Below, piece after piece: positions 1 through 64,000 of a stretch of DNA of 64,000 nt. The DNA comes from Anaerococcus prevotii DSM 20548 (GTDB lineage Bacteria > Bacillota > Clostridia > Tissierellales > Peptoniphilaceae). Position 1 is the first letter of the stretch. Each line of letters opens with the position of its first letter. The position numbers and the translations under genes were made by a program. Location of the stretch: contig NC_013171.1 of the NCBI RefSeq assembly GCF_000024105.1, positions 926,501 through 990,500 on the forward strand, read 5' to 3'. A model generated the notes under the pieces. That model worked only from the letters and a program-made list of their open reading frames with translations. It made no database searches and was not told the DNA's origin.

Positions 1-1
1 T

Positions 2-763
2 GTACCCTTTGCTGATAAAGCTGAGCCAGATGTGGCTACAGTAACTATATATAATTTATCTAATGACAGTATAGCTGAGATTAAAAAAGAAGGTAAGGCT
101 ATATTATCCGCTGGATATAAGGAAATGCACAATATATCCGAGATACTAAGCGGAGAAATAGAAGAAATGAAAACAGAATGGCGTGGCCTTGATAAGGTAA
201 CGACTATTACTATATCAGACGGAGCTAAGTCATGGAGAAAGAAAGAACTTAATAAGACTTACGCTAATGATACCAAAGCTAAGGCTATCATGAAAGATTT
301 GATAGATACTCTTGGATATACAGTTGTGGAACTTAATCCTAAAAATAATATAAATTACCCTTTAGGTAAGACTATAAAAGGTGTAGCATCTAAAAGTTTG
401 ATACAATTAGCTAAAGATACTGAATCTAAAATGTTTGTAAATAAAGGGCGTATTGTTATAAGGCCAGAGGATAAGGGTTATGAGTCGGGAATACTCTTAA
501 ATGCTGATAGCGGTTTGCTTGATACTCCTACTCAAAACAAAAATATGACTGGAGATAAAATTGACACTCCTGATAGGGAGAAAGACAAGAAGAATAACGA
601 AGAAGAAGTGCCATCATGGACGGTCAAATGTTTACTTAATCCACAAATTGAGACGGACTCTATTATAAGTATTGAATCCAGGTCAATCAATGGGAAATTT
701 AGGGTAAAGTCGGGAAAACATTCAAAGGACTTTACAACAGAATTGGAGGTGGTTGAAGCTTGA
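2..763 (+). CDS. Phage baseplate hub / late-control-D-like protein (5' partial)
   Basis: The reading frame is open to the left window edge, so the true start lies outside; a GTG at 32 is only the first internal start. About 253 residues are visible. The early segment ending in IYNLS, followed by a GY strand pair (SAGYKE), is typical of hub proteins of contractile tails (XkdQ / gpD-like fold), which form the ring that holds the spike. The middle part has a short charged linker (DREKDKKNNEEE) before a C-terminal beta segment. It overlaps the next gene by 4 nt, which indicates translational coupling in the tail operon. Family assignment rests on fold-like motifs and gene order rather than on a catalytic signature. 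Confidence 0.7.
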   Translation, partial: VPFADKAEPDVATVTIYNLSNDSIAEIKKEGKAILSAGYKEMHNISEILSGEIEEMKTEWRGLDKVTTITISDGAKSWRKKELNKTYANDTKAKAIMKDLIDTLGYTVVELNPKNNINYPLGKTIKGVASKSLIQLAKDTESKMFVNKGRIVIRPEDKGYESGILLNADSGLLDTPTQNKNMTGDKIDTPDREKDKKNNEEEVPSWTVKCLLNPQIETDSIISIESRSINGKFRVKSGKHSKDFTTELEVVEA

Positions 764-1356
764 AAGATGTATTAAGAAGTAAGAAAGATACTAATGCCGC
801 CTTTAATAAATTCATGGATAATTTTACAGATACTTTATCCGCTAATACTATGGTGGCAAAGCTTGCTAAGGTTAAGAGTTTTGATCCTGAGAAAATGTAT
901 ATTGAGGCTATGCCTTTACCTAGTGAAGAAAATTCCTTAGTTATAAATGTCCCTTTAGTAACCTTAAGATGTAAGGATTTTGTGGCCTACTATCCACTAA
1001 AAGAGGGGGACTATGTAGTATTGCTCTTTATGGATGGAGATACAGACCAGATACTCTTAGGTCAAGATAAGGCTGATACAGAAAGAATGCACGATGTATC
1101 TGATTGCGTAGCAATTGGCGGTTTTAGCCTCTTTAATGATACTTTAGGAGTAGTAGATGAAACGGGTTTTGTATTACAGAATATGACTAATAAAGACTCA
1201 TATATTAATCTTAAAGCGAATGGAGATATAGAAATTAAAGGTAGTGCAATTAATATCTTAAGTCCTAATATTAAATTAGAAGGACATGCGACTTACAATG
1301 GCAGGGAGATAGCTAAAAAAGGAGACCCTACAACAGAAGGTGGTGTGATAGTGTGA
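760..1356 (+). CDS. Baseplate spike / puncturing protein, Gp138-N-like
   Basis: This 198-aa protein looks like the tail-spike complex protein that sits under the hub and pierces the host envelope. Residues ~30-110 form an OB-fold-like region with the pattern VPLVTLRCKDF...YYPLKEGDYVVLLFMDGD, characteristic of the Gp138 N-terminal family. The C-terminus (~150-198) has short repeated strands (INLKANGDIEIKG, INILSPNIKLEG), as expected for a beta-helical needle. The start is TTG at 760, behind the strong ribosome site GGAGGTGG at 745-752, so the rare start is well supported. It overlaps the hub gene by 4 nt and the next gene by 4 nt. Confidence 0.75.
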   Translation: MKDVLRSKKDTNAAFNKFMDNFTDTLSANTMVAKLAKVKSFDPEKMYIEAMPLPSEENSLVINVPLVTLRCKDFVAYYPLKEGDYVVLLFMDGDTDQILLGQDKADTERMHDVSDCVAIGGFSLFNDTLGVVDETGFVLQNMTNKDSYINLKANGDIEIKGSAINILSPNIKLEGHATYNGREIAKKGDPTTEGGVIV

Positions 1357-1721
1357 GTTATTATGAAACATTTAAAATGACCAACGGAGACATAGACATT
1401 ATAGACAATGACCTATATTTAGTAGGGGGTCAAGAAGAAATGAGGCAAAACATAGAAAATCGCTTAGCTGTGAATAAGGGTGAGTGGTTTCTAGATCTTA
1501 ATCTAGGCTTATCTTATAAAGATATTACTGGCAAAGACATAAGAGATAGTGATATTGAATATTGGATAAGGGAATGTGTTTTGCAAGATGAAAGAATTAA
1601 GGAAGTAAGGAGCATTGATATAGATAGAAATAGCGAGAAAAGAACTGCTAATATATCAATACTTGTAATAGACCCATACAATGAGGAATTATCCTTAACG
1701 GGGGTGATTAATATTGGATAA
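1353..1721 (+). CDS. Baseplate wedge protein, gp25/gpW-like
   Basis: The 122-aa product matches the size and pattern of gp25-like lysozyme-fold wedge proteins, which nucleate sheath assembly at the baseplate. Visible hallmarks are the early strand GDIDIIDNDLYLVGG, the helix QNIENRLAVNKGEWFLD, the LGLSY turn and a late VRSIDID strand. The start is GTG at 1353 in a GTGA overlap with the spike gene. The following gene starts 8 nt before the stop. Its place between spike and baseplate J is the usual order in contractile tail operons. Confidence 0.8.
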   Translation: MSYYETFKMTNGDIDIIDNDLYLVGGQEEMRQNIENRLAVNKGEWFLDLNLGLSYKDITGKDIRDSDIEYWIRECVLQDERIKEVRSIDIDRNSEKRTANISILVIDPYNEELSLTGVINIG

Positions 1722-2946
1722 GTTAAATATATACGAGGATTACGGTTCTATATCAGAATTTAAGGACGATGGATATGGAGTAACTAAGTATGGATTTAAG
1801 AGAAAATTATATAGTGAGTGCTTAGAAGAGAGAATAAGCCGAGCTAGAGAGGTTTTTGGTGTAAAGATTGATACATCGGAGACCTCTTTTCTAGGCAAAT
1901 TGATTAGAAATGCAGCCTGGGACGAGGCTTATTTATGGGAACTTGCAGAAGCGGTATACATGAGTCCTTTTGTGAATACTGCAGAAGGGGCAGGACTTGA
2001 CGCTGTAGGTCAATATTTAACGATAACTAGAAGACCAGCGACTAAGTCAAAAGGTTTTGTTACTATATACGGAAAGCCTGATACTTTAGTCCCTGCAGGT
2101 TTTAGAGTAGCTACTCAAAGCGGTATTGAATACTACACAAAAGATATTGTATATATAGGTGAAGACGGAACGGTCGATGTAGCTATAGAGTCTGTTATCG
2201 CGGGTAAAGATACCAATGCCCAAACTGGAGATATAAATACAATAGTTAACCCTACTTATGGTATTGAGAAAGTAAGTAATAAAGACTATACAGAAGGCGG
2301 TATGAATGTAGAAAGTGATGAAGAATTTAGGCTACGATATAAAAAATCTTATTCTAGGGTCGGGGGTTCTACTGTGCCAGCTATGACAGCTGCTCTTTTA
2401 GATATAGATGATGTAGTAGATTGTGAAGTAAGAGAAAATTTTACTATGAAAACTATAGATGGAATACCTCCTAAGTCTGTAGCATGCTTTGTTTTTGGTG
2501 GAGATACGGACAAAATTGTAGATACTATTTATCAGAATAAGCCAGCTGGAATAGAAGCATATGGCGAAACTTATAAATTTGTTGAAGATAAAAAAGGAAT
2601 AAAACATAAGATAGGTTTTACTCGTGCAAACGAAGTAAAAATAAAGGTTGAAGCGAAAATCAAAAAGACGGACGACTATCCAGGAGATGATGTTATCAAG
2701 AGATCTATACTAAATTATATAGGGGGTGTAGATAAGGATAATGTAGAGTATTCGGGACTTAAACTAGGCGAAGATGTAATATATAACAAGCTTATAGCAA
2801 AGATATTATGTCCTGGAGGAGTAAGTGATGCTGATATAACTATAGGGGCAAGCCCTAAATTTACTATGGTCGACGAAACTATAGAAATTGAAAGGAACTC
2901 TATAGCGGTTACAAGTCCTGACCTAATAAGGATAAGTTATGTATAA
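1714..2946 (+). CDS. Baseplate J-like protein (gp47/Mu gp47 family)
   Basis: At 410 aa this has normal length for baseplate J proteins, which build the wedge arms that transmit contraction. Residues ~85-125 contain the family pattern NTAEGAGLDAVGQYL...RRPATKSKGFVT, then a VPAGF strand (~129-133). A GG-containing segment GGMNVESDEEFRLRY(K) near 205 is also diagnostic. The start is TTG at 1714 with GGGGGTGAT upstream at about 1700. The gene overlaps both neighbours by 8 nt, so the baseplate genes are translated as a coupled string. Confidence 0.85.
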   Translation: MDKLNIYEDYGSISEFKDDGYGVTKYGFKRKLYSECLEERISRAREVFGVKIDTSETSFLGKLIRNAAWDEAYLWELAEAVYMSPFVNTAEGAGLDAVGQYLTITRRPATKSKGFVTIYGKPDTLVPAGFRVATQSGIEYYTKDIVYIGEDGTVDVAIESVIAGKDTNAQTGDINTIVNPTYGIEKVSNKDYTEGGMNVESDEEFRLRYKKSYSRVGGSTVPAMTAALLDIDDVVDCEVRENFTMKTIDGIPPKSVACFVFGGDTDKIVDTIYQNKPAGIEAYGETYKFVEDKKGIKHKIGFTRANEVKIKVEAKIKKTDDYPGDDVIKRSILNYIGGVDKDNVEYSGLKLGEDVIYNKLIAKILCPGGVSDADITIGASPKFTMVDETIEIERNSIAVTSPDLIRISYV

Positions 2947-3703
2947 TGATTTGTATTTAAAAGCATGGAAAAGACTTCCAGAAAGATTCAGAAAGCAAAC
3001 TAATAAAGACTTGTATTATGTACTATACAATGGGTCGGGAGAGCTTGAAAAAGCCTTTAGCTCAATCGAGGAAAGCCATAATATAGATAAGGCATATGGT
3101 AAGACCTTAGACCTATTAGGAGCTAATGTAGGCGAAATTAGAGCGGATAACATGAGTGATGACTTATACCGTTTGTATATCAAAGTCAGAATCATATCGA
3201 ATCTTTCTATCGGAGATATACCGACTATAAATTATGTAATGAGTACCCTACTAGGAGATGATTATATATCGATAAAAGAAGGATTTTTAGATGGAGATTA
3301 TCTTTATAATGAACCTGCCGCTTTAAGGTTATCAATTATGAACACTGCTGATATAGTTCCTTATGAGATATTAGAAAGGATAAAGGCAGCAGGAATAAGA
3401 ATCCTTATAGACCAGATTTATGCTTTACAGTTTAAATTACAGACTAGATACGGAATAGATTCATGCAAAGTGTGGTTATGCGGGGAGCATCCTTGCGGAG
3501 ATATACCTTATACTTATGCTATTGGTCAAGGTTCTTATATAGATCTTAAGGCTAAGAGTGGCCTATATAATTCTGAAAACTATTATGGATATGCTCCTAA
3601 GGGAGGCCTAATAATTATGAGAGACGATAAAAATAGGGAGTTTAGGTATGTGCAAGATATGAGTTCGGATAGACGTATTAACTTTGGAGGTAAGGATGAT
3701 TAG
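2939..3703 (+). CDS. Baseplate/tail protein, gpI/YmfQ-like position
   Basis: This 254-aa protein directly follows baseplate J, where gpI- or YmfQ-like wedge proteins sit. Residues 1-60 have the LPERFRKQTNKDLYYVL and EKAFSSIEES pattern with alternating helices, and the GKTLDLLGANVGE segment (~56-68) is like that of tail proteins that count a wedge unit. The C-terminal part has a cluster with two cysteines (CKVWLCGEHPCGD) that I cannot assign to a known site. The function as a baseplate component is inferred from neighbours. Confidence 0.65.
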   Translation: MYNDLYLKAWKRLPERFRKQTNKDLYYVLYNGSGELEKAFSSIEESHNIDKAYGKTLDLLGANVGEIRADNMSDDLYRLYIKVRIISNLSIGDIPTINYVMSTLLGDDYISIKEGFLDGDYLYNEPAALRLSIMNTADIVPYEILERIKAAGIRILIDQIYALQFKLQTRYGIDSCKVWLCGEHPCGDIPYTYAIGQGSYIDLKAKSGLYNSENYYGYAPKGGLIIMRDDKNREFRYVQDMSSDRRINFGGKDD

Positions 3704-4037
3704 TGATTATTTATTGAATAAAATCGCCCTGGAGACAGAGGCTAAGATTACCAAGGCGGAAGTAGAAATTGATGGAAAATTAGAAAAGGTACAGATTTTA
3801 AGAAAAGATGTTGATAAGAATTTGCTTAAGGTTTATGTAAATACCACTAAGTCCAAGGGCCTTATAACTGATATTAGGTTGCTTGATGATGATGGTAGGG
3901 TGCTTTTATCTAAGCCTTGTGAAAGGATAAAGAATATAGGCTATGCCTTAGTATCAAGTTTTTATATTAGATTTGTAGAAGAAGAATTGACGGACCCTAT
4001 TAGTGTGTTTGAATTGAGGGGGATAGAAAATGTCTAG
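3696..4037 (+). CDS. Small prophage tail-region protein, unknown function
   Basis: The 113-aa product is unrecognised. It is a mixed alpha/beta protein beginning MISDYLLNK, with an internal strand-rich region (LLKVYVNTTKSKGLITD) that could be a small carbohydrate-binding or baseplate sandwich. I place the start at ATG 3696 rather than at the TTG 12 nt upstream, because GGAGG at 3686-3690 sits 5 nt before the ATG and would overlap the TTG. It overlaps the preceding and following genes by 8 nt, so it belongs to the same late operon. Confidence 0.6.
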   Translation: MISDYLLNKIALETEAKITKAEVEIDGKLEKVQILRKDVDKNLLKVYVNTTKSKGLITDIRLLDDDGRVLLSKPCERIKNIGYALVSSFYIRFVEEELTDPISVFELRGIENV

Positions 4038-4503
4038 AAATAATTATAGTTTGGATAAGTACTATGATTTTTTGAAGAAAGATTTATATGATAGTGAAGA
4101 ATTTAAGAATAAGCTAGCTAATGAGCAGATAGAGCTTGTAGGTTGGTATGACCATATAGCAGAGCTTGCTGATGTTAGGGAAGAGATTGATGTCGGCAAG
4201 AATGAAGCTGGAAATCCTCTAATTCAGCATATAAGGCATGATGGGGTAATTTTCCAAGAAGGGACACCAGTTAATGCAGAGAATATGGCCAAGATGGAAT
4301 GGAATGATTTGATTAATAATATCAAGCTTTCGATATTAGGGGATGCTGTAAGAGCCTTGCAGGTCCAGGTCGCTACTTTGGTGGGCCAAAACTTTAATAA
4401 TATGCCTTACAATCAATTTGTAGCTAGCTTTTCAGCGGATGGCTTAAATATATTAGAGGGTTGGTATGATGAAATCAATCAGAGAGGAGTTCTAAGTGTC
4501 TGA
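4030..4503 (+). CDS. Prophage tail/fibre-associated protein
   Basis: This 157-aa protein has a mostly helical N-terminus and a segment HIRHDGVIFQEGTPVNAENMAKME (described here in part) near residues 70-95. The FQEGTPVNAENM part is frequent in Firmicute phage tail proteins that connect baseplate and fibres. A short coiled segment (ALQVQVATL) follows. It overlaps the large fibre gene by 8 nt. The family is recognised by pattern only; the role is inferred from its place between baseplate and fibre genes. Confidence 0.6.
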   Translation: MSRNNYSLDKYYDFLKKDLYDSEEFKNKLANEQIELVGWYDHIAELADVREEIDVGKNEAGNPLIQHIRHDGVIFQEGTPVNAENMAKMEWNDLINNIKLSILGDAVRALQVQVATLVGQNFNNMPYNQFVASFSADGLNILEGWYDEINQRGVLSV

Positions 4504-6502
4504 AGTTTATAAATGGTCGAGATTTAATATTAAACAAGAATCTTATCAGGAAAGACAAGCGGTAACTAAGTATAGGGACGTTAAAAAGACTAGGCAGGTT
4601 ACTAAGTATAGGTATGAAACTAAGTATAGGAATGAGACTAAGACTAGGGAAGTAACTAAGAATGATGCTTATGGCCAAGGTGGATATGCTACAAGAGATA
4701 AGGCTTCGCTAGCTGCTTCTAACAAAGCAGTAAGCAGCGGATGGTTAATTAAAGACACTTATATCATACAGGATGGTCCTGGAGGTACTTGGTCTTATAC
4801 TATAACTTATAGCTATAAAACAACCGAGACCTACACAGAAAAAGTCCCATATACTGAAAGAATCCCTTATACTGCTACAGAAGAATACACGGAAAAAGAG
4901 CCTTACACAGACTATGAGTATGTAACTAAGTATAGGGACGTGAAAGGTTCCTACTATGATGATGTAGTAAGTGAGGATAGGAGTGCTTATCCAGATAATG
5001 GCAAGAGTGGAAGTTATTTCTATGAGTACAAGGGCTTAGCTAATCGTCCTCCTGCTATAACAGGGTCTAATACGAAGTTAGGTAGTGTGAAATCTGACTT
5101 TAAGATTAGCTATACAGTAACAGACCCAGATGGGGACGAGGTTAAGGTTAAAATCCTAGTTGATGATAGGGTTATTCAATACCCTATTGCAGTTGCTTTA
5201 AATAAGGAGCAAACGGTTAATATAAGGCTATCTGATTATAGTTTAGGTGAGCATACTATAACGGTTACTGCTACTGATTCAAGCAATGCCTCTGCTAGTA
5301 GGGTGTACCATTTCAATAAGGACAATCAAGCTCCTAGCATTTCTGGTTCTGACCTAGATATGGGCGGAGTATCAAAAGACCTTAACATTGAATATATAGT
5401 CCAAGACGCTAATGGCGATAGTGTCAAGGTTGAGATAAAGGTTGATGGAGTAGTCAAGCAAGCCTCAACGCCTACCAGTTTGGGTGTAAGAAAAACATTT
5501 AATCTTCCTATTAAGAGTGTGGATTTAGGCCGTCACAAGGTAGAAATTATAGCAATGGATAGCCAAGGGGCAAGTTCGGTAAGGACTTATACTTTCCAAA
5601 GGGTTAATTCTACTCCAGTAATATCTGGCAATGATGTGAATTTAGGGGCTAAGAATACAGGATTTTCTTACAAATACCAGGTTAGCGATTCTGAAAAAGA
5701 TAGCATAAAGGTAGTGGAGAAAATCAACGGCAATATTATAAGAACTATGGACAATGCCGCCTTAGGTCAAGACCATGTTATAACTATATCCAACGAGCAA
5801 ATAGTTAAATTGCCTCTAAATAAAGAAAATACAATCGAAATAGAAGCAACTGATGGCATGGCTAAGGTTTACAGGCGTGTTACTTTTGTTAGAAATAATA
5901 TGCCTCCAATCATAGCAGATAAGGACAAGGACTTAGGAAAAATCAAGGATAAGCTTTCTTATAATTATTCTGCTACTGATCCAGAGAAAGACCCTCTAAG
6001 CGTTGAGGTATATCTTGATGGACAAATCTATAGCAAGAAGAAAGCCTTGAAAGATGGAGAAGATAAGCGAATCCTTATTGATGGCAAAGACTGGATAAAG
6101 CTTAAAGCAGGTAAACATAAGCTTGAGATAGTAGTAGAAGACGATAAGGGCTTTAAGTCTAAAAGGACTATTAACTTCACCAAGGTTATAGATAGGTTGG
6201 TTGTAGAGTTAGCCGACAAGGGAATAAAGACGGATGCCTTAGCTAAAAGAGTATTTGTTGCTACAGCGGGGGTCTACGTAGCCCAAGGTGCTAAGGTCAA
6301 GTACGAAGTATGTAACAACTCATTAGATGAAGCCCCAAAGTGGGAGGATGCCACTAGTGCAGTTCTTGAAAATAAGGCTTATGTCTTTACTAATAAGGAG
6401 AAAAAAGCAAGTCAAGCTGGCGTAAATATTAGGGTCACCATTACTAAGGGAGAATCTAAAACTCCAAGCTATGTGTCAAATTTAGGAGGTACTTTTGATT
6501 AA
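4496..6502 (+). CDS. Large repeat-built tail fibre / host-binding protein
   Basis: The 668-aa protein has three parts. Residues ~20-55 and ~115-155 carry tandem short repeats of the T-K-Y-R and T-E-x-x-P-Y types (VTKYRDVK appears at both ends), framing a small spacer. Residues ~180-575 hold four Ig/cadherin-like repeats of about 100 aa, each with a conserved pattern PPxIxGxxxxLG, then YxVxDxxxDxVKV, LGxHxxxxxAxD and F. The last ~90 aa (KGIKTDALAKRVF...) form a separate tip domain. The start is GTG 4496 behind GAGAGGAG. It overlaps neighbours by 8 nt. It is probably a rod-like receptor-binding protein, as no enzyme motif is visible. Confidence 0.7.
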   Translation: MSEVYKWSRFNIKQESYQERQAVTKYRDVKKTRQVTKYRYETKYRNETKTREVTKNDAYGQGGYATRDKASLAASNKAVSSGWLIKDTYIIQDGPGGTWSYTITYSYKTTETYTEKVPYTERIPYTATEEYTEKEPYTDYEYVTKYRDVKGSYYDDVVSEDRSAYPDNGKSGSYFYEYKGLANRPPAITGSNTKLGSVKSDFKISYTVTDPDGDEVKVKILVDDRVIQYPIAVALNKEQTVNIRLSDYSLGEHTITVTATDSSNASASRVYHFNKDNQAPSISGSDLDMGGVSKDLNIEYIVQDANGDSVKVEIKVDGVVKQASTPTSLGVRKTFNLPIKSVDLGRHKVEIIAMDSQGASSVRTYTFQRVNSTPVISGNDVNLGAKNTGFSYKYQVSDSEKDSIKVVEKINGNIIRTMDNAALGQDHVITISNEQIVKLPLNKENTIEIEATDGMAKVYRRVTFVRNNMPPIIADKDKDLGKIKDKLSYNYSATDPEKDPLSVEVYLDGQIYSKKKALKDGEDKRILIDGKDWIKLKAGKHKLEIVVEDDKGFKSKRTINFTKVIDRLVVELADKGIKTDALAKRVFVATAGVYVAQGAKVKYEVCNNSLDEAPKWEDATSAVLENKAYVFTNKEKKASQAGVNIRVTITKGESKTPSYVSNLGGTFD

Positions 6503-6776
6503 AATCTACAACGAAAAGTCTATAAAAGAAATTAATGAACTAAGGGACAAGGGGCTATATAACGCTCCTTTTTCTGTGCTTGAAGAAATGAATAAGATTG
6601 AAGTTAAGGCTGACACTAAGAAGCTTGAAGAAGATATCAAGGACAAGGAAGAAGCCTCTGCAATGGCGGTAGTTGAGATATACGAGGCTATCGATGTGGC
6701 CAAGAAGGAAATACAGGAAGCACAATCGCAGGCAGTAATTGAGATTTACGAAAGTATTGGAGGATTAAATGACTAA
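6495..6776 (+). CDS. Small helical prophage protein, possible fibre chaperone
   Basis: This 93-aa protein is strongly helical and charged, with repeating VVEIYEAI and VIEIYESI segments (near residues 57-64 and 80-87), so its C-terminal half is an internally repeated amphipathic helix. The start is TTG 6495, set by AGGAGG at 6484-6489. It lies between the fibre gene and the CD1375-like gene, overlapping both by 8 nt. The position suggests a tail accessory or assembly factor, but I recognise no family. Confidence 0.5.
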   Translation: MIKIYNEKSIKEINELRDKGLYNAPFSVLEEMNKIEVKADTKKLEEDIKDKEEASAMAVVEIYEAIDVAKKEIQEAQSQAVIEIYESIGGLND

Positions 6777-7050
6777 GAGATATAGCGTGTTTGCGAAGGC
6801 TTATAAGACTGGAATTATTATAGGCTTTAGGACAATTGAAGATGTGAGACCAGAGGCTTTGAGAAAAGATGTAGAAGAACTTTTGGCCATGGATGGGCTA
6901 GGTCCAGATTGCAAGCCTTTGAAGGTGGAAGAGCCTAAGGAAGATGGAAATACAAGCGAGGCCAAGGAGGGAGCTCCTAAGGAAAATGAGAGCGAAGAAG
7001 AATCCCCTAATAAAGAGGAAGACGAAAAAGAAGTCAAGGAGGCTAAGTAA
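6769..7050 (+). CDS. CD1375-like small prophage protein with acidic tail
   Basis: Residues 1-45 (YSVFAKAYKTGIIIGFRTIED...LRKDVEELL) resemble the CD1375/XkdX-type small tail proteins that follow fibre genes in Clostridia phages. Residues ~52-93 are an unusual low-complexity tail rich in E, K, P and S, probably disordered. This compositional bias creates a serine-rich shadow frame on the minus strand. The stop overlaps the next start as TAATG. The exact role of this family is not established. Confidence 0.6.
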   Translation: MTKRYSVFAKAYKTGIIIGFRTIEDVRPEALRKDVEELLAMDGLGPDCKPLKVEEPKEDGNTSEAKEGAPKENESEEESPNKEEDEKEVKEAK

Positions 7051-7922
7051 TGGCTATAGCAAATATTAATGCGAGATTTCAGTTTCAAAAGATGACAAAG
7101 GCCGAATGGGAAGAGTGGGGTGACATCCTACTTGATGGAGAACTAGCCTATGAGGCGGACACCACTAAAATGAAAATGGGGGATGGCGTGCATAGATACA
7201 CTGACTTACCTTATATAGATATAGGCGGGAAAAGTGTGATTGTATCTAGTGAAAAGCCTCCTGTTGATAAAGACAATATATGGATAAAGCCCGATGTTGA
7301 TAAGGTAGGATATGAGTTAGCAATTGACGAATTTATTGATGTGTTTAGGCCTAATTCTATTATTTCAGACATGGGCAGATGGGTTAATTATAATGACGAA
7401 ATAAAAACAGAGATAAATGAATATGAAGATGATGATTTTGTTTTGAGTTTCTCGACAGGCGGAAGGTTAAGTAAAGACCAAAAAGAGTCTCTGGGCATAA
7501 ATGATGAATTTGATAAATATCTAGAATACGATGAAGTAGATGGATTACATGTGTTTGGTAAGGTGTATCCTTTAGAAAAAGTTTTTAGAGAAGTTAAGAA
7601 AATTGGGCTACAATATAATATTTTCATAATTGCCCAGCTAAAAGAAGAGTATGTAGAAGACTTTAAGATGAGTTACTATGAGTATCTAAAATCTATAAGT
7701 AATGTAATTTTCGGTGATAAATATAATTATTTAATGGAAGATTTAAAGAGAGTCGCAAAATGGATTCAGGATGAAAATCCTAAGCACATATACGATGAAA
7801 GCACTAATGAATCCGTCAACATCAGTATTAATCTAACCCTTCTTAAGGAAAAAGTGAAAGGAAAAAGAACTGCTGTGTATATATCAAATGAAGATAATAG
7901 CGAGTGGGTTGAGGTTAAATAA
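7050..7922 (+). CDS. Tail protein with Mtd-like N-terminal cap and unknown C-terminal domain
   Basis: The first ~60 residues (INARFQFQKMTKAEWEEW..., KMGDGVHRYTDLPYI) match the N-terminal attachment fold common at the start of phage tail fibres (Mtd-N-like), which anchors the protein to the virion. The remaining ~230 residues are unlike ordinary fibre shafts: they look globular and alpha/beta, rich in charged residues and in FDKYLEYDEVDGLHVFGK-type strands. They could be a host-binding or enzymatic tip. The gene ends the tail operon and is followed by a terminator at 7935. Confidence 0.6.
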   Translation: MAIANINARFQFQKMTKAEWEEWGDILLDGELAYEADTTKMKMGDGVHRYTDLPYIDIGGKSVIVSSEKPPVDKDNIWIKPDVDKVGYELAIDEFIDVFRPNSIISDMGRWVNYNDEIKTEINEYEDDDFVLSFSTGGRLSKDQKESLGINDEFDKYLEYDEVDGLHVFGKVYPLEKVFREVKKIGLQYNIFIIAQLKEEYVEDFKMSYYEYLKSISNVIFGDKYNYLMEDLKRVAKWIQDENPKHIYDESTNESVNISINLTLLKEKVKGKRTAVYISNEDNSEWVEVK

Positions 7923-7934
7923 GATAGGGTAATT

Positions 7935-7959
7935 AAGGGAGCTTATGCTCTCTTTTTTA
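7935..7959 (+). terminator. Terminator after tail operon
   Basis: An 8-bp stem (AAGGGAGC / GCTCTCTT, one G-U pair) with a TTAT loop is followed by a run of T. It closes the structural operon just before the lysis genes. Confidence 0.75.
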
Positions 7960-7990
7960 TATAAATATTAAGAAAGGAAGTGATTAAGTT

Positions 7991-8356
7991 GTGTTAGAAA
8001 TCACAAAAGCAGTGGCGGATTTTGGCGTCTTAATTGTGATAGCAGGAATATTTTTCTATTTCTCTATCACAGATAAGAGAACCTGGCAGAGAAACCAAGA
8101 CAAGTGGTTTGAAAAGAGTAATGAGATTAATGATAAGCTCACAAATATAATTGCTGACAATACTACTATGCTTAATATTCATGAGGCTATCCTGGATAAG
8201 CACTCCGCAGACAGCAAGCAGAGCTTAGGGAATCTAAACTCTAAGGTGGACAAGATTGACGACAAAATCGACAAGCTACAATCCACCACAAACGAGCTTT
8301 TCACAAAAGAGATGGCAGAGGATATTAAGAAGGAATTGAAAGATTTAAAACGTTGA
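7991..8356 (+). CDS. UviB/BhlA-like membrane protein (holin-like)
   Basis: The 121-aa protein has one membrane segment at residues ~12-26 (VLIVIAGIFFYFSI) followed by KRTWQRN and a long charged coiled-coil tail (~55-115, LNSKVDKIDDKIDKLQ). This is the layout of UviB/BhlA peptides, which occur in Firmicute lysis modules. It is longer than the usual ~70-100 aa because of the extended coiled coil. The start is GTG 7991 with GGAAG upstream. Neighbours are endolysin and holin, so a lysis role is likely but unproven. Confidence 0.6.
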   Translation: MLEITKAVADFGVLIVIAGIFFYFSITDKRTWQRNQDKWFEKSNEINDKLTNIIADNTTMLNIHEAILDKHSADSKQSLGNLNSKVDKIDDKIDKLQSTTNELFTKEMAEDIKKELKDLKR

Positions 8357-8470
8357 TAGGGCTAGCGAAAGTTAGTCCTTTTGATGTGCACACGGACATT
8401 CACAAGAAAGACGAAGAACGTTGAAATTTAGAGGAAAACTCATCACAAGCATTTTCACAAGGAGGTAATT

Positions 8471-9220
8471 ATGGGAAGTGTAAAAGCAATGATTGACTAT
8501 GCAAAGAGTAGATGGCATGTGCCAGAATATGTAATGGGCGGAGGAAGAATCGGAAAGGAAGCAAGCTACAACAGTGCTACAGACGACTGTTCATCTTTTG
8601 TTTATAAGTCTCTCAAGAAAGGTGGATTTATACCTGAGACAACATGGAATGGATCCACAGAAGACTTATTCAGATTAGCGAGAGAAGGCAAGTATCTTAA
8701 AGAAATCTCTTACGATGAAGTAAGAGAAGGAGATATCTTTGTAAAAGGTGTAGAAGGCGGAAGTGGTGGAGAGTATGGCCATACTGGTATTTTCTTAAGA
8801 AAAGGGGAGATCATCCACTGTAACGCTGGACTTAACTGGACAGTAACAACTAACAATGAGAATGAAGGGTATTGGTACTATCTAGATGATTCTTACTATC
8901 CTGTAAGGTACTTTAGACCTATAGGAGCAGTAGAAGAATCTAATCCTAAAAATAAAAACACTTCATCTACTAAATGGAATAAGGTTAAAGATGAAGATTG
9001 GCATGGTCTAACTACTACCGTATGTAATGTGAGGGCATATCCAAGTACGGATGCACCAATAGTGGCACAGTACGGAGCGTGGGAAAATATCTACTATGAT
9101 TCAGTTTATGAAGAAAACGGCTGTAGATGGATCTCATATATAGGCAATGATTCAGGTAAAAGACGTTATGTAGCTTATAGATATACTAGTGGAGATACTA
9201 CTCCATGGATTCTTTTTTAG
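8471..9220 (+). CDS. Endolysin: NlpC/P60-type peptidase with SH3 wall-binding domain
   Basis: The 249-aa enzyme should cut host peptidoglycan at lysis. Residues ~1-135 form a papain-like amidase/endopeptidase domain, with nucleophile C40 in DDCSSF, base H104 in GHTGIF and a third polar residue at H116 or N118 (HCNAG). After a linker (~145-160, NPKNKNTSS), residues ~165-245 form an SH3-type cell-wall-binding domain (CNVRAYPS..., RWISYIG, RYVAYR). It has no signal peptide, so export depends on the holin. The ribosome site AAGGAGG lies 5 nt before ATG. A weak hairpin with a GGGCTAG/TTAGTCC stem (8359-8378) lies upstream. Confidence 0.85.
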   Translation: MGSVKAMIDYAKSRWHVPEYVMGGGRIGKEASYNSATDDCSSFVYKSLKKGGFIPETTWNGSTEDLFRLAREGKYLKEISYDEVREGDIFVKGVEGGSGGEYGHTGIFLRKGEIIHCNAGLNWTVTTNNENEGYWYYLDDSYYPVRYFRPIGAVEESNPKNKNTSSTKWNKVKDEDWHGLTTTVCNVRAYPSTDAPIVAQYGAWENIYYDSVYEENGCRWISYIGNDSGKRRYVAYRYTSGDTTPWILF

Positions 9221-9229
9221 GAGGTAAAA

Positions 9230-9436
9230 ATGATTTTTAAAAATGATAAAGTTTATGATACTTTAAAAACTATATCTTTGATAGCTATACCAGTAAGCAC
9301 TTTTATAGTTGCTATACTGGGGGCTTATAACTATGGGAACCTGGAAAGAGTTACTGCGGTACTAGCAGCAGTTAATACGCTTTTGGGATCTCTAGTCAAG
9401 ATATCAAGTGCAAAATACAACAAAGAAAATAATTAG
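9230..9436 (+). CDS. Phage holin
   Basis: This 68-aa protein has two hydrophobic segments, residues ~14-33 (LIAIPVSTFIVAILGAYNYG) and ~40-57 (TAVLAAVNTLLGSLVKI), and a charged C-terminus (KYNKENN). This is the standard small holin layout. It lies 9 nt after the endolysin with GGAGG before the ATG. It would permeabilise the membrane to release the endolysin. It is the last gene of the late operon before the strong terminator at 9522. Confidence 0.85.
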   Translation: MIFKNDKVYDTLKTISLIAIPVSTFIVAILGAYNYGNLERVTAVLAAVNTLLGSLVKISSAKYNKENN

Positions 9437-9521
9437 GAAAAGAATCAAAATATTAACAAGGCAAGTAAAAAATCTACCTCGATAATTAAGAAGGGATAAA
9501 TATTCTCCGTGATCTCTTGTC

Positions 9522-9554
9522 GTCCCACCTTTGGTAGAGGGTGGGGCTTTTTTT
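9522..9554 (+). terminator. Late-operon terminator of the prophage
   Basis: The stem CCCACC/GGTGGG (extended by G-C and T-G pairs outside) is followed by seven T. It comes 85 nt after the holin and separates the late genes from the accessory tail end. Confidence 0.85.
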
Positions 9555-9568
9555 GTGCTTATGTTTAC

Positions 9569-9643
9569 TTGAAAAAGAGTTAGCATTAGAATAAAATAAA
9601 TATGAAGGCAATACCTATGGCCACCCGTGCGGTGGTCTTTTTT
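9569..9643 (+). promoter_or_regulatory. Cassette copy 1: promoter plus short leader ending in a terminator
   Basis: TTGAAA (9569-9574), a 17-nt spacer and TAAAAT (9592-9597) are followed within ~20 nt by a hairpin GGCCACC/GGTGGTC (9619-9637) and six T. Positions 9572-9615 match 38 of 44 bases with 10180-10223. The predicted transcript is only ~40 nt, so this is either a tiny RNA or an attenuated leader in front of the 27-aa peptide at 9709. Confidence 0.6.
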
Positions 9644-9708
9644 GTGTATAGATTTATGGTATAGTAGTTAAGAAAACAACATGGTTTTTCGTTCGAGAAG
9701 GGATTAAT

Positions 9709-9792
9709 GTGGACGTTGTTAAAATATTAGAAATAATTATTTTAGTAATGACAGTTATAAAGCTCGCTTTAGAGATTAAAAAGATTAAGTAA
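9709..9792 (+). CDS. 27-aa hydrophobic peptide A (possible toxin-like peptide)
   Basis: GTG 9709 begins MDVVKILEIIILVMTVIKL, then a basic end LEIKKIK. The product is one membrane helix with a lysine tail, the form of type I toxin or holin-like peptides. GAAGGG at 9697-9702 lies 6 nt before the start, and an extended -10 (TGGTATAGT) lies near 9657-9665. An overlapping 8-codon ORF from ATG 9681 stops at 9707. Downstream, 9846-9863 carries CGCCTCCTT, a perfect anti-Shine-Dalgarno stretch that might fold back on a ribosome site. Function is inferred from form only. Confidence 0.5.
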   Translation: MDVVKILEIIILVMTVIKLALEIKKIK

Positions 9793-9907
9793 CATTTCTG
9801 TTGTCTAAACCAGTGATTTTAAAGTTTTTGTATGATTGGGTAACTCGTCGCCTCCTTAAAAGAAAAATAAATTGAACTTAAAGAATTAATAGTTGTCTTT
9901 AATTTCA

Positions 9908-9936
9908 TTTACTTTTACCATAAATTGTGGTAGAAT
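9908..9936 (+). promoter_or_regulatory. Promoter of candidate prophage small RNA
   Basis: TTTACT (9908-9913), a 17-nt spacer and TAGAAT (9931-9936) form a clear promoter. An inverted repeat ATTGTGG (9924-9930) / CCACAAT (9955-9961) brackets the -10 and start point and could be an operator. Confidence 0.6.
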
Positions 9937-9942
9937 GTAGTT

Positions 9943-10115
9943 GACAACAGATATCCACAATATCCTGTTAAGAGAATAAGCGAAAACGAGTATAGCTTAT
10001 TGATGAATAGAGAATTAACGTCCCTCTAACCTCATCTTAATCTCGACCTCGGTTTAAACCCACTCAAGCAAAGGGAGAGTCTCAACCGCTCTCCTTTTTG
10101 CTTGCTTTTTTATTT
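9943..10115 (+). ncRNA. Candidate free-standing prophage small RNA
   Basis: The stretch 9793-10170 holds no credible ORF; the longest reading from an ATG here is 8 codons. Yet it has a promoter at 9908 and a strong terminator at 10065-10104 (15/16-bp stem CAAGCAAA...GAG / CTCTCC...GCTTG, then T-rich). Between them, AATAAGC and GCTTATT form a perfect hairpin, flanked by GTTAA/TTAAC. A single-stranded part around 10020-10050 has three C-rich motifs (CCCTC, ACCTC, ACCTC) able to pair with ribosome sites. It lies between peptides A and B, so a role in silencing them is possible. Confidence 0.5.
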
Positions 10116-10176
10116 TTATCTTTCTTTAAAGGCATATAAACGGACATGTTATATATGAGAATGTAAGATAACCTAC

Positions 10177-10254
10177 TTTAAAAAGAGTTAGAATTAGTAT
10201 ATAATAGTTATAAAGGCAATACCATTAGGCTACCCAATATCGGGTAGCTTTTTT
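10177..10254 (+). promoter_or_regulatory. Cassette copy 2: promoter plus short leader ending in a terminator
   Basis: A weak TTTAAA (10177-10182), 17 nt and a perfect TATAAT (10200-10205) precede the shared GGCAATACC and a hairpin GCTACCC/GGGTAGC (10229-10248) with six T. The hairpin sequence differs from copy 1 while the architecture is kept. It lies 72 nt upstream of peptide B. Confidence 0.6.
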
Positions 10255-10273
10255 GTATTTATTTTGAAAAATA

Positions 10274-10302
10274 TTGACATATTATACTATCGATAGTATA
10301 AT
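10274..10302 (+). promoter_or_regulatory. Promoter of peptide B with palindromic operator
   Basis: TTGACA (10274-10279) and TATAAT (10297-10302) are both consensus with a 17-nt spacer. Positions 10281-10302 are a perfect 22-bp palindrome (half-site ATTATACTAT, centre CG) that covers the -10 box, which suggests a dimeric repressor site. Confidence 0.75.
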
Positions 10303-10326
10303 ATAAGTATAGAAAGGAGGTAAGCA

Positions 10327-10422
10327 ATGGATATTATAGAAAAAATAATAAGCCTTGCAACTGCGATAGTAACACTGACAACAGCTATCATACAGTACAA
10401 GGCTAGCAAGAAGGATAAATAA
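10327..10422 (+). CDS. 31-aa hydrophobic peptide B (possible toxin-like peptide)
   Basis: ATG 10327 follows GGAGG (10316-10320) by 6 nt and a consensus promoter. The peptide has one membrane segment (IIEKIISLATAIVTLTTAII) and a basic end QYKASKKDK. The stop codon lies inside a perfect hairpin (AAGGATAA/TTATCCTT, 10411-10430), followed by a CCCC/GGGG hairpin at 10432-10443. A strong promoter, a strong ribosome site and a palindromic operator for so small a peptide argue that it is real and tightly controlled. Toxin-like function is inference. Confidence 0.6.
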   Translation: MDIIEKIISLATAIVTLTTAIIQYKASKKDK

Positions 10423-10479
10423 TTATCCTTCCCCCTTATGGGGTCAATACTATAATACTTTATCCATTGTTAAAAGTAA

Positions 10480-10566
10480 ATGACTATAAGAGTTATAACA
10501 TTGATTATATCGATAATCGCATTAATAATATCTTTGATGGCTTACAGAAATTCTAAAAAAAGGTAG
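10480..10566 (+). CDS. 28-aa hydrophobic peptide C
   Basis: ATG 10480 encodes MTIRVITLIISIIALIISLM then AYRNSKKR: again one membrane helix with a basic end. No good ribosome site is visible, but a TATAAT at 10451-10456 lies upstream. The stop overlaps the ribosome-site region of the next gene at 10574, suggesting shared translation. A competing TTG-started frame from 10467 runs to the same area but encodes an unremarkable polar peptide. Confidence 0.45.
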   Translation: MTIRVITLIISIIALIISLMAYRNSKKR

Positions 10567-10573
10567 AGGGAAA

Positions 10574-10756
10574 ATGAATAAAAATAGTGGACAAACACGA
10601 GCAAATAAAAAATGGCAAGATAAAAATAGAGAATATACAAGATATTTAAACGCTAGAAGTGCAGCCAGAGGATTTATAAGAAATAGGGCTACTTTAGAAG
10701 ATTTAGAAGAGCTAAAAAATATGATAGAAGAGAAAGAAAAAGACCTAAATAAATAG
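10574..10756 (+). CDS. 60-aa basic helical protein of prophages
   Basis: The protein starts MNKNSGQTRANKKWQDKNRE, has a basic first half (YLNARSAARGFIRNRATL) and an acidic-basic helix at the end (EDLEELKNMIEEKEKDLNK). Similar small proteins with a NREY...RSxAR...ATxEDLEEL pattern are familiar from Firmicute prophages and plasmids, but I know of no assigned function. AGAGGG lies upstream of the ATG. It could bind nucleic acid, or be a partner of the adjacent peptides. Confidence 0.6.
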   Translation: MNKNSGQTRANKKWQDKNREYTRYLNARSAARGFIRNRATLEDLEELKNMIEEKEKDLNK

Positions 10757-10781
10757 TATAATGATAATAATGGGTTATCCT

Positions 10782-10811
10782 AGACCGTCTATTGAAGGGC
10801 GGTCTTTTTTT
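10782..10811 (+). terminator. Terminator after 60-aa protein
   Basis: AGACCGTC/GGCGGTCT stem (one T-G pair) followed by T. A TATAAT at 10757-10762 and GGGTTATCC before the stem give it some likeness to the two cassettes, but no -35 box is present. Confidence 0.8.
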
Positions 10812-10978
10812 GTTACGAAATTGAATCCGATATAAAATTATCGTCGGTTAATCGTCGGAATACGTAGGGATATTTTTAAAAAACTGCCAAAATTTGAATT
10901 TATAATCAGAATTTTATCACTATAATCGAAAATATCATAAAAGTCTCTATTTATAATTTAAATTAGTATACCTATAGT

Positions 10979-11137
10979 ATGCCTAAAGATATAAAGTCGC
11001 TTATATCGCAAAATAGAGCCTATACTAGTGATTGCAAGGGGTACATTCATATAAGTAAAGATAGAGCTAAGGAATGGACGGAAATAAATTTAGAAGCCGA
11101 AGACTATATGAAGATTTTCGGAAAGGTAGATGAATAA
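10979..11137 (+). CDS. 52-aa ORF near prophage end, unknown
   Basis: ATG 10979 opens MPKDIKSLISQNRAYTSDC and ends YMKIFGKVDE, 52 codons before TAA, with a hairpin terminator 15 nt later. No Shine-Dalgarno is visible and I recognise no family, so this may be a remnant. Upstream, 10812-10978 has short repeats (ATCGTCGG twice at 12-nt spacing near 10839-10858; TGTTACGAAA at 10811 and again at 11201) but no gene. Confidence 0.4.
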   Translation: MPKDIKSLISQNRAYTSDCKGYIHISKDRAKEWTEINLEAEDYMKIFGKVDE

Positions 11138-11152
11138 TTATAAGCAAAGTAA

Positions 11153-11180
11153 AAGAGGCTCTCGAAGCCTCTTATTTTTT
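11153..11180. terminator. Bidirectional terminator between prophage ORF and tmRNA
   Basis: AAGAGGCT/AGCCTCTT stem with T-runs on both strands. It can end the 52-aa ORF transcript on the + strand and read-through from ssrA on the minus strand. Confidence 0.7.
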
Positions 11181-11221
11181 TAAAAAATATTTCTATAACT
11201 TGTTACGAAACTTGTTACGAT

Positions 11222-11300
11222 AGTTTGATGTTTCTTGACGTTTTTTGATTTTCGAACTTCTACAAAACAGTGATTTGAAGCCTTTTGACGTCTCTTGATT
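11222..11300 (+). repeat. Two ~30-bp direct repeats beside the tmRNA 3' end
   Basis: TTGACGTTTTTTGATT (11235-11250) and TTGACGTCTCTTGATT (11285-11300) are 50 bp apart. Similarity extends upstream (AGTTTGATGTTTC against TGATTTGAAGCCTT). Paired repeats at this place, a few bases from the presumed crossover site, resemble arm-type integrase or excisionase sites. Confidence 0.5.
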
Positions 11301-11304
11301 TATA

Positions 11305-11345
11305 TGGTGGAGGTGAAGGGATTTGAACCCTTGTCCGCGGAAGAT
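11305..11345. other. Probable prophage attachment site in ssrA 3' end
   Basis: Phage genes end just left of the tmRNA 3' terminus and host genes begin on the other side. tmRNA 3' ends are a well-known integration target, and the acceptor-arm/T-arm part would be the duplicated core. The other att site and the integrase would lie left of the window, so the exact limits cannot be set here. Confidence 0.5.
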
Positions 11346-11659
11346 TTCTCCATAGCATCTACAAGCTTAGTAAGATTTATAATTTTGCATAAAGAATAAA
11401 AACCTTACAAAAAATCCTTATGCTAGCTTCATGATACTAATTGTATGGCAAAGCTTACATACAACAGTTGTCGCTAAATTATGAAACAAATATCAGGCTT
11501 GCGACGAGCTCGATATTTATTGCTTGCCTTAAATTAGGCAGCTAGTGCGAAGTTTGCTTCGCTATTGTTGTTTGCGTTTATATTTAATTGCCAATTTACG
11601 TTTTAGCATACGACTTGCAACCATGGGATCGTCGACCACGTCGAAACCAAGTCACCCCC
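11305..11659 (-). ncRNA. ssrA: Transfer-messenger RNA (tmRNA)
   Basis: Read on the minus strand, the RNA begins GGGGGTGACTTGGTTTCGAC and ends with a tRNA-like arm GGGTTCAAATCCC...CACCTCCACCA with encoded CCA. The tag reading frame lies at 11575-11534: ANNNSEANFALAA followed by TAA. tmRNA rescues stalled ribosomes and adds this degradation tag. Length (355 nt) is normal. The gene is intact even though the prophage abuts its 3' end, as expected if the phage restores the terminal bases. Confidence 0.97.
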
Positions 11660-11668
11660 GTTCAATTA

Positions 11669-11696
11669 ATTATACTTTTAAAGTTTTACTTGTCAA
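11669..11696 (-). promoter_or_regulatory. ssrA promoter
   Basis: On the minus strand TTGACA (11696-11691), a 16-nt spacer and TATAAT (11674-11669) are both consensus, ~10 nt before the RNA 5' end. This fits a strongly expressed stable RNA. Confidence 0.9.
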
Positions 11697-11830
11697 AAGA
11701 TAGGATGTTAGTTAAAATATAAGTGAGAAAAGGTTTTTTTCTTTAGTTTAATTTTTATGCATTAGATATATATATTTTTATACAATGGGTATATATAGAA
11801 GGAGATAAATTTTCTTATCAAGGAGGAAAT

Positions 11831-12964
11831 ATGAGAAATTCTAACAAGATTTGCGCCATGCTTTTAGCAGGAGGACAAGGTTCTAGACTAAAAGCTTTAA
11901 CAAGAGAGATGGCAAAGCCAGTTGTACCTTTTGGCGGAAAGTACAAAATTATAGATTTTGCCCTAAGCAACTCCACAAATTCAGACATTAAAGATATAGG
12001 TGTGCTTACCCAATACAAGCCACAATTACTTAACCAACACTTGGGAATAGGTGCTCCATGGGACTATGATAGAAATTTCGGAGGGCTAAGGATACTCACA
12101 CCATATTACACCGAAGAAGGCGGTAGATGGTTTGAAGGTACAGCCTCTGCTATATATGAAAATATTAATTATCTGGATGAGGTTAATCCTGAGTATGTTC
12201 TGATTCTTTCAGGAGACCATATATATAAAATGGACTACAGAGAGCTTTTAGATGTTCATAAGAAAAATGGAGCGGATGCGACAATCGCTGTTATGGAAGT
12301 TGATTGGGATGAAGCTTCAAGGTTTGGTATTATGAATACCAATGATGAAGATAGGATTGTTGAATTTGAGGAGAAACCAGAAAATCCAAAATCAAATCTA
12401 GCTTCAATGGGAATTTATATATTCAATTGGCAAGTATTAAGAAGAGAATTAATCGAAGATAGCAAAAATAAAGACTCCTCTAATGATTTCGGTAAGGATA
12501 TTATTCCTAAAATGCTTGATGAAGGTTTAAATCTTTACGTTTATAAATTTGATGGATATTGGAAAGATGTAGGAACTGTAAGGAGCTTCTGGCAAGCAAA
12601 CCTAGATCTTATAGATCCTGAAAACGAGTTAGATATTTATGACGAAAACTGGAAGATTTATACAGCTTCCCTTAACTTACCTCCTCACAGAATAGGAAAA
12701 ACTGGACAGCTTAGCGATTCTTTAGTTAATGAGGCTTGTGTTATCGATGGTAAGGTAAGTAATTCGGTATTATTCTCAAGTGTAGAAGTAGAAGAAGGTG
12801 CTGAAGTTTATAACTCTGTATTACTAAACGGGGTTAAAGTAAAAAGCGGTGCCAAGATTTATAATTGTGTAGTCGCATCTGATATGACAATAACCGATAG
12901 TATTGGCAAGGAAGATGATGGAAAAGTATATCTTGTAAGCAAGGAAGGAATTGAGGAGGAATAA
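11831..12964 (+). CDS. glgC: Glucose-1-phosphate adenylyltransferase, catalytic subunit
   Basis: This 377-aa enzyme makes ADP-glucose from glucose-1-phosphate and ATP, the committed step of glycogen synthesis. The nucleotidyl-transfer motif GGQGSRL (14-20), the K29 segment [21 protein letters not shown] (~127-136), the FEEKP sugar-phosphate motif (~189-193) and a C-terminal left-handed helix region (~285-360) are all present. AAGGAGG lies 5 nt before ATG. It is the first gene of the glg operon and overlaps nothing downstream (1 nt to glgD). In Firmicutes GlgC pairs with GlgD, encoded next. Confidence 0.97.
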
Positions 12965-12965
12965 T

Positions 12966-14090
12966 ATGCCAAATATTGTAGCTTTAATATATAGTTCAGA
13001 ATTTAAAGAGAGAAATTATGGTGTATTGTGTAAACATAGGCCAGACTATATGCTTCCTTTTGGTGGTAGATATAGAATAATAGACTTTGCTCTATCAAAC
13101 ATAGCTAACCATGATATTTCAAGAGTGGTTTTGTATGCGGACAGGATGATTAGATCAACACTCGATCATATCGGTAATGGAAAAAGTTGGGAACTAAATA
13201 GGAGAAATGGTGGACTATTAATAAACTCTCCTTCATATAGTTCTAATGGAAATCTCAGCGAGATAGAGACATATTACGACACTATTAGATACTTTGAAGA
13301 TCATCCTTCTGATTATATTTACATTAAAAATCCAATGTATATCAATAAGGTAGACATAACTGATGCAAAGGAAACAATGGAATCAAATAACCTTGATTGT
13401 TTAATATTTTCTTCCAAAACTGTTGATAAGGACGGTTATTATCTTAATAGAAGAATTATCTCATCTGATGAAGAAGGAAAGCCTTGCTCTGTTGGTCTAA
13501 ATCTTGGAATGAGTGAAGATATTGATCTATTCCTTGGCTCAATTATGATAAAGAGAGATCTATTCTTAAGAATCTTAAGGACTGCAATGGAAAGAAATTC
13601 TCAAATGTCCTTACTTAACGCTATATTTTCTTTTGCTGGAGATGCCAATATAGATTTTTATAGACATAATAAGGAATTTGAAATAATATCTGATATTAAT
13701 TCCTTCTTCGAAGCGAACATGAAATTATTAAATAAAGAAGACTTCGATCAACTCTTCTACGAAGATGGATTAGTTTATACAAAATCAAAAGATGAACCTT
13801 CAACCTCCTATACTAAGGAATCTAATGTAAAGAATTCTCTAATTGCTAATGGTTCAATCATAAGAGGGGATGTAGAAAATTCAATCATATTCAGAGGTGT
13901 AGATATTGGTAAGGGTGCTACAATCAAGAACTCAATAATATTCCAGGATACTGTAATTTCTGATGGTGCAATTCTAAATTATGCTATCACAGATAAGAGG
14001 ACTTTTGTGGATAAGGATACTAGACTATTTGGTAATAGGTCTCATCCATTCGTGACATCAAAAGATGAACATTTAGAGAAAGGATTGTAA
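12966..14090 (+). CDS. glgD: GlgD, regulatory-type partner of GlgC
   Basis: The 374-aa protein is a GlgC paralogue (shared [17 protein letters not shown], residues ~27-43) but lacks the GGxGxRL phosphate loop: that position reads IYSSEFKERNYG. This is the known state of Firmicute GlgD, which forms a heteromer with GlgC and raises its activity. The C-terminal hexapeptide-like region (~280-350) is kept. I start it at ATG 12966, because GAGGAGGAA (12953-12961) lies just upstream; an in-frame extension to 12951 would cover this ribosome site. Confidence 0.93.
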   Translation: MPNIVALIYSSEFKERNYGVLCKHRPDYMLPFGGRYRIIDFALSNIANHDISRVVLYADRMIRSTLDHIGNGKSWELNRRNGGLLINSPSYSSNGNLSEIETYYDTIRYFEDHPSDYIYIKNPMYINKVDITDAKETMESNNLDCLIFSSKTVDKDGYYLNRRIISSDEEGKPCSVGLNLGMSEDIDLFLGSIMIKRDLFLRILRTAMERNSQMSLLNAIFSFAGDANIDFYRHNKEFEIISDINSFFEANMKLLNKEDFDQLFYEDGLVYTKSKDEPSTSYTKESNVKNSLIANGSIIRGDVENSIIFRGVDIGKGATIKNSIIFQDTVISDGAILNYAITDKRTFVDKDTRLFGNRSHPFVTSKDEHLEKGL

Positions 14091-14091
14091 T

Positions 14092-15525
14092 ATGAATATT
14101 CTTTTTCTTACTGGAGAAGCAGTTCCTTTTATAAAGACGGGAGGCCTTGCTGATGTAGCAGGGGCTCTCCCAAAGGAGCTTGTCAAAAAAGGCGTAGACT
14201 GTAGGGTTGTTCTTCCTTTGTATGGAGAAATAACTGACGAGTATAGGTCTAAGATGGAAAAGTTAACAGAATTTTACGTCGATCTTGATTGGAAACACCA
14301 ATATGCTGGAGTCTATCAGCTCAAATGGGATGGAGTCACTTTCTATTTCATTGATAACTTAGAATATTTTGATAGAAAAGGATGCTATGGTTTCGACGAT
14401 GATGCAGAGAGATTTATTTTCTTTTCCAAGGCATGTACCCTTTTAGGAAAAGAAATTAATTTTCATCCTGATATTATTCATTCTAATGATTGGCATACAG
14501 CCATGGTTAATGTTTTTGTAAATGATTTTAGAAGGGGAGATTCTTACTATGAAGATGTAAGGACTCTATTCACCATACATAACCTAAAATACCAGGGTGT
14601 GTTTGATTCAGAAAACCTCAGACTAGCTGGACTTGATGGATCATACTTTAACGAAAATGACCTTAAATTTTATGATGCTATTAACTTTATGAAAGGTGGT
14701 ATAATCCATTCTACAGCATTTAATACAGTATCTGAAAATTATGCAAGAGAAATCCAATACCCATTCTATGGTGAAGGTCTTGATGGAATTATTAGACAGT
14801 ATTCGTATAAACTCACAGGAATAGTAAATGGCATAGACTTTGATATTTGGGATCCTTCTACAGATGGATTAATAAGTCAAAATTATGACATTGGTTCTAT
14901 CAATGATAAGGTTAAAAATAAGTTAGACATTCAAAAGATGTATGGTCTACCTGAAAGAGAAGATGTCCCTTTGATAGGAATTTGTTCGAGACTGACTGAA
15001 ATGAAGGGACTTGACCTAGTAAGATACATTATGGATGAACTTCTTCAAGAAGACGTTCAATTTGTTGTCTTAGGAACAGGGGATTACACATATGAAGAGA
15101 TGTTTAAATACTTTGAGTGGAAATACCCTGATAAGCTTGCAGCTAGAATTTATTATAGTGGAGATGAAAGTCATAAGATTTATGCTGGAAGTGATTTTTA
15201 TCTAATGCCAAGTGTTTCAGAGCCATGCGGCATAAGTCAACTTATAGCTATGAGATATGGATCCTTGCCAATAGTAAGAGAGGCAGGGGGATTAAAGGAT
15301 ACGGTCATAGCCTATAACGAATATACAGGAGAAGGAACTGGATTTTCATTTGCGAATATAAATGCTCACGAACTTCTATTCTGTATTAAAGATGCTCTGA
15401 AAATATACAAAGAAGATAAAGAGGAGTTTAAGAAGCTCGTAGCTAATGCTATGGGTCAAAACAATGACTGGGAAAAGTCTTGTGAGAAATATTTAAATTT
15501 ATACAATGAAATTAAAGCAAACTAA
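14092..15525 (+). CDS. glgA: Glycogen synthase (ADP-glucose type, GT5)
   Basis: The 477-aa protein extends alpha-1,4-glucan from ADP-glucose. The nucleotide-binding loop KTGGLAD (15-21), the HSNDWHTAM segment (~129-137), TIHNLKYQG (~160-168), VNGIDFDIWDP (~243-253) and the C-terminal SEPCGISQLIAMRYG motif with its catalytic Glu (~376-390) are all intact. It lies 1 nt after glgD, with AGAAAGGA upstream of ATG. Its 3' end overlaps the next gene by 20 nt. Confidence 0.97.
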   Translation: MNILFLTGEAVPFIKTGGLADVAGALPKELVKKGVDCRVVLPLYGEITDEYRSKMEKLTEFYVDLDWKHQYAGVYQLKWDGVTFYFIDNLEYFDRKGCYGFDDDAERFIFFSKACTLLGKEINFHPDIIHSNDWHTAMVNVFVNDFRRGDSYYEDVRTLFTIHNLKYQGVFDSENLRLAGLDGSYFNENDLKFYDAINFMKGGIIHSTAFNTVSENYAREIQYPFYGEGLDGIIRQYSYKLTGIVNGIDFDIWDPSTDGLISQNYDIGSINDKVKNKLDIQKMYGLPEREDVPLIGICSRLTEMKGLDLVRYIMDELLQEDVQFVVLGTGDYTYEEMFKYFEWKYPDKLAARIYYSGDESHKIYAGSDFYLMPSVSEPCGISQLIAMRYGSLPIVREAGGLKDTVIAYNEYTGEGTGFSFANINAHELLFCIKDALKIYKEDKEEFKKLVANAMGQNNDWEKSCEKYLNLYNEIKAN

Positions 15526-17776
15526 GAAAAACGAAAGAAATTTATTAGAAAGAATACAAAGCTTTTTGTATTCTTTTTATGCTAAAGATTTGAACAATGC
15601 CAGAATCAACGAAGTATATGATTGTTTATGCAGAGCCTTGATGGAAGATATAGGCAGGAAATGGGTAGACAGCAAGTCTGATACAGAAGAATTTGAGGCC
15701 TATATATTAAGTTTTGAGTACCTTCCTGGAAAATTTATTGAAAGAAATATAGCAAGACTTGGCAAGGAAGAAGAGATTAGAGATGTATTAGCAGAAATTG
15801 GATTTCCCTATGAAGATGTAATCAATTTTGAAAAAGAGGCCAATCTTGGTGTCGGGGATATCGGTATTGGATCTAGCTATCTTATAAGCGAACTTGCTAA
15901 TAAAAAAATAAGGTCTGTTGCCTATGCCCTTCGTTATGAAAATGGTAATCTCAAACAAAAAATTGTAGATGGTAAACAGGTTGAGTATTCTGATTATTGG
16001 CTAAAAGAAGGATCAAATTGGGAGCACAAAAAAGGATTTTCATATGAGTTAGATATAGATGGTAAGAGGCATAAATCAATAGCCTATGATATAGCTATAG
16101 TTAATGACAAGGCTGATTTTGTAAGCACCCTCCGATTATTTCAGTCCGAGCCTACTCAGGCTATTAACTATTCTGAATTTACAAGAGGGGATTTATTTAA
16201 GGCCTACGACGATTATGTAAGTGCAAGCTCTATAAACCAATTTCTATATTTAGATGATTCTTCATATGACGGAAAACTACTAAGATTAAAACAAGAATAT
16301 TTCTACTCAGCAAGCGCAATTAGAGATATATTTAAAAGATACCTAAATAGATACGGATCTATTGAAGGAATAGATGAGAGAATTAAAATCTTTGTAAATG
16401 ATATACATCCAACAATATCCTTGGTTGAATTTATTAGGATCCTAAATCAGAGGTTTTCTATTAATACCAAAGAGGCAATATTTATAACAAGGAGAATATT
16501 CGAGCACATTGCATTTTCTATTACTAGCGATAGTCTCGAAAGCTATCCCGTTGATATGATAAAAAGAATTAATCCTGAAATATTGGAAACTATTATATCA
16601 ATCCAATCAATCCTCCAGGAGGAAGACCCAAAGATATTTTTGATCAAAAATGGATACGTATATTTCAAAAATATCAACCTAGCCCTATCAAACAACTATA
16701 TCTATCTATCTAAGATCTTAAAGGATGAAAAAACAGCAAGAAGAAAGCTATCCTACACAAATCTTGGAACAGATAGACTAATGTATCTAGAAAAAAATAA
16801 TACTCGACTCATGGAGGTTTTTAGAAAAAATGACCTTTATGACGGGCATTCATATGATATTTCTAAAATCGCAGATTTAAGAGATGATGCTGATTTCATC
16901 GATGATTTAGAAAAAGTAAAATATCATAACAAGCTCGACCTAATAGAATTAGCAAAGGAGAAGATTAATCCTTACAGCTTATTTGATGTACAACTTTCTA
17001 TTATTCATGAAAGTAAAAGACAAATATTAAATGCCTTGGCGATTGCCTATAAATACTATTATTTTAAAGAAAATACAAATATTAGGATGACTCCTAAGAC
17101 TTATGTATTTTCGGGGAAGGCAAACGAAGGTTATTATATGGCCAAGGAAACAATTAAATTTATCCTAGCCTTAAAGCATATGATAGATAAGGATAAGATT
17201 ATAAGAGAAAAAATAAAGATTGTCTTTGTAGAAGATCTGGATGTATATAGGTCTAAAATTATTTTGAAGGCAACTGACATATATAATAATTTGACCCTAG
17301 CTAATTTGGATAACCAAGACTTCCATATGCTTAACTCAGCTTTCAATATGACAAATATCTTGACTACTAGGGGCGGTATTTGCGAAAATATAGAAAAAAA
17401 CAAGTCTTTTTACACCATAGGTGATAGCTACAGGGAAATAGTTGATGATAATGAATCTGCTTCTTACGATGCAAATAATTTTTACTATTCCAATGATATG
17501 GTAAGATATACTATAGAAAATCTAATAAGAGAAAGTTATGATATTTTCCCATATGATTTTAAAGTGATGTATGATCAAATCATGATGTATAACGATTCGT
17601 TTAGAATATTCAAAGACCTTGAGGATTTAGTTGTTAATAGAGGAAAAATTGACCTAGACTATCTAGACAAGAAGAAATGGGTTAAAAATGAAATCGATAA
17701 TATACTATGGGCGAATAATTTTAAATTAGATAATAAAATTATAAGGAATGGTATAAATGATTGGAACAAAAATTAA
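15506..17776 (+). CDS. Glycogen phosphorylase homologue with lost active site (probable pseudoenzyme)
   Basis: The 756-aa product aligns along its length with GT35 phosphorylases: YILSFEYLPGKF (~66-77), LRLKQEYF (~259-266), VNDIHP with H301, SLFDVQLSIIHESKRQ (~491-506), SGKANEGYYMAK (~536-547). Yet the PLP-lysine motif SNMKFALNG reads DFHMLNSAFN (L609 in place of Lys), the Arg of KRIHEYKR is Ile, and the glycine loop GNGGLGRLA reads GVGDIGIGS. PLP binding and phosphorolysis therefore look impossible. It could be a glucan-binding regulatory subunit. The reading frame is long and intact, so it is under selection. The ATG overlaps glgA by 20 nt without a clear ribosome site. Confidence 0.85.
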   Translation: MKLKQTKKNERNLLERIQSFLYSFYAKDLNNARINEVYDCLCRALMEDIGRKWVDSKSDTEEFEAYILSFEYLPGKFIERNIARLGKEEEIRDVLAEIGFPYEDVINFEKEANLGVGDIGIGSSYLISELANKKIRSVAYALRYENGNLKQKIVDGKQVEYSDYWLKEGSNWEHKKGFSYELDIDGKRHKSIAYDIAIVNDKADFVSTLRLFQSEPTQAINYSEFTRGDLFKAYDDYVSASSINQFLYLDDSSYDGKLLRLKQEYFYSASAIRDIFKRYLNRYGSIEGIDERIKIFVNDIHPTISLVEFIRILNQRFSINTKEAIFITRRIFEHIAFSITSDSLESYPVDMIKRINPEILETIISIQSILQEEDPKIFLIKNGYVYFKNINLALSNNYIYLSKILKDEKTARRKLSYTNLGTDRLMYLEKNNTRLMEVFRKNDLYDGHSYDISKIADLRDDADFIDDLEKVKYHNKLDLIELAKEKINPYSLFDVQLSIIHESKRQILNALAIAYKYYYFKENTNIRMTPKTYVFSGKANEGYYMAKETIKFILALKHMIDKDKIIREKIKIVFVEDLDVYRSKIILKATDIYNNLTLANLDNQDFHMLNSAFNMTNILTTRGGICENIEKNKSFYTIGDSYREIVDDNESASYDANNFYYSNDMVRYTIENLIRESYDIFPYDFKVMYDQIMMYNDSFRIFKDLEDLVVNRGKIDLDYLDKKKWVKNEIDNILWANNFKLDNKIIRNGINDWNKN

Positions 17777-19679
17777 AATAAGTGATAGAATCAAAAGTCT
17801 GACCTATGAGGAGATAGAAGACGAAAAGCTAGGAGCGATTTATAGCAAAGATAAAACAACTTTCAGAGTCTTCTCTCCAACTTCAGATACCCTAGATCTC
17901 TTGATAAGTGATGATTATATGAAGGTAAGAAAAGATAAATATCAAATGCTAAGAAATGAAATAGGTATTTATGAAATTACCTTAGAGGGTGACTATAGCG
18001 GATTCTATTATAATTATCTGGTAGATAATAAGTATGAAGTAACTGACCCTTACTCTTTTACAGCATCTATAAATAGCCTAAGTTCTGTAGTTGTTGATAT
18101 GAAAGAAACAGATCCTTCTGGCTTTAGAGACGAGAAACTTCCCCAAAACTTGGAAAAAGATGCAATAATCTATGAGATGAGTGTCAAAAACTATACCGCT
18201 GATAAGTCTAGTGGAGTAAGGATGAAGGGGAAATTCCTAGGACTTACAGAAGAAGGAAGAAGCTTTAATGGTGTAAGCACTGGTATAGATAATATAAAAG
18301 AACTTGGGATAAGTCATGTTCAATTATTACCTATCTATGATTTTATATCAGTAGATGAGGATGATTCCTATTTTTTTGATGATGATAACTACAACTGGGG
18401 ATATGATCCTGAATTATATTTCGCTCCAGAAGGCTCTTATGCCACAGATCCCTATGACCCTATATCTAGGATTGTTGATGCGAAGAAGATGATTCAGACC
18501 TTCCATAGGAATGATATCTCTGTAGTAATGGATGTCGTATACAATCACACATTCAAGTCTTATGATTCAAATCTTAACACTCTAGCAAGAGGTTACTATC
18601 ATAGGATGAACGAAGATGGGAGCTTTTCAAATGGATCTGGTGTTGGTAATGAGGTAAAAAGTGAGAATGCTTTTACAAGAAAGCTAATAATTGATTCTCT
18701 TTGCCATTGGGTTAGAGAATATAAGGTAGATGGATTTAGATTCGATCTTATGGCTCTAATTGACCTGGATACTATAAAAATCGCCCTAAAAAAACTAAAG
18801 AAGATAAATCCTAATATTATTATATATGGAGAGCCTTGGATGGCATTTTATTCTCCTTTACCTCTGGATAAGCAGATTCTAAAGGGAGCTCAGAGGTCAA
18901 ATTCATTCGGAGTATTCAATGATGACTTTAGAGACGCTATAAAAGGCGATGTAAATGGCTATGAGAAAGGTTATATTCAAGGGATTTTTTCCAATAAAAC
19001 CAAGATTGAAACCGGTATAGCCGGCTCTATCAGATTCGATGATAGAAGAATTGGATTTGCTGATGATGCAAATGAGACAATTAATTATTTTAATTGCCAC
19101 GACAATCTTATAATCTATGATAAGCTGGCAGTATCTTTGAATGACACTAGAGATATAGATTCTTATATTAAGCTAGCACTTGGTCTTATATTCTTATCTT
19201 TTGGAAAGCCATTTATCTACGAGGGTAACGAATTTAATCATAGTAAAAATAACGACGCAAACTCCTATAGATCACCACTTAGAATAAATTCAATCAAATG
19301 GGAAGATAAGTTAAATAATATGGATATATTTAACTACACGAAGGATTTGATTAAACTAAGAAAATCTATCAAGACCTTTACTAAAACTAAAGCATCTGAT
19401 ATCAAAAAGTCTCTAACTTTTATGGAAGATATTGACGAGTCTTTAGTAGTTTATAAAATAAAGTCAAATAATGAAAATTATTTAGTAGCTATTAATGCGT
19501 CTGTAAATGAAATGAAAATAGAAAAAGAAAAATTGAAAACACTTGTTCCAGTAAACAAAATTATTAATATTTTTTCCAAAAAGGGTATAAATAAAACAAA
19601 TACTAATGTAGAAGAAGGATTAATAGTAGAAGGTAAATCTGTAAATGTATTTAAAATAGGAGAGGAAAATGGACTATAA
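17757..19679 (+). CDS. pulA: Type I pullulanase (glycogen debranching, GH13)
   Basis: The 640-aa enzyme hydrolyses alpha-1,6 branches. The pullulanase signature YNWGYDP lies at 212-218. GH13 region I DVVYNH (259-264), region II GFRFD with nucleophile D330, region III YGEPW with acid E359 and region IV CHDN with H448-D449 are all present, so it looks active. An N-terminal carbohydrate-binding-like domain (~25-130) precedes the barrel. There is no signal peptide, so it acts in the cytoplasm on stored glucan. It overlaps the phosphorylase homologue by 20 nt and pgm by 11 nt. Confidence 0.93.
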   Translation: MIGTKIKISDRIKSLTYEEIEDEKLGAIYSKDKTTFRVFSPTSDTLDLLISDDYMKVRKDKYQMLRNEIGIYEITLEGDYSGFYYNYLVDNKYEVTDPYSFTASINSLSSVVVDMKETDPSGFRDEKLPQNLEKDAIIYEMSVKNYTADKSSGVRMKGKFLGLTEEGRSFNGVSTGIDNIKELGISHVQLLPIYDFISVDEDDSYFFDDDNYNWGYDPELYFAPEGSYATDPYDPISRIVDAKKMIQTFHRNDISVVMDVVYNHTFKSYDSNLNTLARGYYHRMNEDGSFSNGSGVGNEVKSENAFTRKLIIDSLCHWVREYKVDGFRFDLMALIDLDTIKIALKKLKKINPNIIIYGEPWMAFYSPLPLDKQILKGAQRSNSFGVFNDDFRDAIKGDVNGYEKGYIQGIFSNKTKIETGIAGSIRFDDRRIGFADDANETINYFNCHDNLIIYDKLAVSLNDTRDIDSYIKLALGLIFLSFGKPFIYEGNEFNHSKNNDANSYRSPLRINSIKWEDKLNNMDIFNYTKDLIKLRKSIKTFTKTKASDIKKSLTFMEDIDESLVVYKIKSNNENYLVAINASVNEMKIEKEKLKTLVPVNKIINIFSKKGINKTNTNVEEGLIVEGKSVNVFKIGEENGL

Positions 19680-21363
19680 AGCAATTTATAAAAAGTGGCT
19701 AGAAGATGATAGATTTGATGAAGAAACAAAAAAAGATCTTTTGAGCATAAAAGACGATGATGAAGAAATAAAAGATCGATTCCATCAATCATTAAAATTT
19801 GGTACAGCTGGTCTTAGGGGTAAGCTAGGCGTTGGAACCAATAGAATGAATGTATACAATGTTGCTCAAGCAAGTCAAGGTTTTGCTGATACTATAGCAG
19901 AAGGTGGCGAAGAAGCAAAGAAAAAGGGTGTAGCAATTGCTTACGACGTAAGACACAAGTCAGAGGAGTTTGCAAAAGTAGCAGCGGAAGTCTTTGCTGC
20001 TAATGGAATTAAGGTATATATACACAAAGAAATCCAACCAACACCAGTATGTTCCTACACAATAAGAAAGCTAGGTAATGTTGCTGGTGTCATGGTAACA
20101 GCAAGTCACAACCCAAGAGAATACAACGGATATAAGGCTTACAACCACGAAGGAAGCCAAATTTTAGATGAAACTGCAGATAAAATTCTTGGTCATATAG
20201 CAGAGCACCCAGACTTTTTTGAAATACCAAGAATAGATTTTGCAAAGGGCCTTGAAGATGGGATCATTGAATATGTTGATGACCAATTGATAGAAGATTA
20301 TATCAAGGAAGTTTTATCTTGCACAATCAATGATGAAGATATAGATAAAAGCATTAACGTTGTCTACACTCCACTAAATGGATGTGGAAACAAGCTAGTT
20401 AGAAGAATTCTTGACGAGAGAGATTTCAAGAATATCCATATAGTTAAAGAGCAAGAAAAGCCAGACCCTGACTTTACAACTGTTGGATATCCTAACCCAG
20501 AAGATCCAAAGGCCTTTAAATACTCTGAAGAACTAGGCAAGAAAGTATCTGCAGAGCTTTTACTTGCAACAGATCCTGACTCTGATAGATGTGCGGTAGA
20601 AGTTTTGGATAAGGATGTAGAATACAAATTCCTAACAGGTAACCTAATTGGATCCCTATTGACAAATTATATACTAGAAGCACTTGATGGAAATAATGAA
20701 TTACCAGAAAATGGTGCTGTAGTTAAGTCATTGGTATCAACAGACTTAGTTAAGCCTATTGCCAATAAATATGGAGTAAAAGTATATGACGTCCTAACAG
20801 GATTTAAGAATATCTACGCAGTAGCAAACGAGCTAGATGAAAATAAGAGTGGTAAATTTATATTTGGATTTGAAGAAAGTATAGGCTACAATTACAAGGA
20901 TTTCGTTAGGGATAAAGATGCTGTAAACTCTGCAATGATGATTACCGAAATGGCAGCTTATTACAAGGCCAAGGGTAAGAGCTTACTTGATGTGATAAAT
21001 GAATTATTTAATGAGCATGGATACTATTCAAATGAAGTTGTTTCTATTGTTCTTGAAGGTTTAGATGGACAAGAAAGAATTTCTAGAATAATGACAGAAG
21101 TTAGAAACAATCCTATTAAAGAAGTTTGTGGACTAAAAGTTAAAAATATCATAGACTACCAAAATGATAATACAGGACTTCCAAAGTCAAATGTTTTAAA
21201 ATACTACCTTGAAGATAATTCATGGTTTGCCCTAAGACCTTCAGGAACCGAGCCAAAAATAAAAGTCTACATTAATGCAATTGATGATAGCCTAGAGGCT
21301 TCTGAGAAGAAATTAGAAAATATAAATAAGTTTATGCAAGATGTTATAGATTCAATTGAATAA
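19669..21363 (+). CDS. pgcA: Phosphoglucomutase (alpha-PGM/PMM superfamily)
   Basis: The 564-aa enzyme interconverts glucose-6-phosphate and glucose-1-phosphate, feeding GlgC. The catalytic phosphoserine loop TASHNP has S146. The metal loop DPDSDR is at 302-307, the sugar loop GFEESIGY at ~400-407, and the phosphate-binding RPSGTEPKIKVY near 521-532. ATG follows AGGAGAGG. It ends the glg operon; a terminator follows ~100 nt later. Together with glucokinase at 39200 it links free glucose to glycogen. Confidence 0.95.
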   Translation: MDYKAIYKKWLEDDRFDEETKKDLLSIKDDDEEIKDRFHQSLKFGTAGLRGKLGVGTNRMNVYNVAQASQGFADTIAEGGEEAKKKGVAIAYDVRHKSEEFAKVAAEVFAANGIKVYIHKEIQPTPVCSYTIRKLGNVAGVMVTASHNPREYNGYKAYNHEGSQILDETADKILGHIAEHPDFFEIPRIDFAKGLEDGIIEYVDDQLIEDYIKEVLSCTINDEDIDKSINVVYTPLNGCGNKLVRRILDERDFKNIHIVKEQEKPDPDFTTVGYPNPEDPKAFKYSEELGKKVSAELLLATDPDSDRCAVEVLDKDVEYKFLTGNLIGSLLTNYILEALDGNNELPENGAVVKSLVSTDLVKPIANKYGVKVYDVLTGFKNIYAVANELDENKSGKFIFGFEESIGYNYKDFVRDKDAVNSAMMITEMAAYYKAKGKSLLDVINELFNEHGYYSNEVVSIVLEGLDGQERISRIMTEVRNNPIKEVCGLKVKNIIDYQNDNTGLPKSNVLKYYLEDNSWFALRPSGTEPKIKVYINAIDDSLEASEKKLENINKFMQDVIDSIE

Positions 21364-21458
21364 ATCAACAACTAATCTTGATTAAAATTAGTGATAAAAT
21401 CTTATTTGTAGAAAATCTGAGTAATTTGCACAGCTTCTAGAAAAGATATCGCTATAGA

Positions 21459-21486
21459 AAAAGTCGTCTTTGGGGCGACTTTTTTA
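21459..21486 (+). terminator. glg operon terminator
   Basis: AAGTCG/CGACTT stem with inner T-G and C-G pairs, followed by T5. It separates the glycogen operon from the wall-synthesis genes. Confidence 0.85.
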
Positions 21487-21505
21487 AATTACTTATACAT
21501 AATAC

Positions 21506-21534
21506 TTGAACTTTCTTAGAAAATGAAATAATAT
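21506..21534 (+). promoter_or_regulatory. Promoter of FHA-SEDS-PBP operon
   Basis: TTGAAC (21506-21511), 17-nt spacer, TAATAT (21529-21534), then AAAGGAGATAAAG before the ATG at 21554. Confidence 0.55.
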
Positions 21535-21553
21535 ATATCAAAAGGAGATAAAG

Positions 21554-22057
21554 ATGGAAAGTTTTTTTAATGTAATAGATAAAATATTTTCAGTTAATGT
21601 ATTTGGAAGTTTAACTTTATATCAACTGATATCAACTATATTGAAGTATATTTTTGTATTTATAGTTTTTTACTTCATATATTCTATCATTAGAATCATA
21701 TATTATGATGTAAGAACTACACTAAAGAAAGAATCTAAGTCAGATACATATCTAAAACTTTTGAATTTAAGCGAGAACTTCTCGTTTACCGTTCAAGAAT
21801 TTTATTTTTTGGCATCTGATAACACTATTGGAAGGGATGACAGAAATAGTATTTGTATTAAAGATAAGTTTATGTCTAAATTTCATGCAAGGATTGTAGA
21901 AGACGAGGGAATATTTTTCTTAGAAGACCTAAAATCCGCCAATGGGACTTATCTAAATAGCGAAAGGATTGAGGATGCGATAGAATTAAAATCTAACGAT
22001 ATAATAAATATCGGTAAACTTCAATTCTTATTCATCCAAGGTGATGGCAATGAATAG
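21554..22057 (+). CDS. Membrane-anchored FHA-domain protein
   Basis: This 167-aa protein has one or two membrane segments in residues ~18-53 (TLYQLISTILKYIFVFIVFYF...) and a cytoplasmic FHA domain (~80-160) with the expected GRDD (~93-96), SKFHARI (~108-114) and SANGTYLN (~128-135) motifs. FHA domains read phosphothreonine, so it probably connects Ser/Thr kinase signals to the wall enzymes encoded next. The same FHA-RodA-PBP arrangement is known from Actinobacteria and Clostridia. It overlaps the next ORF region by a few nt. Confidence 0.85.
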   Translation: MESFFNVIDKIFSVNVFGSLTLYQLISTILKYIFVFIVFYFIYSIIRIIYYDVRTTLKKESKSDTYLKLLNLSENFSFTVQEFYFLASDNTIGRDDRNSICIKDKFMSKFHARIVEDEGIFFLEDLKSANGTYLNSERIEDAIELKSNDIINIGKLQFLFIQGDGNE

Positions 22058-23318
22058 GTTAAGAAATCTTACTATAAACAAAAATAAGGCGCAGAGGAAG
22101 GCTCTTTTCTTGCTATTTGCCTTTGAATTCTTAGCCCTTTCCTTAGCATTGATTTATAATATAAAAAATATTACTAATACAGATTTTATAACATATTTAG
22201 CAATTTTAGTTGCAACTTTGATATCGAGTTTTATGATAAACAAAGTCATAAAATCTGATGGGATTTTGCTAATGATTGTAAATATGCTTTTTTCTATAGG
22301 TGTTTCGGTTATCTATAGGCTAGATCCCTCACTAGGAAAGAGACAGTTACAGTATTATTTAGTTGGCCTTGTTATGTTTTTTATAACATATTTTATATTA
22401 AAGTCATACAGCTCTTGGCATAAATTATCTAAGTTTTATGTTGGAATTTCAGTAGTATTATTTATACTGACTCTTGTATTCGGTTCTTATCTTGGCGGAG
22501 CTAAGAACTGGATTTATTTGGGACCGGTAAGTATTCAGCCGTCAGAGTTCATTAAGGTACCCTTAGCCTTTTTTATAGCAAGTTTCTATACTCATTATAA
22601 CGAGTTTTGCAAAAGACCTTTCGGTAAATATTATATGAACTTAGTAATATTTATATTTATAGGATTTCTATTTCTACAAAAAGACTTGGGTACAGCTTTG
22701 ATATTTTTTGGAACTATGATACTAAGTCAATTTGTATACGATAGAGATAGAAAGCTAATATTGATTAACCTTTTAGCTATGATTTTAGGATCAATTATTG
22801 CATATTTTCTATTTTCTCACGTTAGAATTAGGGTAGCCACTTGGAAGGATCCTTGGTCAGATATCGACGCAACAGGTTATCAGATAACCCAGGCCTTATT
22901 TGCTATGGCAAGCGGTGGACTTTTTGGAAGTGGAATAGGACTTGGTAGACCTGACTTCATACCAGTCGCTGAATCTGATTTTATCTTTTCTGCTATTTGT
23001 GAGGAGATGGGAATATTTATGGGAATAGCTGTAGTCTTGCTATTTATGATCCTTGTTTATAGGGCTATTAAGATTTCCCTAATACAAAAGGATAAATTTT
23101 ACTCTATCCTAGCATTTTGTATAGGAATATTATTTGCCTTGCAGACCTTTATAATTTTAGGGGGCGTCCTAAAGTTAATTCCACTTACAGGGGTGACACT
23201 ACCCTTTATTAGCCAGGGTGGATCTTCAATGATTGCAGGATTCATTCTTCTAGGTTGTTTACAATATTCAGGGGAAGAAATTAAGTATGGTGATGAATTA
23301 GATGAAGAAAAGAATTGA
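22050..23318 (+). CDS. SEDS-family peptidoglycan polymerase (RodA/FtsW type)
   Basis: The ~422-aa membrane protein has about ten hydrophobic segments and the SEDS motifs GGAKNWI...PSEFIKV (~148-166), FLQKDLGTA (~205-213), QALFAMASGGLFGSGIG (~284-300), and FISQGGSS near the end. It polymerises glycan strands with the PBP encoded next, which overlaps by 17 nt. I prefer ATG 22050: AAGGTGAT (22038-22045) is a good ribosome site 6 nt before it, whereas GTG 22041 and ATG 22044 lie inside that site. RodA or FtsW cannot be decided from sequence alone. Confidence 0.9.
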   Translation: MNRLRNLTINKNKAQRKALFLLFAFEFLALSLALIYNIKNITNTDFITYLAILVATLISSFMINKVIKSDGILLMIVNMLFSIGVSVIYRLDPSLGKRQLQYYLVGLVMFFITYFILKSYSSWHKLSKFYVGISVVLFILTLVFGSYLGGAKNWIYLGPVSIQPSEFIKVPLAFFIASFYTHYNEFCKRPFGKYYMNLVIFIFIGFLFLQKDLGTALIFFGTMILSQFVYDRDRKLILINLLAMILGSIIAYFLFSHVRIRVATWKDPWSDIDATGYQITQALFAMASGGLFGSGIGLGRPDFIPVAESDFIFSAICEEMGIFMGIAVVLLFMILVYRAIKISLIQKDKFYSILAFCIGILFALQTFIILGGVLKLIPLTGVTLPFISQGGSSMIAGFILLGCLQYSGEEIKYGDELDEEKN

Positions 23319-24813
23319 TAAAAAAAGAAAAAATTCTCAATCTTTGATTGACAAAATTAAACAAATTGAAGAGGAGAAGAGATTAGAAGATATCGATAAG
23401 TTAAATATCATATCGAAGACGACACTTAACAAAAGGCTTGTCTTTGTCATGGTGTTTTTCGTGGCTCTTTTTATGACTCTCGCTCTATATTTAGTATATT
23501 TTCAACTTTTTAAAAGATCTGATATAGAAAATGATTCTCATAACAGAAGGTTATGGGTTAATGAGGATAATATCAAAAGAGGTTCTATCTACGATAGAAA
23601 TGGCAATGTCCTTGCTTATAGTGAGGAAGATAGCGATGGGAGTCAATATAGGATTTATAACTACGGAAAGTCAGCCTCATCAGTTACAGGATATTCTTCC
23701 AAAACTTATGGAAAAACTGGTATAGAGAAGTCTTATAACAAGGAGCTTCTAGCCCTTAGTGGAGAAAATCTATCTAACTTTAGGAAGATGGTAGTAAAAA
23801 ATGATACGGGTTATGATGTTCATTTATCCTTAGATCAAAATATTCAAGAAATAGTTTATGAACATATTAAAGATATAAAAGGTTCTTGCGTTGTTATGAA
23901 CCCAAAGACTGGCGAAGTACTTGCTTTAGTGTCCAATCCTAGCTATGATCCAAATAGTGTAGATGAAGATTGGGATTTTCTTATACAAAATACAGATGGT
24001 CCTCTCGTAAATAGGGCGACATCTGGTGCCTATAGACCAGGATCTACCTTTAAGATTGTAACAGCAACTGGTGTATTAAATTATGATATTGATACATCTT
24101 ACAATGACACTGGAGTTGAGAATATCCAAGGCTATGATATCAAAAACTTTGCTGATCAAGCTTTTGGGATGGTCAATCTAAGATCTGCCTTTGTTAATTC
24201 TATAAATACCTATTTCGCTTCTAAGACTAATGATCTAGGGAGAGATAAATATAAGGAACTTGCTGAGAAGTTTATGATCAATAAGGACTATGAATTCGAT
24301 ATGGATAAGAATAATGCCATAATCCCTTTCAATGACCTAAACCAAGTTGACTTAGCAATGACAGGCTTTGGATATGGTAAGACACAGATAAGCCCACTTC
24401 ATATGGCTATGATTACCTCTGCTATAGCAAATGAAGGAAAGATGATGCAACCAAGACTTGTGACAAAGGTTATTGATAAGGACGGAAAAATAATTGAAGA
24501 GAAGAAAGATAAAGTCCTAAGCGAAGTAACAAGTGTTGAAAATGCAAACTATATTAGAGATATGATGGTATCAGTTGTAAATGAAGGTACTGGAACAAGC
24601 GCATATCTGGACTCTGTACAAATAGCAGGAAAGACAGGAACTGCAGATAAAGAAAATAATCTGTTGGATGCTTGGTTTGTAGGATTTGCTCCTGCCTATG
24701 ATCCAGACCTTGCAATTGCTCTAGTAGTCGAAGATAGTGACGATACGGGAGGTGTAGTAGCCGCTCCGATTGCAAGGGATATAATAAGTGAAATTTATCA
24801 GACAATAGAATAA
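23302..24813 (+). CDS. Class B-type penicillin-binding protein (transpeptidase)
   Basis: The 503-aa protein has a basic cytoplasmic N-terminus, one membrane anchor (~44-68, LVFVMVFFVALFMTLALYLV), a short pedestal and a transpeptidase domain. The active-site serine motif STFK is at 248-251, SIN at 300-302 and KTGTA at 444-448. It cross-links peptidoglycan as partner of the SEDS protein. The size and small pedestal are like PbpA of the fha-rodA-pbpA type. The stop codon abuts the nadK stop of the opposite strand with no gap, and no terminator is visible between them. Confidence 0.92.
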   Translation: MKKRIDKKRKNSQSLIDKIKQIEEEKRLEDIDKLNIISKTTLNKRLVFVMVFFVALFMTLALYLVYFQLFKRSDIENDSHNRRLWVNEDNIKRGSIYDRNGNVLAYSEEDSDGSQYRIYNYGKSASSVTGYSSKTYGKTGIEKSYNKELLALSGENLSNFRKMVVKNDTGYDVHLSLDQNIQEIVYEHIKDIKGSCVVMNPKTGEVLALVSNPSYDPNSVDEDWDFLIQNTDGPLVNRATSGAYRPGSTFKIVTATGVLNYDIDTSYNDTGVENIQGYDIKNFADQAFGMVNLRSAFVNSINTYFASKTNDLGRDKYKELAEKFMINKDYEFDMDKNNAIIPFNDLNQVDLAMTGFGYGKTQISPLHMAMITSAIANEGKMMQPRLVTKVIDKDGKIIEEKKDKVLSEVTSVENANYIRDMMVSVVNEGTGTSAYLDSVQIAGKTGTADKENNLLDAWFVGFAPAYDPDLAIALVVEDSDDTGGVVAAPIARDIISEIYQTIE

Positions 24814-25599
24814 TTACATTAACTTATTCTTGATATTATTCCAGTAGTGGTTTTTATTGAGAATAAGTTTTTTTATTTTCGTATTTGATACTTTAATCCT
24901 AATTTTATAATCTTTTGTGGAGTATTCCTTGCCATCAAAGATAAATAAAGTGTGGTAGTTATCTCTTTTAGAAACAGAAATATCAATAGTGGCGTCATTC
25001 GGTAAGACTACGGGGCACCTTAAGGCCTTGTTCATATTTGAATAAACCGGAGCTATAGGCGTTAGCTGGAATCCATTTAGAGATTGATGAAGGATCGCTC
25101 CGCCAGCTGATAAATTATAGGCAGTAGATCCATGTGGGGTAGATATAATTAGACCATCTCCCGAAAATGATTCTATATAATTACCATCTATAAAGACTTT
25201 TAATCTAACGATTTGGTTCCTATCGCTCTTAATAACAACTTCATTTATAGAGTTAATTACCTTGTTGTTAACTTTTGCTTCCAGAATAGAAAGGCTTTCT
25301 GTGTTGTAATTGCCTTGATTAAAAGACTTGATAAAGTTATCTAACATATTAACCTCTATTTCTTGATAAAAACCTAGATGACCAGTATTTATTCCAATAA
25401 AAGGAATAGAAGAAAAGTTAGATAGGTGAACCGCATTTAAAAAAGTACCATCTCCTCCTATAACAAGATTTAAAACAGCATCTTCTTCATAAGTAGTAGT
25501 TAAGGTATAACCGTATTTGTAAAAAATCTTCTTGCATTTTTGATAAATGGATCTAGAAAATTTAGACTTATTTTTAAAAACATTGATTTTATTTGTCAT
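24814..25599 (-). CDS. nadK: NAD kinase
   Basis: The 261-aa enzyme phosphorylates NAD to NADP. GGDGT (48-52) carries the catalytic Asp50, and the nucleotide motif STPHGSTAYN (~155-164) and GGAI lie downstream. Length is typical for Firmicute NadK. It is the only confident protein-coding gene on the minus strand, convergent with the PBP gene and divergent from the rluA-type gene. The 48-nt divergent region 25600-25647 is AT-rich (CATATAATATATTATTATATCATA) and probably holds both promoters. Confidence 0.93.
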   Translation of the reverse strand: MTNKINVFKNKSKFSRSIYQKCKKIFYKYGYTLTTTYEEDAVLNLVIGGDGTFLNAVHLSNFSSIPFIGINTGHLGFYQEIEVNMLDNFIKSFNQGNYNTESLSILEAKVNNKVINSINEVVIKSDRNQIVRLKVFIDGNYIESFSGDGLIISTPHGSTAYNLSAGGAILHQSLNGFQLTPIAPVYSNMNKALRCPVVLPNDATIDISVSKRDNYHTLFIFDGKEYSTKDYKIRIKVSNTKIKKLILNKNHYWNNIKNKLM

Positions 25600-25647
25600 T
25601 TTTCCCTCCTCTCATATAATATATTATTATATCATAGAGGAAGGAAT

Positions 25648-26481
25648 ATGAAATATATAAAATATGAAGTTCACGAAAATACAAGTGTAAGGCAGTTCCT
25701 AAAAGCTAAAAACTTTTCAAAAAAGAGCATAGAGGATATTTTAAAGACAGGCTACATTTTAAATGGGAAGAAGCAAAGAAAAAGTCTTAATCTTAAAAAA
25801 AGTGATGAGTTGAAAATTATTATAGAAGACGAGAGAGTCGACTATGAGCCGAAAAAAGGTGGTATTAATATAGTCTATGAAGACGACAACAGTTTAGTTA
25901 TAAGTAAGGAAGCTAACATAACTGTGAATTCTAAAAACCAGATAAGCTTATCTAACTACATAGCCAATTATTTTATTGATAGCGGCCAAGAATCTAAGAT
26001 AAGGCTTGTTAACAGGCTTGATATGGATACATCAGGTCTTATGCTAATAGCTAAGAATAAGTATTCACATGCTTATTATCAAAAACAGTTAGAAGAAAAT
26101 ACTATGAAGAAAAAATATTTAGCTGTAGTGGAAGGAATGTTAGATATTGATTCTTTGTACGAAAATAAATTCTCATATAACGAGAAAAAGAAAAATTATG
26201 AGCCTTCAGACAAGGGGAAAATATCTAGGACTTACTTTAAATCAATAAGGATCAATTGTGATTTCTCAATAATTGAGTGTGAAATACTAACAGGAAGGAC
26301 TCACCAAATCAGGGCAAGTCTTACAGATTTGGGACATCCTATTTGGGGCGATAAGCTATACGGTTCAGATAAAAATCTCGATAGGTTTCTTCTTCATTCT
26401 TATAGGCTTGAGTTTACTAGTTTTTATAATGAGGAAAACATCAAATTAAATGATTATCCGAAATTTATAGGATTTCTTTAA
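25648..26481 (+). CDS. RluA-family pseudouridine synthase (first copy)
   Basis: The 277-aa protein isomerises uridines in rRNA or tRNA. The catalytic motif RLDMDTSGLMLIAK carries Asp125, and the late LTGRTHQIRAS motif is intact. The N-terminal ~60 residues form an S4-like domain (RQFLKAKNFSKKSIEDIL). The frame is open back to 25540 inside nadK, but AGAGGAAGGA before ATG 25648 marks the start. A second family member lies at 38244. The exact target site cannot be told. Confidence 0.88.
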   Translation: MKYIKYEVHENTSVRQFLKAKNFSKKSIEDILKTGYILNGKKQRKSLNLKKSDELKIIIEDERVDYEPKKGGINIVYEDDNSLVISKEANITVNSKNQISLSNYIANYFIDSGQESKIRLVNRLDMDTSGLMLIAKNKYSHAYYQKQLEENTMKKKYLAVVEGMLDIDSLYENKFSYNEKKKNYEPSDKGKISRTYFKSIRINCDFSIIECEILTGRTHQIRASLTDLGHPIWGDKLYGSDKNLDRFLLHSYRLEFTSFYNEENIKLNDYPKFIGFL

Positions 26482-26502
26482 GAAAAATGAAAACAATATT
26501 AT

Positions 26503-26531
26503 TTGCATAAATCCTTTTCATATTATATAAT
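26503..26531 (+). promoter_or_regulatory. Promoter of 6S-like RNA
   Basis: TTGCAT (26503-26508), 17-nt spacer, TATAAT (26526-26531); the RNA would begin near 26538. Confidence 0.75.
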
Positions 26532-26537
26532 AAAACT

Positions 26538-26700
26538 ATCCTGAGGTGTCGGTCCAAATTTAAACCTACAACTTTTATAAGGGATTGCGGAGTTCTAGCT
26601 TTGATGGCAAGCCTCCTTTGAGGGGAAGTCAGAGATTCTAGACAGCTTGCCCACCTTCACATACGCGAAGGTCTTAAAGATAGGGCCCCCTTAGGATTTA
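26538..26700 (+). ncRNA. ssrS: Probable 6S RNA
   Basis: A ~160-nt transcript without ORF has complementary ends (ATCCTGAGG at 26538-26546 with CCTTAGGAT at 26689-26697), an inner stem GGCAAGC/GCTTGCC, small hairpins CCTC/GAGG and CCTTC/GAAGG, and a conserved-looking GGGCCC near the 3' side. A long irregular rod with these end motifs is the Firmicute 6S pattern; 6S RNA binds the housekeeping RNA polymerase. The promoter is near consensus. The call rests on remembered consensus, not on a covariance search. Confidence 0.72.
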
Positions 26701-26768
26701 ATTAAATTAGGTTTACTTGCCAATTTTTGGGTATAAATTAAGTAAGACTAAATAATAAAGGAGAACAT

Positions 26769-27383
26769 ATGTCAATATCAGATTATATCGAACAAAAAGC
26801 ACAAGCTAAAAAAAGAGAAGTAAAATACGAAATTTGGAAAGCAAAGAATCATGACAGCAGAATGAGAGCTCAAGGAGCAATCTTAGGTACATTAGTTGGT
26901 GCCGCAGCTGGATTATTACTTGCTCCAAAATCTGGAAAAGAAACTAGAGAAGATATAGTAGATGCCTTCAACGATACAGTTGACACTGTAAAAGATGGAG
27001 CTATCAATGCCGTTGATAGTGCAAAAGACGGCTACGAAGATCTTAGATACAGAGCATACACTGACCTAAAACCAATTAAAGATGGTTTTGAATATGGTAC
27101 AGAAATAGTAAAAGAAACTGGAAGTCAAATTAAAGAAGCCTCAAAAGATGCTGCAGAAAACATCAAAGATGGAGCAAGCGATGTTAAAGATATCGTAAAA
27201 GAAGGTGCTAAAGAGGCTAAAGAAGTAGCAGAAGAAACAGGAAAAGAAGTCAAAGAAGACGCGAAAGATGCTGCTAGTGATACAAAAAATGCCGCTAAAG
27301 AAGTAAAAAAAGAAGCTAAAGAAACCGCTAAGGAAGTAAAAAAAGAAGACGAAAAAGCTAAAAAAGATACAAAGAAAAACTAA
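26769..27383 (+). CDS. YtxH-domain protein with LEA-like repeats
   Basis: The 204-aa protein has a YtxH core: a hydrophobic glycine-rich helix GAILGTLVGAAAGLLLAPKSG (~36-56; part) followed by RED. From ~125 to the end it is an alternating A/K/E/D repeat (KEAKEVAEETGKEVKEDAKD type, ~11-residue period) like late-embryogenesis-abundant proteins, probably an extended amphipathic helix. YtxH proteins belong to general stress responses. It is followed 10 nt later by the DUF948-like gene, a pairing also seen as ytxH-ytxG. Confidence 0.75.
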   Translation: MSISDYIEQKAQAKKREVKYEIWKAKNHDSRMRAQGAILGTLVGAAAGLLLAPKSGKETREDIVDAFNDTVDTVKDGAINAVDSAKDGYEDLRYRAYTDLKPIKDGFEYGTEIVKETGSQIKEASKDAAENIKDGASDVKDIVKEGAKEAKEVAEETGKEVKEDAKDAASDTKNAAKEVKKEAKETAKEVKKEDEKAKKDTKKN

Positions 27384-27393
27384 GGAGATTTAG

Positions 27394-27837
27394 ATGCTAA
27401 CAATAAATGTAGATCTTCTTGGAAATATTATTTTAACGATTTTAGGCATAGTTGCCCTAGTGTTTTTAGTGCTTCTCCTAAAGAATCTAAATTCATTAGT
27501 GACCAAGGTCCAAGGAGTGCTTGACAAGAACTCAGACAATCTTGATCAAGTAATAGACAAATTGCCTAATATAGCTGATCAAGCAAATACGCTTGTAGCA
27601 AATGTTAACACAATCGTAGCTGATCCTAATCTAAAAATGGCAATAGCCAAAGCAAATGATACAATGACAAATGTAAATAGCATTACTGATGACTTAAGAG
27701 ATACTGTAAATTATGTCGGAGTTACTGCTGTTGATAGTGTCGATACATTAGGTGCTGGGGTTGCTTCTATAACTGATTATTCAACATTAATTATGGATGT
27801 AATTGATATAGCAAGAAATGTAATATCAGGTAGATAA
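27394..27837 (+). CDS. DUF948/YtxG-like membrane-anchored protein
   Basis: This 147-aa protein has an N-terminal membrane helix (~10-30, NIILTILGIVALVFLVLLL) and a helical extracytoplasmic or cytosolic part with heptad-like repeats (NLDQVIDKLPNIADQANTLV). This layout fits DUF948. It lies directly after the YtxH-domain gene and before a terminator at 27842. Its molecular role is unknown. Confidence 0.65.
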   Translation: MLTINVDLLGNIILTILGIVALVFLVLLLKNLNSLVTKVQGVLDKNSDNLDQVIDKLPNIADQANTLVANVNTIVADPNLKMAIAKANDTMTNVNSITDDLRDTVNYVGVTAVDSVDTLGAGVASITDYSTLIMDVIDIARNVISGR

Positions 27838-27841
27838 AGTT

Positions 27842-27868
27842 AAGGTCATCAAGCGATGGCCTTTATTA
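27842..27868 (+). terminator. Terminator after ytxH/DUF948 pair
   Basis: AAGGTCATC / GATGGCCTT stem (one G-U pair) with AAGC loop and T-rich tail, 4 nt after the stop codon. Confidence 0.8.
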
Positions 27869-27889
27869 TTTCTTATTTAAGGAGGAAAT

Positions 27890-28900
27890 ATGGGTCAACC
27901 AACAATTAAAGATGTAGCAAAGCTTGCGGGAGTGTCAATTTCAACTGTATCTAGAGTAATGAATAATTCCAAGCCTGTTAGTCCTGAAGCTAGGAAGAAA
28001 GTCTTGGATGCAATAAATAAACTCGACTTTAAGCCTAATGAGCTAGCAAGATCACTTGTAATGCGTAAATCGAACCTAGTTGGTGTAATTGTCGAGGATA
28101 TAGGTATAGAATACATGGCTCAACTTATTAGAGGGATTGAAGAGATTGGTAGAGTATACAAGTATGATATTCTATTGTCTAGTTCTTATGGTGATGAAGA
28201 AGCTCTAGAAAACTCAATTGACTTCCTTGCGACAAAACAAGTAGAAGGCCTAGTTATAATAACTGAAAATATTTCACCAGAAGTTCTTGTGAAATTAAGA
28301 GATAGGAGAATTCCTTTTGTTCTTTTAGATAAATATCATACCTATAAGAACGTTAAATCTGTAAAGGTTGATTATGCTGCAGAAGAAAAAAGGCTTATCG
28401 AAAGTTTAATAGAAAATGGTCATGAGAATATTTTATATATAAATCATGAAGAAAACAACATACTTAACCAAAACATGCTAAAGGGTTATAGGGATGCATT
28501 ATCTGAGTCTGGAAAGAAAGAATTTGTGATTAATACAAAAGGCATAAGCTCTGATGATGGATACAATATAGGTGGACAAGCCCTAAAGCTTGTTAAAGAA
28601 GAAACTATAACAGCAGTGTCATGTGTAAATGATGAAGTAGCAATTGGTTTTATGAACTATTGTGTAGATAACGGTATAGATGTACCTAAGGACTTATCAG
28701 TTACTGGATTTGGCGACTCAAATATAGCAAGTATATATAGACCAAAAGTAAGTACAGTATCTATTCCATATTATGATATTGGGGCTATATCTATTCGTGC
28801 CTTAATAAAAAGGATAAAGGAAGAAGAAGATATACTTGAAGACGATTGGATTATAGACGGTCAAGTTGTAGAAAGAGAGTCAACAAAGTCAATTAATTAA
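27890..28900 (+). CDS. ccpA: LacI-family regulator, probable CcpA
   Basis: The 336-aa protein has a LacI helix-turn-helix (TIKDVAKLAGVSISTVSRVM, 4-23), hinge helix ARSLVMRKSNLVGVI (~54-68) and a periplasmic-binding-like core. Core segments ARGIEDI-like (LIRGIEEIGRVYKYDILLSS) and VSTVSIPYYDIGAISIRAL resemble CcpA. The next gene is ptsH, whose product keeps Ser46, the residue whose phosphorylation makes HPr a CcpA co-repressor. I therefore infer CcpA rather than a sugar-specific LacI. GGAGG precedes ATG. Confidence 0.72.
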   Translation: MGQPTIKDVAKLAGVSISTVSRVMNNSKPVSPEARKKVLDAINKLDFKPNELARSLVMRKSNLVGVIVEDIGIEYMAQLIRGIEEIGRVYKYDILLSSSYGDEEALENSIDFLATKQVEGLVIITENISPEVLVKLRDRRIPFVLLDKYHTYKNVKSVKVDYAAEEKRLIESLIENGHENILYINHEENNILNQNMLKGYRDALSESGKKEFVINTKGISSDDGYNIGGQALKLVKEETITAVSCVNDEVAIGFMNYCVDNGIDVPKDLSVTGFGDSNIASIYRPKVSTVSIPYYDIGAISIRALIKRIKEEEDILEDDWIIDGQVVERESTKSIN

Positions 28901-28926
28901 CAATAATTATAATCTTATTGTTAATT
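28895..28926. promoter_or_regulatory. 12-bp perfect inverted repeat between ccpA-like gene and ptsH
   Basis: AATTAACAATAA (28895-28906) and TTATTGTTAATT (28915-28926) with an 8-nt loop cover the ccpA-like stop codon and the presumed ptsH -35 box TTGTTA (28918-28923; -10 TAAAAT at 28940-28945, 16-nt spacer). It may be an operator or an RNA hairpin; no T-run follows. Confidence 0.55.
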
Positions 28927-28979
28927 CATAAAAAAATAGTAAAATAGAATTGTAATAATAAAATAGGAGGCAATCAATT

Positions 28980-29240
28980 ATGGCAGAAAGAAAAGTTGTA
29001 GTAGCTAATGAAACTGGATTACACGCTAGACCAGCAGCATCATTAGTACAATTTGTAAAAAACTACCCAGGTGAAGTTAAGATAATCAAAGAAGGTAAAG
29101 AAGCAAATGCTAAATCAATCTTCAACGTTATGAGCCCTGGAATTGCTAAAGGAACAGAAATTACTTTAGTAGTAGAAGGTGAAGATGAAGAAAAATTTGC
29201 AGATGAATTAGTTGAATTTATCAATAACTTATCTGAATAA
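28980..29240 (+). CDS. ptsH: Phosphocarrier protein HPr
   Basis: The 86-aa protein passes phosphate from enzyme I to sugar permeases. H15 in GLHARPA is the phosphorylated histidine and S46 in AKSIFNVMSPG is the HPr-kinase site, both intact, so it can serve catabolite repression. The kinase gene is not in the window. GGAGG lies 9 nt before ATG. A strong terminator follows, separating it from ptsI. Confidence 0.98.
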   Translation: MAERKVVVANETGLHARPAASLVQFVKNYPGEVKIIKEGKEANAKSIFNVMSPGIAKGTEITLVVEGEDEEKFADELVEFINNLSE

Positions 29241-29253
29241 TACGATTGTTATT

Positions 29254-29281
29254 AAGGATACTGTTACAGTATCCTTTTTTT
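29254..29281 (+). terminator. Terminator between ptsH and ptsI
   Basis: Perfect 10-bp stem AAGGATACTG / CAGTATCCTT with a TTA loop and T-run. It should make HPr transcripts more abundant than ptsI read-through. Confidence 0.9.
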
Positions 29282-29300
29282 AAAATAAGGAGTAATAATT

Positions 29301-31004
29301 ATGAGCGAAAAATATAAAGGTTTAATTGCCAGTAGTGGCGTTGCTATAGGCAATTTGTATTTATTTACTAGAGATAAAGTTGTAATAAGCGATAACAAAA
29401 TCGGAGAAAATGATACAAAAGAAGAGTTCGCCAAAGTAAAAAAGGCGATTGATGATTATATACAAGACTTAGCAAAGCTAGAAGGAGCAAGCGAAGCTCA
29501 ATCAAATATAGCAAAGGCTCATACAGAGCTTCTTTCTGATCCATATTTTACAGATACTATAGAATCTAAAATAACAAATGAGCTAAAAAATAGCGAGATG
29601 GCTCTAGATGAGACTATCAAAGAAATGGTTGAGATTATGAGTCAAATAGATGATGATTACTTGAGAGAACGTGCAAGCGACTACCAAGATATAGGATTCC
29701 AAGTAATGTATAAGCTAAAAGGTATCACACCAAAGACTCTATCAAATCTTGATAAGGGAAGTATTGTTATATCAAAAGAGCTTACGCCATCTGACACATC
29801 AAATATGGATAAAGAAGCAGTAGTAGGTTTTGCAACAGACCTTGGTGGTAAGACAAGCCATACTTCGATAATAGCACAAACACTCGACATTCCAGCACTT
29901 GTAGGAATGGGAGATATTTCTAAAAATGTAAAAGGTGGAGAAAAAGCAATTCTCGACACAAATGAGGGAATTTTAATAGTTAATCCATCAGATGAAGAAA
30001 TATCTAAATATGAACTATTAATCAAAGAACAAAAAGAGAAGAAAGAAAGATTAAAAGAAATAAAAGATAAAGAAGCAATCAGTACAGATGGCAAGAAGAT
30101 TGAAGTTTCTGCCAATATTGGAAATATTGAAGATTTAAAGCTTGCTATAGAAAATGGTTGTGATGGAGTTGGTTTATTTAGAACAGAATTTTTATACATG
30201 CAAAACTCTGACTTCCCATCAGAAGAAAGTCAATTTGAAGTTTACAAAGAAGCTACACAAATGCTTGGAGATAAACCTCTAATTATAAGAACACTTGATA
30301 TTGGTGGAGATAAGGGACTTGATTATTTCGAATTCCCAAAAGAGGATAATCCATTTTTAGGCTACAGAGCTATAAGACTTTGTCTAGACAAAAAAGAAAT
30401 GTTTAAAGACCAACTAAGAGGCCTAGTTAGAGCATCTGCTTTCGGAAATCTTAAGATTATGATTCCTTTTGTAGTAAATATAGATGAATTAAAGGAAGCG
30501 AGAAATCTAATTGAAGAAATCAAAGAAGAACTAGACGAAAAAGGTATCGCCTACAACAAAGACCTTGATGTTGGAATAATGGTTGAGACATCATCATCTA
30601 TTATTATGGCTGATAAATTTATAAAGTACGCTGACTTTTTCTCTATAGGAACAAACGATTTAACTCAATACACATTGGCAGTAGATAGAGGAAATGAGCA
30701 CATAGCAGACTATTACTCAAACTTTAACCCTGCTGTTTTAAGAGCAATCAAGCATGTAATAGACGTTTCTCACAAGGCTGGTAAATGGACTGGCATGTGC
30801 GGAGCTTTCGCATCAGATACACAAGCAACTAAATTACTTCTTGGTCTAGGCTTAGATGAATTTTCTGGATCATCAGCTAAGATTGCTGAGATTAAAGATA
30901 CAATTATAACATCCAGCCAAGAAGAAGAAGCGAAATTTGCTGACAAGGTTCTTGACTGCGAATTAACTGAGGAAGTAGAGAATTTAGTAAAAGAGCATAA
31001 TTAA
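29301..31004 (+). CDS. ptsI: PTS enzyme I (phosphoenolpyruvate-protein phosphotransferase)
   Basis: The 567-aa enzyme moves phosphate from PEP to HPr. The active histidine H187 lies in GGKTSHTSI. The PEP-binding domain has FRTEFLYM (~294-301), RTLDIGGDKGL (~331-341), GIMVE(T), SIGTNDLTQY (~452-461) and the cysteine loop GMCGAFASD (~496-504). Length is standard. It sits 20 nt after the ptsH terminator, with AAGGAG before ATG, and is followed 3 nt later by an APH-fold gene. Confidence 0.97.
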   Translation: MSEKYKGLIASSGVAIGNLYLFTRDKVVISDNKIGENDTKEEFAKVKKAIDDYIQDLAKLEGASEAQSNIAKAHTELLSDPYFTDTIESKITNELKNSEMALDETIKEMVEIMSQIDDDYLRERASDYQDIGFQVMYKLKGITPKTLSNLDKGSIVISKELTPSDTSNMDKEAVVGFATDLGGKTSHTSIIAQTLDIPALVGMGDISKNVKGGEKAILDTNEGILIVNPSDEEISKYELLIKEQKEKKERLKEIKDKEAISTDGKKIEVSANIGNIEDLKLAIENGCDGVGLFRTEFLYMQNSDFPSEESQFEVYKEATQMLGDKPLIIRTLDIGGDKGLDYFEFPKEDNPFLGYRAIRLCLDKKEMFKDQLRGLVRASAFGNLKIMIPFVVNIDELKEARNLIEEIKEELDEKGIAYNKDLDVGIMVETSSSIIMADKFIKYADFFSIGTNDLTQYTLAVDRGNEHIADYYSNFNPAVLRAIKHVIDVSHKAGKWTGMCGAFASDTQATKLLLGLGLDEFSGSSAKIAEIKDTIITSSQEEEAKFADKVLDCELTEEVENLVKEHN

Positions 31005-31007
31005 AAA

Positions 31008-31904
31008 ATGATAAAGAACTATGATTTTTTAAAACATACACAATTATTTTCTGATGTGAAAAATATAGTTGCTATTGATAAGATATCAGAAAATAAACTA
31101 AAAATAACAAACGGGCTTGGAGAAGATTATGTCTTTGCCTATTATGACATCAAAGATCATGAAGCGATTGAAAGCGAACAATTTATCCAAGGACGTCTAG
31201 AAGATATAGGGCTGGCTCCTCTTCGTATATATGAGGAGGGAATAATGCCTGATATAAACAAGGCTTACAAAATTTTTGAATATAGACAGGAGATTTCCCT
31301 AGGAGAGTTTCTTAGAGATAATAGTAATAGTGATTGTAGGAATGTTGGTATAGCTTTTGGAAAGGTCTTAAAAGATTTTCACCAAGTAAAACCTACTGAA
31401 GCTGTCGACTGGGAGAAGAAATTCCTCACCAAATCAAATTACCTATTTTATATACATGGTTTATCAGAAGATATTGGGGAAAATGATTATATACTAATAG
31501 ATTATATTGAGGCTAATATACATCTAACTAAAAATACCCCTATAAATCTCATGCACGGGAAAATTAATGAAAAGAATATTAGAATATACGACAATGATAA
31601 ACTTGATCTAAGAGGCATAAAGGATATATCTTATGGAGATGGTGTCTTTGACTTTGTTGATATTAACAAGCTTGCCTTATATTCTGAGGAGTTTGCTAGA
31701 GGTGTTTTGGAAGGGTATTTTGAAGGAAATAAGCCATCTAGAAAGTTTTTTAGGCTCCTAAGCTTGTATCAAGCATATACTATTTTATATAATAAAGTTG
31801 ATAGTAATAGCAAAAAAGACCATAGTTTGGATGAAGAAGAGATCAAACAAATTCTAGAAATGTATGATGATTTTAATGAATTGCTTCCTGAATGGGCCAG
31901 ATAA
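31008..31904 (+). CDS. Aminoglycoside-phosphotransferase-fold protein with altered HGD motif
   Basis: The 298-aa protein has the two-lobe APH/choline-kinase layout. The C-lobe reads MHGKINEKNIRI (182-193) where active enzymes have HGDxxxxNxx, so the catalytic Asp is Lys185; N190 and the metal-type Asp D206 in GIKDISYGD remain. An N-lobe strand pair (KLKITNGLGEDYVFAYYD) and helix precede it. It may be an inactive or divergent kinase. It lies 3 nt after ptsI without a clear ribosome site, so coupling with sugar uptake is likely. Substrate unknown. Confidence 0.6.
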   Translation: MIKNYDFLKHTQLFSDVKNIVAIDKISENKLKITNGLGEDYVFAYYDIKDHEAIESEQFIQGRLEDIGLAPLRIYEEGIMPDINKAYKIFEYRQEISLGEFLRDNSNSDCRNVGIAFGKVLKDFHQVKPTEAVDWEKKFLTKSNYLFYIHGLSEDIGENDYILIDYIEANIHLTKNTPINLMHGKINEKNIRIYDNDKLDLRGIKDISYGDGVFDFVDINKLALYSEEFARGVLEGYFEGNKPSRKFFRLLSLYQAYTILYNKVDSNSKKDHSLDEEEIKQILEMYDDFNELLPEWAR

Positions 31905-31918
31905 ATAAGGAATGAGTC

Positions 31919-32034
31919 AACTTACGAATGATTGGTTGTTTAAGTATACTTGTAATTAGTAATCTAATGTTTAGATTAAGAAGCTTTACTGGCTAAATTA
32001 TACTTAGACTAAATATTTTTCTAGTTCGTAAGTT
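31919..32034. repeat. Nested inverted-repeat element, candidate structured RNA or MITE remnant
   Basis: The gap 31905-32129 has no gene. AACTTACGAA (31919-31928) pairs with TTCGTAAGTT (32025-32034); inside, GTTTAAGTATA (31938-31948) pairs with TATACTTAGAC (31999-32009); inside that, TAATCTAA/TTAGATTA (31960-31978) makes an 8-bp hairpin with a 3-nt loop. GAG and CTC extend the outer arm. The arms form an imperfect terminal inverted repeat of ~35 nt. Confidence 0.6.
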
Positions 32035-32129
32035 CTCTTCCTTTTTCATTGCTTTATTTTATCAACATTCTGATTGAATATAAATCTATTTTGTGATAAC
32101 ATTTTATTATATAAAATCGGAGGAATAAT

Positions 32130-32972
32130 ATGAAGAAATATTTGTGGATACTTTTAGGGACTTTCCTGCTATCAGCAGGCTTATATTTTTTCTTGATCCA
32201 ACATGATATTGCTGCAGGAGGAATATCGGGTTTTTCACTGGTTCTATCGACTGTTTTTCCTAGATGGAGTATAGGGACTATCAACCTTGTACTAAACGTA
32301 CTGGTATTGGCCTTTGGAATTTTGGTATTAGGTTATGATTTTGCGAAGAAGTCCTTATTTGCATCATTTGCCTTATCAGCTTTTATTATTTTATTTGAAA
32401 GAATATTTCCAAATGTGATTTTAAGTCATGATAAAATAATAAATATTATTTTTGGGGCAATTGTTATGAGCTTGGGACTTTCCATAGTATTTTATCACGA
32501 TGCTTCTACTGGAGGCACTGACTTAATAGCGGCAATTGTCAAAAAGCTCACCAACATGCCCATACATATATGTATGTTTATAGCTGATTTTGTCGTAGTA
32601 AGCTTATCTATTAAGGTTTTTGGCATAGAACTAGCCATGTATGCTGTATTGACAATCTTAATTCAATCACTAGGGATTGACTATTTTATACAAGGTTTTG
32701 GTAGAAAAATTGCCATATTGATTATATCTGATAAATACGAAGATATAAACAAATTAATATTAGAAAAACACAAAAAGGGAGTTACCTTACTTAAGGCTCA
32801 AGGAGGATATTCCCTAGAGGATAAAAATGTAATAATGACTGTAACCTCTGTTAGAAAGTTTCCTATAATCAGAGAAGATATAATATCTATAGATGATAGA
32901 GCTTTTATTTTCACCTACCAGGTATCAGAGGTTCTTGGTGAAGGATTTACTTTCGATCAGTTGAGTAATTAA
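32130..32972 (+). CDS. YitT-family membrane protein (DUF161 + DUF2179)
   Basis: The 280-aa protein has five to six membrane helices with the YitT motifs GGISGFSLVLS (~30-40), MSLGLSIVFYHDASTGGTDLIA (~110-131; part) and a cytoplasmic DUF2179 domain from ~190 (GRKIAILIISDKYEDIN, KKGVTLLKAQGGYS). YitT proteins are common in Firmicutes, and the transported substrate is not established. GGAGG lies before ATG. CvfB follows closely. Confidence 0.85.
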   Translation: MKKYLWILLGTFLLSAGLYFFLIQHDIAAGGISGFSLVLSTVFPRWSIGTINLVLNVLVLAFGILVLGYDFAKKSLFASFALSAFIILFERIFPNVILSHDKIINIIFGAIVMSLGLSIVFYHDASTGGTDLIAAIVKKLTNMPIHICMFIADFVVVSLSIKVFGIELAMYAVLTILIQSLGIDYFIQGFGRKIAILIISDKYEDINKLILEKHKKGVTLLKAQGGYSLEDKNVIMTVTSVRKFPIIREDIISIDDRAFIFTYQVSEVLGEGFTFDQLSN

Positions 32973-32982
32973 TTAGGAGAAT

Positions 32983-33807
32983 ATTATCAAAGAATTTACT
33001 ATAAAAAGATTTAGCAAAAATAAGGCATATCTTAAAACAAAATTAGGAGATGCTGTAATAGATAAAAAATATGTGAAGGACATGAGGGTTAATGATAAGG
33101 TAAGCGCAGTTATATATCACGATAGAAATCAAGTCTTGAGGGCAGCTGTCGATTTCCCATATGAAATAGGATCTATTCACTCGCTTAAGGCTGTAGATAT
33201 TGATAAAAAAGGCGTTTATTTTGAAATAGAAAATAATCAAAATATCTTCATGCCTTTTACTGAAAGAACATACAAAATCATAATGGATATGACTTATCCA
33301 GTAGCTTTCAAAGAAGACAGAAACGCTTATGTATACCTAACTTCCAAGATAAGAGACTTGCTTAGAAATGATCACTCATACGAGGAAAATGACGAAGTAA
33401 GCGGTAGGATTTATTCCATAAATAAGTCTATAGGCGCATTTATTGCAGTTGATAATAAATATGACTCCCTACTTAGAATTGTTGAACTTAGAGGAGTTCA
33501 TATAGAAGGCGAGTTAATTGAAGCTAGGGTTAAGGAAGTAAAAGATGATGGTAAGCTTGAGCTTTCATTGAGGCAAAGGGCTTACTTACAGATGGATGAT
33601 GATAGTGACAAAATCCTTGATTATCTTTATGAAAATGATGGAATTGCATATTTTTCAGACAAGTCTTCGCCTGATAATATATATAGGGTTTTTAATATGA
33701 GCAAATCTGCTTTTAAACGAGCTTTAGGAAGACTTTATAAGAATAATGATATAATTATATATAAAGACAGAATTGAACTAAAGGAGGATAAATATGACAG
33801 AAGATAA
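32983..33807 (+). CDS. cvfB: CvfB-like S1/winged-helix RNA-binding regulator, apparently ATT/ATC start
   Basis: The C-terminal parts match CvfB: tandem S1-like domains (GRIYSINKSIGAFIAVD..., GKLELSLRQRAY) and a winged helix ending LNDKSSP-like FSDKSSPDNIYRVFNMSKS. The first standard start in frame is GTG 33073, without a ribosome site, which would cut the first S1-like domain. The frame continues upstream to a stop at 32974; residues encoded there (IKRFSKNKAYLKTKLGD) align with the CvfB N-terminus. AGGAG (32975-32979) then points to ATT 32983 or ATC 32986 as start (~274 aa). It overlaps the next gene by 14 nt. Confidence 0.75.
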   Translation: MIKEFTIKRFSKNKAYLKTKLGDAVIDKKYVKDMRVNDKVSAVIYHDRNQVLRAAVDFPYEIGSIHSLKAVDIDKKGVYFEIENNQNIFMPFTERTYKIIMDMTYPVAFKEDRNAYVYLTSKIRDLLRNDHSYEENDEVSGRIYSINKSIGAFIAVDNKYDSLLRIVELRGVHIEGELIEARVKEVKDDGKLELSLRQRAYLQMDDDSDKILDYLYENDGIAYFSDKSSPDNIYRVFNMSKSAFKRALGRLYKNNDIIIYKDRIELKEDKYDRR

Positions 33808-34543
33808 TAATAAGCTATTAGCAGAAGTTAATGGCAAAAAAATATATACAAGCGATGTTTATCAATTGATGAATAGCATTGAGGATAGGGAAAGATTTAA
33901 TAGCGAAGAGGGTATTAAAATCCTAGCTGATGAGATGATAAATCAAGAAATCTTGCTAAAAGATGCATATGATGAGGGCCTTGACCAAGATGAGGAATTT
34001 GTTAAAGAGCTAGATTTAGTTAAGACAAATATGCTCAAGAACTACGCTATGCATAAAATATTTGAAGAAGTAAATATAAATGATGATGAGATTAAAAAAT
34101 ATTATGAAGAAAACAAGGAAACCATCAATCCACCAATTCTTTATGAAGCATCACATATTTTAGTAAAAGATCTAGAAACAGCCGAAAAAGTGAGGGGAGA
34201 AATAGAAAAAGGATTATCCTTTGAAGATGCAGCTAAAAAATATTCTATAGATCCTTCAAAAGAAAATGGCGGTTCATTAGGTAAATTTCCGAAAGGTGTT
34301 ATGGTTAAAGAATTCCAAGAAGGACTTGATGCTATTGAAGTAGGAGAAATTTCAGCACCAGTTAAGTCTCAATTTGGATATCACCTTATAAAGCTAACAA
34401 ATAAAGAAAATGTTGAAACTCCAAAGTTCGAAGAGATTAAAAGTCAAGTAGGCCAAAGGCTTATAATGGCCAAAAGACAAGAAGCATACTTAGAAAAGCT
34501 TGGAAAAATAAAAAAGGATGTAGAAGTTAAGAAGTACTACTAG
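33794..34543 (+). CDS. Parvulin-type peptidyl-prolyl isomerase
   Basis: The 249-aa protein has a SurA/PrsA-like N-terminal helical domain (AEVNGKKIYTSDV, then EMINQEILLKDAYDEG) and a parvulin domain (~115-215) with EASHILVKD, AAKKYSIDPSKENGGSLGKF and SQFGYHLIKL. It has no signal peptide or lipobox, so unlike PrsA it works in the cytoplasm as a foldase or chaperone. AAGGAGG (33781-33787) lies within the end of cvfB, and the genes overlap. Confidence 0.88.
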   Translation: MTEDNNKLLAEVNGKKIYTSDVYQLMNSIEDRERFNSEEGIKILADEMINQEILLKDAYDEGLDQDEEFVKELDLVKTNMLKNYAMHKIFEEVNINDDEIKKYYEENKETINPPILYEASHILVKDLETAEKVRGEIEKGLSFEDAAKKYSIDPSKENGGSLGKFPKGVMVKEFQEGLDAIEVGEISAPVKSQFGYHLIKLTNKENVETPKFEEIKSQVGQRLIMAKRQEAYLEKLGKIKKDVEVKKYY

Positions 34544-34551
34544 GAATAATT

Positions 34552-35925
34552 ATGGATTATAAAAATATTTACAATAATCTCGATAATTATATAAAATCTA
34601 TAGATAGGATGAATGTAGACAGTTTTTCAATTGAATCAATTGAAGATTTTATCCTATCTAAAGCTGAAGCAAAAAAACTAGATATTATAAGTTTTGGCAG
34701 TTCTCGCTATATTAAAAATACAGGCTTAGCTAAAATAATTCTCCATCTTAATTTGGATGATGCTAAGGATAAGATCCAAGTTCATATTGATGATAGTGAA
34801 GATTCTAAGATTATTAAGTCAAAAGTGAATGTAAATTGCTTGATGAGTGCATTTATTATTAACTATATGATTGAATATTGCGACTGTAATTTCGATATCT
34901 TACTTACAAAGAATAATATCCACTTAAAAGATGCGGGATATGATAAATTAAGAGAAATGATTAGGACAGATAAGGTAGTCAATCTTAATCTTTTGCAAAG
35001 CGATTGTATAGCGGATGAATTTTCAGCCTTGAAGCTATTTTTAAACCAAGTTAAAGTTGAAAGGTTTACTCCTGACTATGAGTATCAAACATACAGGCTG
35101 GAGCTATCTGACCTAAGTGGAGGACATGCGGGAGAAGAGGTCGATAAGGTAAAGCTTAATTCAATTAAGTTAATGATAGGGATTATCAGAAAAATTAGGG
35201 CAAAGGTTGATATAGATATTGTATCATTGACTGGTGGCTTTAGATATGACTATATACCTAGACAAGCTCAAGTTGACTTTATTGTAAATAAGGACTTTGA
35301 GGCTGAGCTGGTTAATATATTTGAGATAGTAAAAAATGAAATTATAGAAAAAAATCTTAAGTATGAACCTGAAATGAAGCTATCTATAAAAAAAATCGAG
35401 AGCAAAAAGCATCTTCCTATAAGTGGTGAGTCTTTTAATCACTTAGCTTCTTTCATAGAACTAATTCCTACAGGTAGCTACTTTGTAAACTCAGTTGATG
35501 AACAAACCATAAGTTCTTGTTCTCTAGCAACAGCAAGGAGTCTCAAAAATTACATTAACATGATTTTAGTATTGAGATCACTATCTGAAGAAAGCATGAG
35601 AAACATGGAAGATAAGATTAAACTTGCATCTACAATATCATCATCAACTCTTACCGAAAGATTCAACATAGATAAATGGAAAAATACAGATGATGAGTTG
35701 ACTGAAGTATTTAAGAAGTCATATATGAAGCTAGAAGGAGAGGAATTAAAGGCTATAAAGACACAATTTTCTCTTGACAGCAGTATTATATTTAATAACT
35801 TAAATGTGAAAATCATATCAATTGGGGTAAAATATAAACAAGGTGATGGTATCTATTATTCAAGTTTAGATGACCTTTCTAAGCTCATTTCTTTACTTGA
35901 GACGGTACTAAGCGAAATTAATTAA
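34552..35925 (+). CDS. M20/PepD-like protein without metal ligands (probable pseudopeptidase)
   Basis: The 457-aa product aligns by eye with aminoacyl-histidine dipeptidase PepD. The strongest part is the dimerisation domain, RLELSDLSGGHAGEEV (~182-197) and LTGGFRYDYIPRQA (~226-239). The di-zinc site is gone: HLD reads HLN (65-67), the GADNG bridge Asp is V94, the catalytic TEE is KNN (120-122), the DSEE Asp is Asn (~146), and the late His-Ala-Gly motif is absent. The frame is intact and in an operon, so it is not decaying. It may bind peptides or partner an active M20 enzyme. Confidence 0.72.
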   Translation: MDYKNIYNNLDNYIKSIDRMNVDSFSIESIEDFILSKAEAKKLDIISFGSSRYIKNTGLAKIILHLNLDDAKDKIQVHIDDSEDSKIIKSKVNVNCLMSAFIINYMIEYCDCNFDILLTKNNIHLKDAGYDKLREMIRTDKVVNLNLLQSDCIADEFSALKLFLNQVKVERFTPDYEYQTYRLELSDLSGGHAGEEVDKVKLNSIKLMIGIIRKIRAKVDIDIVSLTGGFRYDYIPRQAQVDFIVNKDFEAELVNIFEIVKNEIIEKNLKYEPEMKLSIKKIESKKHLPISGESFNHLASFIELIPTGSYFVNSVDEQTISSCSLATARSLKNYINMILVLRSLSEESMRNMEDKIKLASTISSSTLTERFNIDKWKNTDDELTEVFKKSYMKLEGEELKAIKTQFSLDSSIIFNNLNVKIISIGVKYKQGDGIYYSSLDDLSKLISLLETVLSEIN

Positions 35926-35936
35926 TAGGAGGGACT

Positions 35937-36293
35937 ATGACAGAAAAACTTAATCTACATGGTCACGAAGTAGAATTTGGAAAGAATAAAGGTAAAGCCA
36001 TAATAGAGATTGGTTTTGACGAAAATACTGACCAATGTTATCTAATTGATATATTCACTGTTGATAAAACAGATTATGTCGCTTTATTATCAAGTGATAG
36101 CTCGCAAATTTATTTATTCTACTATAACGATTCCTTCGATAATGATGAAATAAATTTAGAAATAATTGAAGATGAAGATGAAATGGATGAAGTTTTCCAT
36201 TTATTCACCCATTATTGGGATGAAGAAGCTTTAGATAATCTAGTAGATGATTATGAAAGTGATATGGATGATAATGATGTGATAGATGAATAA
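35937..36293 (+). CDS. DUF1292-family acidic protein
   Basis: The 118-aa protein has the DUF1292 pattern: a strand DYVALLSS, IYLFYYNDS, then IEDEDEMDEVFHLF (~78-91), followed by a very acidic tail (ESDMDDNDVIDE). Function of the family is unknown; it is widespread in Firmicutes, often near housekeeping genes. GGAGG precedes the ATG, and it overlaps the radical SAM gene by 8 nt. Confidence 0.78.
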   Translation: MTEKLNLHGHEVEFGKNKGKAIIEIGFDENTDQCYLIDIFTVDKTDYVALLSSDSSQIYLFYYNDSFDNDEINLEIIEDEDEMDEVFHLFTHYWDEEALDNLVDDYESDMDDNDVIDE

Positions 36294-37233
36294 TAACCCA
36301 TATTATTCAGTAAGTAAGTATTATAAGGATACTTACGGAGAAAAAGTCTATAAACTTCCTATCAAACTATCCTTAACTTGTCCCAATAGAGATGGAGCTT
36401 GTGGAGTAGGCGGATGTATATTTTGTTCGGAATCAGGTGGTTCTTTTGAAAATCTACCAAGTTTCCTTACAGTTGATCAGCAGCTGGAAAAAAACAAAGG
36501 TTATATAGGTAGGAGATATAAAGCTAAAAAGTTTATAGCCTATTTTCAAAACTTCTCTAATACCTACATGAGTCTCAGAGATTTTAAAGAAGTAATCAGT
36601 GCATGTAATAAAGACTATATCGTTGCAATTTCAATATCCACTAGAAGTGATTGTGTAAGCAGAGATAAGCTTGTATTTTTAGAAGAATTTAGTCGAGAAA
36701 CTGGAATAGATATAACATTTGAATTGGGTCTTCAAACAGCCAATTATAGAAGTCTAGATATCTTAAATAGGGGAGAGTCCCTGGCAGATTATATTTTGGC
36801 AGTACAGATGATAAATGAATATAAGTTTAGAGTTTGTACCCATCTAATCTTATCCCTACCCTGGGATGATTTAAGAGACGTAGTAGAAACAGCAAGAATT
36901 GTCAATGTGTTAGGTGTAAAAGAGATAAAAATTCATTCCTTGTTTATTGTTAAAAATACAAAACTTGCCAAAATGTATGAAGAAAATAAAATACAGATGA
37001 TTAGCAAGGAAGAGTATGAAAACAATGTTATTGAATTTCTAAGATATATCGATAAAGATGTCGCGGTGGCAAGAATTGTTGGAAGAGCTCCAGAAGAAGA
37101 AACGATATTTTGCAATTGGGATACTTCTTGGTGGAAAATTAGGGATGAGATAATACAAACTATGAACGACAAAGGAATAGTTCAAGGCGATAAAAGCAAA
37201 AAAATAATTTTTGATAAAATAAAGGAGGATTAA
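36286..37233 (+). CDS. YhcC-like radical SAM protein (TIGR01212 family)
   Basis: The 315-aa enzyme has cysteines C32, C39, C44 and C47 in LTCPNRDGACGVGGCIFC, the family's extended cluster motif (C32, C44 and C47 bind the 4Fe-4S cluster). AYFQNFSNTYMS (~84-95), ELGLQTAN (~146-153) and the SLPWDD segment (~187-192) fit the SAM barrel. Substrate is not established. It overlaps the DUF1292 gene, and the P-loop gene begins 1 nt after it. Confidence 0.88.
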   Translation: MNNNPYYSVSKYYKDTYGEKVYKLPIKLSLTCPNRDGACGVGGCIFCSESGGSFENLPSFLTVDQQLEKNKGYIGRRYKAKKFIAYFQNFSNTYMSLRDFKEVISACNKDYIVAISISTRSDCVSRDKLVFLEEFSRETGIDITFELGLQTANYRSLDILNRGESLADYILAVQMINEYKFRVCTHLILSLPWDDLRDVVETARIVNVLGVKEIKIHSLFIVKNTKLAKMYEENKIQMISKEEYENNVIEFLRYIDKDVAVARIVGRAPEEETIFCNWDTSWWKIRDEIIQTMNDKGIVQGDKSKKIIFDKIKED

Positions 37234-37234
37234 T

Positions 37235-37663
37235 ATGATTAATTTAGTTTTGGGTGAACAAGGTGTTGGTAAAACAAAATACTTGGTTGAGGAAGCAAAC
37301 AAAGAGAAAGAAAAAGGAAATAACAATATAGTATTTGTTGACACTGATGATAGCCAAATCAACACATTAGATCACAAAGTAAGACTAATCAATGCAAAAA
37401 GCTACAAGATTTGTAACATTGATGGGCTTCTAGGATTTGTAGGAGGAATTCTTGCACGTGACTACGATATTGGAAAGATTTATCTAGATGGGATTTATGA
37501 TATAATTGACATTAATAAAGATAATATTGAAGAACTTAGTCAAAGACTTAAAGATTTATCTGAGTATTCAAAATCTGACATATACCTAGGATTAGATTGG
37601 ACAAAAGAAGACGTTCCTAGCTCTCTAGATGCAGAAGTTATTGAATTAAAACTAGAAGATTAG
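37235..37663 (+). CDS. Small P-loop protein, unknown function
   Basis: The 142-aa protein starts with a Walker A motif GEQGVGKT (7-14) and an early strand IVFVDTDD, with a possible Walker B strand IYLDGIYD (~83-90). It is too short for a full ATPase domain, so it may be a small nucleotide-binding or regulatory protein. GGAGG lies upstream of ATG. A terminator follows 5 nt after the stop. Confidence 0.6.
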   Translation: MINLVLGEQGVGKTKYLVEEANKEKEKGNNNIVFVDTDDSQINTLDHKVRLINAKSYKICNIDGLLGFVGGILARDYDIGKIYLDGIYDIIDINKDNIEELSQRLKDLSEYSKSDIYLGLDWTKEDVPSSLDAEVIELKLED

Positions 37664-37668
37664 TTATG

Positions 37669-37693
37669 ACCGTCTCTAAGGAGACGGTTTTTT
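37669..37693 (+). terminator. Hairpin terminator immediately before next gene
   Basis: Perfect ACCGTCTC/GAGACGGT stem with TAAG loop and T6. The only AAGGAG for the next gene lies in the loop and stem (37678-37683). Confidence 0.8.
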
Positions 37694-37696
37694 ATT

Positions 37697-38242
37697 ATGA
37701 ATATAGAAGAAAAAAAACTGAAAATTTTTGAGGATTGGAGAAAGGAATCAATTGATTTATTAGATAATGCTAAGATTAATAAGGATGAGTTTTTAGATTT
37801 GAATTATAATTTTTTAAAAAAACTAGAACTCAAGCCTTTTTCTCAAATCACTAACACTAAAGAGGCTATTTACAATTACCAATACTATAATGTTATGGCC
37901 AAGAAATCTAATTTTGATGCAAAAACTTACCAGAATTTGAAGAAGAAAAAAAGAATATACAATAAGCTTATAAATGATAGGGAGAATTACTACTATCTTA
38001 AAGATATTGCAACTCAAAGATTATTAGAAATGATTGATTATAAAAATTTGGAATGCTATTACATAAGTCTAAAGTCTAAAAGACTTAAAGGCTTGATATT
38101 TGAAATTCATATTCTAGATAGAGAAAAGCTTATATTGCATTCGAAAAATAAGAAAATACTGGATAAGTTAAAACAAAAGGGTGTATTTAGTGAAATTGCA
38201 AGAGAATCATTAATTGATTCTTATGTGAATAAATCATATTAA
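37697..38242 (+). CDS. Unrecognised helical, basic protein
   Basis: The 181-aa product is rich in Lys, Asn and Tyr, largely helical in its first 110 residues (ELKPFSQITNTKEAIYNYQYYNVMA), with a short beta part (LKSKRLKGLIFEIHILDREKLI). I recognise no family and no catalytic motif. The start lies 4 nt after the T-run of the terminator hairpin, and the best Shine-Dalgarno is sequestered in that hairpin. It overlaps nothing and is followed 1 nt later by an rluA-type gene. Confidence 0.65.
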   Translation: MNIEEKKLKIFEDWRKESIDLLDNAKINKDEFLDLNYNFLKKLELKPFSQITNTKEAIYNYQYYNVMAKKSNFDAKTYQNLKKKKRIYNKLINDRENYYYLKDIATQRLLEMIDYKNLECYYISLKSKRLKGLIFEIHILDREKLILHSKNKKILDKLKQKGVFSEIARESLIDSYVNKSY

Positions 38243-38243
38243 T

Positions 38244-39200
38244 ATGAAAGAAGTTAGAATAAGTGAGAATGACGGAAATCAGAGATTTGATAGGTTTTTG
38301 AGGAAGTATTTCGAAAATGCTCCTCTGTCAGTTATTCAAAAAAATATTAGAAAGAAAAATTTTAAAATCAATGATAAGAGAGCAAAAAAAGATGATTTTG
38401 TATATCCTAATGACATAGTTAAGATGTATATAAAAGATGAGGATTATGATAAATGGATTACAAAAATCGACTATAAACCTAGTGATTTCGATCTTGATAT
38501 AGTCTATGAGGATAATAATATAATAATTATGGACAAAAAGTCAGGTCTCTTAACTCATAGCTCTTCTAAAAAAGATTATGGCAATAATCTAGTAGATAAT
38601 ATGCTACATTATTTGTATAAGACTAAATCTTTTGACATGTCAGATAGAACTTTCAAGCCAGCTGTAGTTAATAGACTAGATAGAAATACAGCAGGCCTTG
38701 TTATAGGAGCAAAAAATGCTGAGAGCCTTAGGAGTCTGAACAAGGCAATTAGGGAAAATAAGATTGATAAGTTTTATCTAACAATTGTAAAAGGTTATGT
38801 GGAAAAGGAATTTTCAATAGATACTCATATAAGTAAAAACGATAATCGTAATCGTGTCAGTAAATCGAGGAATGGAAAGAGAATTAAAACTAATTTTAAG
38901 CCGTTAGAAACAAATAAAAAGTTTAGTTTACTTGAGTGTGAATTAATTACTGGCAAAACTCACCAGATAAGATTTTCGTTAAAAGAAAATTCCACACCTA
39001 TAATTGGTGATAGAAAATATGGCGATAGAAATACAAATCAGAAGCTAAGAAAATTTGGAATAAATAATCAAATTCTTTTGGCCTATAAGATTAGATTTTC
39101 AAACATAGAAGGATTGGAATATTTGGAAGGTAAAGAATTCTATTCTGAAAGAAAAGAATCTATTTTAAAATTAAAGGATAAAATATTTAAGGAGTTATAA
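38244..39200 (+). CDS. RluA-family pseudouridine synthase with S4 domain (second copy)
   Basis: The 318-aa protein has an S4 domain (~14-60, RFDRFLRKYFENAPLSVIQ) and a synthase domain with VNRLDRNTAGLVIGAKN containing catalytic D146. LITGKTHQIRFSL is the second conserved motif. It likely modifies 23S rRNA (RluC/D-like). It differs from the copy at 25648 in length and S4 form. The stop overlaps the glucokinase start (TAATG). Confidence 0.88.
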   Translation: MKEVRISENDGNQRFDRFLRKYFENAPLSVIQKNIRKKNFKINDKRAKKDDFVYPNDIVKMYIKDEDYDKWITKIDYKPSDFDLDIVYEDNNIIIMDKKSGLLTHSSSKKDYGNNLVDNMLHYLYKTKSFDMSDRTFKPAVVNRLDRNTAGLVIGAKNAESLRSLNKAIRENKIDKFYLTIVKGYVEKEFSIDTHISKNDNRNRVSKSRNGKRIKTNFKPLETNKKFSLLECELITGKTHQIRFSLKENSTPIIGDRKYGDRNTNQKLRKFGINNQILLAYKIRFSNIEGLEYLEGKEFYSERKESILKLKDKIFKEL

Positions 39201-40102
39201 TGGGAAAAGTAATAGGAATTGATATCGGTGGAACTAAAATTAATGCATGTTTAATTGATGATAAGGGCGAAATATTAGAAAGAAAAGAAGTTCCTACCAA
39301 TGCTAATAGGGGTAGGGAAGTAGTTTTAGAAAATATAAAAAGTGCTATTTATGACTTATCATATAAAGAGGCTATTGCTGTTGGTATTGGTACTCCAGGC
39401 TTTATTGATTCAGAGAATGGGATTGTAACTTTTGCAGGAAATATTAAGGGATGGACAGGACTTAACTTAAAAGAAGCAGTTGAAGAATTCGTTGACGTTC
39501 CTGTCTTCGTTGAAAATGACGCTAATATTGCATTAATAGCAGAAAAATGGATAGGAGCATGTAAGGATTACGATAATGTCGTTATGATTACCCTAGGAAC
39601 AGGACTTGGCGGTGCTATTTATACGAAAGAAGCTGGCCTACTATCAGGATCACATTTCCAAGGAGCTGAACTTGGTCATATGATTCTACATGCTGGAGGA
39701 GATCCTTGTACTTGTGGACAAAAGGGATGTGCCGAAAGCTACTGTGCTGGAACTGCACTAACTAAAGGCTACAAAAAGCTTACAGGTAAAGAATTGAGTG
39801 GTCAAGCAATCTTTGATTTAGTAGAAACTGATAATGATGCAAGGAAAGTCTTGGAAGACTACCAATCTGACCTAGGGTATCTTTTGACATCACTTAGAAA
39901 TATTTTTGATCCTGATGTAATTGTTGTTGGTGGAGGCGTAATCCATGCTAAGGACGTTTTCTGGGACGGCATGGTATCAAAATATCAAGAATACTGCAAT
40001 AAACCTAGTGAAGTCGACATTATTCCTGCCAAATTTTTAAATAACGCTGGAGTAATTGGTGCAGCTAAGATTGCCTTTGAAAGAGTAAATCATGGAAAAT
40101 AA
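39200..40102 (+). CDS. glcK: ROK-family glucokinase
   Basis: The 300-aa kinase makes glucose-6-phosphate. ATP site DIGGTKI (8-14), catalytic Asp107 in ENDAN, LGTGLGGA (~132-139), zinc-site H160 with C170, C172 and C177 in CTCGQKGC and the second phosphate motif VVVGGGV are present. Without a helix-turn-helix it is an enzyme rather than a ROK repressor. It feeds the phosphoglucomutase and glycogen operon. It overlaps the response-regulator gene by 11 nt, an unusual coupling. Confidence 0.92.
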   Translation: MGKVIGIDIGGTKINACLIDDKGEILERKEVPTNANRGREVVLENIKSAIYDLSYKEAIAVGIGTPGFIDSENGIVTFAGNIKGWTGLNLKEAVEEFVDVPVFVENDANIALIAEKWIGACKDYDNVVMITLGTGLGGAIYTKEAGLLSGSHFQGAELGHMILHAGGDPCTCGQKGCAESYCAGTALTKGYKKLTGKELSGQAIFDLVETDNDARKVLEDYQSDLGYLLTSLRNIFDPDVIVVGGGVIHAKDVFWDGMVSKYQEYCNKPSEVDIIPAKFLNNAGVIGAAKIAFERVNHGK

Positions 40103-40790
40103 GAAAATTTTAATAGTTGATGATGAAGATCCAATTAGACAGTTTATGAAGATAAATCTTGATTATCAAGGTTATCAAACAGTAGAAGCTGCTAGTGGTG
40201 AAGAAGCAATTAAAATTTTTGAAAAAGAAAAACCTGCACTTGCAATACTTGATATAATGCTTCCTGGAATGAGTGGATATGAAGTATGTGAAAAGATAAG
40301 GGATGAATCCCCTATGACAGGAATAATTATGGTTTCTGCTAAATCCCAAGATATAGATAAAATCTTGGGCCTAGAAAAGGGGGCTGATGATTATATAATA
40401 AAGCCTTTCAACCCACAGGAGTTAATTCTAAGAGTTAGATCGCTTATGAGAAGAGTTAACCTAAGTCAAGCTAGGCCAAAAGATGATAGTAAGGAAAATT
40501 TAACGGATGGACCATTTACTCTAGATATTTATGCCAAAAGCTTTTATAAAAATAATAAGGAAATAGATGTAACCCCAACGGAATTTACAATATTACAGAA
40601 TTTCATCAAAAATAAAGGCAAAGCCATGACTAGAGATGAGATAATGACTCAAACTTGGGGAGAAAATTATAGCAACGATACAAAAATTGTCGATGTAAAC
40701 ATCAGAAGAATAAGAGCTAAAATTGAGGATAATCCCGCAAAACCTGAATTTATTGAAACAGTCTGGGGTACAGGTTATAGATGGAAGTAA
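40092..40790 (+). CDS. OmpR-family response regulator
   Basis: The 232-aa protein has a receiver domain with acidic pocket D10-D11, phosphoacceptor D54, S82 and K104, and a C-terminal winged helix (~130-232; TPTEFTILQNFI, DTKIVDVNIRRIRAKIED, TVWGTGYRWK). It is partner of the kinase that starts 10 nt before its stop. The target genes are unknown; the downstream lipoprotein is a candidate. Confidence 0.94.
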   Translation: MENKKILIVDDEDPIRQFMKINLDYQGYQTVEAASGEEAIKIFEKEKPALAILDIMLPGMSGYEVCEKIRDESPMTGIIMVSAKSQDIDKILGLEKGADDYIIKPFNPQELILRVRSLMRRVNLSQARPKDDSKENLTDGPFTLDIYAKSFYKNNKEIDVTPTEFTILQNFIKNKGKAMTRDEIMTQTWGENYSNDTKIVDVNIRRIRAKIEDNPAKPEFIETVWGTGYRWK

Positions 40791-42256
40791 TTAGAAACGA
40801 TGAGTTTATAGATAAAGAAATAAAATCATATAACAATAAAAGCCCAAACGATAGTATTAAATTTAATGTTATAAAGATAGTAATGTTTTTTGTAATTACA
40901 GTAGTAATTGGATTTGAGATATTTGCCTATAATAGTATAAGATCATACTACGAATCAGCACTTACTGATTCCATGAAAAATCAGGCGAGGATTAATCAAT
41001 TGCAATTTAGTAATTATATGAACAGATACGACCTAAGTGATATTATTATTGGTGATAAGAATATATTCTACAGATCAAATGATACCCAAGTGCAAATACT
41101 TGACAATTCTGGAGTGGTTTTGTTCGACTCAATGGCTTCAGATTTGGTAGGCAATACATTAGAGAGTTCTGACGTTAAATCTGCTATAGAAGGCAAACAA
41201 GATTCTACAAAATCTAAGAGAGAATCTACTGGGGAGAGTTTACTCTCCCTATCTTATCCTCTAGTCTCAGCCAACCAGCAAGTAGGAATTATTAGATTAA
41301 CTTCTTCTATGGACAAGGTAGATAAAAGAATTAGTGATGATACTTTCTGGTATGTCATATTTGGTATAATCGTAAGTCTATTAGCCCTTGTTGTTTCTTT
41401 TTTCGCAGCATCAAGTTTTGTAAAGCCTATAAATGATTTGATTAAGGTTTCTGAGAAACTGGCTTCAGGAGATTATACAGCAAAGGCAAATATTAAAGGA
41501 AATAATGAGATAACAGAGCTTGCAAACACCTTAAACAGTCTAAGCGATAATATTATTCAACGAGAAGATATGAAAAACGACTTTATTTCATCAGTTTCTC
41601 ATGAACTTAGGACTCCACTAACATCTATTAAAGGATGGGCTATTACCCTACAGGCACCAGAAATGCAAAAAAATGAAGATATGATGGGCCAAGGACTTAA
41701 AATTATTGAAGATGAGGGGGACAGACTTTCTATGATGGTAGAAGATCTCTTGGACTTTTCTAGACTATCTTCGTCAAGTTTTAAGTATGATAAGGAAAAA
41801 CTAGATATAGTTGAACTTTCAAAGCAAATTCACACCCAGCTTTTCCCTAGGACGCAAAGTCAAAATATAGAGTTCAACTTTGTAACTATATATAAGGAAA
41901 TTCCAGTATTTGCTGATAAAAATAGGATGAAAGAAGTTTTGATTAATATAATTGACAATGCAATCAAGTTTACTTCTGAATCTGGTCAAATTGACCTGAT
42001 AATTGATCAAGAAGACGGAAATGTCCTTATTACAGTCAAGGATAATGGAGAAGGGATTAAAGAAGACGAGATAGCTTTTGTAGCAAGTAAATTTTATAAG
42101 GGCTCTTCTTCAAAATCGCAAACCGGTCTAGGCCTATCAATATGCGAAGAAATCGTTAAGGCTCACGGTGGAAAGCTTGTGATCAAAAGCCAATATGGTG
42201 TTGGAACATCAGTAACTGTACAGATACCGAGGTATGAAGATGAAGAAAATGTATAG
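40781..42256 (+). CDS. Membrane sensor histidine kinase
   Basis: The 491-aa kinase has membrane helices at ~30-50 and ~190-213, an extracellular sensor of ~140 aa (RSNDTQVQILDNSGVVLFDS, dCache/PAS-like), HAMP (~214-265), HisKA with H274 in SHELRTPL and a HATPase domain (NIIDNAIKF, VKDNGEGI, GLGLSICEE). There is no PAS domain between HAMP and HisKA, so it is not a canonical WalK. It overlaps the response regulator and the following lipoprotein gene. Confidence 0.93.
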   Translation: MEVIRNDEFIDKEIKSYNNKSPNDSIKFNVIKIVMFFVITVVIGFEIFAYNSIRSYYESALTDSMKNQARINQLQFSNYMNRYDLSDIIIGDKNIFYRSNDTQVQILDNSGVVLFDSMASDLVGNTLESSDVKSAIEGKQDSTKSKRESTGESLLSLSYPLVSANQQVGIIRLTSSMDKVDKRISDDTFWYVIFGIIVSLLALVVSFFAASSFVKPINDLIKVSEKLASGDYTAKANIKGNNEITELANTLNSLSDNIIQREDMKNDFISSVSHELRTPLTSIKGWAITLQAPEMQKNEDMMGQGLKIIEDEGDRLSMMVEDLLDFSRLSSSSFKYDKEKLDIVELSKQIHTQLFPRTQSQNIEFNFVTIYKEIPVFADKNRMKEVLINIIDNAIKFTSESGQIDLIIDQEDGNVLITVKDNGEGIKEDEIAFVASKFYKGSSSKSQTGLGLSICEEIVKAHGGKLVIKSQYGVGTSVTVQIPRYEDEENV

Positions 42257-43745
42257 ACTGCTGATACTCTTAGTATCGATTATCGTCTTATCGTCATGTA
42301 CTAATAGTAAAAGCGAAGAATTAAATAATCTAATCCAAATGCCTCAGCAAGAATCGCCATCTATTACAGGGACTTGGAGGGTAAAAGAGGTAAAAAGCAA
42401 GAAAGATTCGTCTGAAGATCAAATACCGAATCAAGGGGACTTGATTTATATTGACAAAAACCTTGTAGCCATAGATGATTCATATGCTTTTCCTCCGGTA
42501 TTTTCATCCAAGTATGTGAACTTGTCAAAATATCTCAAAAATAGAGGAATAGATAATATAAAGGTATCTAAAGACAAGAACTCTGTAATAATAAATGCTT
42601 CCCAAGGGCAATTATTTTCAAAAGATTTTATAAAACAAAGCGATTTATCTATGTTTTATATAATAAATGACAGCTTAGTAGTTTTAGAGAAAGTCTCTAA
42701 CAAAGTTGATTCAAAAATCTTAAACAGCTATTCTAAAAAGGCCAGCAAGGAAAGGACGACCAATCCAGAAGGAGAGGATGTAGCAGAAGATCAAGCAATC
42801 ACCTTAGGTGTTAGAGAAAGGGTTGATGAAAGTAGTGATTATGTATCATATAATTATTATACATATTTAATTAGAATCAAAGATAATGGGAATATTTCTT
42901 ACAAAAAAGCCTATAATATCTTTGTAAACGATAAGGACGAGTATTGGTCAATCAATACTAATAGCAATAACATTACAAACAATTATGATGAACTTGTAGC
43001 TTTTCCGGTTAGAATTAGAGATAAAATAGGAAATCCTTCTACAAGAAGCAGATATTCCTTCAAAGATATTAATCTTAATATGCGACTAAACTATGTTTCT
43101 AATGAATTCATATCAATAGACTATACTAGCCTAGTAAATGATAATCCTATAAGAAAATATGCTATTCTTGAAACAAAAAATCTAAAAGACGGCAAGTTTT
43201 TATCCCTTCAAGAGTTCACGGGTGAGGAAGATTCGGATTTGATATTTAAGGAAAGAGTTTTGGACGAGGCTAACTCTAATTTTAAGAATTTAGATGAAAA
43301 AAATATTCCTTTTGATAATACGAATTTTGGTATAGTAAGGAATCAGGGACAATGGATATTCCAATCTTCTATCTTTACAGGAGATGGAGAGAACTTTGAA
43401 CAAAACTTTTTTCCTATGGAAATAGCAATTGGTAGCCAAATGCTAAATAAGAAGTCTAACAAAGATACAAAAGATTCCCTAACAAGAGATCAGGTTAGAA
43501 ATATTAATGCGCAATTTAAAGACTATCATATAATATCTAATGGGAAATACATCCTAATACAAACTCCAGATGAGATTTTAATCCATAAGATAAGGGATAA
43601 TATGATAGATAAGAATCCCACATTTTCTATACCAACTATGAATTCTACAACAATTGTATCTATCGATGAACAGTCTGCTAGCTCTGCTGAAAATTTGGAG
43701 TCAGCATTTACTAATTATAACGAAATAATAGAAGAGCAACGTTAA
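42240..43745 (+). CDS. Lipoprotein linked to two-component system
   Basis: The ~501-aa protein begins with a basic end, hydrophobic stretch LLILLVSIIVLSSC and a lipobox (LSSC), so it is exported and lipid-anchored. The rest is a large extracellular region of unknown fold, rich in Asn, Asp and Lys. It overlaps the kinase gene, as YycH-like accessory proteins do, so it may modulate the sensor. I start it at ATG 42240, 7 nt after CGAGG; ATG 42234 and 42249 are alternatives. Confidence 0.72.
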   Translation: MKKMYRLLILLVSIIVLSSCTNSKSEELNNLIQMPQQESPSITGTWRVKEVKSKKDSSEDQIPNQGDLIYIDKNLVAIDDSYAFPPVFSSKYVNLSKYLKNRGIDNIKVSKDKNSVIINASQGQLFSKDFIKQSDLSMFYIINDSLVVLEKVSNKVDSKILNSYSKKASKERTTNPEGEDVAEDQAITLGVRERVDESSDYVSYNYYTYLIRIKDNGNISYKKAYNIFVNDKDEYWSINTNSNNITNNYDELVAFPVRIRDKIGNPSTRSRYSFKDINLNMRLNYVSNEFISIDYTSLVNDNPIRKYAILETKNLKDGKFLSLQEFTGEEDSDLIFKERVLDEANSNFKNLDEKNIPFDNTNFGIVRNQGQWIFQSSIFTGDGENFEQNFFPMEIAIGSQMLNKKSNKDTKDSLTRDQVRNINAQFKDYHIISNGKYILIQTPDEILIHKIRDNMIDKNPTFSIPTMNSTTIVSIDEQSASSAENLESAFTNYNEIIEEQR

Positions 43746-43750
43746 TTCAC

Positions 43751-43780
43751 TTGACTAAGTATAAGTTTTTCTGTTATCAT
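43751..43780 (+). promoter_or_regulatory. Promoter of rdgB operon
   Basis: TTGACT (43751-43756), 18-nt spacer, TATCAT (43775-43780), ahead of AAGGAG and ATG 43797. Confidence 0.65.
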
Positions 43781-43796
43781 TTTATAAGGAGAATAT

Positions 43797-44375
43797 ATGG
43801 AATTACTATTTGCAACAGCTAACAAAGATAAATTAATAGAAGTTAAAAAAATGCTAGCTAATGATTTGATTAAAATGCCTATAGATATTGGAATTGAGAA
43901 TTTTGATGTTATTGAAGATGGAGATACACTCGAAGAAAATTCATATAAAAAAGCACATGAGCTTCATGAATTAACAGGCAAACCAGTTTTTGCAGATGAT
44001 ACAGGGCTTTTTGTAAAATCTTTAGATAATAGGCCAGGCATACATTCTCATAGGTATGCGTCAGCCAACGCTACTTATGAAGATAACCGTAAGAAGTTAT
44101 TAGAAGAATTATCTGATAAAGATGATAGGAGTGCCTACTTTGAGACTGTTATTTCATATATAGACCCAAAGGGAGAAGTGCTTTATTTTACTGGAAGACT
44201 TTATGGACATATAAGCGAGATAGAGAGGGGTAAAGGAGAATTTGGCTATGATAAAATTTTCATACCTGAAGATTCTCAAAATACCCTAGCCGAGTTAACT
44301 ATAGAAGAAAAAAACCAAATTTCACATAGGGCAAGGGCCATGGAAAAGTTCAAGAAATACTTAGGTGAGATATGA
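43797..44375 (+). CDS. rdgB: XTP/dITP diphosphatase (non-canonical purine NTP pyrophosphatase)
   Basis: The 192-aa enzyme removes ITP and XTP from the nucleotide pool. ATANKDKL (6-13), FADDTGLFV (~64-72) with its metal Asp, RPGIHSHRYA and GEFGYDKIF(IP) (~142-152) are Ham1/RdgB motifs. Length is standard. It overlaps the next gene by 4 nt. Confidence 0.95.
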   Translation: MELLFATANKDKLIEVKKMLANDLIKMPIDIGIENFDVIEDGDTLEENSYKKAHELHELTGKPVFADDTGLFVKSLDNRPGIHSHRYASANATYEDNRKKLLEELSDKDDRSAYFETVISYIDPKGEVLYFTGRLYGHISEIERGKGEFGYDKIFIPEDSQNTLAELTIEEKNQISHRARAMEKFKKYLGEI

Positions 44376-44842
44376 AAATTCTAGTAACAAGTGATACTCA
44401 TGGCATGTATGATGCAATAAGTGATTATATACTTTCACATGATGACATCGACTTATTAATCCATGCTGGAGATGGTCTTGAAGACGTAGAAAAAATTTAT
44501 TATGAAACTGGTATAGCTCATTATGCTGTTAAGGGGAATAATGACTATTTCATTGAAGAAGATTATGAAAAAGTTATAAATTTAGGAGACAAAAAGATCT
44601 TTCTAAGCCATGGCCATAGGTATAATATTGACTTTACCTATGAAAACATCTTGGAAAAAGCAAAGCAGGAATCTTGTGATATCATTATATTTGGTCATAT
44701 TCACAAATATGTAAACGAAATAAAAAATGGAATACTGCTTTTAAACCCTGGATCTCCTTACTTAGCTAGAGATGGATTTTATGGTTTTGTAATATTAGAG
44801 ATTGATGATAAAATAAAGTTAAATAGGATTGAGTTAAATTAA
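44372..44842 (+). CDS. YfcE-type metallophosphoesterase
   Basis: The 156-aa protein has SDTHG (7-11), HAGD (~31-34), GNND (~55-58), SHGHR (~74-78) and GHIHK (~106-110), the full metal-binding set of the YfcE/MJ0936 family. The substrate is a small phosphodiester, not defined here. The rdgB-yfcE pairing is common in Firmicutes. Confidence 0.92.
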   Translation: MKILVTSDTHGMYDAISDYILSHDDIDLLIHAGDGLEDVEKIYYETGIAHYAVKGNNDYFIEEDYEKVINLGDKKIFLSHGHRYNIDFTYENILEKAKQESCDIIIFGHIHKYVNEIKNGILLLNPGSPYLARDGFYGFVILEIDDKIKLNRIELN

Positions 44843-44852
44843 GGAAGGAATT

Positions 44853-45257
44853 ATGACTGGATTAATAAATTTAGTTTCCCAATACTCATCTAGGCTTGCA
44901 ATAGTACCTATTGTATCTTTTATAATGGCAGCGATATCTATAGTTATCTATTTCATTAATAAAAAAAGGATTGTCAAATTCATTCCTTCATTAGCGGTAG
45001 GTGGATTGGCATTAATTATTGGAATAATTTCTATTACGATTTTCACAAGTAACTCTGGCTTGAATATGGCTTGGATTGCCATATTTTTGGGATCTGCCTC
45101 TATAGTTGGTATAATAGTTTGTTTTCTTATAGAACTTGTTGTAGATATAAGAAATAAAGTAGAAGACATAGAATCCAATGATGAGAAAAGATCATCTAAA
45201 GAAAGAGTAGCCAAGAAGAGAAATTTTAGGAAAAAATCAGATAAGAAGGAAAAGTAA
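44853..45257 (+). CDS. Small membrane protein, unknown
   Basis: The 134-aa protein has three hydrophobic helices (~18-32, ~46-64, ~73-92) and a basic, charged C-terminal tail (EKRSSKERVAKKRNFRKKSDKKEK; part). It resembles small DUF4190-like or accessory membrane proteins, but I recognise no family. It is 10 nt after the phosphoesterase gene and 1 nt before the HAD gene. Confidence 0.6.
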   Translation: MTGLINLVSQYSSRLAIVPIVSFIMAAISIVIYFINKKRIVKFIPSLAVGGLALIIGIISITIFTSNSGLNMAWIAIFLGSASIVGIIVCFLIELVVDIRNKVEDIESNDEKRSSKERVAKKRNFRKKSDKKEK

Positions 45258-45258
45258 A

Positions 45259-46002
45259 ATGAAAAAAAGAACGGCAGCGTTTTTTGATATTGATGGAACT
45301 CTTTTTAGAAATTCCCTCCTAATTGAGCATTTCATAAAACTTACAGAAGATGGAATTCTTCCCAAAGAAATTTGGACTAATGAGATTGGTCCATTATACG
45401 ATAAATATCAAAATAGACTTGGCGCCTATGAGGACTATCTAGATAAGGCAGCTTTAGTTTATCAAAAAAGTATGATAGGGCTTGATAGGGATATTATAGA
45501 GAAATATTCGAAGCTCGTTATAGAAGAAAATAAAAATAAAGTTTATATGGTGACGAGAAAGGCTGTCGAAAAACACAAGATGAAAGGTGATTTGATTTTT
45601 TTCATCTCTGGTTCGCCAAATTTTCTAGTAGATCATTTTGCTAATTTCTACGGTGCAACAGAATCTATATCTACCGACTATGTTTTTGATGAAAATAATA
45701 AATTTTCTGGTAAAGTAATTCCTATGCGGGATGGCAATAGTAAGCTTTCAGCTATAAAAGATTTAGATAATAGATATGAAATAGACTTAGAAAATTCTTT
45801 CTCTTATGGAGATACAAATGGGGATATAACAATGTTTGAAATGGTTGGCAATCCTCATGCAATAAATCCAAGCTACGAGCTTATTAACAAGCTATTGTCT
45901 AGAGAAGAGCTTAAAGAAAAAGCAGTTATAAACATAGAAAGAAAAGATGTGAATTATAATTTTCGACTAGGAGATATGGTCGTAGAATTCAATAAGTTTT
46001 AA
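45259..46002 (+). CDS. HAD-IB-type phosphatase (SerB-like)
   Basis: The 247-aa enzyme has motif I FFDIDGTLF with D10 and D12, motif II ISGSP (~116-120), and motif III/IV SYGDTNGDITMFE (~177-189). The helical cap is inserted after motif I. Substrate could be phosphoserine or a phospholipid-related compound. It ends the rdgB operon; a long imperfect hairpin follows at 46039. Confidence 0.85.
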   Translation: MKKRTAAFFDIDGTLFRNSLLIEHFIKLTEDGILPKEIWTNEIGPLYDKYQNRLGAYEDYLDKAALVYQKSMIGLDRDIIEKYSKLVIEENKNKVYMVTRKAVEKHKMKGDLIFFISGSPNFLVDHFANFYGATESISTDYVFDENNKFSGKVIPMRDGNSKLSAIKDLDNRYEIDLENSFSYGDTNGDITMFEMVGNPHAINPSYELINKLLSREELKEKAVINIERKDVNYNFRLGDMVVEFNKF

Positions 46003-46038
46003 GAGTTTAATGAATATTATTTTATTATAAAATTGATT

Positions 46039-46107
46039 TTGGCTAAATAGAAAGAAAAATATACAAAGATAAATTTTTCATGAATATTATTTCTTTTGTT
46101 TAGCTAT
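46039..46107 (+). other. Long imperfect hairpin after HAD gene
   Basis: GCTAAATAGAAAG...TAT (46039-46059) is nearly complementary to ATATTATTTCTTTTG...AGC (46085-46105), then TATTTTTG follows. It probably ends transcription, though it is AT-rich and weak. Confidence 0.45.
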
Positions 46108-46183
46108 TTTTGTTCCCTAGTAGAAAAATTATTGATTTTTTCATCTGATTTTATGGTAAAATAATATATGAGGTAAGGAAGTA

Positions 46184-46897
46184 ATGAAGGCAGAATTAAG
46201 CGAAAATTATCCAATAATTGAAAAACTTGAATATAATTTTTTAATAAATGAAGATATATACTCATTGAATACGCTTATGTCTTTGTTACATGATAAAAAC
46301 TTTGTTTATTTTTCTAAAAATAGTTTTTATGTTAAAGATTATGTTCTAAAGAACCTTAAAAAATATTTTTGGAACCTAAGAGATATTGATCAAGTCATTG
46401 ACTCATTAGATAGGTTGCTTGGTCAAGATATTTATAGATATGAATATATTATATCTATAAAAGCTCAATATAGGGCCTTTAGAGATAAGAAGGCAGTCGA
46501 TAAACTAGAGTACAAGCTGATTGATGATTTGGGTGTGAATTACCTGATTGAAAGTACGAATTTTCACTACAATAGATTTGATCCTAAAATTATTGAAATT
46601 TCTGATAATTTTAAGAGAAATATTTATAATAATAGGGGATTAGTAAAAGAACTTAATAAAGATATTAAAGTCTATGCTGATATGATTATAAGGGATAAGA
46701 TTTATAATATAGATACGACGACCCACAAGCAGCTAAGTTTTGACACTGATTCTATTTATACAGAAGATATAACAAGCCAACAATCGAAGAAAATGTATGA
46801 AAAAACTCTTAACTATTTGTATAAATCTATCGTAGATACCTACGCAGAGTATTATTTTAGAGGTTTAATTAGAGAGGTGTTTAAAAGGTATCAATAG
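46184..46897 (+). CDS. Unrecognised protein before ruvC
   Basis: The 237-aa product is rich in Tyr, Asp, Asn and Lys, helical, with no membrane segment and no motif I can assign. A promoter with an extended -10 (TGGTAAAAT, 46154-46162; TTGATT at 46132) lies upstream. It is followed by a hairpin terminator at the stop codon. It is a lineage-specific gene as far as can be seen; do not infer a DNA-repair role from neighbours alone. Confidence 0.65.
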   Translation: MKAELSENYPIIEKLEYNFLINEDIYSLNTLMSLLHDKNFVYFSKNSFYVKDYVLKNLKKYFWNLRDIDQVIDSLDRLLGQDIYRYEYIISIKAQYRAFRDKKAVDKLEYKLIDDLGVNYLIESTNFHYNRFDPKIIEISDNFKRNIYNNRGLVKELNKDIKVYADMIIRDKIYNIDTTTHKQLSFDTDSIYTEDITSQQSKKMYEKTLNYLYKSIVDTYAEYYFRGLIREVFKRYQ

Positions 46898-46917
46898 GGC
46901 ATAGAGCCCTTTTTATT
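46896..46917 (+). terminator. Terminator overlapping a stop codon
   Basis: AGGGC/GCCCT stem with ATAGA loop and TTTTTATTTT. The ruvC ATG starts only 9 nt further. Confidence 0.75.
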
Positions 46918-46926
46918 TTGAAGATT

Positions 46927-47421
46927 ATGAGGATATTAGGAATAGATCCAGGTATTGCCATTATGGGATACGGGGTAATTGAATTTAAAGAAAATAAGAT
47001 TAAAGTATTGGAAAATGGAGTTGTAACCACTTCATCTAAGACTAAAACAGGCAAAAGATTAGAACTCTTGTATGATAATTTGCACGAAATTATAGAGGAG
47101 TTTAAGCCGGATGAGTTTGCAATTGAGGAGTTGTTTTTTAATTCAAATGTGAAGACAGCCATAATTGTAGGACACGCAAGAGGAATTCAGGTTCTTTGCG
47201 CTCAACAGAAGGGACTTCCTATTTATGAATACACACCCCTACAAATCAAACAAGCTATAACTGGTTATGGTAGGGCTAGCAAAAGTCAGATGCAACTAAC
47301 GATTACCCAATTATTGAATCTAAAAGCAATCCCAAAACCAGATGATGCTGCAGATGCCTTATCTGTTGCCCTATGCCATGCTCTAAGCCAGAGATTTAAA
47401 GAAAGGTACAGGTTAAATTAA
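46927..47421 (+). CDS. ruvC: Holliday junction resolvase RuvC
   Basis: The 164-aa nuclease cuts Holliday junctions moved by RuvAB. Metal residues are in GIDPG (D7), AIEELFF (~66-72) and DDAADALSVALCH (~140-152). I prefer ATG 46927 to the in-frame TTG 46918. Only GAAG is available as ribosome site, because a terminator lies directly upstream. ruvA follows with a 1-nt overlap. Confidence 0.94.
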   Translation: MRILGIDPGIAIMGYGVIEFKENKIKVLENGVVTTSSKTKTGKRLELLYDNLHEIIEEFKPDEFAIEELFFNSNVKTAIIVGHARGIQVLCAQQKGLPIYEYTPLQIKQAITGYGRASKSQMQLTITQLLNLKAIPKPDDAADALSVALCHALSQRFKERYRLN

Positions 47422-48008
47422 TGATTTCATATATAATAGGTCATGTTAGGTCGATTAAAGAAGATAGTTTTATTATTGAAAATAACAATATGGGTTATTT
47501 AATATTTTCTTCCCTAAAAACCTTGTCTAATATAGAGATAAATAACGAATATAAGATTTATACTTCCATGCAAGTCAGAGAAGATGATATATCTTTGTTT
47601 GGATTTTTTACAAAAGATGAGCTAGAGATGTTTACTCTCTTAACTTCTGTTTCTACAATTGGGCCAAAGATTGCTATGGGAATCCTATCGTCCATTTCTG
47701 TTAATGAAATAAAAACTGCAATAATTAACAACGATATAGACAAACTAACAGTTGCAAAAGGAATAGGGAAAAAATCTGCTTCAAGGATTATCTTAGAGCT
47801 TGTAGATAAGGTTAAGAAGATGGACTTTGTACCTGTAGAAAACATCGAGCTTAATAGTAAGGATAACGAAGAGATTGATGTCGCAAGAGAAGCTCTCCTT
47901 AACCTTGGTTATGAGAAAAATGATGTTGAGAAAGTTTTATTTGAGCTTAAAGATACAGACTTAAGCCTTGAAGGACTTGTCAAAGAAAGTCTTAAGAGAT
48001 TGATATAG
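47421..48008 (+). CDS. ruvA: Holliday junction branch-migration protein RuvA
   Basis: The 195-aa protein forms the tetramer that holds the junction. The OB domain (MISYIIGHVRSIKED...), the two helix-hairpin-helix units (TIGPKIAMGILSS, AKGIGKKSASRIILEL, ~107-122) and the C-terminal RuvB-binding three-helix domain (REALLNLGYEKNDVEKVL) are present. Standard length. It is between ruvC and ruvB. Confidence 0.96.
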   Translation: MISYIIGHVRSIKEDSFIIENNNMGYLIFSSLKTLSNIEINNEYKIYTSMQVREDDISLFGFFTKDELEMFTLLTSVSTIGPKIAMGILSSISVNEIKTAIINNDIDKLTVAKGIGKKSASRIILELVDKVKKMDFVPVENIELNSKDNEEIDVAREALLNLGYEKNDVEKVLFELKDTDLSLEGLVKESLKRLI

Positions 48009-48016
48009 GTGATTAG

Positions 48017-49024
48017 ATGTATGATGAAAATGAAAGAATAGTTGGAAGCAACGAACAAATAGAAGATTTACAAGAAGAAAGTTGCATTAGACCAAGGTGG
48101 TTAAAGGATTATATCGGTCAGGATAAGGTAAAAGAAAAGCTTGATATCTTTATACAATCATCGCTTTCTAGAAATGAACCCCTAGACCATGTCTTGCTGC
48201 AAGGACCGCCAGGCTTAGGTAAGACAACCCTTTCTACTATTATCGCTAATGAATTGGGCGTTAATTTAAGAGTGACAAGTGGGCCTGCCATTGAAAGACC
48301 TTCAGACCTTGCAAGTATTCTTACAAATTTAGCTGAAGGGGATGTTCTTTTTATAGATGAAATCCACAGGATAAATAGGTCAGTAGAAGAAATATTGTAT
48401 TCAGCCATGGAAGATTTTGTTCTAGATATTATTGTAGGTAAGGGCCCAAATGCCCAATCGATTAGGATTGATTTAGCTAAGTTTACTCTAATCGGAGCAA
48501 CTACAAGGGCTGGTATGCTTTCAGCGCCACTAAGAGATAGGTTTGGAGTCCTTCTTGCCCTTAACTTGTATGATACTAAAGATCTAACTACAATAGTTAA
48601 AAGGTCAGCACAGATACTTGATATTCCTATAGATGATAAGGGAGCTCTGGAAATTGCTCGAAGATCTAGGGGTACACCAAGGATTGCCAATAGACTTCTA
48701 AAAAGAGTCAGAGACTTCGCTATAGTTAAGGCTGATGAGAAAATCGACTTCGAAACTAGTAAAAGAGGTCTCGAACTTTTAGAAATCGATCCTATGGGCC
48801 TTGATACTATGGATAAGAAAATAATAATGACAATGTATGATAATTTTGGCGGAGGTCCTGTTGGAGTAGATACTATAGCTGCCTCTACTGGAATTGAAAA
48901 TGTGACAATTGAAGATGTATACGAACCATATTTGTTACAAATTGGCTTTATTTCAAGAACTCCAAGAGGAAGAGTTTTGACTAGAAAAGCTTATGAACAT
49001 TATGGACTTAAGATAGAGGAGTAA
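48017..49024 (+). CDS. ruvB: Holliday junction helicase RuvB
   Basis: The 335-aa AAA+ motor has Walker [10 protein letters not shown] (63-71), Walker B LFIDEIHR (~111-118), sensor GATTRAGML and arginine finger region RDRFG (~170-180), and a winged-helix C-terminus (TPRGRVLT). It lies 8 nt after ruvA with GGTGATTAG before the ATG and completes the ruvCAB set. Confidence 0.97.
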
Positions 49025-49025
49025 G

Positions 49026-51174
<2,149 letters not shown>

Positions 51175-51175
<1 letters not shown>

Positions 51176-51444
51176 TGAAGATAGAATATTTAACACTCAT
51201 AATATTAATCGTATATTTTTATAAAATAAGTATAAAAGATAGTATATCTGAATCCAAAAACAAGAAATTTATTCAAGAAAACCTTAAGATTGGTTCTTAT
51301 GTTGTAATTATGTCAGGAATAATTGGTGAAGTTATAAATATTGATGAGTCGACTGTAATAATTGTAAGTGGAAATAGAGAGCATAGATCCTATCTTAGAA
51401 TAGAAAAAGATTCAATCAAAAAGATAATTGATAGACCAAATTAA
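51175..51444 (+). CDS. yajC: YajC-like preprotein translocase accessory protein
   Basis: The 89-aa protein has an N-terminal membrane helix (YLTLIILIVYFYKIS) and the YajC pattern LKIGSYVVIMSGIIGEVINIDESTVIIVSG. The classic 'GG' between 'TSG' and 'GxV' is altered to SGIIG. secD and secF, which usually follow it in Clostridia, are absent; a terminator and a new promoter come next instead. Confidence 0.85.
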
Positions 51445-51449
51445 GGAGG

Positions 51450-51470
51450 GAGGCTTTGGCCTCTTTTCTT
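51450..51470 (+). terminator. Terminator after yajC
   Basis: GAGGC/GCCTC stem with a TTTG loop, T-rich tail. It ends the ruv-que-tgt-yajC operon. Confidence 0.75.
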
Positions 51471-51477
51471 TATAAGA

Positions 51478-51505
51478 TTGATTAAAGAAGTATAGTTTAT
51501 ATAAT
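51478..51505 (+). promoter_or_regulatory. Promoter of recJ operon
   Basis: TTGATT (51478-51483), 16-nt spacer, TATAAT (51500-51505), then AAAGGAAGG before ATG 51521. Confidence 0.75.
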
Positions 51506-51520
51506 TAGAAAGGAAGGGCT

Positions 51521-53251
51521 ATGGCTAATTGGTATATATATAATAAGAAAGAAAACTATATTAATAATTTAAAAAATAAAGATATAACTAAGTTAGAAGC
51601 CCTTATCTTGGCCAATAGAGATATTGTAGATCCATTTGTCGTTGATATGTTTATTAATCCAAGCTTGGATAAACTCCATGACCCCTTTATGTTAAAAGAT
51701 GTGGATAAGGCTATAGATTTAATAATTGAAACAATACAAAATAATGGAGAGATTCGAATCTTTGGAGACTATGACCAAGACGGCATCGCCTCTGTAATGA
51801 CTCTCCTTGATGGCTTATTATTTTACTATGATAATATAAGTTATGATATACCCCATAGGGTAGAAGATGGTTATGGCATTTCAAATAATATGAGCGAGAA
51901 GGCTATAGCTGATAAGGTAAGTTTGGTAATAACTTGTGATAATGGAATCACTGGTTTTGACCAAGTAAAGAAACTAAAAGAGAATAATATTAATGTAATT
52001 GTTACTGACCACCATCAGATAGAAAAGGAAGATAATGATGGTTGGGTCAACCAAATTTTGCCTGATGCTGATTGTGTAATTAATCCACATAGGCTCGATA
52101 GCAGCTATCCCTTCAAGGACTTGTGTGGAGCAGGAGTTGCCTTTAAGCTAATGCAAGCATTGTATATGAAACTTGAAGGAGATTTTGAATATCTTTTTTC
52201 TCTCCTCGAATATGTTGCTATGGGAACGGTTTGCGATATTGTTTCGTTAACTGATGAAAATAGAATATTTGTTATAGAGGGATTAAAAAGACTAAATGCA
52301 ACAGAAAAATATGCTATTAAAGCCCTACTTGAAGAAGCAGGATGGAGGAAGGAAATTAACGAGTACACTTTAGGATTTATCCTAGGACCTTTGATGAATG
52401 CAACAGGTAGACTAAGCACCGCAAAACTGGCTATAGAGCTCTTGATGGAAGAAGACATCGATAAGATACATGAGTATGCAAATGAACTTGTAAATCTAAA
52501 TAACAAAAGAAAGTCCCTAACTGAAGAGGGAATTAATAAGTGTATAAAGATTGCAGAAGATAAGTCTTATGATAAAGATGATGTTATTGTTATTTATGAG
52601 CCTTCTATTGATGAAAGCATATGTGGGATAGTTGCAGGCAGGATAAAGGAAAAATATTATAGGCCTACTATAATCCTTACTAATTCTTCAAAAGAAGGAG
52701 TTCTTAAAGGATCTGGCAGGTCTATAGAGACTTATAATATGCACGATGCAATTGTTCCTTTCGATCATAAATTGGAATCATTCGGAGGCCACCCTATGGC
52801 GTGCGGCTTATCAATTAAGGTTGATATTTTGGATGAGTTTAGAATTTTTTTGAATAAGAACTCAAATCTTAGCAAAAAGGATTTGGAGGAAGTCATTAAT
52901 ATCGACACTCAAATCAAACTATCAAATCTCTCTTTAGAGTTTGCAGAAAGTCTTGAAAGCCTAAGCCCCTTTGGGAAGGATAATCCGAGACCTATTTTTG
53001 CTAATAAGGGTGTAGATATAGCCGACATTGCAATGATAGGAAAAGATAAAAAGACCATGAGGATGAAATTATTCCAAAACGGAAACTATTATAATGCTAT
53101 CAAGTTCAATGCTCTTGATGATTATGAGTATTTATCTTTAAAGTTTGATGGGAAAATTAAGGGTAACAAAATTGATATAGTTTATTATCCTGATGTAAAT
53201 GAGTTCAGAGGTAATAGGACTTTACAAATAAAATTGATTGATATAAGGTGA
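51521..53251 (+). CDS. recJ: Single-strand DNA exonuclease RecJ
   Basis: The 576-aa 5'-3' exonuclease has DHH motifs: FGDYDQDGIAS (~79-89), TCDNGITG (~138-145), VTDHHQI (~160-166) and the later GxGRS-type segment GSGRSIETYNMHDA plus FGGHPMACGL of DHHA1. A C-terminal OB part follows. It is shorter than the ~780-aa Bacillus RecJ, lacking the extra C-terminal domain. It starts a new operon with relA. Confidence 0.95.
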   Translation: MANWYIYNKKENYINNLKNKDITKLEALILANRDIVDPFVVDMFINPSLDKLHDPFMLKDVDKAIDLIIETIQNNGEIRIFGDYDQDGIASVMTLLDGLLFYYDNISYDIPHRVEDGYGISNNMSEKAIADKVSLVITCDNGITGFDQVKKLKENNINVIVTDHHQIEKEDNDGWVNQILPDADCVINPHRLDSSYPFKDLCGAGVAFKLMQALYMKLEGDFEYLFSLLEYVAMGTVCDIVSLTDENRIFVIEGLKRLNATEKYAIKALLEEAGWRKEINEYTLGFILGPLMNATGRLSTAKLAIELLMEEDIDKIHEYANELVNLNNKRKSLTEEGINKCIKIAEDKSYDKDDVIVIYEPSIDESICGIVAGRIKEKYYRPTIILTNSSKEGVLKGSGRSIETYNMHDAIVPFDHKLESFGGHPMACGLSIKVDILDEFRIFLNKNSNLSKKDLEEVINIDTQIKLSNLSLEFAESLESLSPFGKDNPRPIFANKGVDIADIAMIGKDKKTMRMKLFQNGNYYNAIKFNALDDYEYLSLKFDGKIKGNKIDIVYYPDVNEFRGNRTLQIKLIDIR

Positions 53252-53255
53252 TGAT

Positions 53256-55436
53256 ATGGCAACTGATTTTAATAAAGAATATGAATTATTTGAGGATGAT
53301 ATAAAGAAAAATAATCCGAATGCTGATGTAAATCTAATCAAAAAAGCCTACGATTTTGGTGAATTTCACCACAGAGGTCAAAAGAGAAATTCTGGTGAAG
53401 ATTATTTTATTCATCCAATAGCTGTTGCTAGGAAGTTATCTGATATGAAGCTTGATGATGAGACAATTTGTGCTGGACTAATGCATGATGTCTTAGAGGA
53501 TACTCCAGTAACAAGGGAAGAAATGGCTGAAGAATTTGGCGAAGAGATAACCTTTCTCGTTGATGGTGTAACAAAACTAAAGAATTTGAATTATACCTCA
53601 CGAGAAGAAAAACAAGCCGATAATATCAGAAAAATGGTCATGGCCATGTCAAATGATGTTAGAGTTGTGCTGATAAAACTATCAGATAGGCTCCACAACA
53701 TGAGGACACTTGAGTATATGACTAGAAAAAAACAAATTCAAATAGCCGATGAGACTTTAGAAATATATGTCCCACTTGCCCATAGACTAGGAATATACTC
53801 GCTTAAGTGGGAGCTTGAGGATTTATGTTTTAGATACCAAGAACCTGAAAAATACTATGAACTCGCTGAGATGGTAAATGTTAAAAGACGAGAGAGAGAA
53901 GCCTATATTAATGAAATAATTAATACCTTGACTAACTCTCTTAAAGGAACTAGCATAAATTTCGAGATTTCTGGTAGACCTAAATCTTTATATTCTATAA
54001 ACAAGAAGATGGAAAGAAATGGTATAGCCTTTGATGAGATCTACGACTTGACTGCCATTAGGGTAATTGTAGATACAATTGCAGAATGTTATGCCGTTTT
54101 AGGTAAGGTCCACTCCCTATGGAGGCCAATTCCAAATAGGATTAAAGATTACGTTGGCCAGCCTAAACCAAACGGTTATAGATCACTTCATACAACAGTT
54201 TTTGGCGAAGATTCTAAGCCATTTGAAGTTCAAATCAGAACAAGACAGATGCACAAGGAATGTGAGTATGGAGTTGCTGCCCACTGGAGATATAAGGAAA
54301 ATAACAACACCAAATCTGACTTTGATGATGCCATGAGTTTTCTAAGAAGAATTGTTGAATGGCAACAAGAAGGTGGGAAAGACGTAAATAACAAAGAATT
54401 TATGGATACATTGAAAAATGATTTCTTCTCAAGAGAAATTTACGTCTATTCACCAAGAGGTGAGGTATATTCTCTACCTATGGATGCTTGTTCTATAGAC
54501 TTTGCTTATAAAATCCATACAGAAGTTGGAAATAGTTGTGTGGGAGCTAAGGTTAATGGAAGGATGGTTCCTCTAACACATAAGCTTAAAACTGGGGATT
54601 TAGTAGAAATTATAACTAGCAAAAATTCCCATGGTCCATCTAGAGACTGGCTTAACATTGTAAAAAGTAACCAAGCTAAAAACAAGATAAAGCAATTCTT
54701 CAAGAGAAATGACAAAGAAGAAAATATAGAAATTGGTAAAAATTCTGTAATCAAGGAAATCAAAAAATATAGGCAAGGCTACAAATCTCTTTTAAGAGAA
54801 GAATGGCTTGAGAAAATTGCAAGTGATTTGGGCTATCCTGGAGAAGATGAAATGTATGCATCCGTTGGTTATGGAAAGACAAATGTAGAACAAATCACAC
54901 AAAAACTTATCAAATTTGAAGTTGATGAGAAAAAGGAAGAAGAAGCTAAAAAGCCAATTGATTATAGCAAGGGAGAAATAAAAAATACTGGATCTGGAGA
55001 AATTAGAGTAAGCGATTTAGACGAAAATGTCGAAGTCAAACTTGCAAAATGTTGTACACCAGTCCCTGGAGATCCAATTATAGGTTTTATAACAAAGGGA
55101 AACGGGATATCTGTTCATGTAAAAACTTGTCCAAATATTATAAACTTGAAATCTCCTGAAAGGCTTATAGATGTCTATTGGCAAAACACAAAGGAAGATA
55201 AATTCCCTGTTAAAATTCAGCTTTTAACTTCAAATTCTCCTTCTATACTCTTTGAGATAACCAAGCTTATGTCAACAGTAAACGTTAATATATTGGCTAT
55301 AAATGCAAGAACTGATAAGGACGAAGGAACAATAGACTTACTGATTGAAGTAAATAATATGGACCAATTATCAGATGTAATTACTAAGTTAAAATCTATT
55401 AAAACTGTGGAGAATGTATATAGGATAAAGAATTAA
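53256..55436 (+). CDS. relA: Bifunctional (p)ppGpp synthetase/hydrolase
   Basis: The 726-aa Rel enzyme sets stringent-response levels. The hydrolase domain has HD at 77-78 (MHDVLEDT) and FIHPIAVA. The synthetase has KPNGYRSLHTTVFG (~303-316) and FEVQIRTRQMH. TGS (~390-450, IYVYSPRGEVYSLP), a CxCC-type zinc region (KLAKCCTPVPGD) and C-terminal ACT domain follow. Both catalytic centres look intact. It overlaps dtd by 1 nt. Confidence 0.96.
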   Translation: MATDFNKEYELFEDDIKKNNPNADVNLIKKAYDFGEFHHRGQKRNSGEDYFIHPIAVARKLSDMKLDDETICAGLMHDVLEDTPVTREEMAEEFGEEITFLVDGVTKLKNLNYTSREEKQADNIRKMVMAMSNDVRVVLIKLSDRLHNMRTLEYMTRKKQIQIADETLEIYVPLAHRLGIYSLKWELEDLCFRYQEPEKYYELAEMVNVKRREREAYINEIINTLTNSLKGTSINFEISGRPKSLYSINKKMERNGIAFDEIYDLTAIRVIVDTIAECYAVLGKVHSLWRPIPNRIKDYVGQPKPNGYRSLHTTVFGEDSKPFEVQIRTRQMHKECEYGVAAHWRYKENNNTKSDFDDAMSFLRRIVEWQQEGGKDVNNKEFMDTLKNDFFSREIYVYSPRGEVYSLPMDACSIDFAYKIHTEVGNSCVGAKVNGRMVPLTHKLKTGDLVEIITSKNSHGPSRDWLNIVKSNQAKNKIKQFFKRNDKEENIEIGKNSVIKEIKKYRQGYKSLLREEWLEKIASDLGYPGEDEMYASVGYGKTNVEQITQKLIKFEVDEKKEEEAKKPIDYSKGEIKNTGSGEIRVSDLDENVEVKLAKCCTPVPGDPIIGFITKGNGISVHVKTCPNIINLKSPERLIDVYWQNTKEDKFPVKIQLLTSNSPSILFEITKLMSTVNVNILAINARTDKDEGTIDLLIEVNNMDQLSDVITKLKSIKTVENVYRIKN

Positions 55437-55885
55437 TGAGAGCAATAATACAAAAAGTAAGTAAAGCAAGTGTTGTAGTAGAAAACGAAAAGGTATCCGA
55501 GATTGGACCAGGATTTATGGTTCTTCTTGGGGTCAAAGATACGGATGATAAAGATGATTTAGCTTATATAAAAAAGAAAATTTCAAATTTAAGAATATTT
55601 GAGGACGATGATGAAAAAATGAACCTATCACTCAAGGATGTAGGAGGAGAAATCCTCATGGTTTCTCAGTTTACACTTTATGGTGATGCGAGAAAAGGTA
55701 ACAGACCATCATTTACTCAGTCAGCTAAAGCAGATAAGGCTAAAGAATATTATGAAATACTAATAGACGAGCTCAAGGAAGAAGGTTTTAATGTAAAAAC
55801 TGGGATCTTCCAAACTCATATGCAAGTAATCCTAGTAAATGATGGCCCTGTAACAATAATTTTAGATAGCGAAAGGATACTTTAG
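55436..55885 (+). CDS. dtd: D-aminoacyl-tRNA deacylase
   Basis: The 149-aa enzyme removes D-amino acids from tRNA. The signatures SQFTLYGD (~77-84) and NDGPVTIILD (~137-146) are intact. The relA-dtd pairing is usual in Firmicutes. Its stop overlaps the next gene start by 1 nt. Confidence 0.97.
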   Translation: MRAIIQKVSKASVVVENEKVSEIGPGFMVLLGVKDTDDKDDLAYIKKKISNLRIFEDDDEKMNLSLKDVGGEILMVSQFTLYGDARKGNRPSFTQSAKADKAKEYYEILIDELKEEGFNVKTGIFQTHMQVILVNDGPVTIILDSERIL

Positions 55886-56487
55886 TGCAGGTTAAAAGAT
55901 TTATTGAAGGACCAGTAATGACCAATATGTATGTAGTAAGCGATGAGAATAAAGAAGGTTTTATCGTTGATTGTGCCTATCCTAGTAGGGCTGTGGAGGA
56001 ATATATAAGTAAAAATAATATTAAAATTAAATTCATCATACAAACCCACACCCATTTTGATCACGTCTTAGGTCTAGAGCATTTTAAAAATCTTTACAAG
56101 GTTAAGGCATATGCTTCGGAAGATTCATTAAGCATTGCCAACGATAAAGACTACAATCTAGCGTATTCATATGATGTCAAGGTCGATATCGATGAATATT
56201 TAACAGATGGCGAAGTCTTTAGCGAGTATAATATAATAGCTATAAAGACTCCAGGTCATACGATTGATTCGATGTCTTTTAAAATCGAAGATATGATATT
56301 TTCTGGAGATACTTTATTTAAGCTATCAATAGGAAGGACCGACTTTCCGGGTGGAAGTTATCCTCAAATAATTGATTCAATAAAAAATAAATTAGGTGGA
56401 TTTGATAAGGATACAATAGTCTATCCAGGTCATGGAGATGAAACTTATATAGGCTATGAACTTAATAACAATCCATTTTTAGCATAG
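55885..56487 (+). CDS. Metallo-beta-lactamase-fold hydrolase (glyoxalase II-like)
   Basis: The 200-aa protein has HTHFDH with the metal-binding HxHxDH at 55-60, a second-site H (TPGHTIDS), SGDTLF (Asp) and YPGHGD. It is a YcbL/GloB-like thioester hydrolase of unknown substrate. GTG 55885 is the start in TAGTG overlap with dtd. hemZ and hisS, common between this gene and aspS in other Clostridia, are missing. Confidence 0.88.
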   Translation: MQVKRFIEGPVMTNMYVVSDENKEGFIVDCAYPSRAVEEYISKNNIKIKFIIQTHTHFDHVLGLEHFKNLYKVKAYASEDSLSIANDKDYNLAYSYDVKVDIDEYLTDGEVFSEYNIIAIKTPGHTIDSMSFKIEDMIFSGDTLFKLSIGRTDFPGGSYPQIIDSIKNKLGGFDKDTIVYPGHGDETYIGYELNNNPFLA

Positions 56488-56495
56488 GAGGTAGT

Positions 56496-58244
56496 ATGGA
56501 ATTTAAAAGAACAAATATGTGTGGTGACCTAAGAATCGAAAATGTTGGAGATTCTGTAGTTTTGATGGGCTGGGTTGCAAAGAAAAGGAACTTAGGATCC
56601 CTAGTTTTTATTGACCTAAGAGATAAAACAGGGATCACTCAAATTGTAGTAAGAGAAGACGATAAGGACAATTATGAAAAGGCGAGATCTATAACTCAAG
56701 AATACGTCATAGAAGTTAAAGGAAGGGTAAACGAAAGAGAATCTAAAAATCCTGATATAGCTACAGGCGATATCGAGATAATAGCAGATAAAATAAATAT
56801 TTTAGATAAGGCTAAGACACCTCCTATATATATAAAAGACGATGATGATGTTAGTGAAAATTTAAGATTAAAATACAGATACTTAGATTTGAGAAAACCA
56901 TCTGTTCAAAGAAATTTAAAGTTAAGAAGTGATATAGTTAGGACAATGAGGGAGTATATGTATAATAACGACTTTACTGAAGTAGAAACTCCATTCCTAA
57001 CTAAGCCAACCCCAGAAGGAGCAAGGGACTATCTTGTACCTTCAAGAATAAATGAAGGAAAGTTCTACGCTCTTCCTCAATCGCCACAACTTCTAAAGCA
57101 GATCCTAATGATTGGTTCTTTGGATAGATATTTCCAAGTTGTTAAATGCTTTAGGGACGAAGACTTAAGAGCTAACAGACAACCTGAGTTTACTCAACTT
57201 GACCTTGAGATGAGTTTTTCTGATCAAGATGACGTTATAGCGATGAACGAAGGCCTATTGAAGGAATTGTTTGACAAATACACTGACTATGACCTAAAAC
57301 TTCCTATTGATAGGATGGATTATTCAGAAGCTATTACATCTTACGGATCTGATAAACCAGACTTAAGATACGGCTATAAGATTACAGATGTAAGCAGTGT
57401 GTTTGAAAACAGCGATTTTAAGGTTTTTGCTGATAATACAAGTGATGGCAGATCTGTAAGAGCAATTAACTTCAAGAATATTGCAGATAATTATTCAAGA
57501 AAACAATTAGATAAATTAACAGATTTTGTTAAAGATTACGGCTTAAAGGGCTTATCCTATATCAAATACTCAGAAGATATCCAATCATCAATAAAGAAAT
57601 TCTTAACAGATGATGTAATTGCTGGGCTAAAAGATAAGCTTGAAATGGAAGATGGAGATTTAATTTTAATTGGAGCAGACAAGAACAAGACTGTTCTTGA
57701 AGCTATGGGAGCTCTTAGAAGAAAAGTAGCAAAAGATAATGATCTAATTGAAAAAGAATACGCTCTTTGCTGGGTTGTGAACTTCCCAATGTTCGAATAT
57801 AGCGAAGAAGAAGATAGATACGTTTCCCAACACCATCCATTCACCATGCCAAATGAAGAGGATATAGACTTGCTATTAACTGAACCAGAAAAAGTAAGAA
57901 CACAAGCTTACGACATAGTTATAAATGGAGATGAGATGGGAGGAGGATCTGTAAGAATTAACAATTCTGACCTCCAAGAAAAAGTATTTGAGGCGCTTAA
58001 GTTAAGTGATGAAGATATAAAGAACAAATTTGGATTCTTCATCGAAGCTCTTCAATATGGAACACCTCCACATGCAGGGCTTGCTTATGGTCTTGATAGG
58101 CTAGTAATGCTTTTCGCAAAAACAGATAACATAAAGGATATAATTGCTTTCCCTAAGACACAATCTGCTACATGTCCATTGACAGAGGCACCAAGCCTTG
58201 TTGATGAGAAAGCTTTAGAAGAACTCAATATAAAATTAAGGTAG
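56496..58244 (+). CDS. aspS: Aspartyl-tRNA synthetase
   Basis: The 582-aa class II synthetase has an OB anticodon domain (~1-105, VVLMGWVAKKRNLGSLVFIDLRD), motif 2 RCFRDEDLRANRQPEFTQLD (as KCFRDEDLR...) and motif 3 AYGLDRLVML near the end, plus the bacterial GAD insertion (~290-400). It charges tRNA-Asp; whether it also charges tRNA-Asn cannot be told here. AGGAGGTAG precedes ATG. Confidence 0.96.
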   Translation: MEFKRTNMCGDLRIENVGDSVVLMGWVAKKRNLGSLVFIDLRDKTGITQIVVREDDKDNYEKARSITQEYVIEVKGRVNERESKNPDIATGDIEIIADKINILDKAKTPPIYIKDDDDVSENLRLKYRYLDLRKPSVQRNLKLRSDIVRTMREYMYNNDFTEVETPFLTKPTPEGARDYLVPSRINEGKFYALPQSPQLLKQILMIGSLDRYFQVVKCFRDEDLRANRQPEFTQLDLEMSFSDQDDVIAMNEGLLKELFDKYTDYDLKLPIDRMDYSEAITSYGSDKPDLRYGYKITDVSSVFENSDFKVFADNTSDGRSVRAINFKNIADNYSRKQLDKLTDFVKDYGLKGLSYIKYSEDIQSSIKKFLTDDVIAGLKDKLEMEDGDLILIGADKNKTVLEAMGALRRKVAKDNDLIEKEYALCWVVNFPMFEYSEEEDRYVSQHHPFTMPNEEDIDLLLTEPEKVRTQAYDIVINGDEMGGGSVRINNSDLQEKVFEALKLSDEDIKNKFGFFIEALQYGTPPHAGLAYGLDRLVMLFAKTDNIKDIIAFPKTQSATCPLTEAPSLVDEKALEELNIKLR

Positions 58245-58249
58245 GTTTT

Positions 58250-58666
58250 ATGGATACAGTTAGAAAAGAAGGAATAGTGATCGATAATAACAAAGGCAAT
58301 CTAAAAGTACAGATTTTTAGAAATGGGGCCTGTGGAGCATGTGCTGCCAAAGGCTCTTGTGCTGAGAAGAAAACTACAGAAATTGAACTTTTCTCATATG
58401 AAGATTTAAAAAGAGGCGATCATGTAATTATTGAAGGATCTTCAAGTGAAGTAAGCAAATTAACAGCTACTGTCTATATTGTCCCAGTAGTTATGATGTT
58501 GGTGGGAGCTCTTATTCCTAATATATTTCTAAAAAACACATCTATGGATATTAACCTATTGACTTTAATATCAGTAGCAATATTTTTCGCTATATCAATT
58601 ATTTTTATGAAGAAACTAGATAAAAATGTAAAGAATAGAAATATGATGAGAGTGAGAAAGGCATAA
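58250..58666 (+). CDS. RseC/SoxR-reducing-type membrane protein
   Basis: The 138-aa protein has cysteines C28, C31 and C37 in [15 protein letters not shown] and two membrane helices (~73-92 and ~101-120), the form of RseC/MucC proteins linked to RNF electron transport or SoxR reduction. No RNF genes are in view. The stop overlaps glyA by 1 nt. Confidence 0.82.
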
Positions 58667-59907
58667 TGAATTATTCAGAAATAGAAAAGTTCGATTCAGA
58701 AGTTTATCATGCCTTGACAAAAGAGCTTGAAAGACAAGAAAGAAATATTGAACTCATAGCATCTGAAAATTATGTGTCAAAAGCAATATTAGAAGCTGAT
58801 GGGAGTATCCTAACAAATAAGTACGCTGAAGGACTTCCGGGAAGAAGATATTACGGTGGATGTGAGAACATTGATATCATAGAGCAATTAGCTATAGATA
58901 GGGCTAAGGCCCTATTTGGAGCTGATCATGTTAATGTCCAAGCTCACTCAGGTTCAGATGCAAATTCTGCGGCTTATTTTGCCCTCTTAGAAGATGGGGA
59001 TAAGGTACTTTCCATGAACTTAAATGAAGGTGGCCACCTATCACATGGTTCTAAGGTCAACCATTCGGGAAAAAGATATAACTTCTATCACTATGGTGTT
59101 GATCTAGATACTGGATGTATAGACTACGAGCAAGTTTTAGAGCTTGCCAGAGATATTAAGCCAAAACTTATAGTTTGTGGGGCAAGCGCTTATCCTAGAG
59201 AAATAGATTTTAAGAAGTTTAAAGAAATAGCTGACGAAGTCGGTGCCCTTCTTATGGCAGATATTGCTCATATTGCAGGCCTTGTCGTTTGTGGTGAGCA
59301 CATGAGTCCTGTTGATTACTGTGATGTAGTTACAACTACCACCCACAAAACACTAAGGGGGCCTAGGTCAGGTATTATTCTTTGCAAGGAAAAATGGGCC
59401 AAAAAAATAGACAAGGCAGTATTTCCTGGTCTTCAAGGAGGGCCATTAGAACATATTATAGCAGCAAAGGCTATTGGATTTAAGCAAAATCTAGATGCGA
59501 GTTGGCTAACTTATGCCAGACAGATAAAGGCGAATGCTAAACAAATGGAAATATCCTTTAAGAATAATAACTTTGACTTAGTTTCTGGAGGAACCGATAA
59601 CCATCTATTACTCATAGATTTAAGAAATATTGGAATAACTGGAAAAGAAGCTCAAAACTTACTTGATGAAGTCTATATTACAACTAACAAAAATACTATT
59701 CCTGGCGAAGAACTATCCCCAAATATAACAAGTGGATTAAGGATAGGAACTGCTGCAGTTACTACGAGGGGAATGAAGGAAAGTGAAATGGAAACTATAG
59801 TTAACTTGATTAAGAAGACTTTGAAGAAAGAAGATACTGTGGAAAATATTAGAAAGGAAGTTGTAAATCTTACTAATAGATTCCCGATATATGGAGAAAA
59901 AATATGA
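58666..59907 (+). CDS. glyA: Serine hydroxymethyltransferase
   Basis: The 413-aa PLP enzyme converts serine and tetrahydrofolate to glycine and methylene-THF. The PLP lysine K228 lies in [22 protein letters not shown] (~31-38), [13 protein letters not shown] (~53-65) and HSGSDAN (~94-100) are present. It overlaps der by 4 nt (ATGA). Confidence 0.97.
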
Positions 59908-61223
59908 AAATGCCGATAGTAACTCTTGTGGGAAGGACGAACGTAGGAAAGAGTACCTTGTTCAACAGACTTGTAGGCAAGAGAAAATCAATAACTGAAG
60001 ACATTTCTGGAGTTACAAGGGATAGGATTGTAGATAAGGTTGAGTGGCAAAACAAGGAGTTTTTGCTAGTAGATACCGGAGGTCTTGATATATCTAACAA
60101 AGAAGTAATGAATACTGAGATCAAAGCCCAAGTAGAAAAGGCCCTAATAGAGACAAATCTTATTCTTTTTGTTGTGGATGGCAAGGAGGGAGTCAATCCT
60201 TACGATGTCGACATAGCAAACGAAATTAGAAAGTATAATAAACCAGTTATTATAGTTGCAAATAAGCTAGACTCATTCAAAATTCCTGATGATATATATG
60301 ACTTTTACCAATTTGGTTTTGATGATATGTCAATGATATCTGCTGAGCAAAGCAAGGGCTTGGGAGATTTATTAGATAAGATAGTTTCTTTCATCGACTT
60401 TTCTTCATTTGATCAGATAGAAGATGAAACAAGAATTGCTATTATTGGAAAACCAAATGCAGGAAAATCATCTCTGGTCAATCTCCTATTAAACGAAGAG
60501 AGAATGATAGTTACAGATATTGCAGGTACAACAAGGGATGCCGTAGATAGCTACTGGCAATACAATGACCACAATTATGTTTTGATTGATACAGCAGGAC
60601 TTAGGAGAAAATCCAAAGTTAAGGAAAATGTAGAATACTATGCTAATCAAAGGACCTTTGATGCTGTCGATAGTTCAGAGATATGCTTATTCCTCATTGA
60701 TGCAAATGTTGGAGTTACCGAGCAAGATGCAAAAATTGCAGGATATGCTCACAATCAAAAAAAGGCCATAATAATAGCTGTCAATAAGTGGGATCTAGTA
60801 GATAAAGAAACAAATACAATGAGAAATTTGGAAAAGGATATTAGAGATACACTCTCTTTTGCTCCTTATGCTCCAATAGTCTTTATTTCAGTCCTAGAAA
60901 ATAAAAGAATTGATAGATTATTAGACTTATTTGAAGTTGTATCTAATAATTACCATACAAGAATTAAAACTGGTGTGTTAAATAATATTTTACAAGATGC
61001 TATATTACTTAACCCACCACCACAAGATAAGGGTAAGAGGCTTAAGATATACTATATGTCACAGGTATCTACTGCACCTCCTAAGTTTATGCTTTCAATA
61101 AACGATAGGGACCTTGTTCACTTCTCATATACTAGATACCTAGAAAACCAAATCAGACAAAATTACAGCCTTGTAGGAGTGCCATTCAGTTTTGTTTTCA
61201 AACAAAAAGGTGAACAAAAATGA
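59904..61223 (+). CDS. der: Ribosome-associated GTPase Der (EngA)
   Basis: The 439-aa protein has two tandem GTPase domains: GRTNVGKST (~8-16), DTGG, NKLD; and GKPNAGKSS (~183-191), [15 protein letters not shown], followed by a KH-like domain ([20 protein letters not shown]). It acts in 50S subunit assembly. Positions of the motifs and length are typical. It overlaps plsY by 4 nt. Confidence 0.97.
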
Positions 61224-61795
61224 TTGCACTGATTGTTATATTATCTTATATATTAGGATCAATACCTTTTGGTTTTATAATAGGAAAGGTAATTTTTAAG
61301 ACTGATCTAAGAAAGCTCGGATCAGGTAATGTTGGAGCCACTAACGCCTTAAGAAATTTTGGTAGACTTGCTGGCTTTACAACCTTTCTTTTTGATTTTC
61401 TAAAAGGAAGCCTTGCTTGCTATTTAGGAGAAAAATTCGGGGGAGAACTAGGTCAAGCTTTAGCTATGTTTTTCGTAGTTATAGGACATATGTATAGCTT
61501 TATACTCAAGTTTAAGTCTGGAAAGGGAGTTGCTACATCTTTTGGTGCACTTCTTCAGATAGATTATAGATTTGCCCTAGTTCTTTTGACAATATTTATT
61601 GTATTGGTACTTATATTTAGGATTGTTTCTCTATCATCAATAATAACAGCAGTGATTGCAGCAATTCTTGCAGTTTTCACCTACAAGTTAAGCTATATTT
61701 CTCTAGCTATTATTTTGATAGCTAGCATGGTTGTTTACAAACACAAGGATAATATTAGAAGGTTAAAACTCGGAGAAGAGAAGAAAATATTTTAA
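61220..61795 (+). CDS. plsY: Glycerol-3-phosphate acyltransferase PlsY
   Basis: The 191-aa membrane enzyme acylates glycerol-3-phosphate from acyl-phosphate. Motif 1 GSGNVGATNALR (~33-44), motif 2 GHMYSFILKFKSGKGVATSFG (part, ~95-114) and motif 3 near the C-terminus, with five or six membrane helices, fit the family. It is followed by gpsA, which makes its substrate. Confidence 0.95.
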   Translation: MIALIVILSYILGSIPFGFIIGKVIFKTDLRKLGSGNVGATNALRNFGRLAGFTTFLFDFLKGSLACYLGEKFGGELGQALAMFFVVIGHMYSFILKFKSGKGVATSFGALLQIDYRFALVLLTIFIVLVLIFRIVSLSSIITAVIAAILAVFTYKLSYISLAIILIASMVVYKHKDNIRRLKLGEEKKIF

Positions 61796-61803
61796 GGAGT
61801 CTT

Positions 61804-62787
61804 ATGGAAATATCGATAATAGGTTCAGGAAGCTGGGCTACTGCTATTGCAAATCTTCTAAGCGACAATTATGATATTCTCATGTATGCCAGGGATAATA
61901 ATGTAGTTAATGCTATTAATACAAGGCATATCAATTCAAAATATTTTCCAGAAAAAATATTAAATGAAAATGTAAGAGCAACATCGGATATCAAAAACAC
62001 TTTAGAAAACAAGTATATAATTAATGCAATTCCAACTCAAAGTATCAGAAATGTTTACGAAAATCTAGGCCCTTTCTTTGATGAGAGTAAGGTTATAATC
62101 AATTTATCTAAAGGACTTGAGCTTAAAACTCACTTTAGGATATCAGAAATATTGGAAGATGTATTAGGAGATATTAATTACGCTATTGTGAGCGGTCCAT
62201 CCCATGCAGAAGAAGTAATAAAAGAGATGCCAACTACACTTGTTTGTGCATCAAATGATATAAATCTAGCCAAGGATATTCAAGATATTTTTAATAGAGA
62301 TTACTTTAGGGTATATACATCTACAGATGTTATTGGAGTAGAGATAGGAGGAAGTATCAAGAATATACTTGCCTTTGGCATAGGAATGGCCGATGGCTTA
62401 TCTTATGGAGATAACTCTAAGGCTGCTCTTATAACAAGGGGGATTCATGAAATGGAAAGATTTGCCACTAGCTTTGGCGCGAGTGAGAAGACTATAAACG
62501 GTCTTGCTGGAATTGGTGATCTTATTGTTACGGCTACTAGTAATCTTTCTCGAAACAATAGGGCTGGAAGACTTATCGGTGAAGGATATAGCATTGAAGA
62601 GAGCATAGCTAAGGTAAATATGGTCGTAGAAGGTATACCTACTACTCGAGCAGTCTATGAACTTTCTAAAGAAAAAAATATTGAAATGCCTATTACTTAT
62701 GAAATCTATAAGGTTTTATTTGAAGGAAAGTCAGCTCATCAATCTGTTAAGGATTTGATGGGAAGAGACTTAAAAAATGAATATTAA
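61804..62787 (+). CDS. gpsA: NAD(P)-dependent glycerol-3-phosphate dehydrogenase
   Basis: The 327-aa enzyme makes glycerol-3-phosphate for lipid synthesis. The Rossmann motif GSGSWATAIA (7-16), SGPSHAEEV (~136-144), catalytic Lys in GSIKNILAFGIGMADG (~183-198) and the GLAGIGDLIVTATS segment (~237-250) are present. It ends the der-plsY-gpsA run. Confidence 0.96.
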   Translation: MEISIIGSGSWATAIANLLSDNYDILMYARDNNVVNAINTRHINSKYFPEKILNENVRATSDIKNTLENKYIINAIPTQSIRNVYENLGPFFDESKVIINLSKGLELKTHFRISEILEDVLGDINYAIVSGPSHAEEVIKEMPTTLVCASNDINLAKDIQDIFNRDYFRVYTSTDVIGVEIGGSIKNILAFGIGMADGLSYGDNSKAALITRGIHEMERFATSFGASEKTINGLAGIGDLIVTATSNLSRNNRAGRLIGEGYSIEESIAKVNMVVEGIPTTRAVYELSKEKNIEMPITYEIYKVLFEGKSAHQSVKDLMGRDLKNEY

Positions 62788-62789
62788 AT

Positions 62790-62818
62790 TCGAAATATTC
62801 TTCTTATTAAGATATAAT
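62790..62818 (+). promoter_or_regulatory. Possible sepF promoter
   Basis: TCGAAA (62790-62795), 17-nt spacer, TATAAT (62813-62818), then AAAGGAAG before ATG 62854. The -35 is weak. Confidence 0.5.
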
Positions 62819-62853
62819 GTAATAGAGAGATAAAAAATGCAAAGGAAGTAATT

Positions 62854-63438
62854 ATGTTAGATAGGTTTAAAGAATTTATAGGTATTGATGACAAATACGA
62901 TGATTACGATGAGGATCAGTTGTATTACGACGATCTAGAAGAAGAAACAAAAGAAGAGAGTAAAGATAAATCTGAGAAGAATGAAACATATAAATCATAT
63001 TTTTCAGACTCAAGCTATAAGAGCGAAGAAAGTGATGAAAGTTTTAAGCCATCTTTTATAGATAGCTTCAAGGATAATTCTTCATTCAAGAGTTCTAAAT
63101 CATCAAGAAGAGGAGACAATGTAGTAAAAATGAGTGATAAAAATTTTGCTGGATCAAGTTCAATGAGAATTTCGATTCAAGAACCATTAGATTATGAAAC
63201 AGACGCACCAAAAGTTATTGATGATATCCTTAACAAGAAGGTAGTTGTCCTAAACTTAGAGATGGTTGAATCAGATACAAGAAGACAAATCTTTGACTTC
63301 GTAAGTGGTGCTGTATATGCCTTAAGCGGTACGGTTGAAAAAGTTACAAAAGGAATATTTGTTATTAGCCCAAACGGCATACAAATAGATCCGGCTGTTA
63401 CTGATCAAATATCTGAAGGAAATTATAATCAATTATAG
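62854..63438 (+). CDS. sepF: Cell division protein SepF
   Basis: The 194-aa protein anchors FtsZ to the membrane. The N-terminal amphipathic helix (MLDRFKEFIGI), an acidic, serine-rich linker (~15-95) and the conserved C-terminal domain (VVVLNLEMVESDTRRQIFDF, SGAVYALSGTVEKV, GIFVISPNG) are present. The linker is longer than in Bacillus. It is followed by a hairpin and ylmH; ylmG is absent. Confidence 0.93.
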   Translation: MLDRFKEFIGIDDKYDDYDEDQLYYDDLEEETKEESKDKSEKNETYKSYFSDSSYKSEESDESFKPSFIDSFKDNSSFKSSKSSRRGDNVVKMSDKNFAGSSSMRISIQEPLDYETDAPKVIDDILNKKVVVLNLEMVESDTRRQIFDFVSGAVYALSGTVEKVTKGIFVISPNGIQIDPAVTDQISEGNYNQL

Positions 63439-63467
63439 ATCGATCTAATATATCGATCTTTCTTTTT
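63437..63467 (+). terminator. Hairpin between sepF and ylmH
   Basis: Perfect AGATCGAT/ATCGATCT stem (part of the sepF stop codon) with CTAATAT loop and T-rich tail that runs into the ylmH ATG. Confidence 0.65.
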
Positions 63468-64000
63468 ATGAGTTTAGAATATAATTTGAACTTTGTTAAG
63501 GACAAAGCTAAGAAATCCAACATTAAGAAGGCTATATCTATATTGGAGAGAGGTTTTTACACCAAGCAAGAAGTCTCTAGTTTCTTTCTCGACCCCTTTG
63601 AGAGGAAAGTTATAAAAGATATAGCCAGAATTAATAATATAGATATAGTATTTGTTGGTGCTAATGATAAATGTGAAAGAAAAATCTTTGTAGCAAATTA
63701 CTATTATCTCCCTATAGAAGAGAGTAATTATATAAAAGTTCTTAGTTTTGACAGTAGTGATATCAAGCATCCTGATGTATTAGGTGCCTTAATCCATATG
63801 GGAATTGATAGAAATAGTATTGGTGATATATCTATATTAGAAGATTCCGTAGAATTTGTTGTATTGGAAGAAGAAGCAGATTTTATTAAGTATAATTTAA
63901 GTAGGATAAAAAGAGAAGGCATAGACATTGAAATTAAAGAGGAATGTAAATTGAATAAAGCAATAGAAGACTATATTTTATCTACTAGCTTTATTTCTTC
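63468..64000 (+). CDS. ylmH: YlmH-like S4 RNA-binding protein (3' partial)
   Basis: The frame from ATG 63468 is open to the window end (177 codons seen). HPDVLGALIHMGIDRNSIGDISI (part, residues ~104-126) is the YlmH hallmark, followed by a KYNLSRIK helix. The S4 domain itself should lie beyond the edge. YlmH is linked to ribosome rescue and division genes. The T-run of the sepF hairpin ends at the ATG and no Shine-Dalgarno is visible. Confidence 0.85.
   Translation, partial: MSLEYNLNFVKDKAKKSNIKKAISILERGFYTKQEVSSFFLDPFERKVIKDIARINNIDIVFVGANDKCERKIFVANYYYLPIEESNYIKVLSFDSSDIKHPDVLGALIHMGIDRNSIGDISILEDSVEFVVLEEEADFIKYNLSRIKREGIDIEIKEECKLNKAIEDYILSTSFIS

Follow-up and report, generated by a model that had tools for sequence, protein, structure and literature searches.

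A conserved, apparently non-catalytic glycogen phosphorylase homologue in the glycogen operon of Anaerococcus

The window analysed here, a stretch of 64,000 nucleotides from Anaerococcus prevotii DSM 20548, carries a glycogen operon (Table 1) in which a phosphorylase homologue is flanked by glgA and pulA as an uninterrupted frame of 756 codons, overlapping each neighbour by 20 bases. The encoded protein has significant GT35 homology over its full length, both by PF00343 (360 bits; cut-off 27) and in an hhalign comparison (744 columns aligned, probability 100), and thus the full-length GT35 similarity, open frame and glgA/pulA slot described in an earlier, sequence-only reading of this DNA are all borne out. 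Its match to the NCBIfam model TIGR02093 (372.2 bits) falls under the curated cut-off of 552.9; the intact GlgP of the same genome scores 1070.8 bits, and among three other degenerate copies two lie above the cut-off (L095 and L113) and one below (L107). This second, intact glgP, which the sequence-only reading had thought worth seeking, is the one other GlgP that PF00343 finds in the genome (C2:470471-472567), and lies away from the glg operon. Related loci are present in A. marasmi (92% identity) and A. tetradius (78%).

Table 1. Genes of the operon and segments of the phosphorylase homologue, in window coordinates.
Feature	Position	Strand	Basis
glgC, ADP-glucose pyrophosphorylase	11831..12964	+	
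glgD, GlgC-like second subunit	12966..14090	+	TIGR02092 match above cut-off here
glgA, glycogen synthase	14092..15525	+	TIGR02095, 535 bits; PF08323
Degenerate GT35 glycogen phosphorylase homologue, 756 aa, predicted non-catalytic	15506..17776	+	PF00343; TIGR02093; 9/34 catalytic positions; dN/dS 0.057-0.062
N-terminal segment, residues 20-34, cap-like	15563..15607	+	mean pairwise identity 0.41 degenerate vs 0.21 intact (17/33 thinned rows)
Glycine loop, residues 115-121, G-V-G-D-I-G-I for G-N-G-G-L-G-R	15848..15868	+	alignment with intact GlgPs
W172-E-H-K-K176 strand, operon-type form	16019..16033	+	E173, H174, K176 invariant in 27 aligned copies
Ser498-Ile499 replacing phosphate-site Lys568-Arg569	16997..17002	+	alignment with intact GlgPs
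Former PLP-lysine loop, residues 589-621, no lysine	17270..17368	+	MAFFT and hhalign registers
pulA, pullulanase-type GH13 with CBM48	17757..19679	+	PF02922, PF00128; name pulA provisional, as in the sequence-only reading
pgm, phosphoglucomutase	19669..21363	+	PF02878-PF02880

The chemistry of GT35 phosphorylases depends on PLP, and the window protein lacks the PLP lysine of a catalytic glycogen phosphorylase. The residue facing this lysine is Asn610 in the MAFFT alignment and Asp605 in the hhalign alignment rather than Leu609, as proposed in the sequence-only reading; the loss itself stands despite the wrong residue, because residues 589-621 hold no lysine, the nearest being residues 588 and 631. 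An alignment artefact or a wrong register was rejected: the two methods differ by five residues, yet no lysine is nearby. The isoleucine in place of the phosphate-site arginine and the changed glycine loop, both claimed previously, were confirmed in the alignment (Ile499, and V-G-D-I-G-I versus N-G-G-L-G-R, respectively). In addition, the equivalent of His377 is Phe337, and the equivalent of Asn484 and the SGTGN loop also depart from the catalytic form (Lys568, Arg569, His377, Asn484 and similar reference residues being numbered as in rabbit-muscle phosphorylase). Altogether the window protein keeps 9 of 34 catalytic, PLP and substrate positions defined from motifs in the intact GlgP that this genome encodes; the remaining degenerate copies keep 7-23, whereas 23 of 24 stand-alone intact GlgP rows keep 31-34 and the last keeps 30. 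With the PLP and phosphate sites lost, known GT35 chemistry would make PLP-dependent phosphorolysis impossible for the operon copy.

The same loss extends to relatives, a point that had been raised from the sequence: none of the 30 aligned Anaerococcus copies has a lysine in the stretch corresponding to residues 589-621 (the copy of G029, broken before this stretch, was excluded), and the PLP lysine, present in 55/55 intact GlgPs, is found in 11 and absent from 38 of the 49 aligned degenerate copies. Those 11 copies have an altered neighbouring loop, and across all 49 degenerate rows the PLP-loop residue N641 is retained in none and T639 in three; R649 was dropped as a diagnostic residue because some intact GlgPs vary there too.

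The degenerate gene occurs throughout the genus (31 of 31 genomes, counting that of the window) and was recognised by reading of match lists in 52 of 130 genomes of the family (the 31 of the genus and 21 more). Its upstream neighbour is glgA in 52/52 carriers and its downstream neighbour pulA in 51/52, the remaining contig (G017) ending first. At the 50 loci measured, the gap from glgA is shorter than 150 bases in 49, with the frames overlapping in G095, and the gap to pulA is shorter than 150 bases in 48, being wider in the broken G029; the window locus and that of G076 have the same gene order. A separate GlgP match is present in 50 of the 52 carriers, with fragments only in G076. Single full-length frames account for 48 of the 52 copies; those of G029, G068 and G095 are broken, and the N-terminal portion of the G028 copy is read in a different frame. 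Assembly errors may account for some of the broken frames.

A further 23 genomes of the family have a glgD match, and of the 18 whose glg loci were inspected, 16 run directly from glgA to pulA, with no pulA after glgA in G060 and an unassigned 349-codon open reading frame between the two in G073. The gene has therefore been dispensable over evolution, and strict co-occurrence with glgA or glgD was rejected, since several genera carry both but not the gene. The locus of G050 has neither glgC nor glgD. Searches of the order (249 genomes), class (391) and phylum (398; matches listed at E under 1e-205) gave, among the matches listed, no further match outside the family that scored like the degenerate clade except one of 759 bits in G384, which proved to be an intact GlgP. 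The lysine check covered few of the matches that score in the range of intact GlgPs (for example G677, G744 and several in G219-G222 and G232-G234). Very divergent or independent degenerate cases could exist beyond the reach of these wider searches.

In a tree of 76 rows, all 26 degenerate rows fall on one side of a branch with an SH-aLRT support of 100, and a branch with a support of 96 separates these rows, together with the intact GlgPs of G384 and G406, from the rest; the corresponding grouping in a 28-row tree has a support of 95.8 (both trees were built without L109, L110 and L112, which are too divergent). Both intact relatives are operon genes, the order being glgC-glgD-glgA-glgP-pulA in G384 and glgD-glgA-glgP-pulA in G406, where the stretch ends in glgD. 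The idea that the gene arose recently by duplication of the intact GlgP in its genome was rejected, as grouping with the family's stand-alone GlgP gave p 2.6e-5 in an AU test (28 chosen rows, LG+G4). As placed by these trees, the degenerate protein is a descendant of an operon GlgP and no copy of the genome's intact one: because the clade stands beside the intact operon GlgPs and not beside the stand-alone GlgP, it was the operon's own GlgP that lost catalysis and stayed. Because of the long branches present, the single origin is firmer than the precise point of attachment. Four changes of the lysine are counted on the tree of 76 rows, and 11 of 49 rows retain it although none retains N641 of the adjoining loop; the simplest reading would be a single loss of catalysis in the common ancestor, with later decay of the lysine. 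This suggests an order of loss in which the PLP loop and glucose site went first and the lysine afterwards, several times.

The decay of the catalytic site is accompanied by purifying selection. For the two unsaturated pairs, the Nei-Gojobori dN/dS of the degenerate gene is 0.062 (versus G007) and 0.057 (versus G017), more distant pairs being excluded because dS is near or beyond saturation. The intact GlgP gives 0.039 (G007 pair only), and the values for the remaining operon genes are 0.013-0.083; both the intact GlgP and GlgA evolve more slowly than the degenerate gene. A sequencing error or a pseudogene in the window is unsupported given the open frame, the dN/dS and the relatives. Loss of catalytic residues together with purifying selection in many species, the mark of a pseudoenzyme, is thus found here, with dN/dS taken from two pairs, and a window-type protein is very probably both non-catalytic and under selection. 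The conserved, apparently non-catalytic phosphorylase homologue that the sequence-only reading had postulated in the glycogen operon is supported by the site loss, the presence in every genome of the genus and the dN/dS.

The constraint is unevenly distributed along the protein. Of 157 columns that are at least 95% identical across the 55 intact GlgPs, 34 are kept in at least 90% of the 49 degenerate rows and 34 in fewer than 10%; in 17 thinned degenerate rows, the intact residue is kept at a frequency of 0.40 within four residues of catalytic sites and of 0.57 elsewhere (60 versus 97 columns, Mann-Whitney p 0.003). The ratio of degenerate to intact conservation, calculated over 15 columns at a time from the 17 thinned degenerate and 33 thinned intact rows (L109, L110, L112 and L215 excluded), is 0.31-0.37 over the PLP, His377 and Asn484 segments, with the lowest values at the PLP loop (0.31-0.35), the His377 loop (0.36) and residues 395-424 (0.35-0.37). 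It is about 0.5 at the glycine loop, about 1 at residues 140-154, 170-184 and 545-574, and highest at residues 20-34 (2.01, partly owing to low conservation there in the mixed intact set). In selected rows, residues 20-34, the W-E-x-K-K strand and a tower-like segment are of the operon-GlgP type and not of the type found in the family's intact GlgPs; these segments (the first corresponding to the cap) we take to form the dimer interface, as in rabbit muscle phosphorylase. On this pattern, constraint has collapsed at the PLP site, and the probable subunit-interface segments are well kept.

Since the catalytic core has decayed and the rest is maintained by selection, the protein probably serves glycogen metabolism in some way other than catalysis. 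The account that we favour begins with an ancestor that would have had the order glgC-glgD-glgA-glgP-pulA and a working GlgP. A second GlgP, of another clade, is present elsewhere in the genome, and both points are supported by the synteny and trees. The operon copy lost its PLP and phosphate sites, and with them, on known GT35 chemistry, phosphorolysis, but was retained in place under purifying selection. The dead copy would most likely still form a phosphorylase-like dimer, one that works alongside GlgA and PulA in a scaffolding or regulatory capacity and perhaps grips a glucan chain or GlgA itself. To the whole of this account, in which the operon's original GlgP became a pseudoenzyme with such a role near GlgA and PulA, we assign a probability of about 0.5. 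The scaffolding or regulatory mechanism, which the sequence-only reading had raised as a possibility and on which synteny and conservation bear, is held more tentatively, and it is with similar reserve that we suggest a non-catalytic GT35 family, derived from the operon phosphorylase and possibly dedicated, as a dimer, to scaffolding or regulating glycogen synthesis through GlgA and also trimming through PulA. Any glucan would have to bind outside the glucose cleft, where the equivalents of His377, Asn484 and Glu672 are changed, and glucan binding by the degenerate protein is a proposal to which the sequence gives no support. The phosphorylase fold of the window protein rests on homology; its AlphaFold model has a mean pLDDT of 74.7 and a pTM of 0.69, with residues 598-638 below a pLDDT of 50.

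GT35 enzymes are commonly dimers. Barley PHO1 and a cyanobacterial GlgP, for example, are described as homodimers in the parts covered of one account (PMC12892837). The dead copy might accordingly be a regulatory subunit that pairs with the working GlgP in a heterodimer and modulates it, in the manner of GlgD towards GlgC in this operon, a proposal that accords with the separate GlgP match in nearly all carriers and with the report, in the sections available, that Streptococcus mutans GlgD is inactive alone and that the GlgC/GlgD form is fully active (PMC5268466). Such a mixed dimer is nevertheless not favoured by interface-like segments of two different types, and the gene lies among synthesis genes while the intact glgP lies elsewhere in the genome; we regard this explanation as unlikely. 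Somewhat less likely still is a relic on its way out, with catalysis redundant once the genome had a second GlgP and the gene decaying at varied speeds, which would fit the lack of the gene at this operon position in other genera, the four copies without a full-length frame and the four changes of the lysine. A relic would, however, hardly combine a dN/dS near 0.06 in close pairs with full-length open frames in all other copies across deep divergence, with 34 intact-invariant columns still widely kept, and with one segment more conserved than in the intact enzymes. Least probable is a changed enzyme that would use its GT-B cleft, free of PLP, for a different donor such as a nucleotide sugar or glucose phosphate. 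Other GT-B retaining transferases do work without PLP, and the former PLP loop is non-random in a set of 27 aligned copies, 25 from the genus and two from close relatives, in which F606, N614 and N617 never vary and D602, N603 and L609 hardly do, but over the wider degenerate clade this loop is poorly conserved, the glucose-site residues are changed and the AlphaFold model is unreliable at the loop.

The scaffold or regulator favoured here can be set beside several known systems. In the operons of Clostridioides difficile (glgC-glgD-glgA-glgP-amylase; PMC11423593) and Lactobacillus acidophilus (glgBCDAP-amy-pgm; PMC4282360), the available portions of the reports treat glgP as working, and its knock-down in C. 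difficile doubled glycogen (PMC11423593). The window gene shares their slot, after glgA and before an amylase-type gene, and their full-length GT35 homology, but is set apart from these published descriptions, as far as they extend, by the loss of the PLP and phosphate sites. Firmicute GlgD offers a parallel, being likewise an operon-encoded relative of a glycogen enzyme that lacks activity, as described for the S. mutans protein on its own (PMC5268466); GlgD, however, derives from ADP-glucose pyrophosphorylase and complexes with GlgC, whereas the phosphorylase-like protein has no such known partner. The plant beta-amylases BAM4 and BAM9 are likewise dead relatives of a glucan-degrading enzyme and, according to the passages available, regulate storage-glucan turnover (PMC8774843), although they belong to a different enzyme family and different organisms, and their function was shown genetically, the present protein being known from sequence.

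A literature search, with most subscription journals outside it, found no published report of a conserved GT35 pseudoenzyme. No inactive GT35 protein is noted in the covered parts of PMC12892837, and the portion seen of PMC11046441 uses the word 'inactive' four times, naming no inactive GT35 protein; its table of archaeal enzymes, which has a GT35 column, explains the letter i as 'one inactive isoform', a mark that may concern GT35 or another column. The 'inactive phosphorylase homologue' of peptide biosynthesis (PMC9415263) belongs, in the text available, to a phosphotransferase-homologue context unrelated to glycogen. Glycogen phosphorylase is a textbook PLP enzyme. If the scaffold or regulator reading were true, the GT35 family proposed here would give bacteria an equivalent of the plant starch proteins that lack catalysis. 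The genera with and without the gene in an otherwise identical operon form a natural comparison, by which the role of the dead phosphorylase is directly testable.

Within the glg operon, three GT35 copies, L095 (genome G085), L096 (G072) and L097 (G086), have the PLP lysine and keep 21-23 of the 34 catalytic, PLP and substrate positions, with an altered SGTGN loop; they may represent a half-way state. The copies L109 (G053), L110 (G054) and L112 (G062), of 697, 698 and 760 codons, respectively, are strongly divergent, sit on very long branches and occupy the same operon slot.

No match to a separate GlgP was found in G058 and G017, two carriers of the degenerate gene whose assemblies are both fragmented. 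The stand-alone GlgPs L130 (G031) and L131 (G033) are nearly intact apart from changes at the positions equivalent to Y90, W491 and R649.

A tmRNA gene closely precedes the start of glgC, and a 6S RNA candidate barely exceeds its gathering score.

RNA features in the window
Feature	Position	Strand	Score (bits)	Gathering score
tmRNA gene	11305-11659	-	166.5	
6S RNA match	26535-26701	+	46.5	46.4
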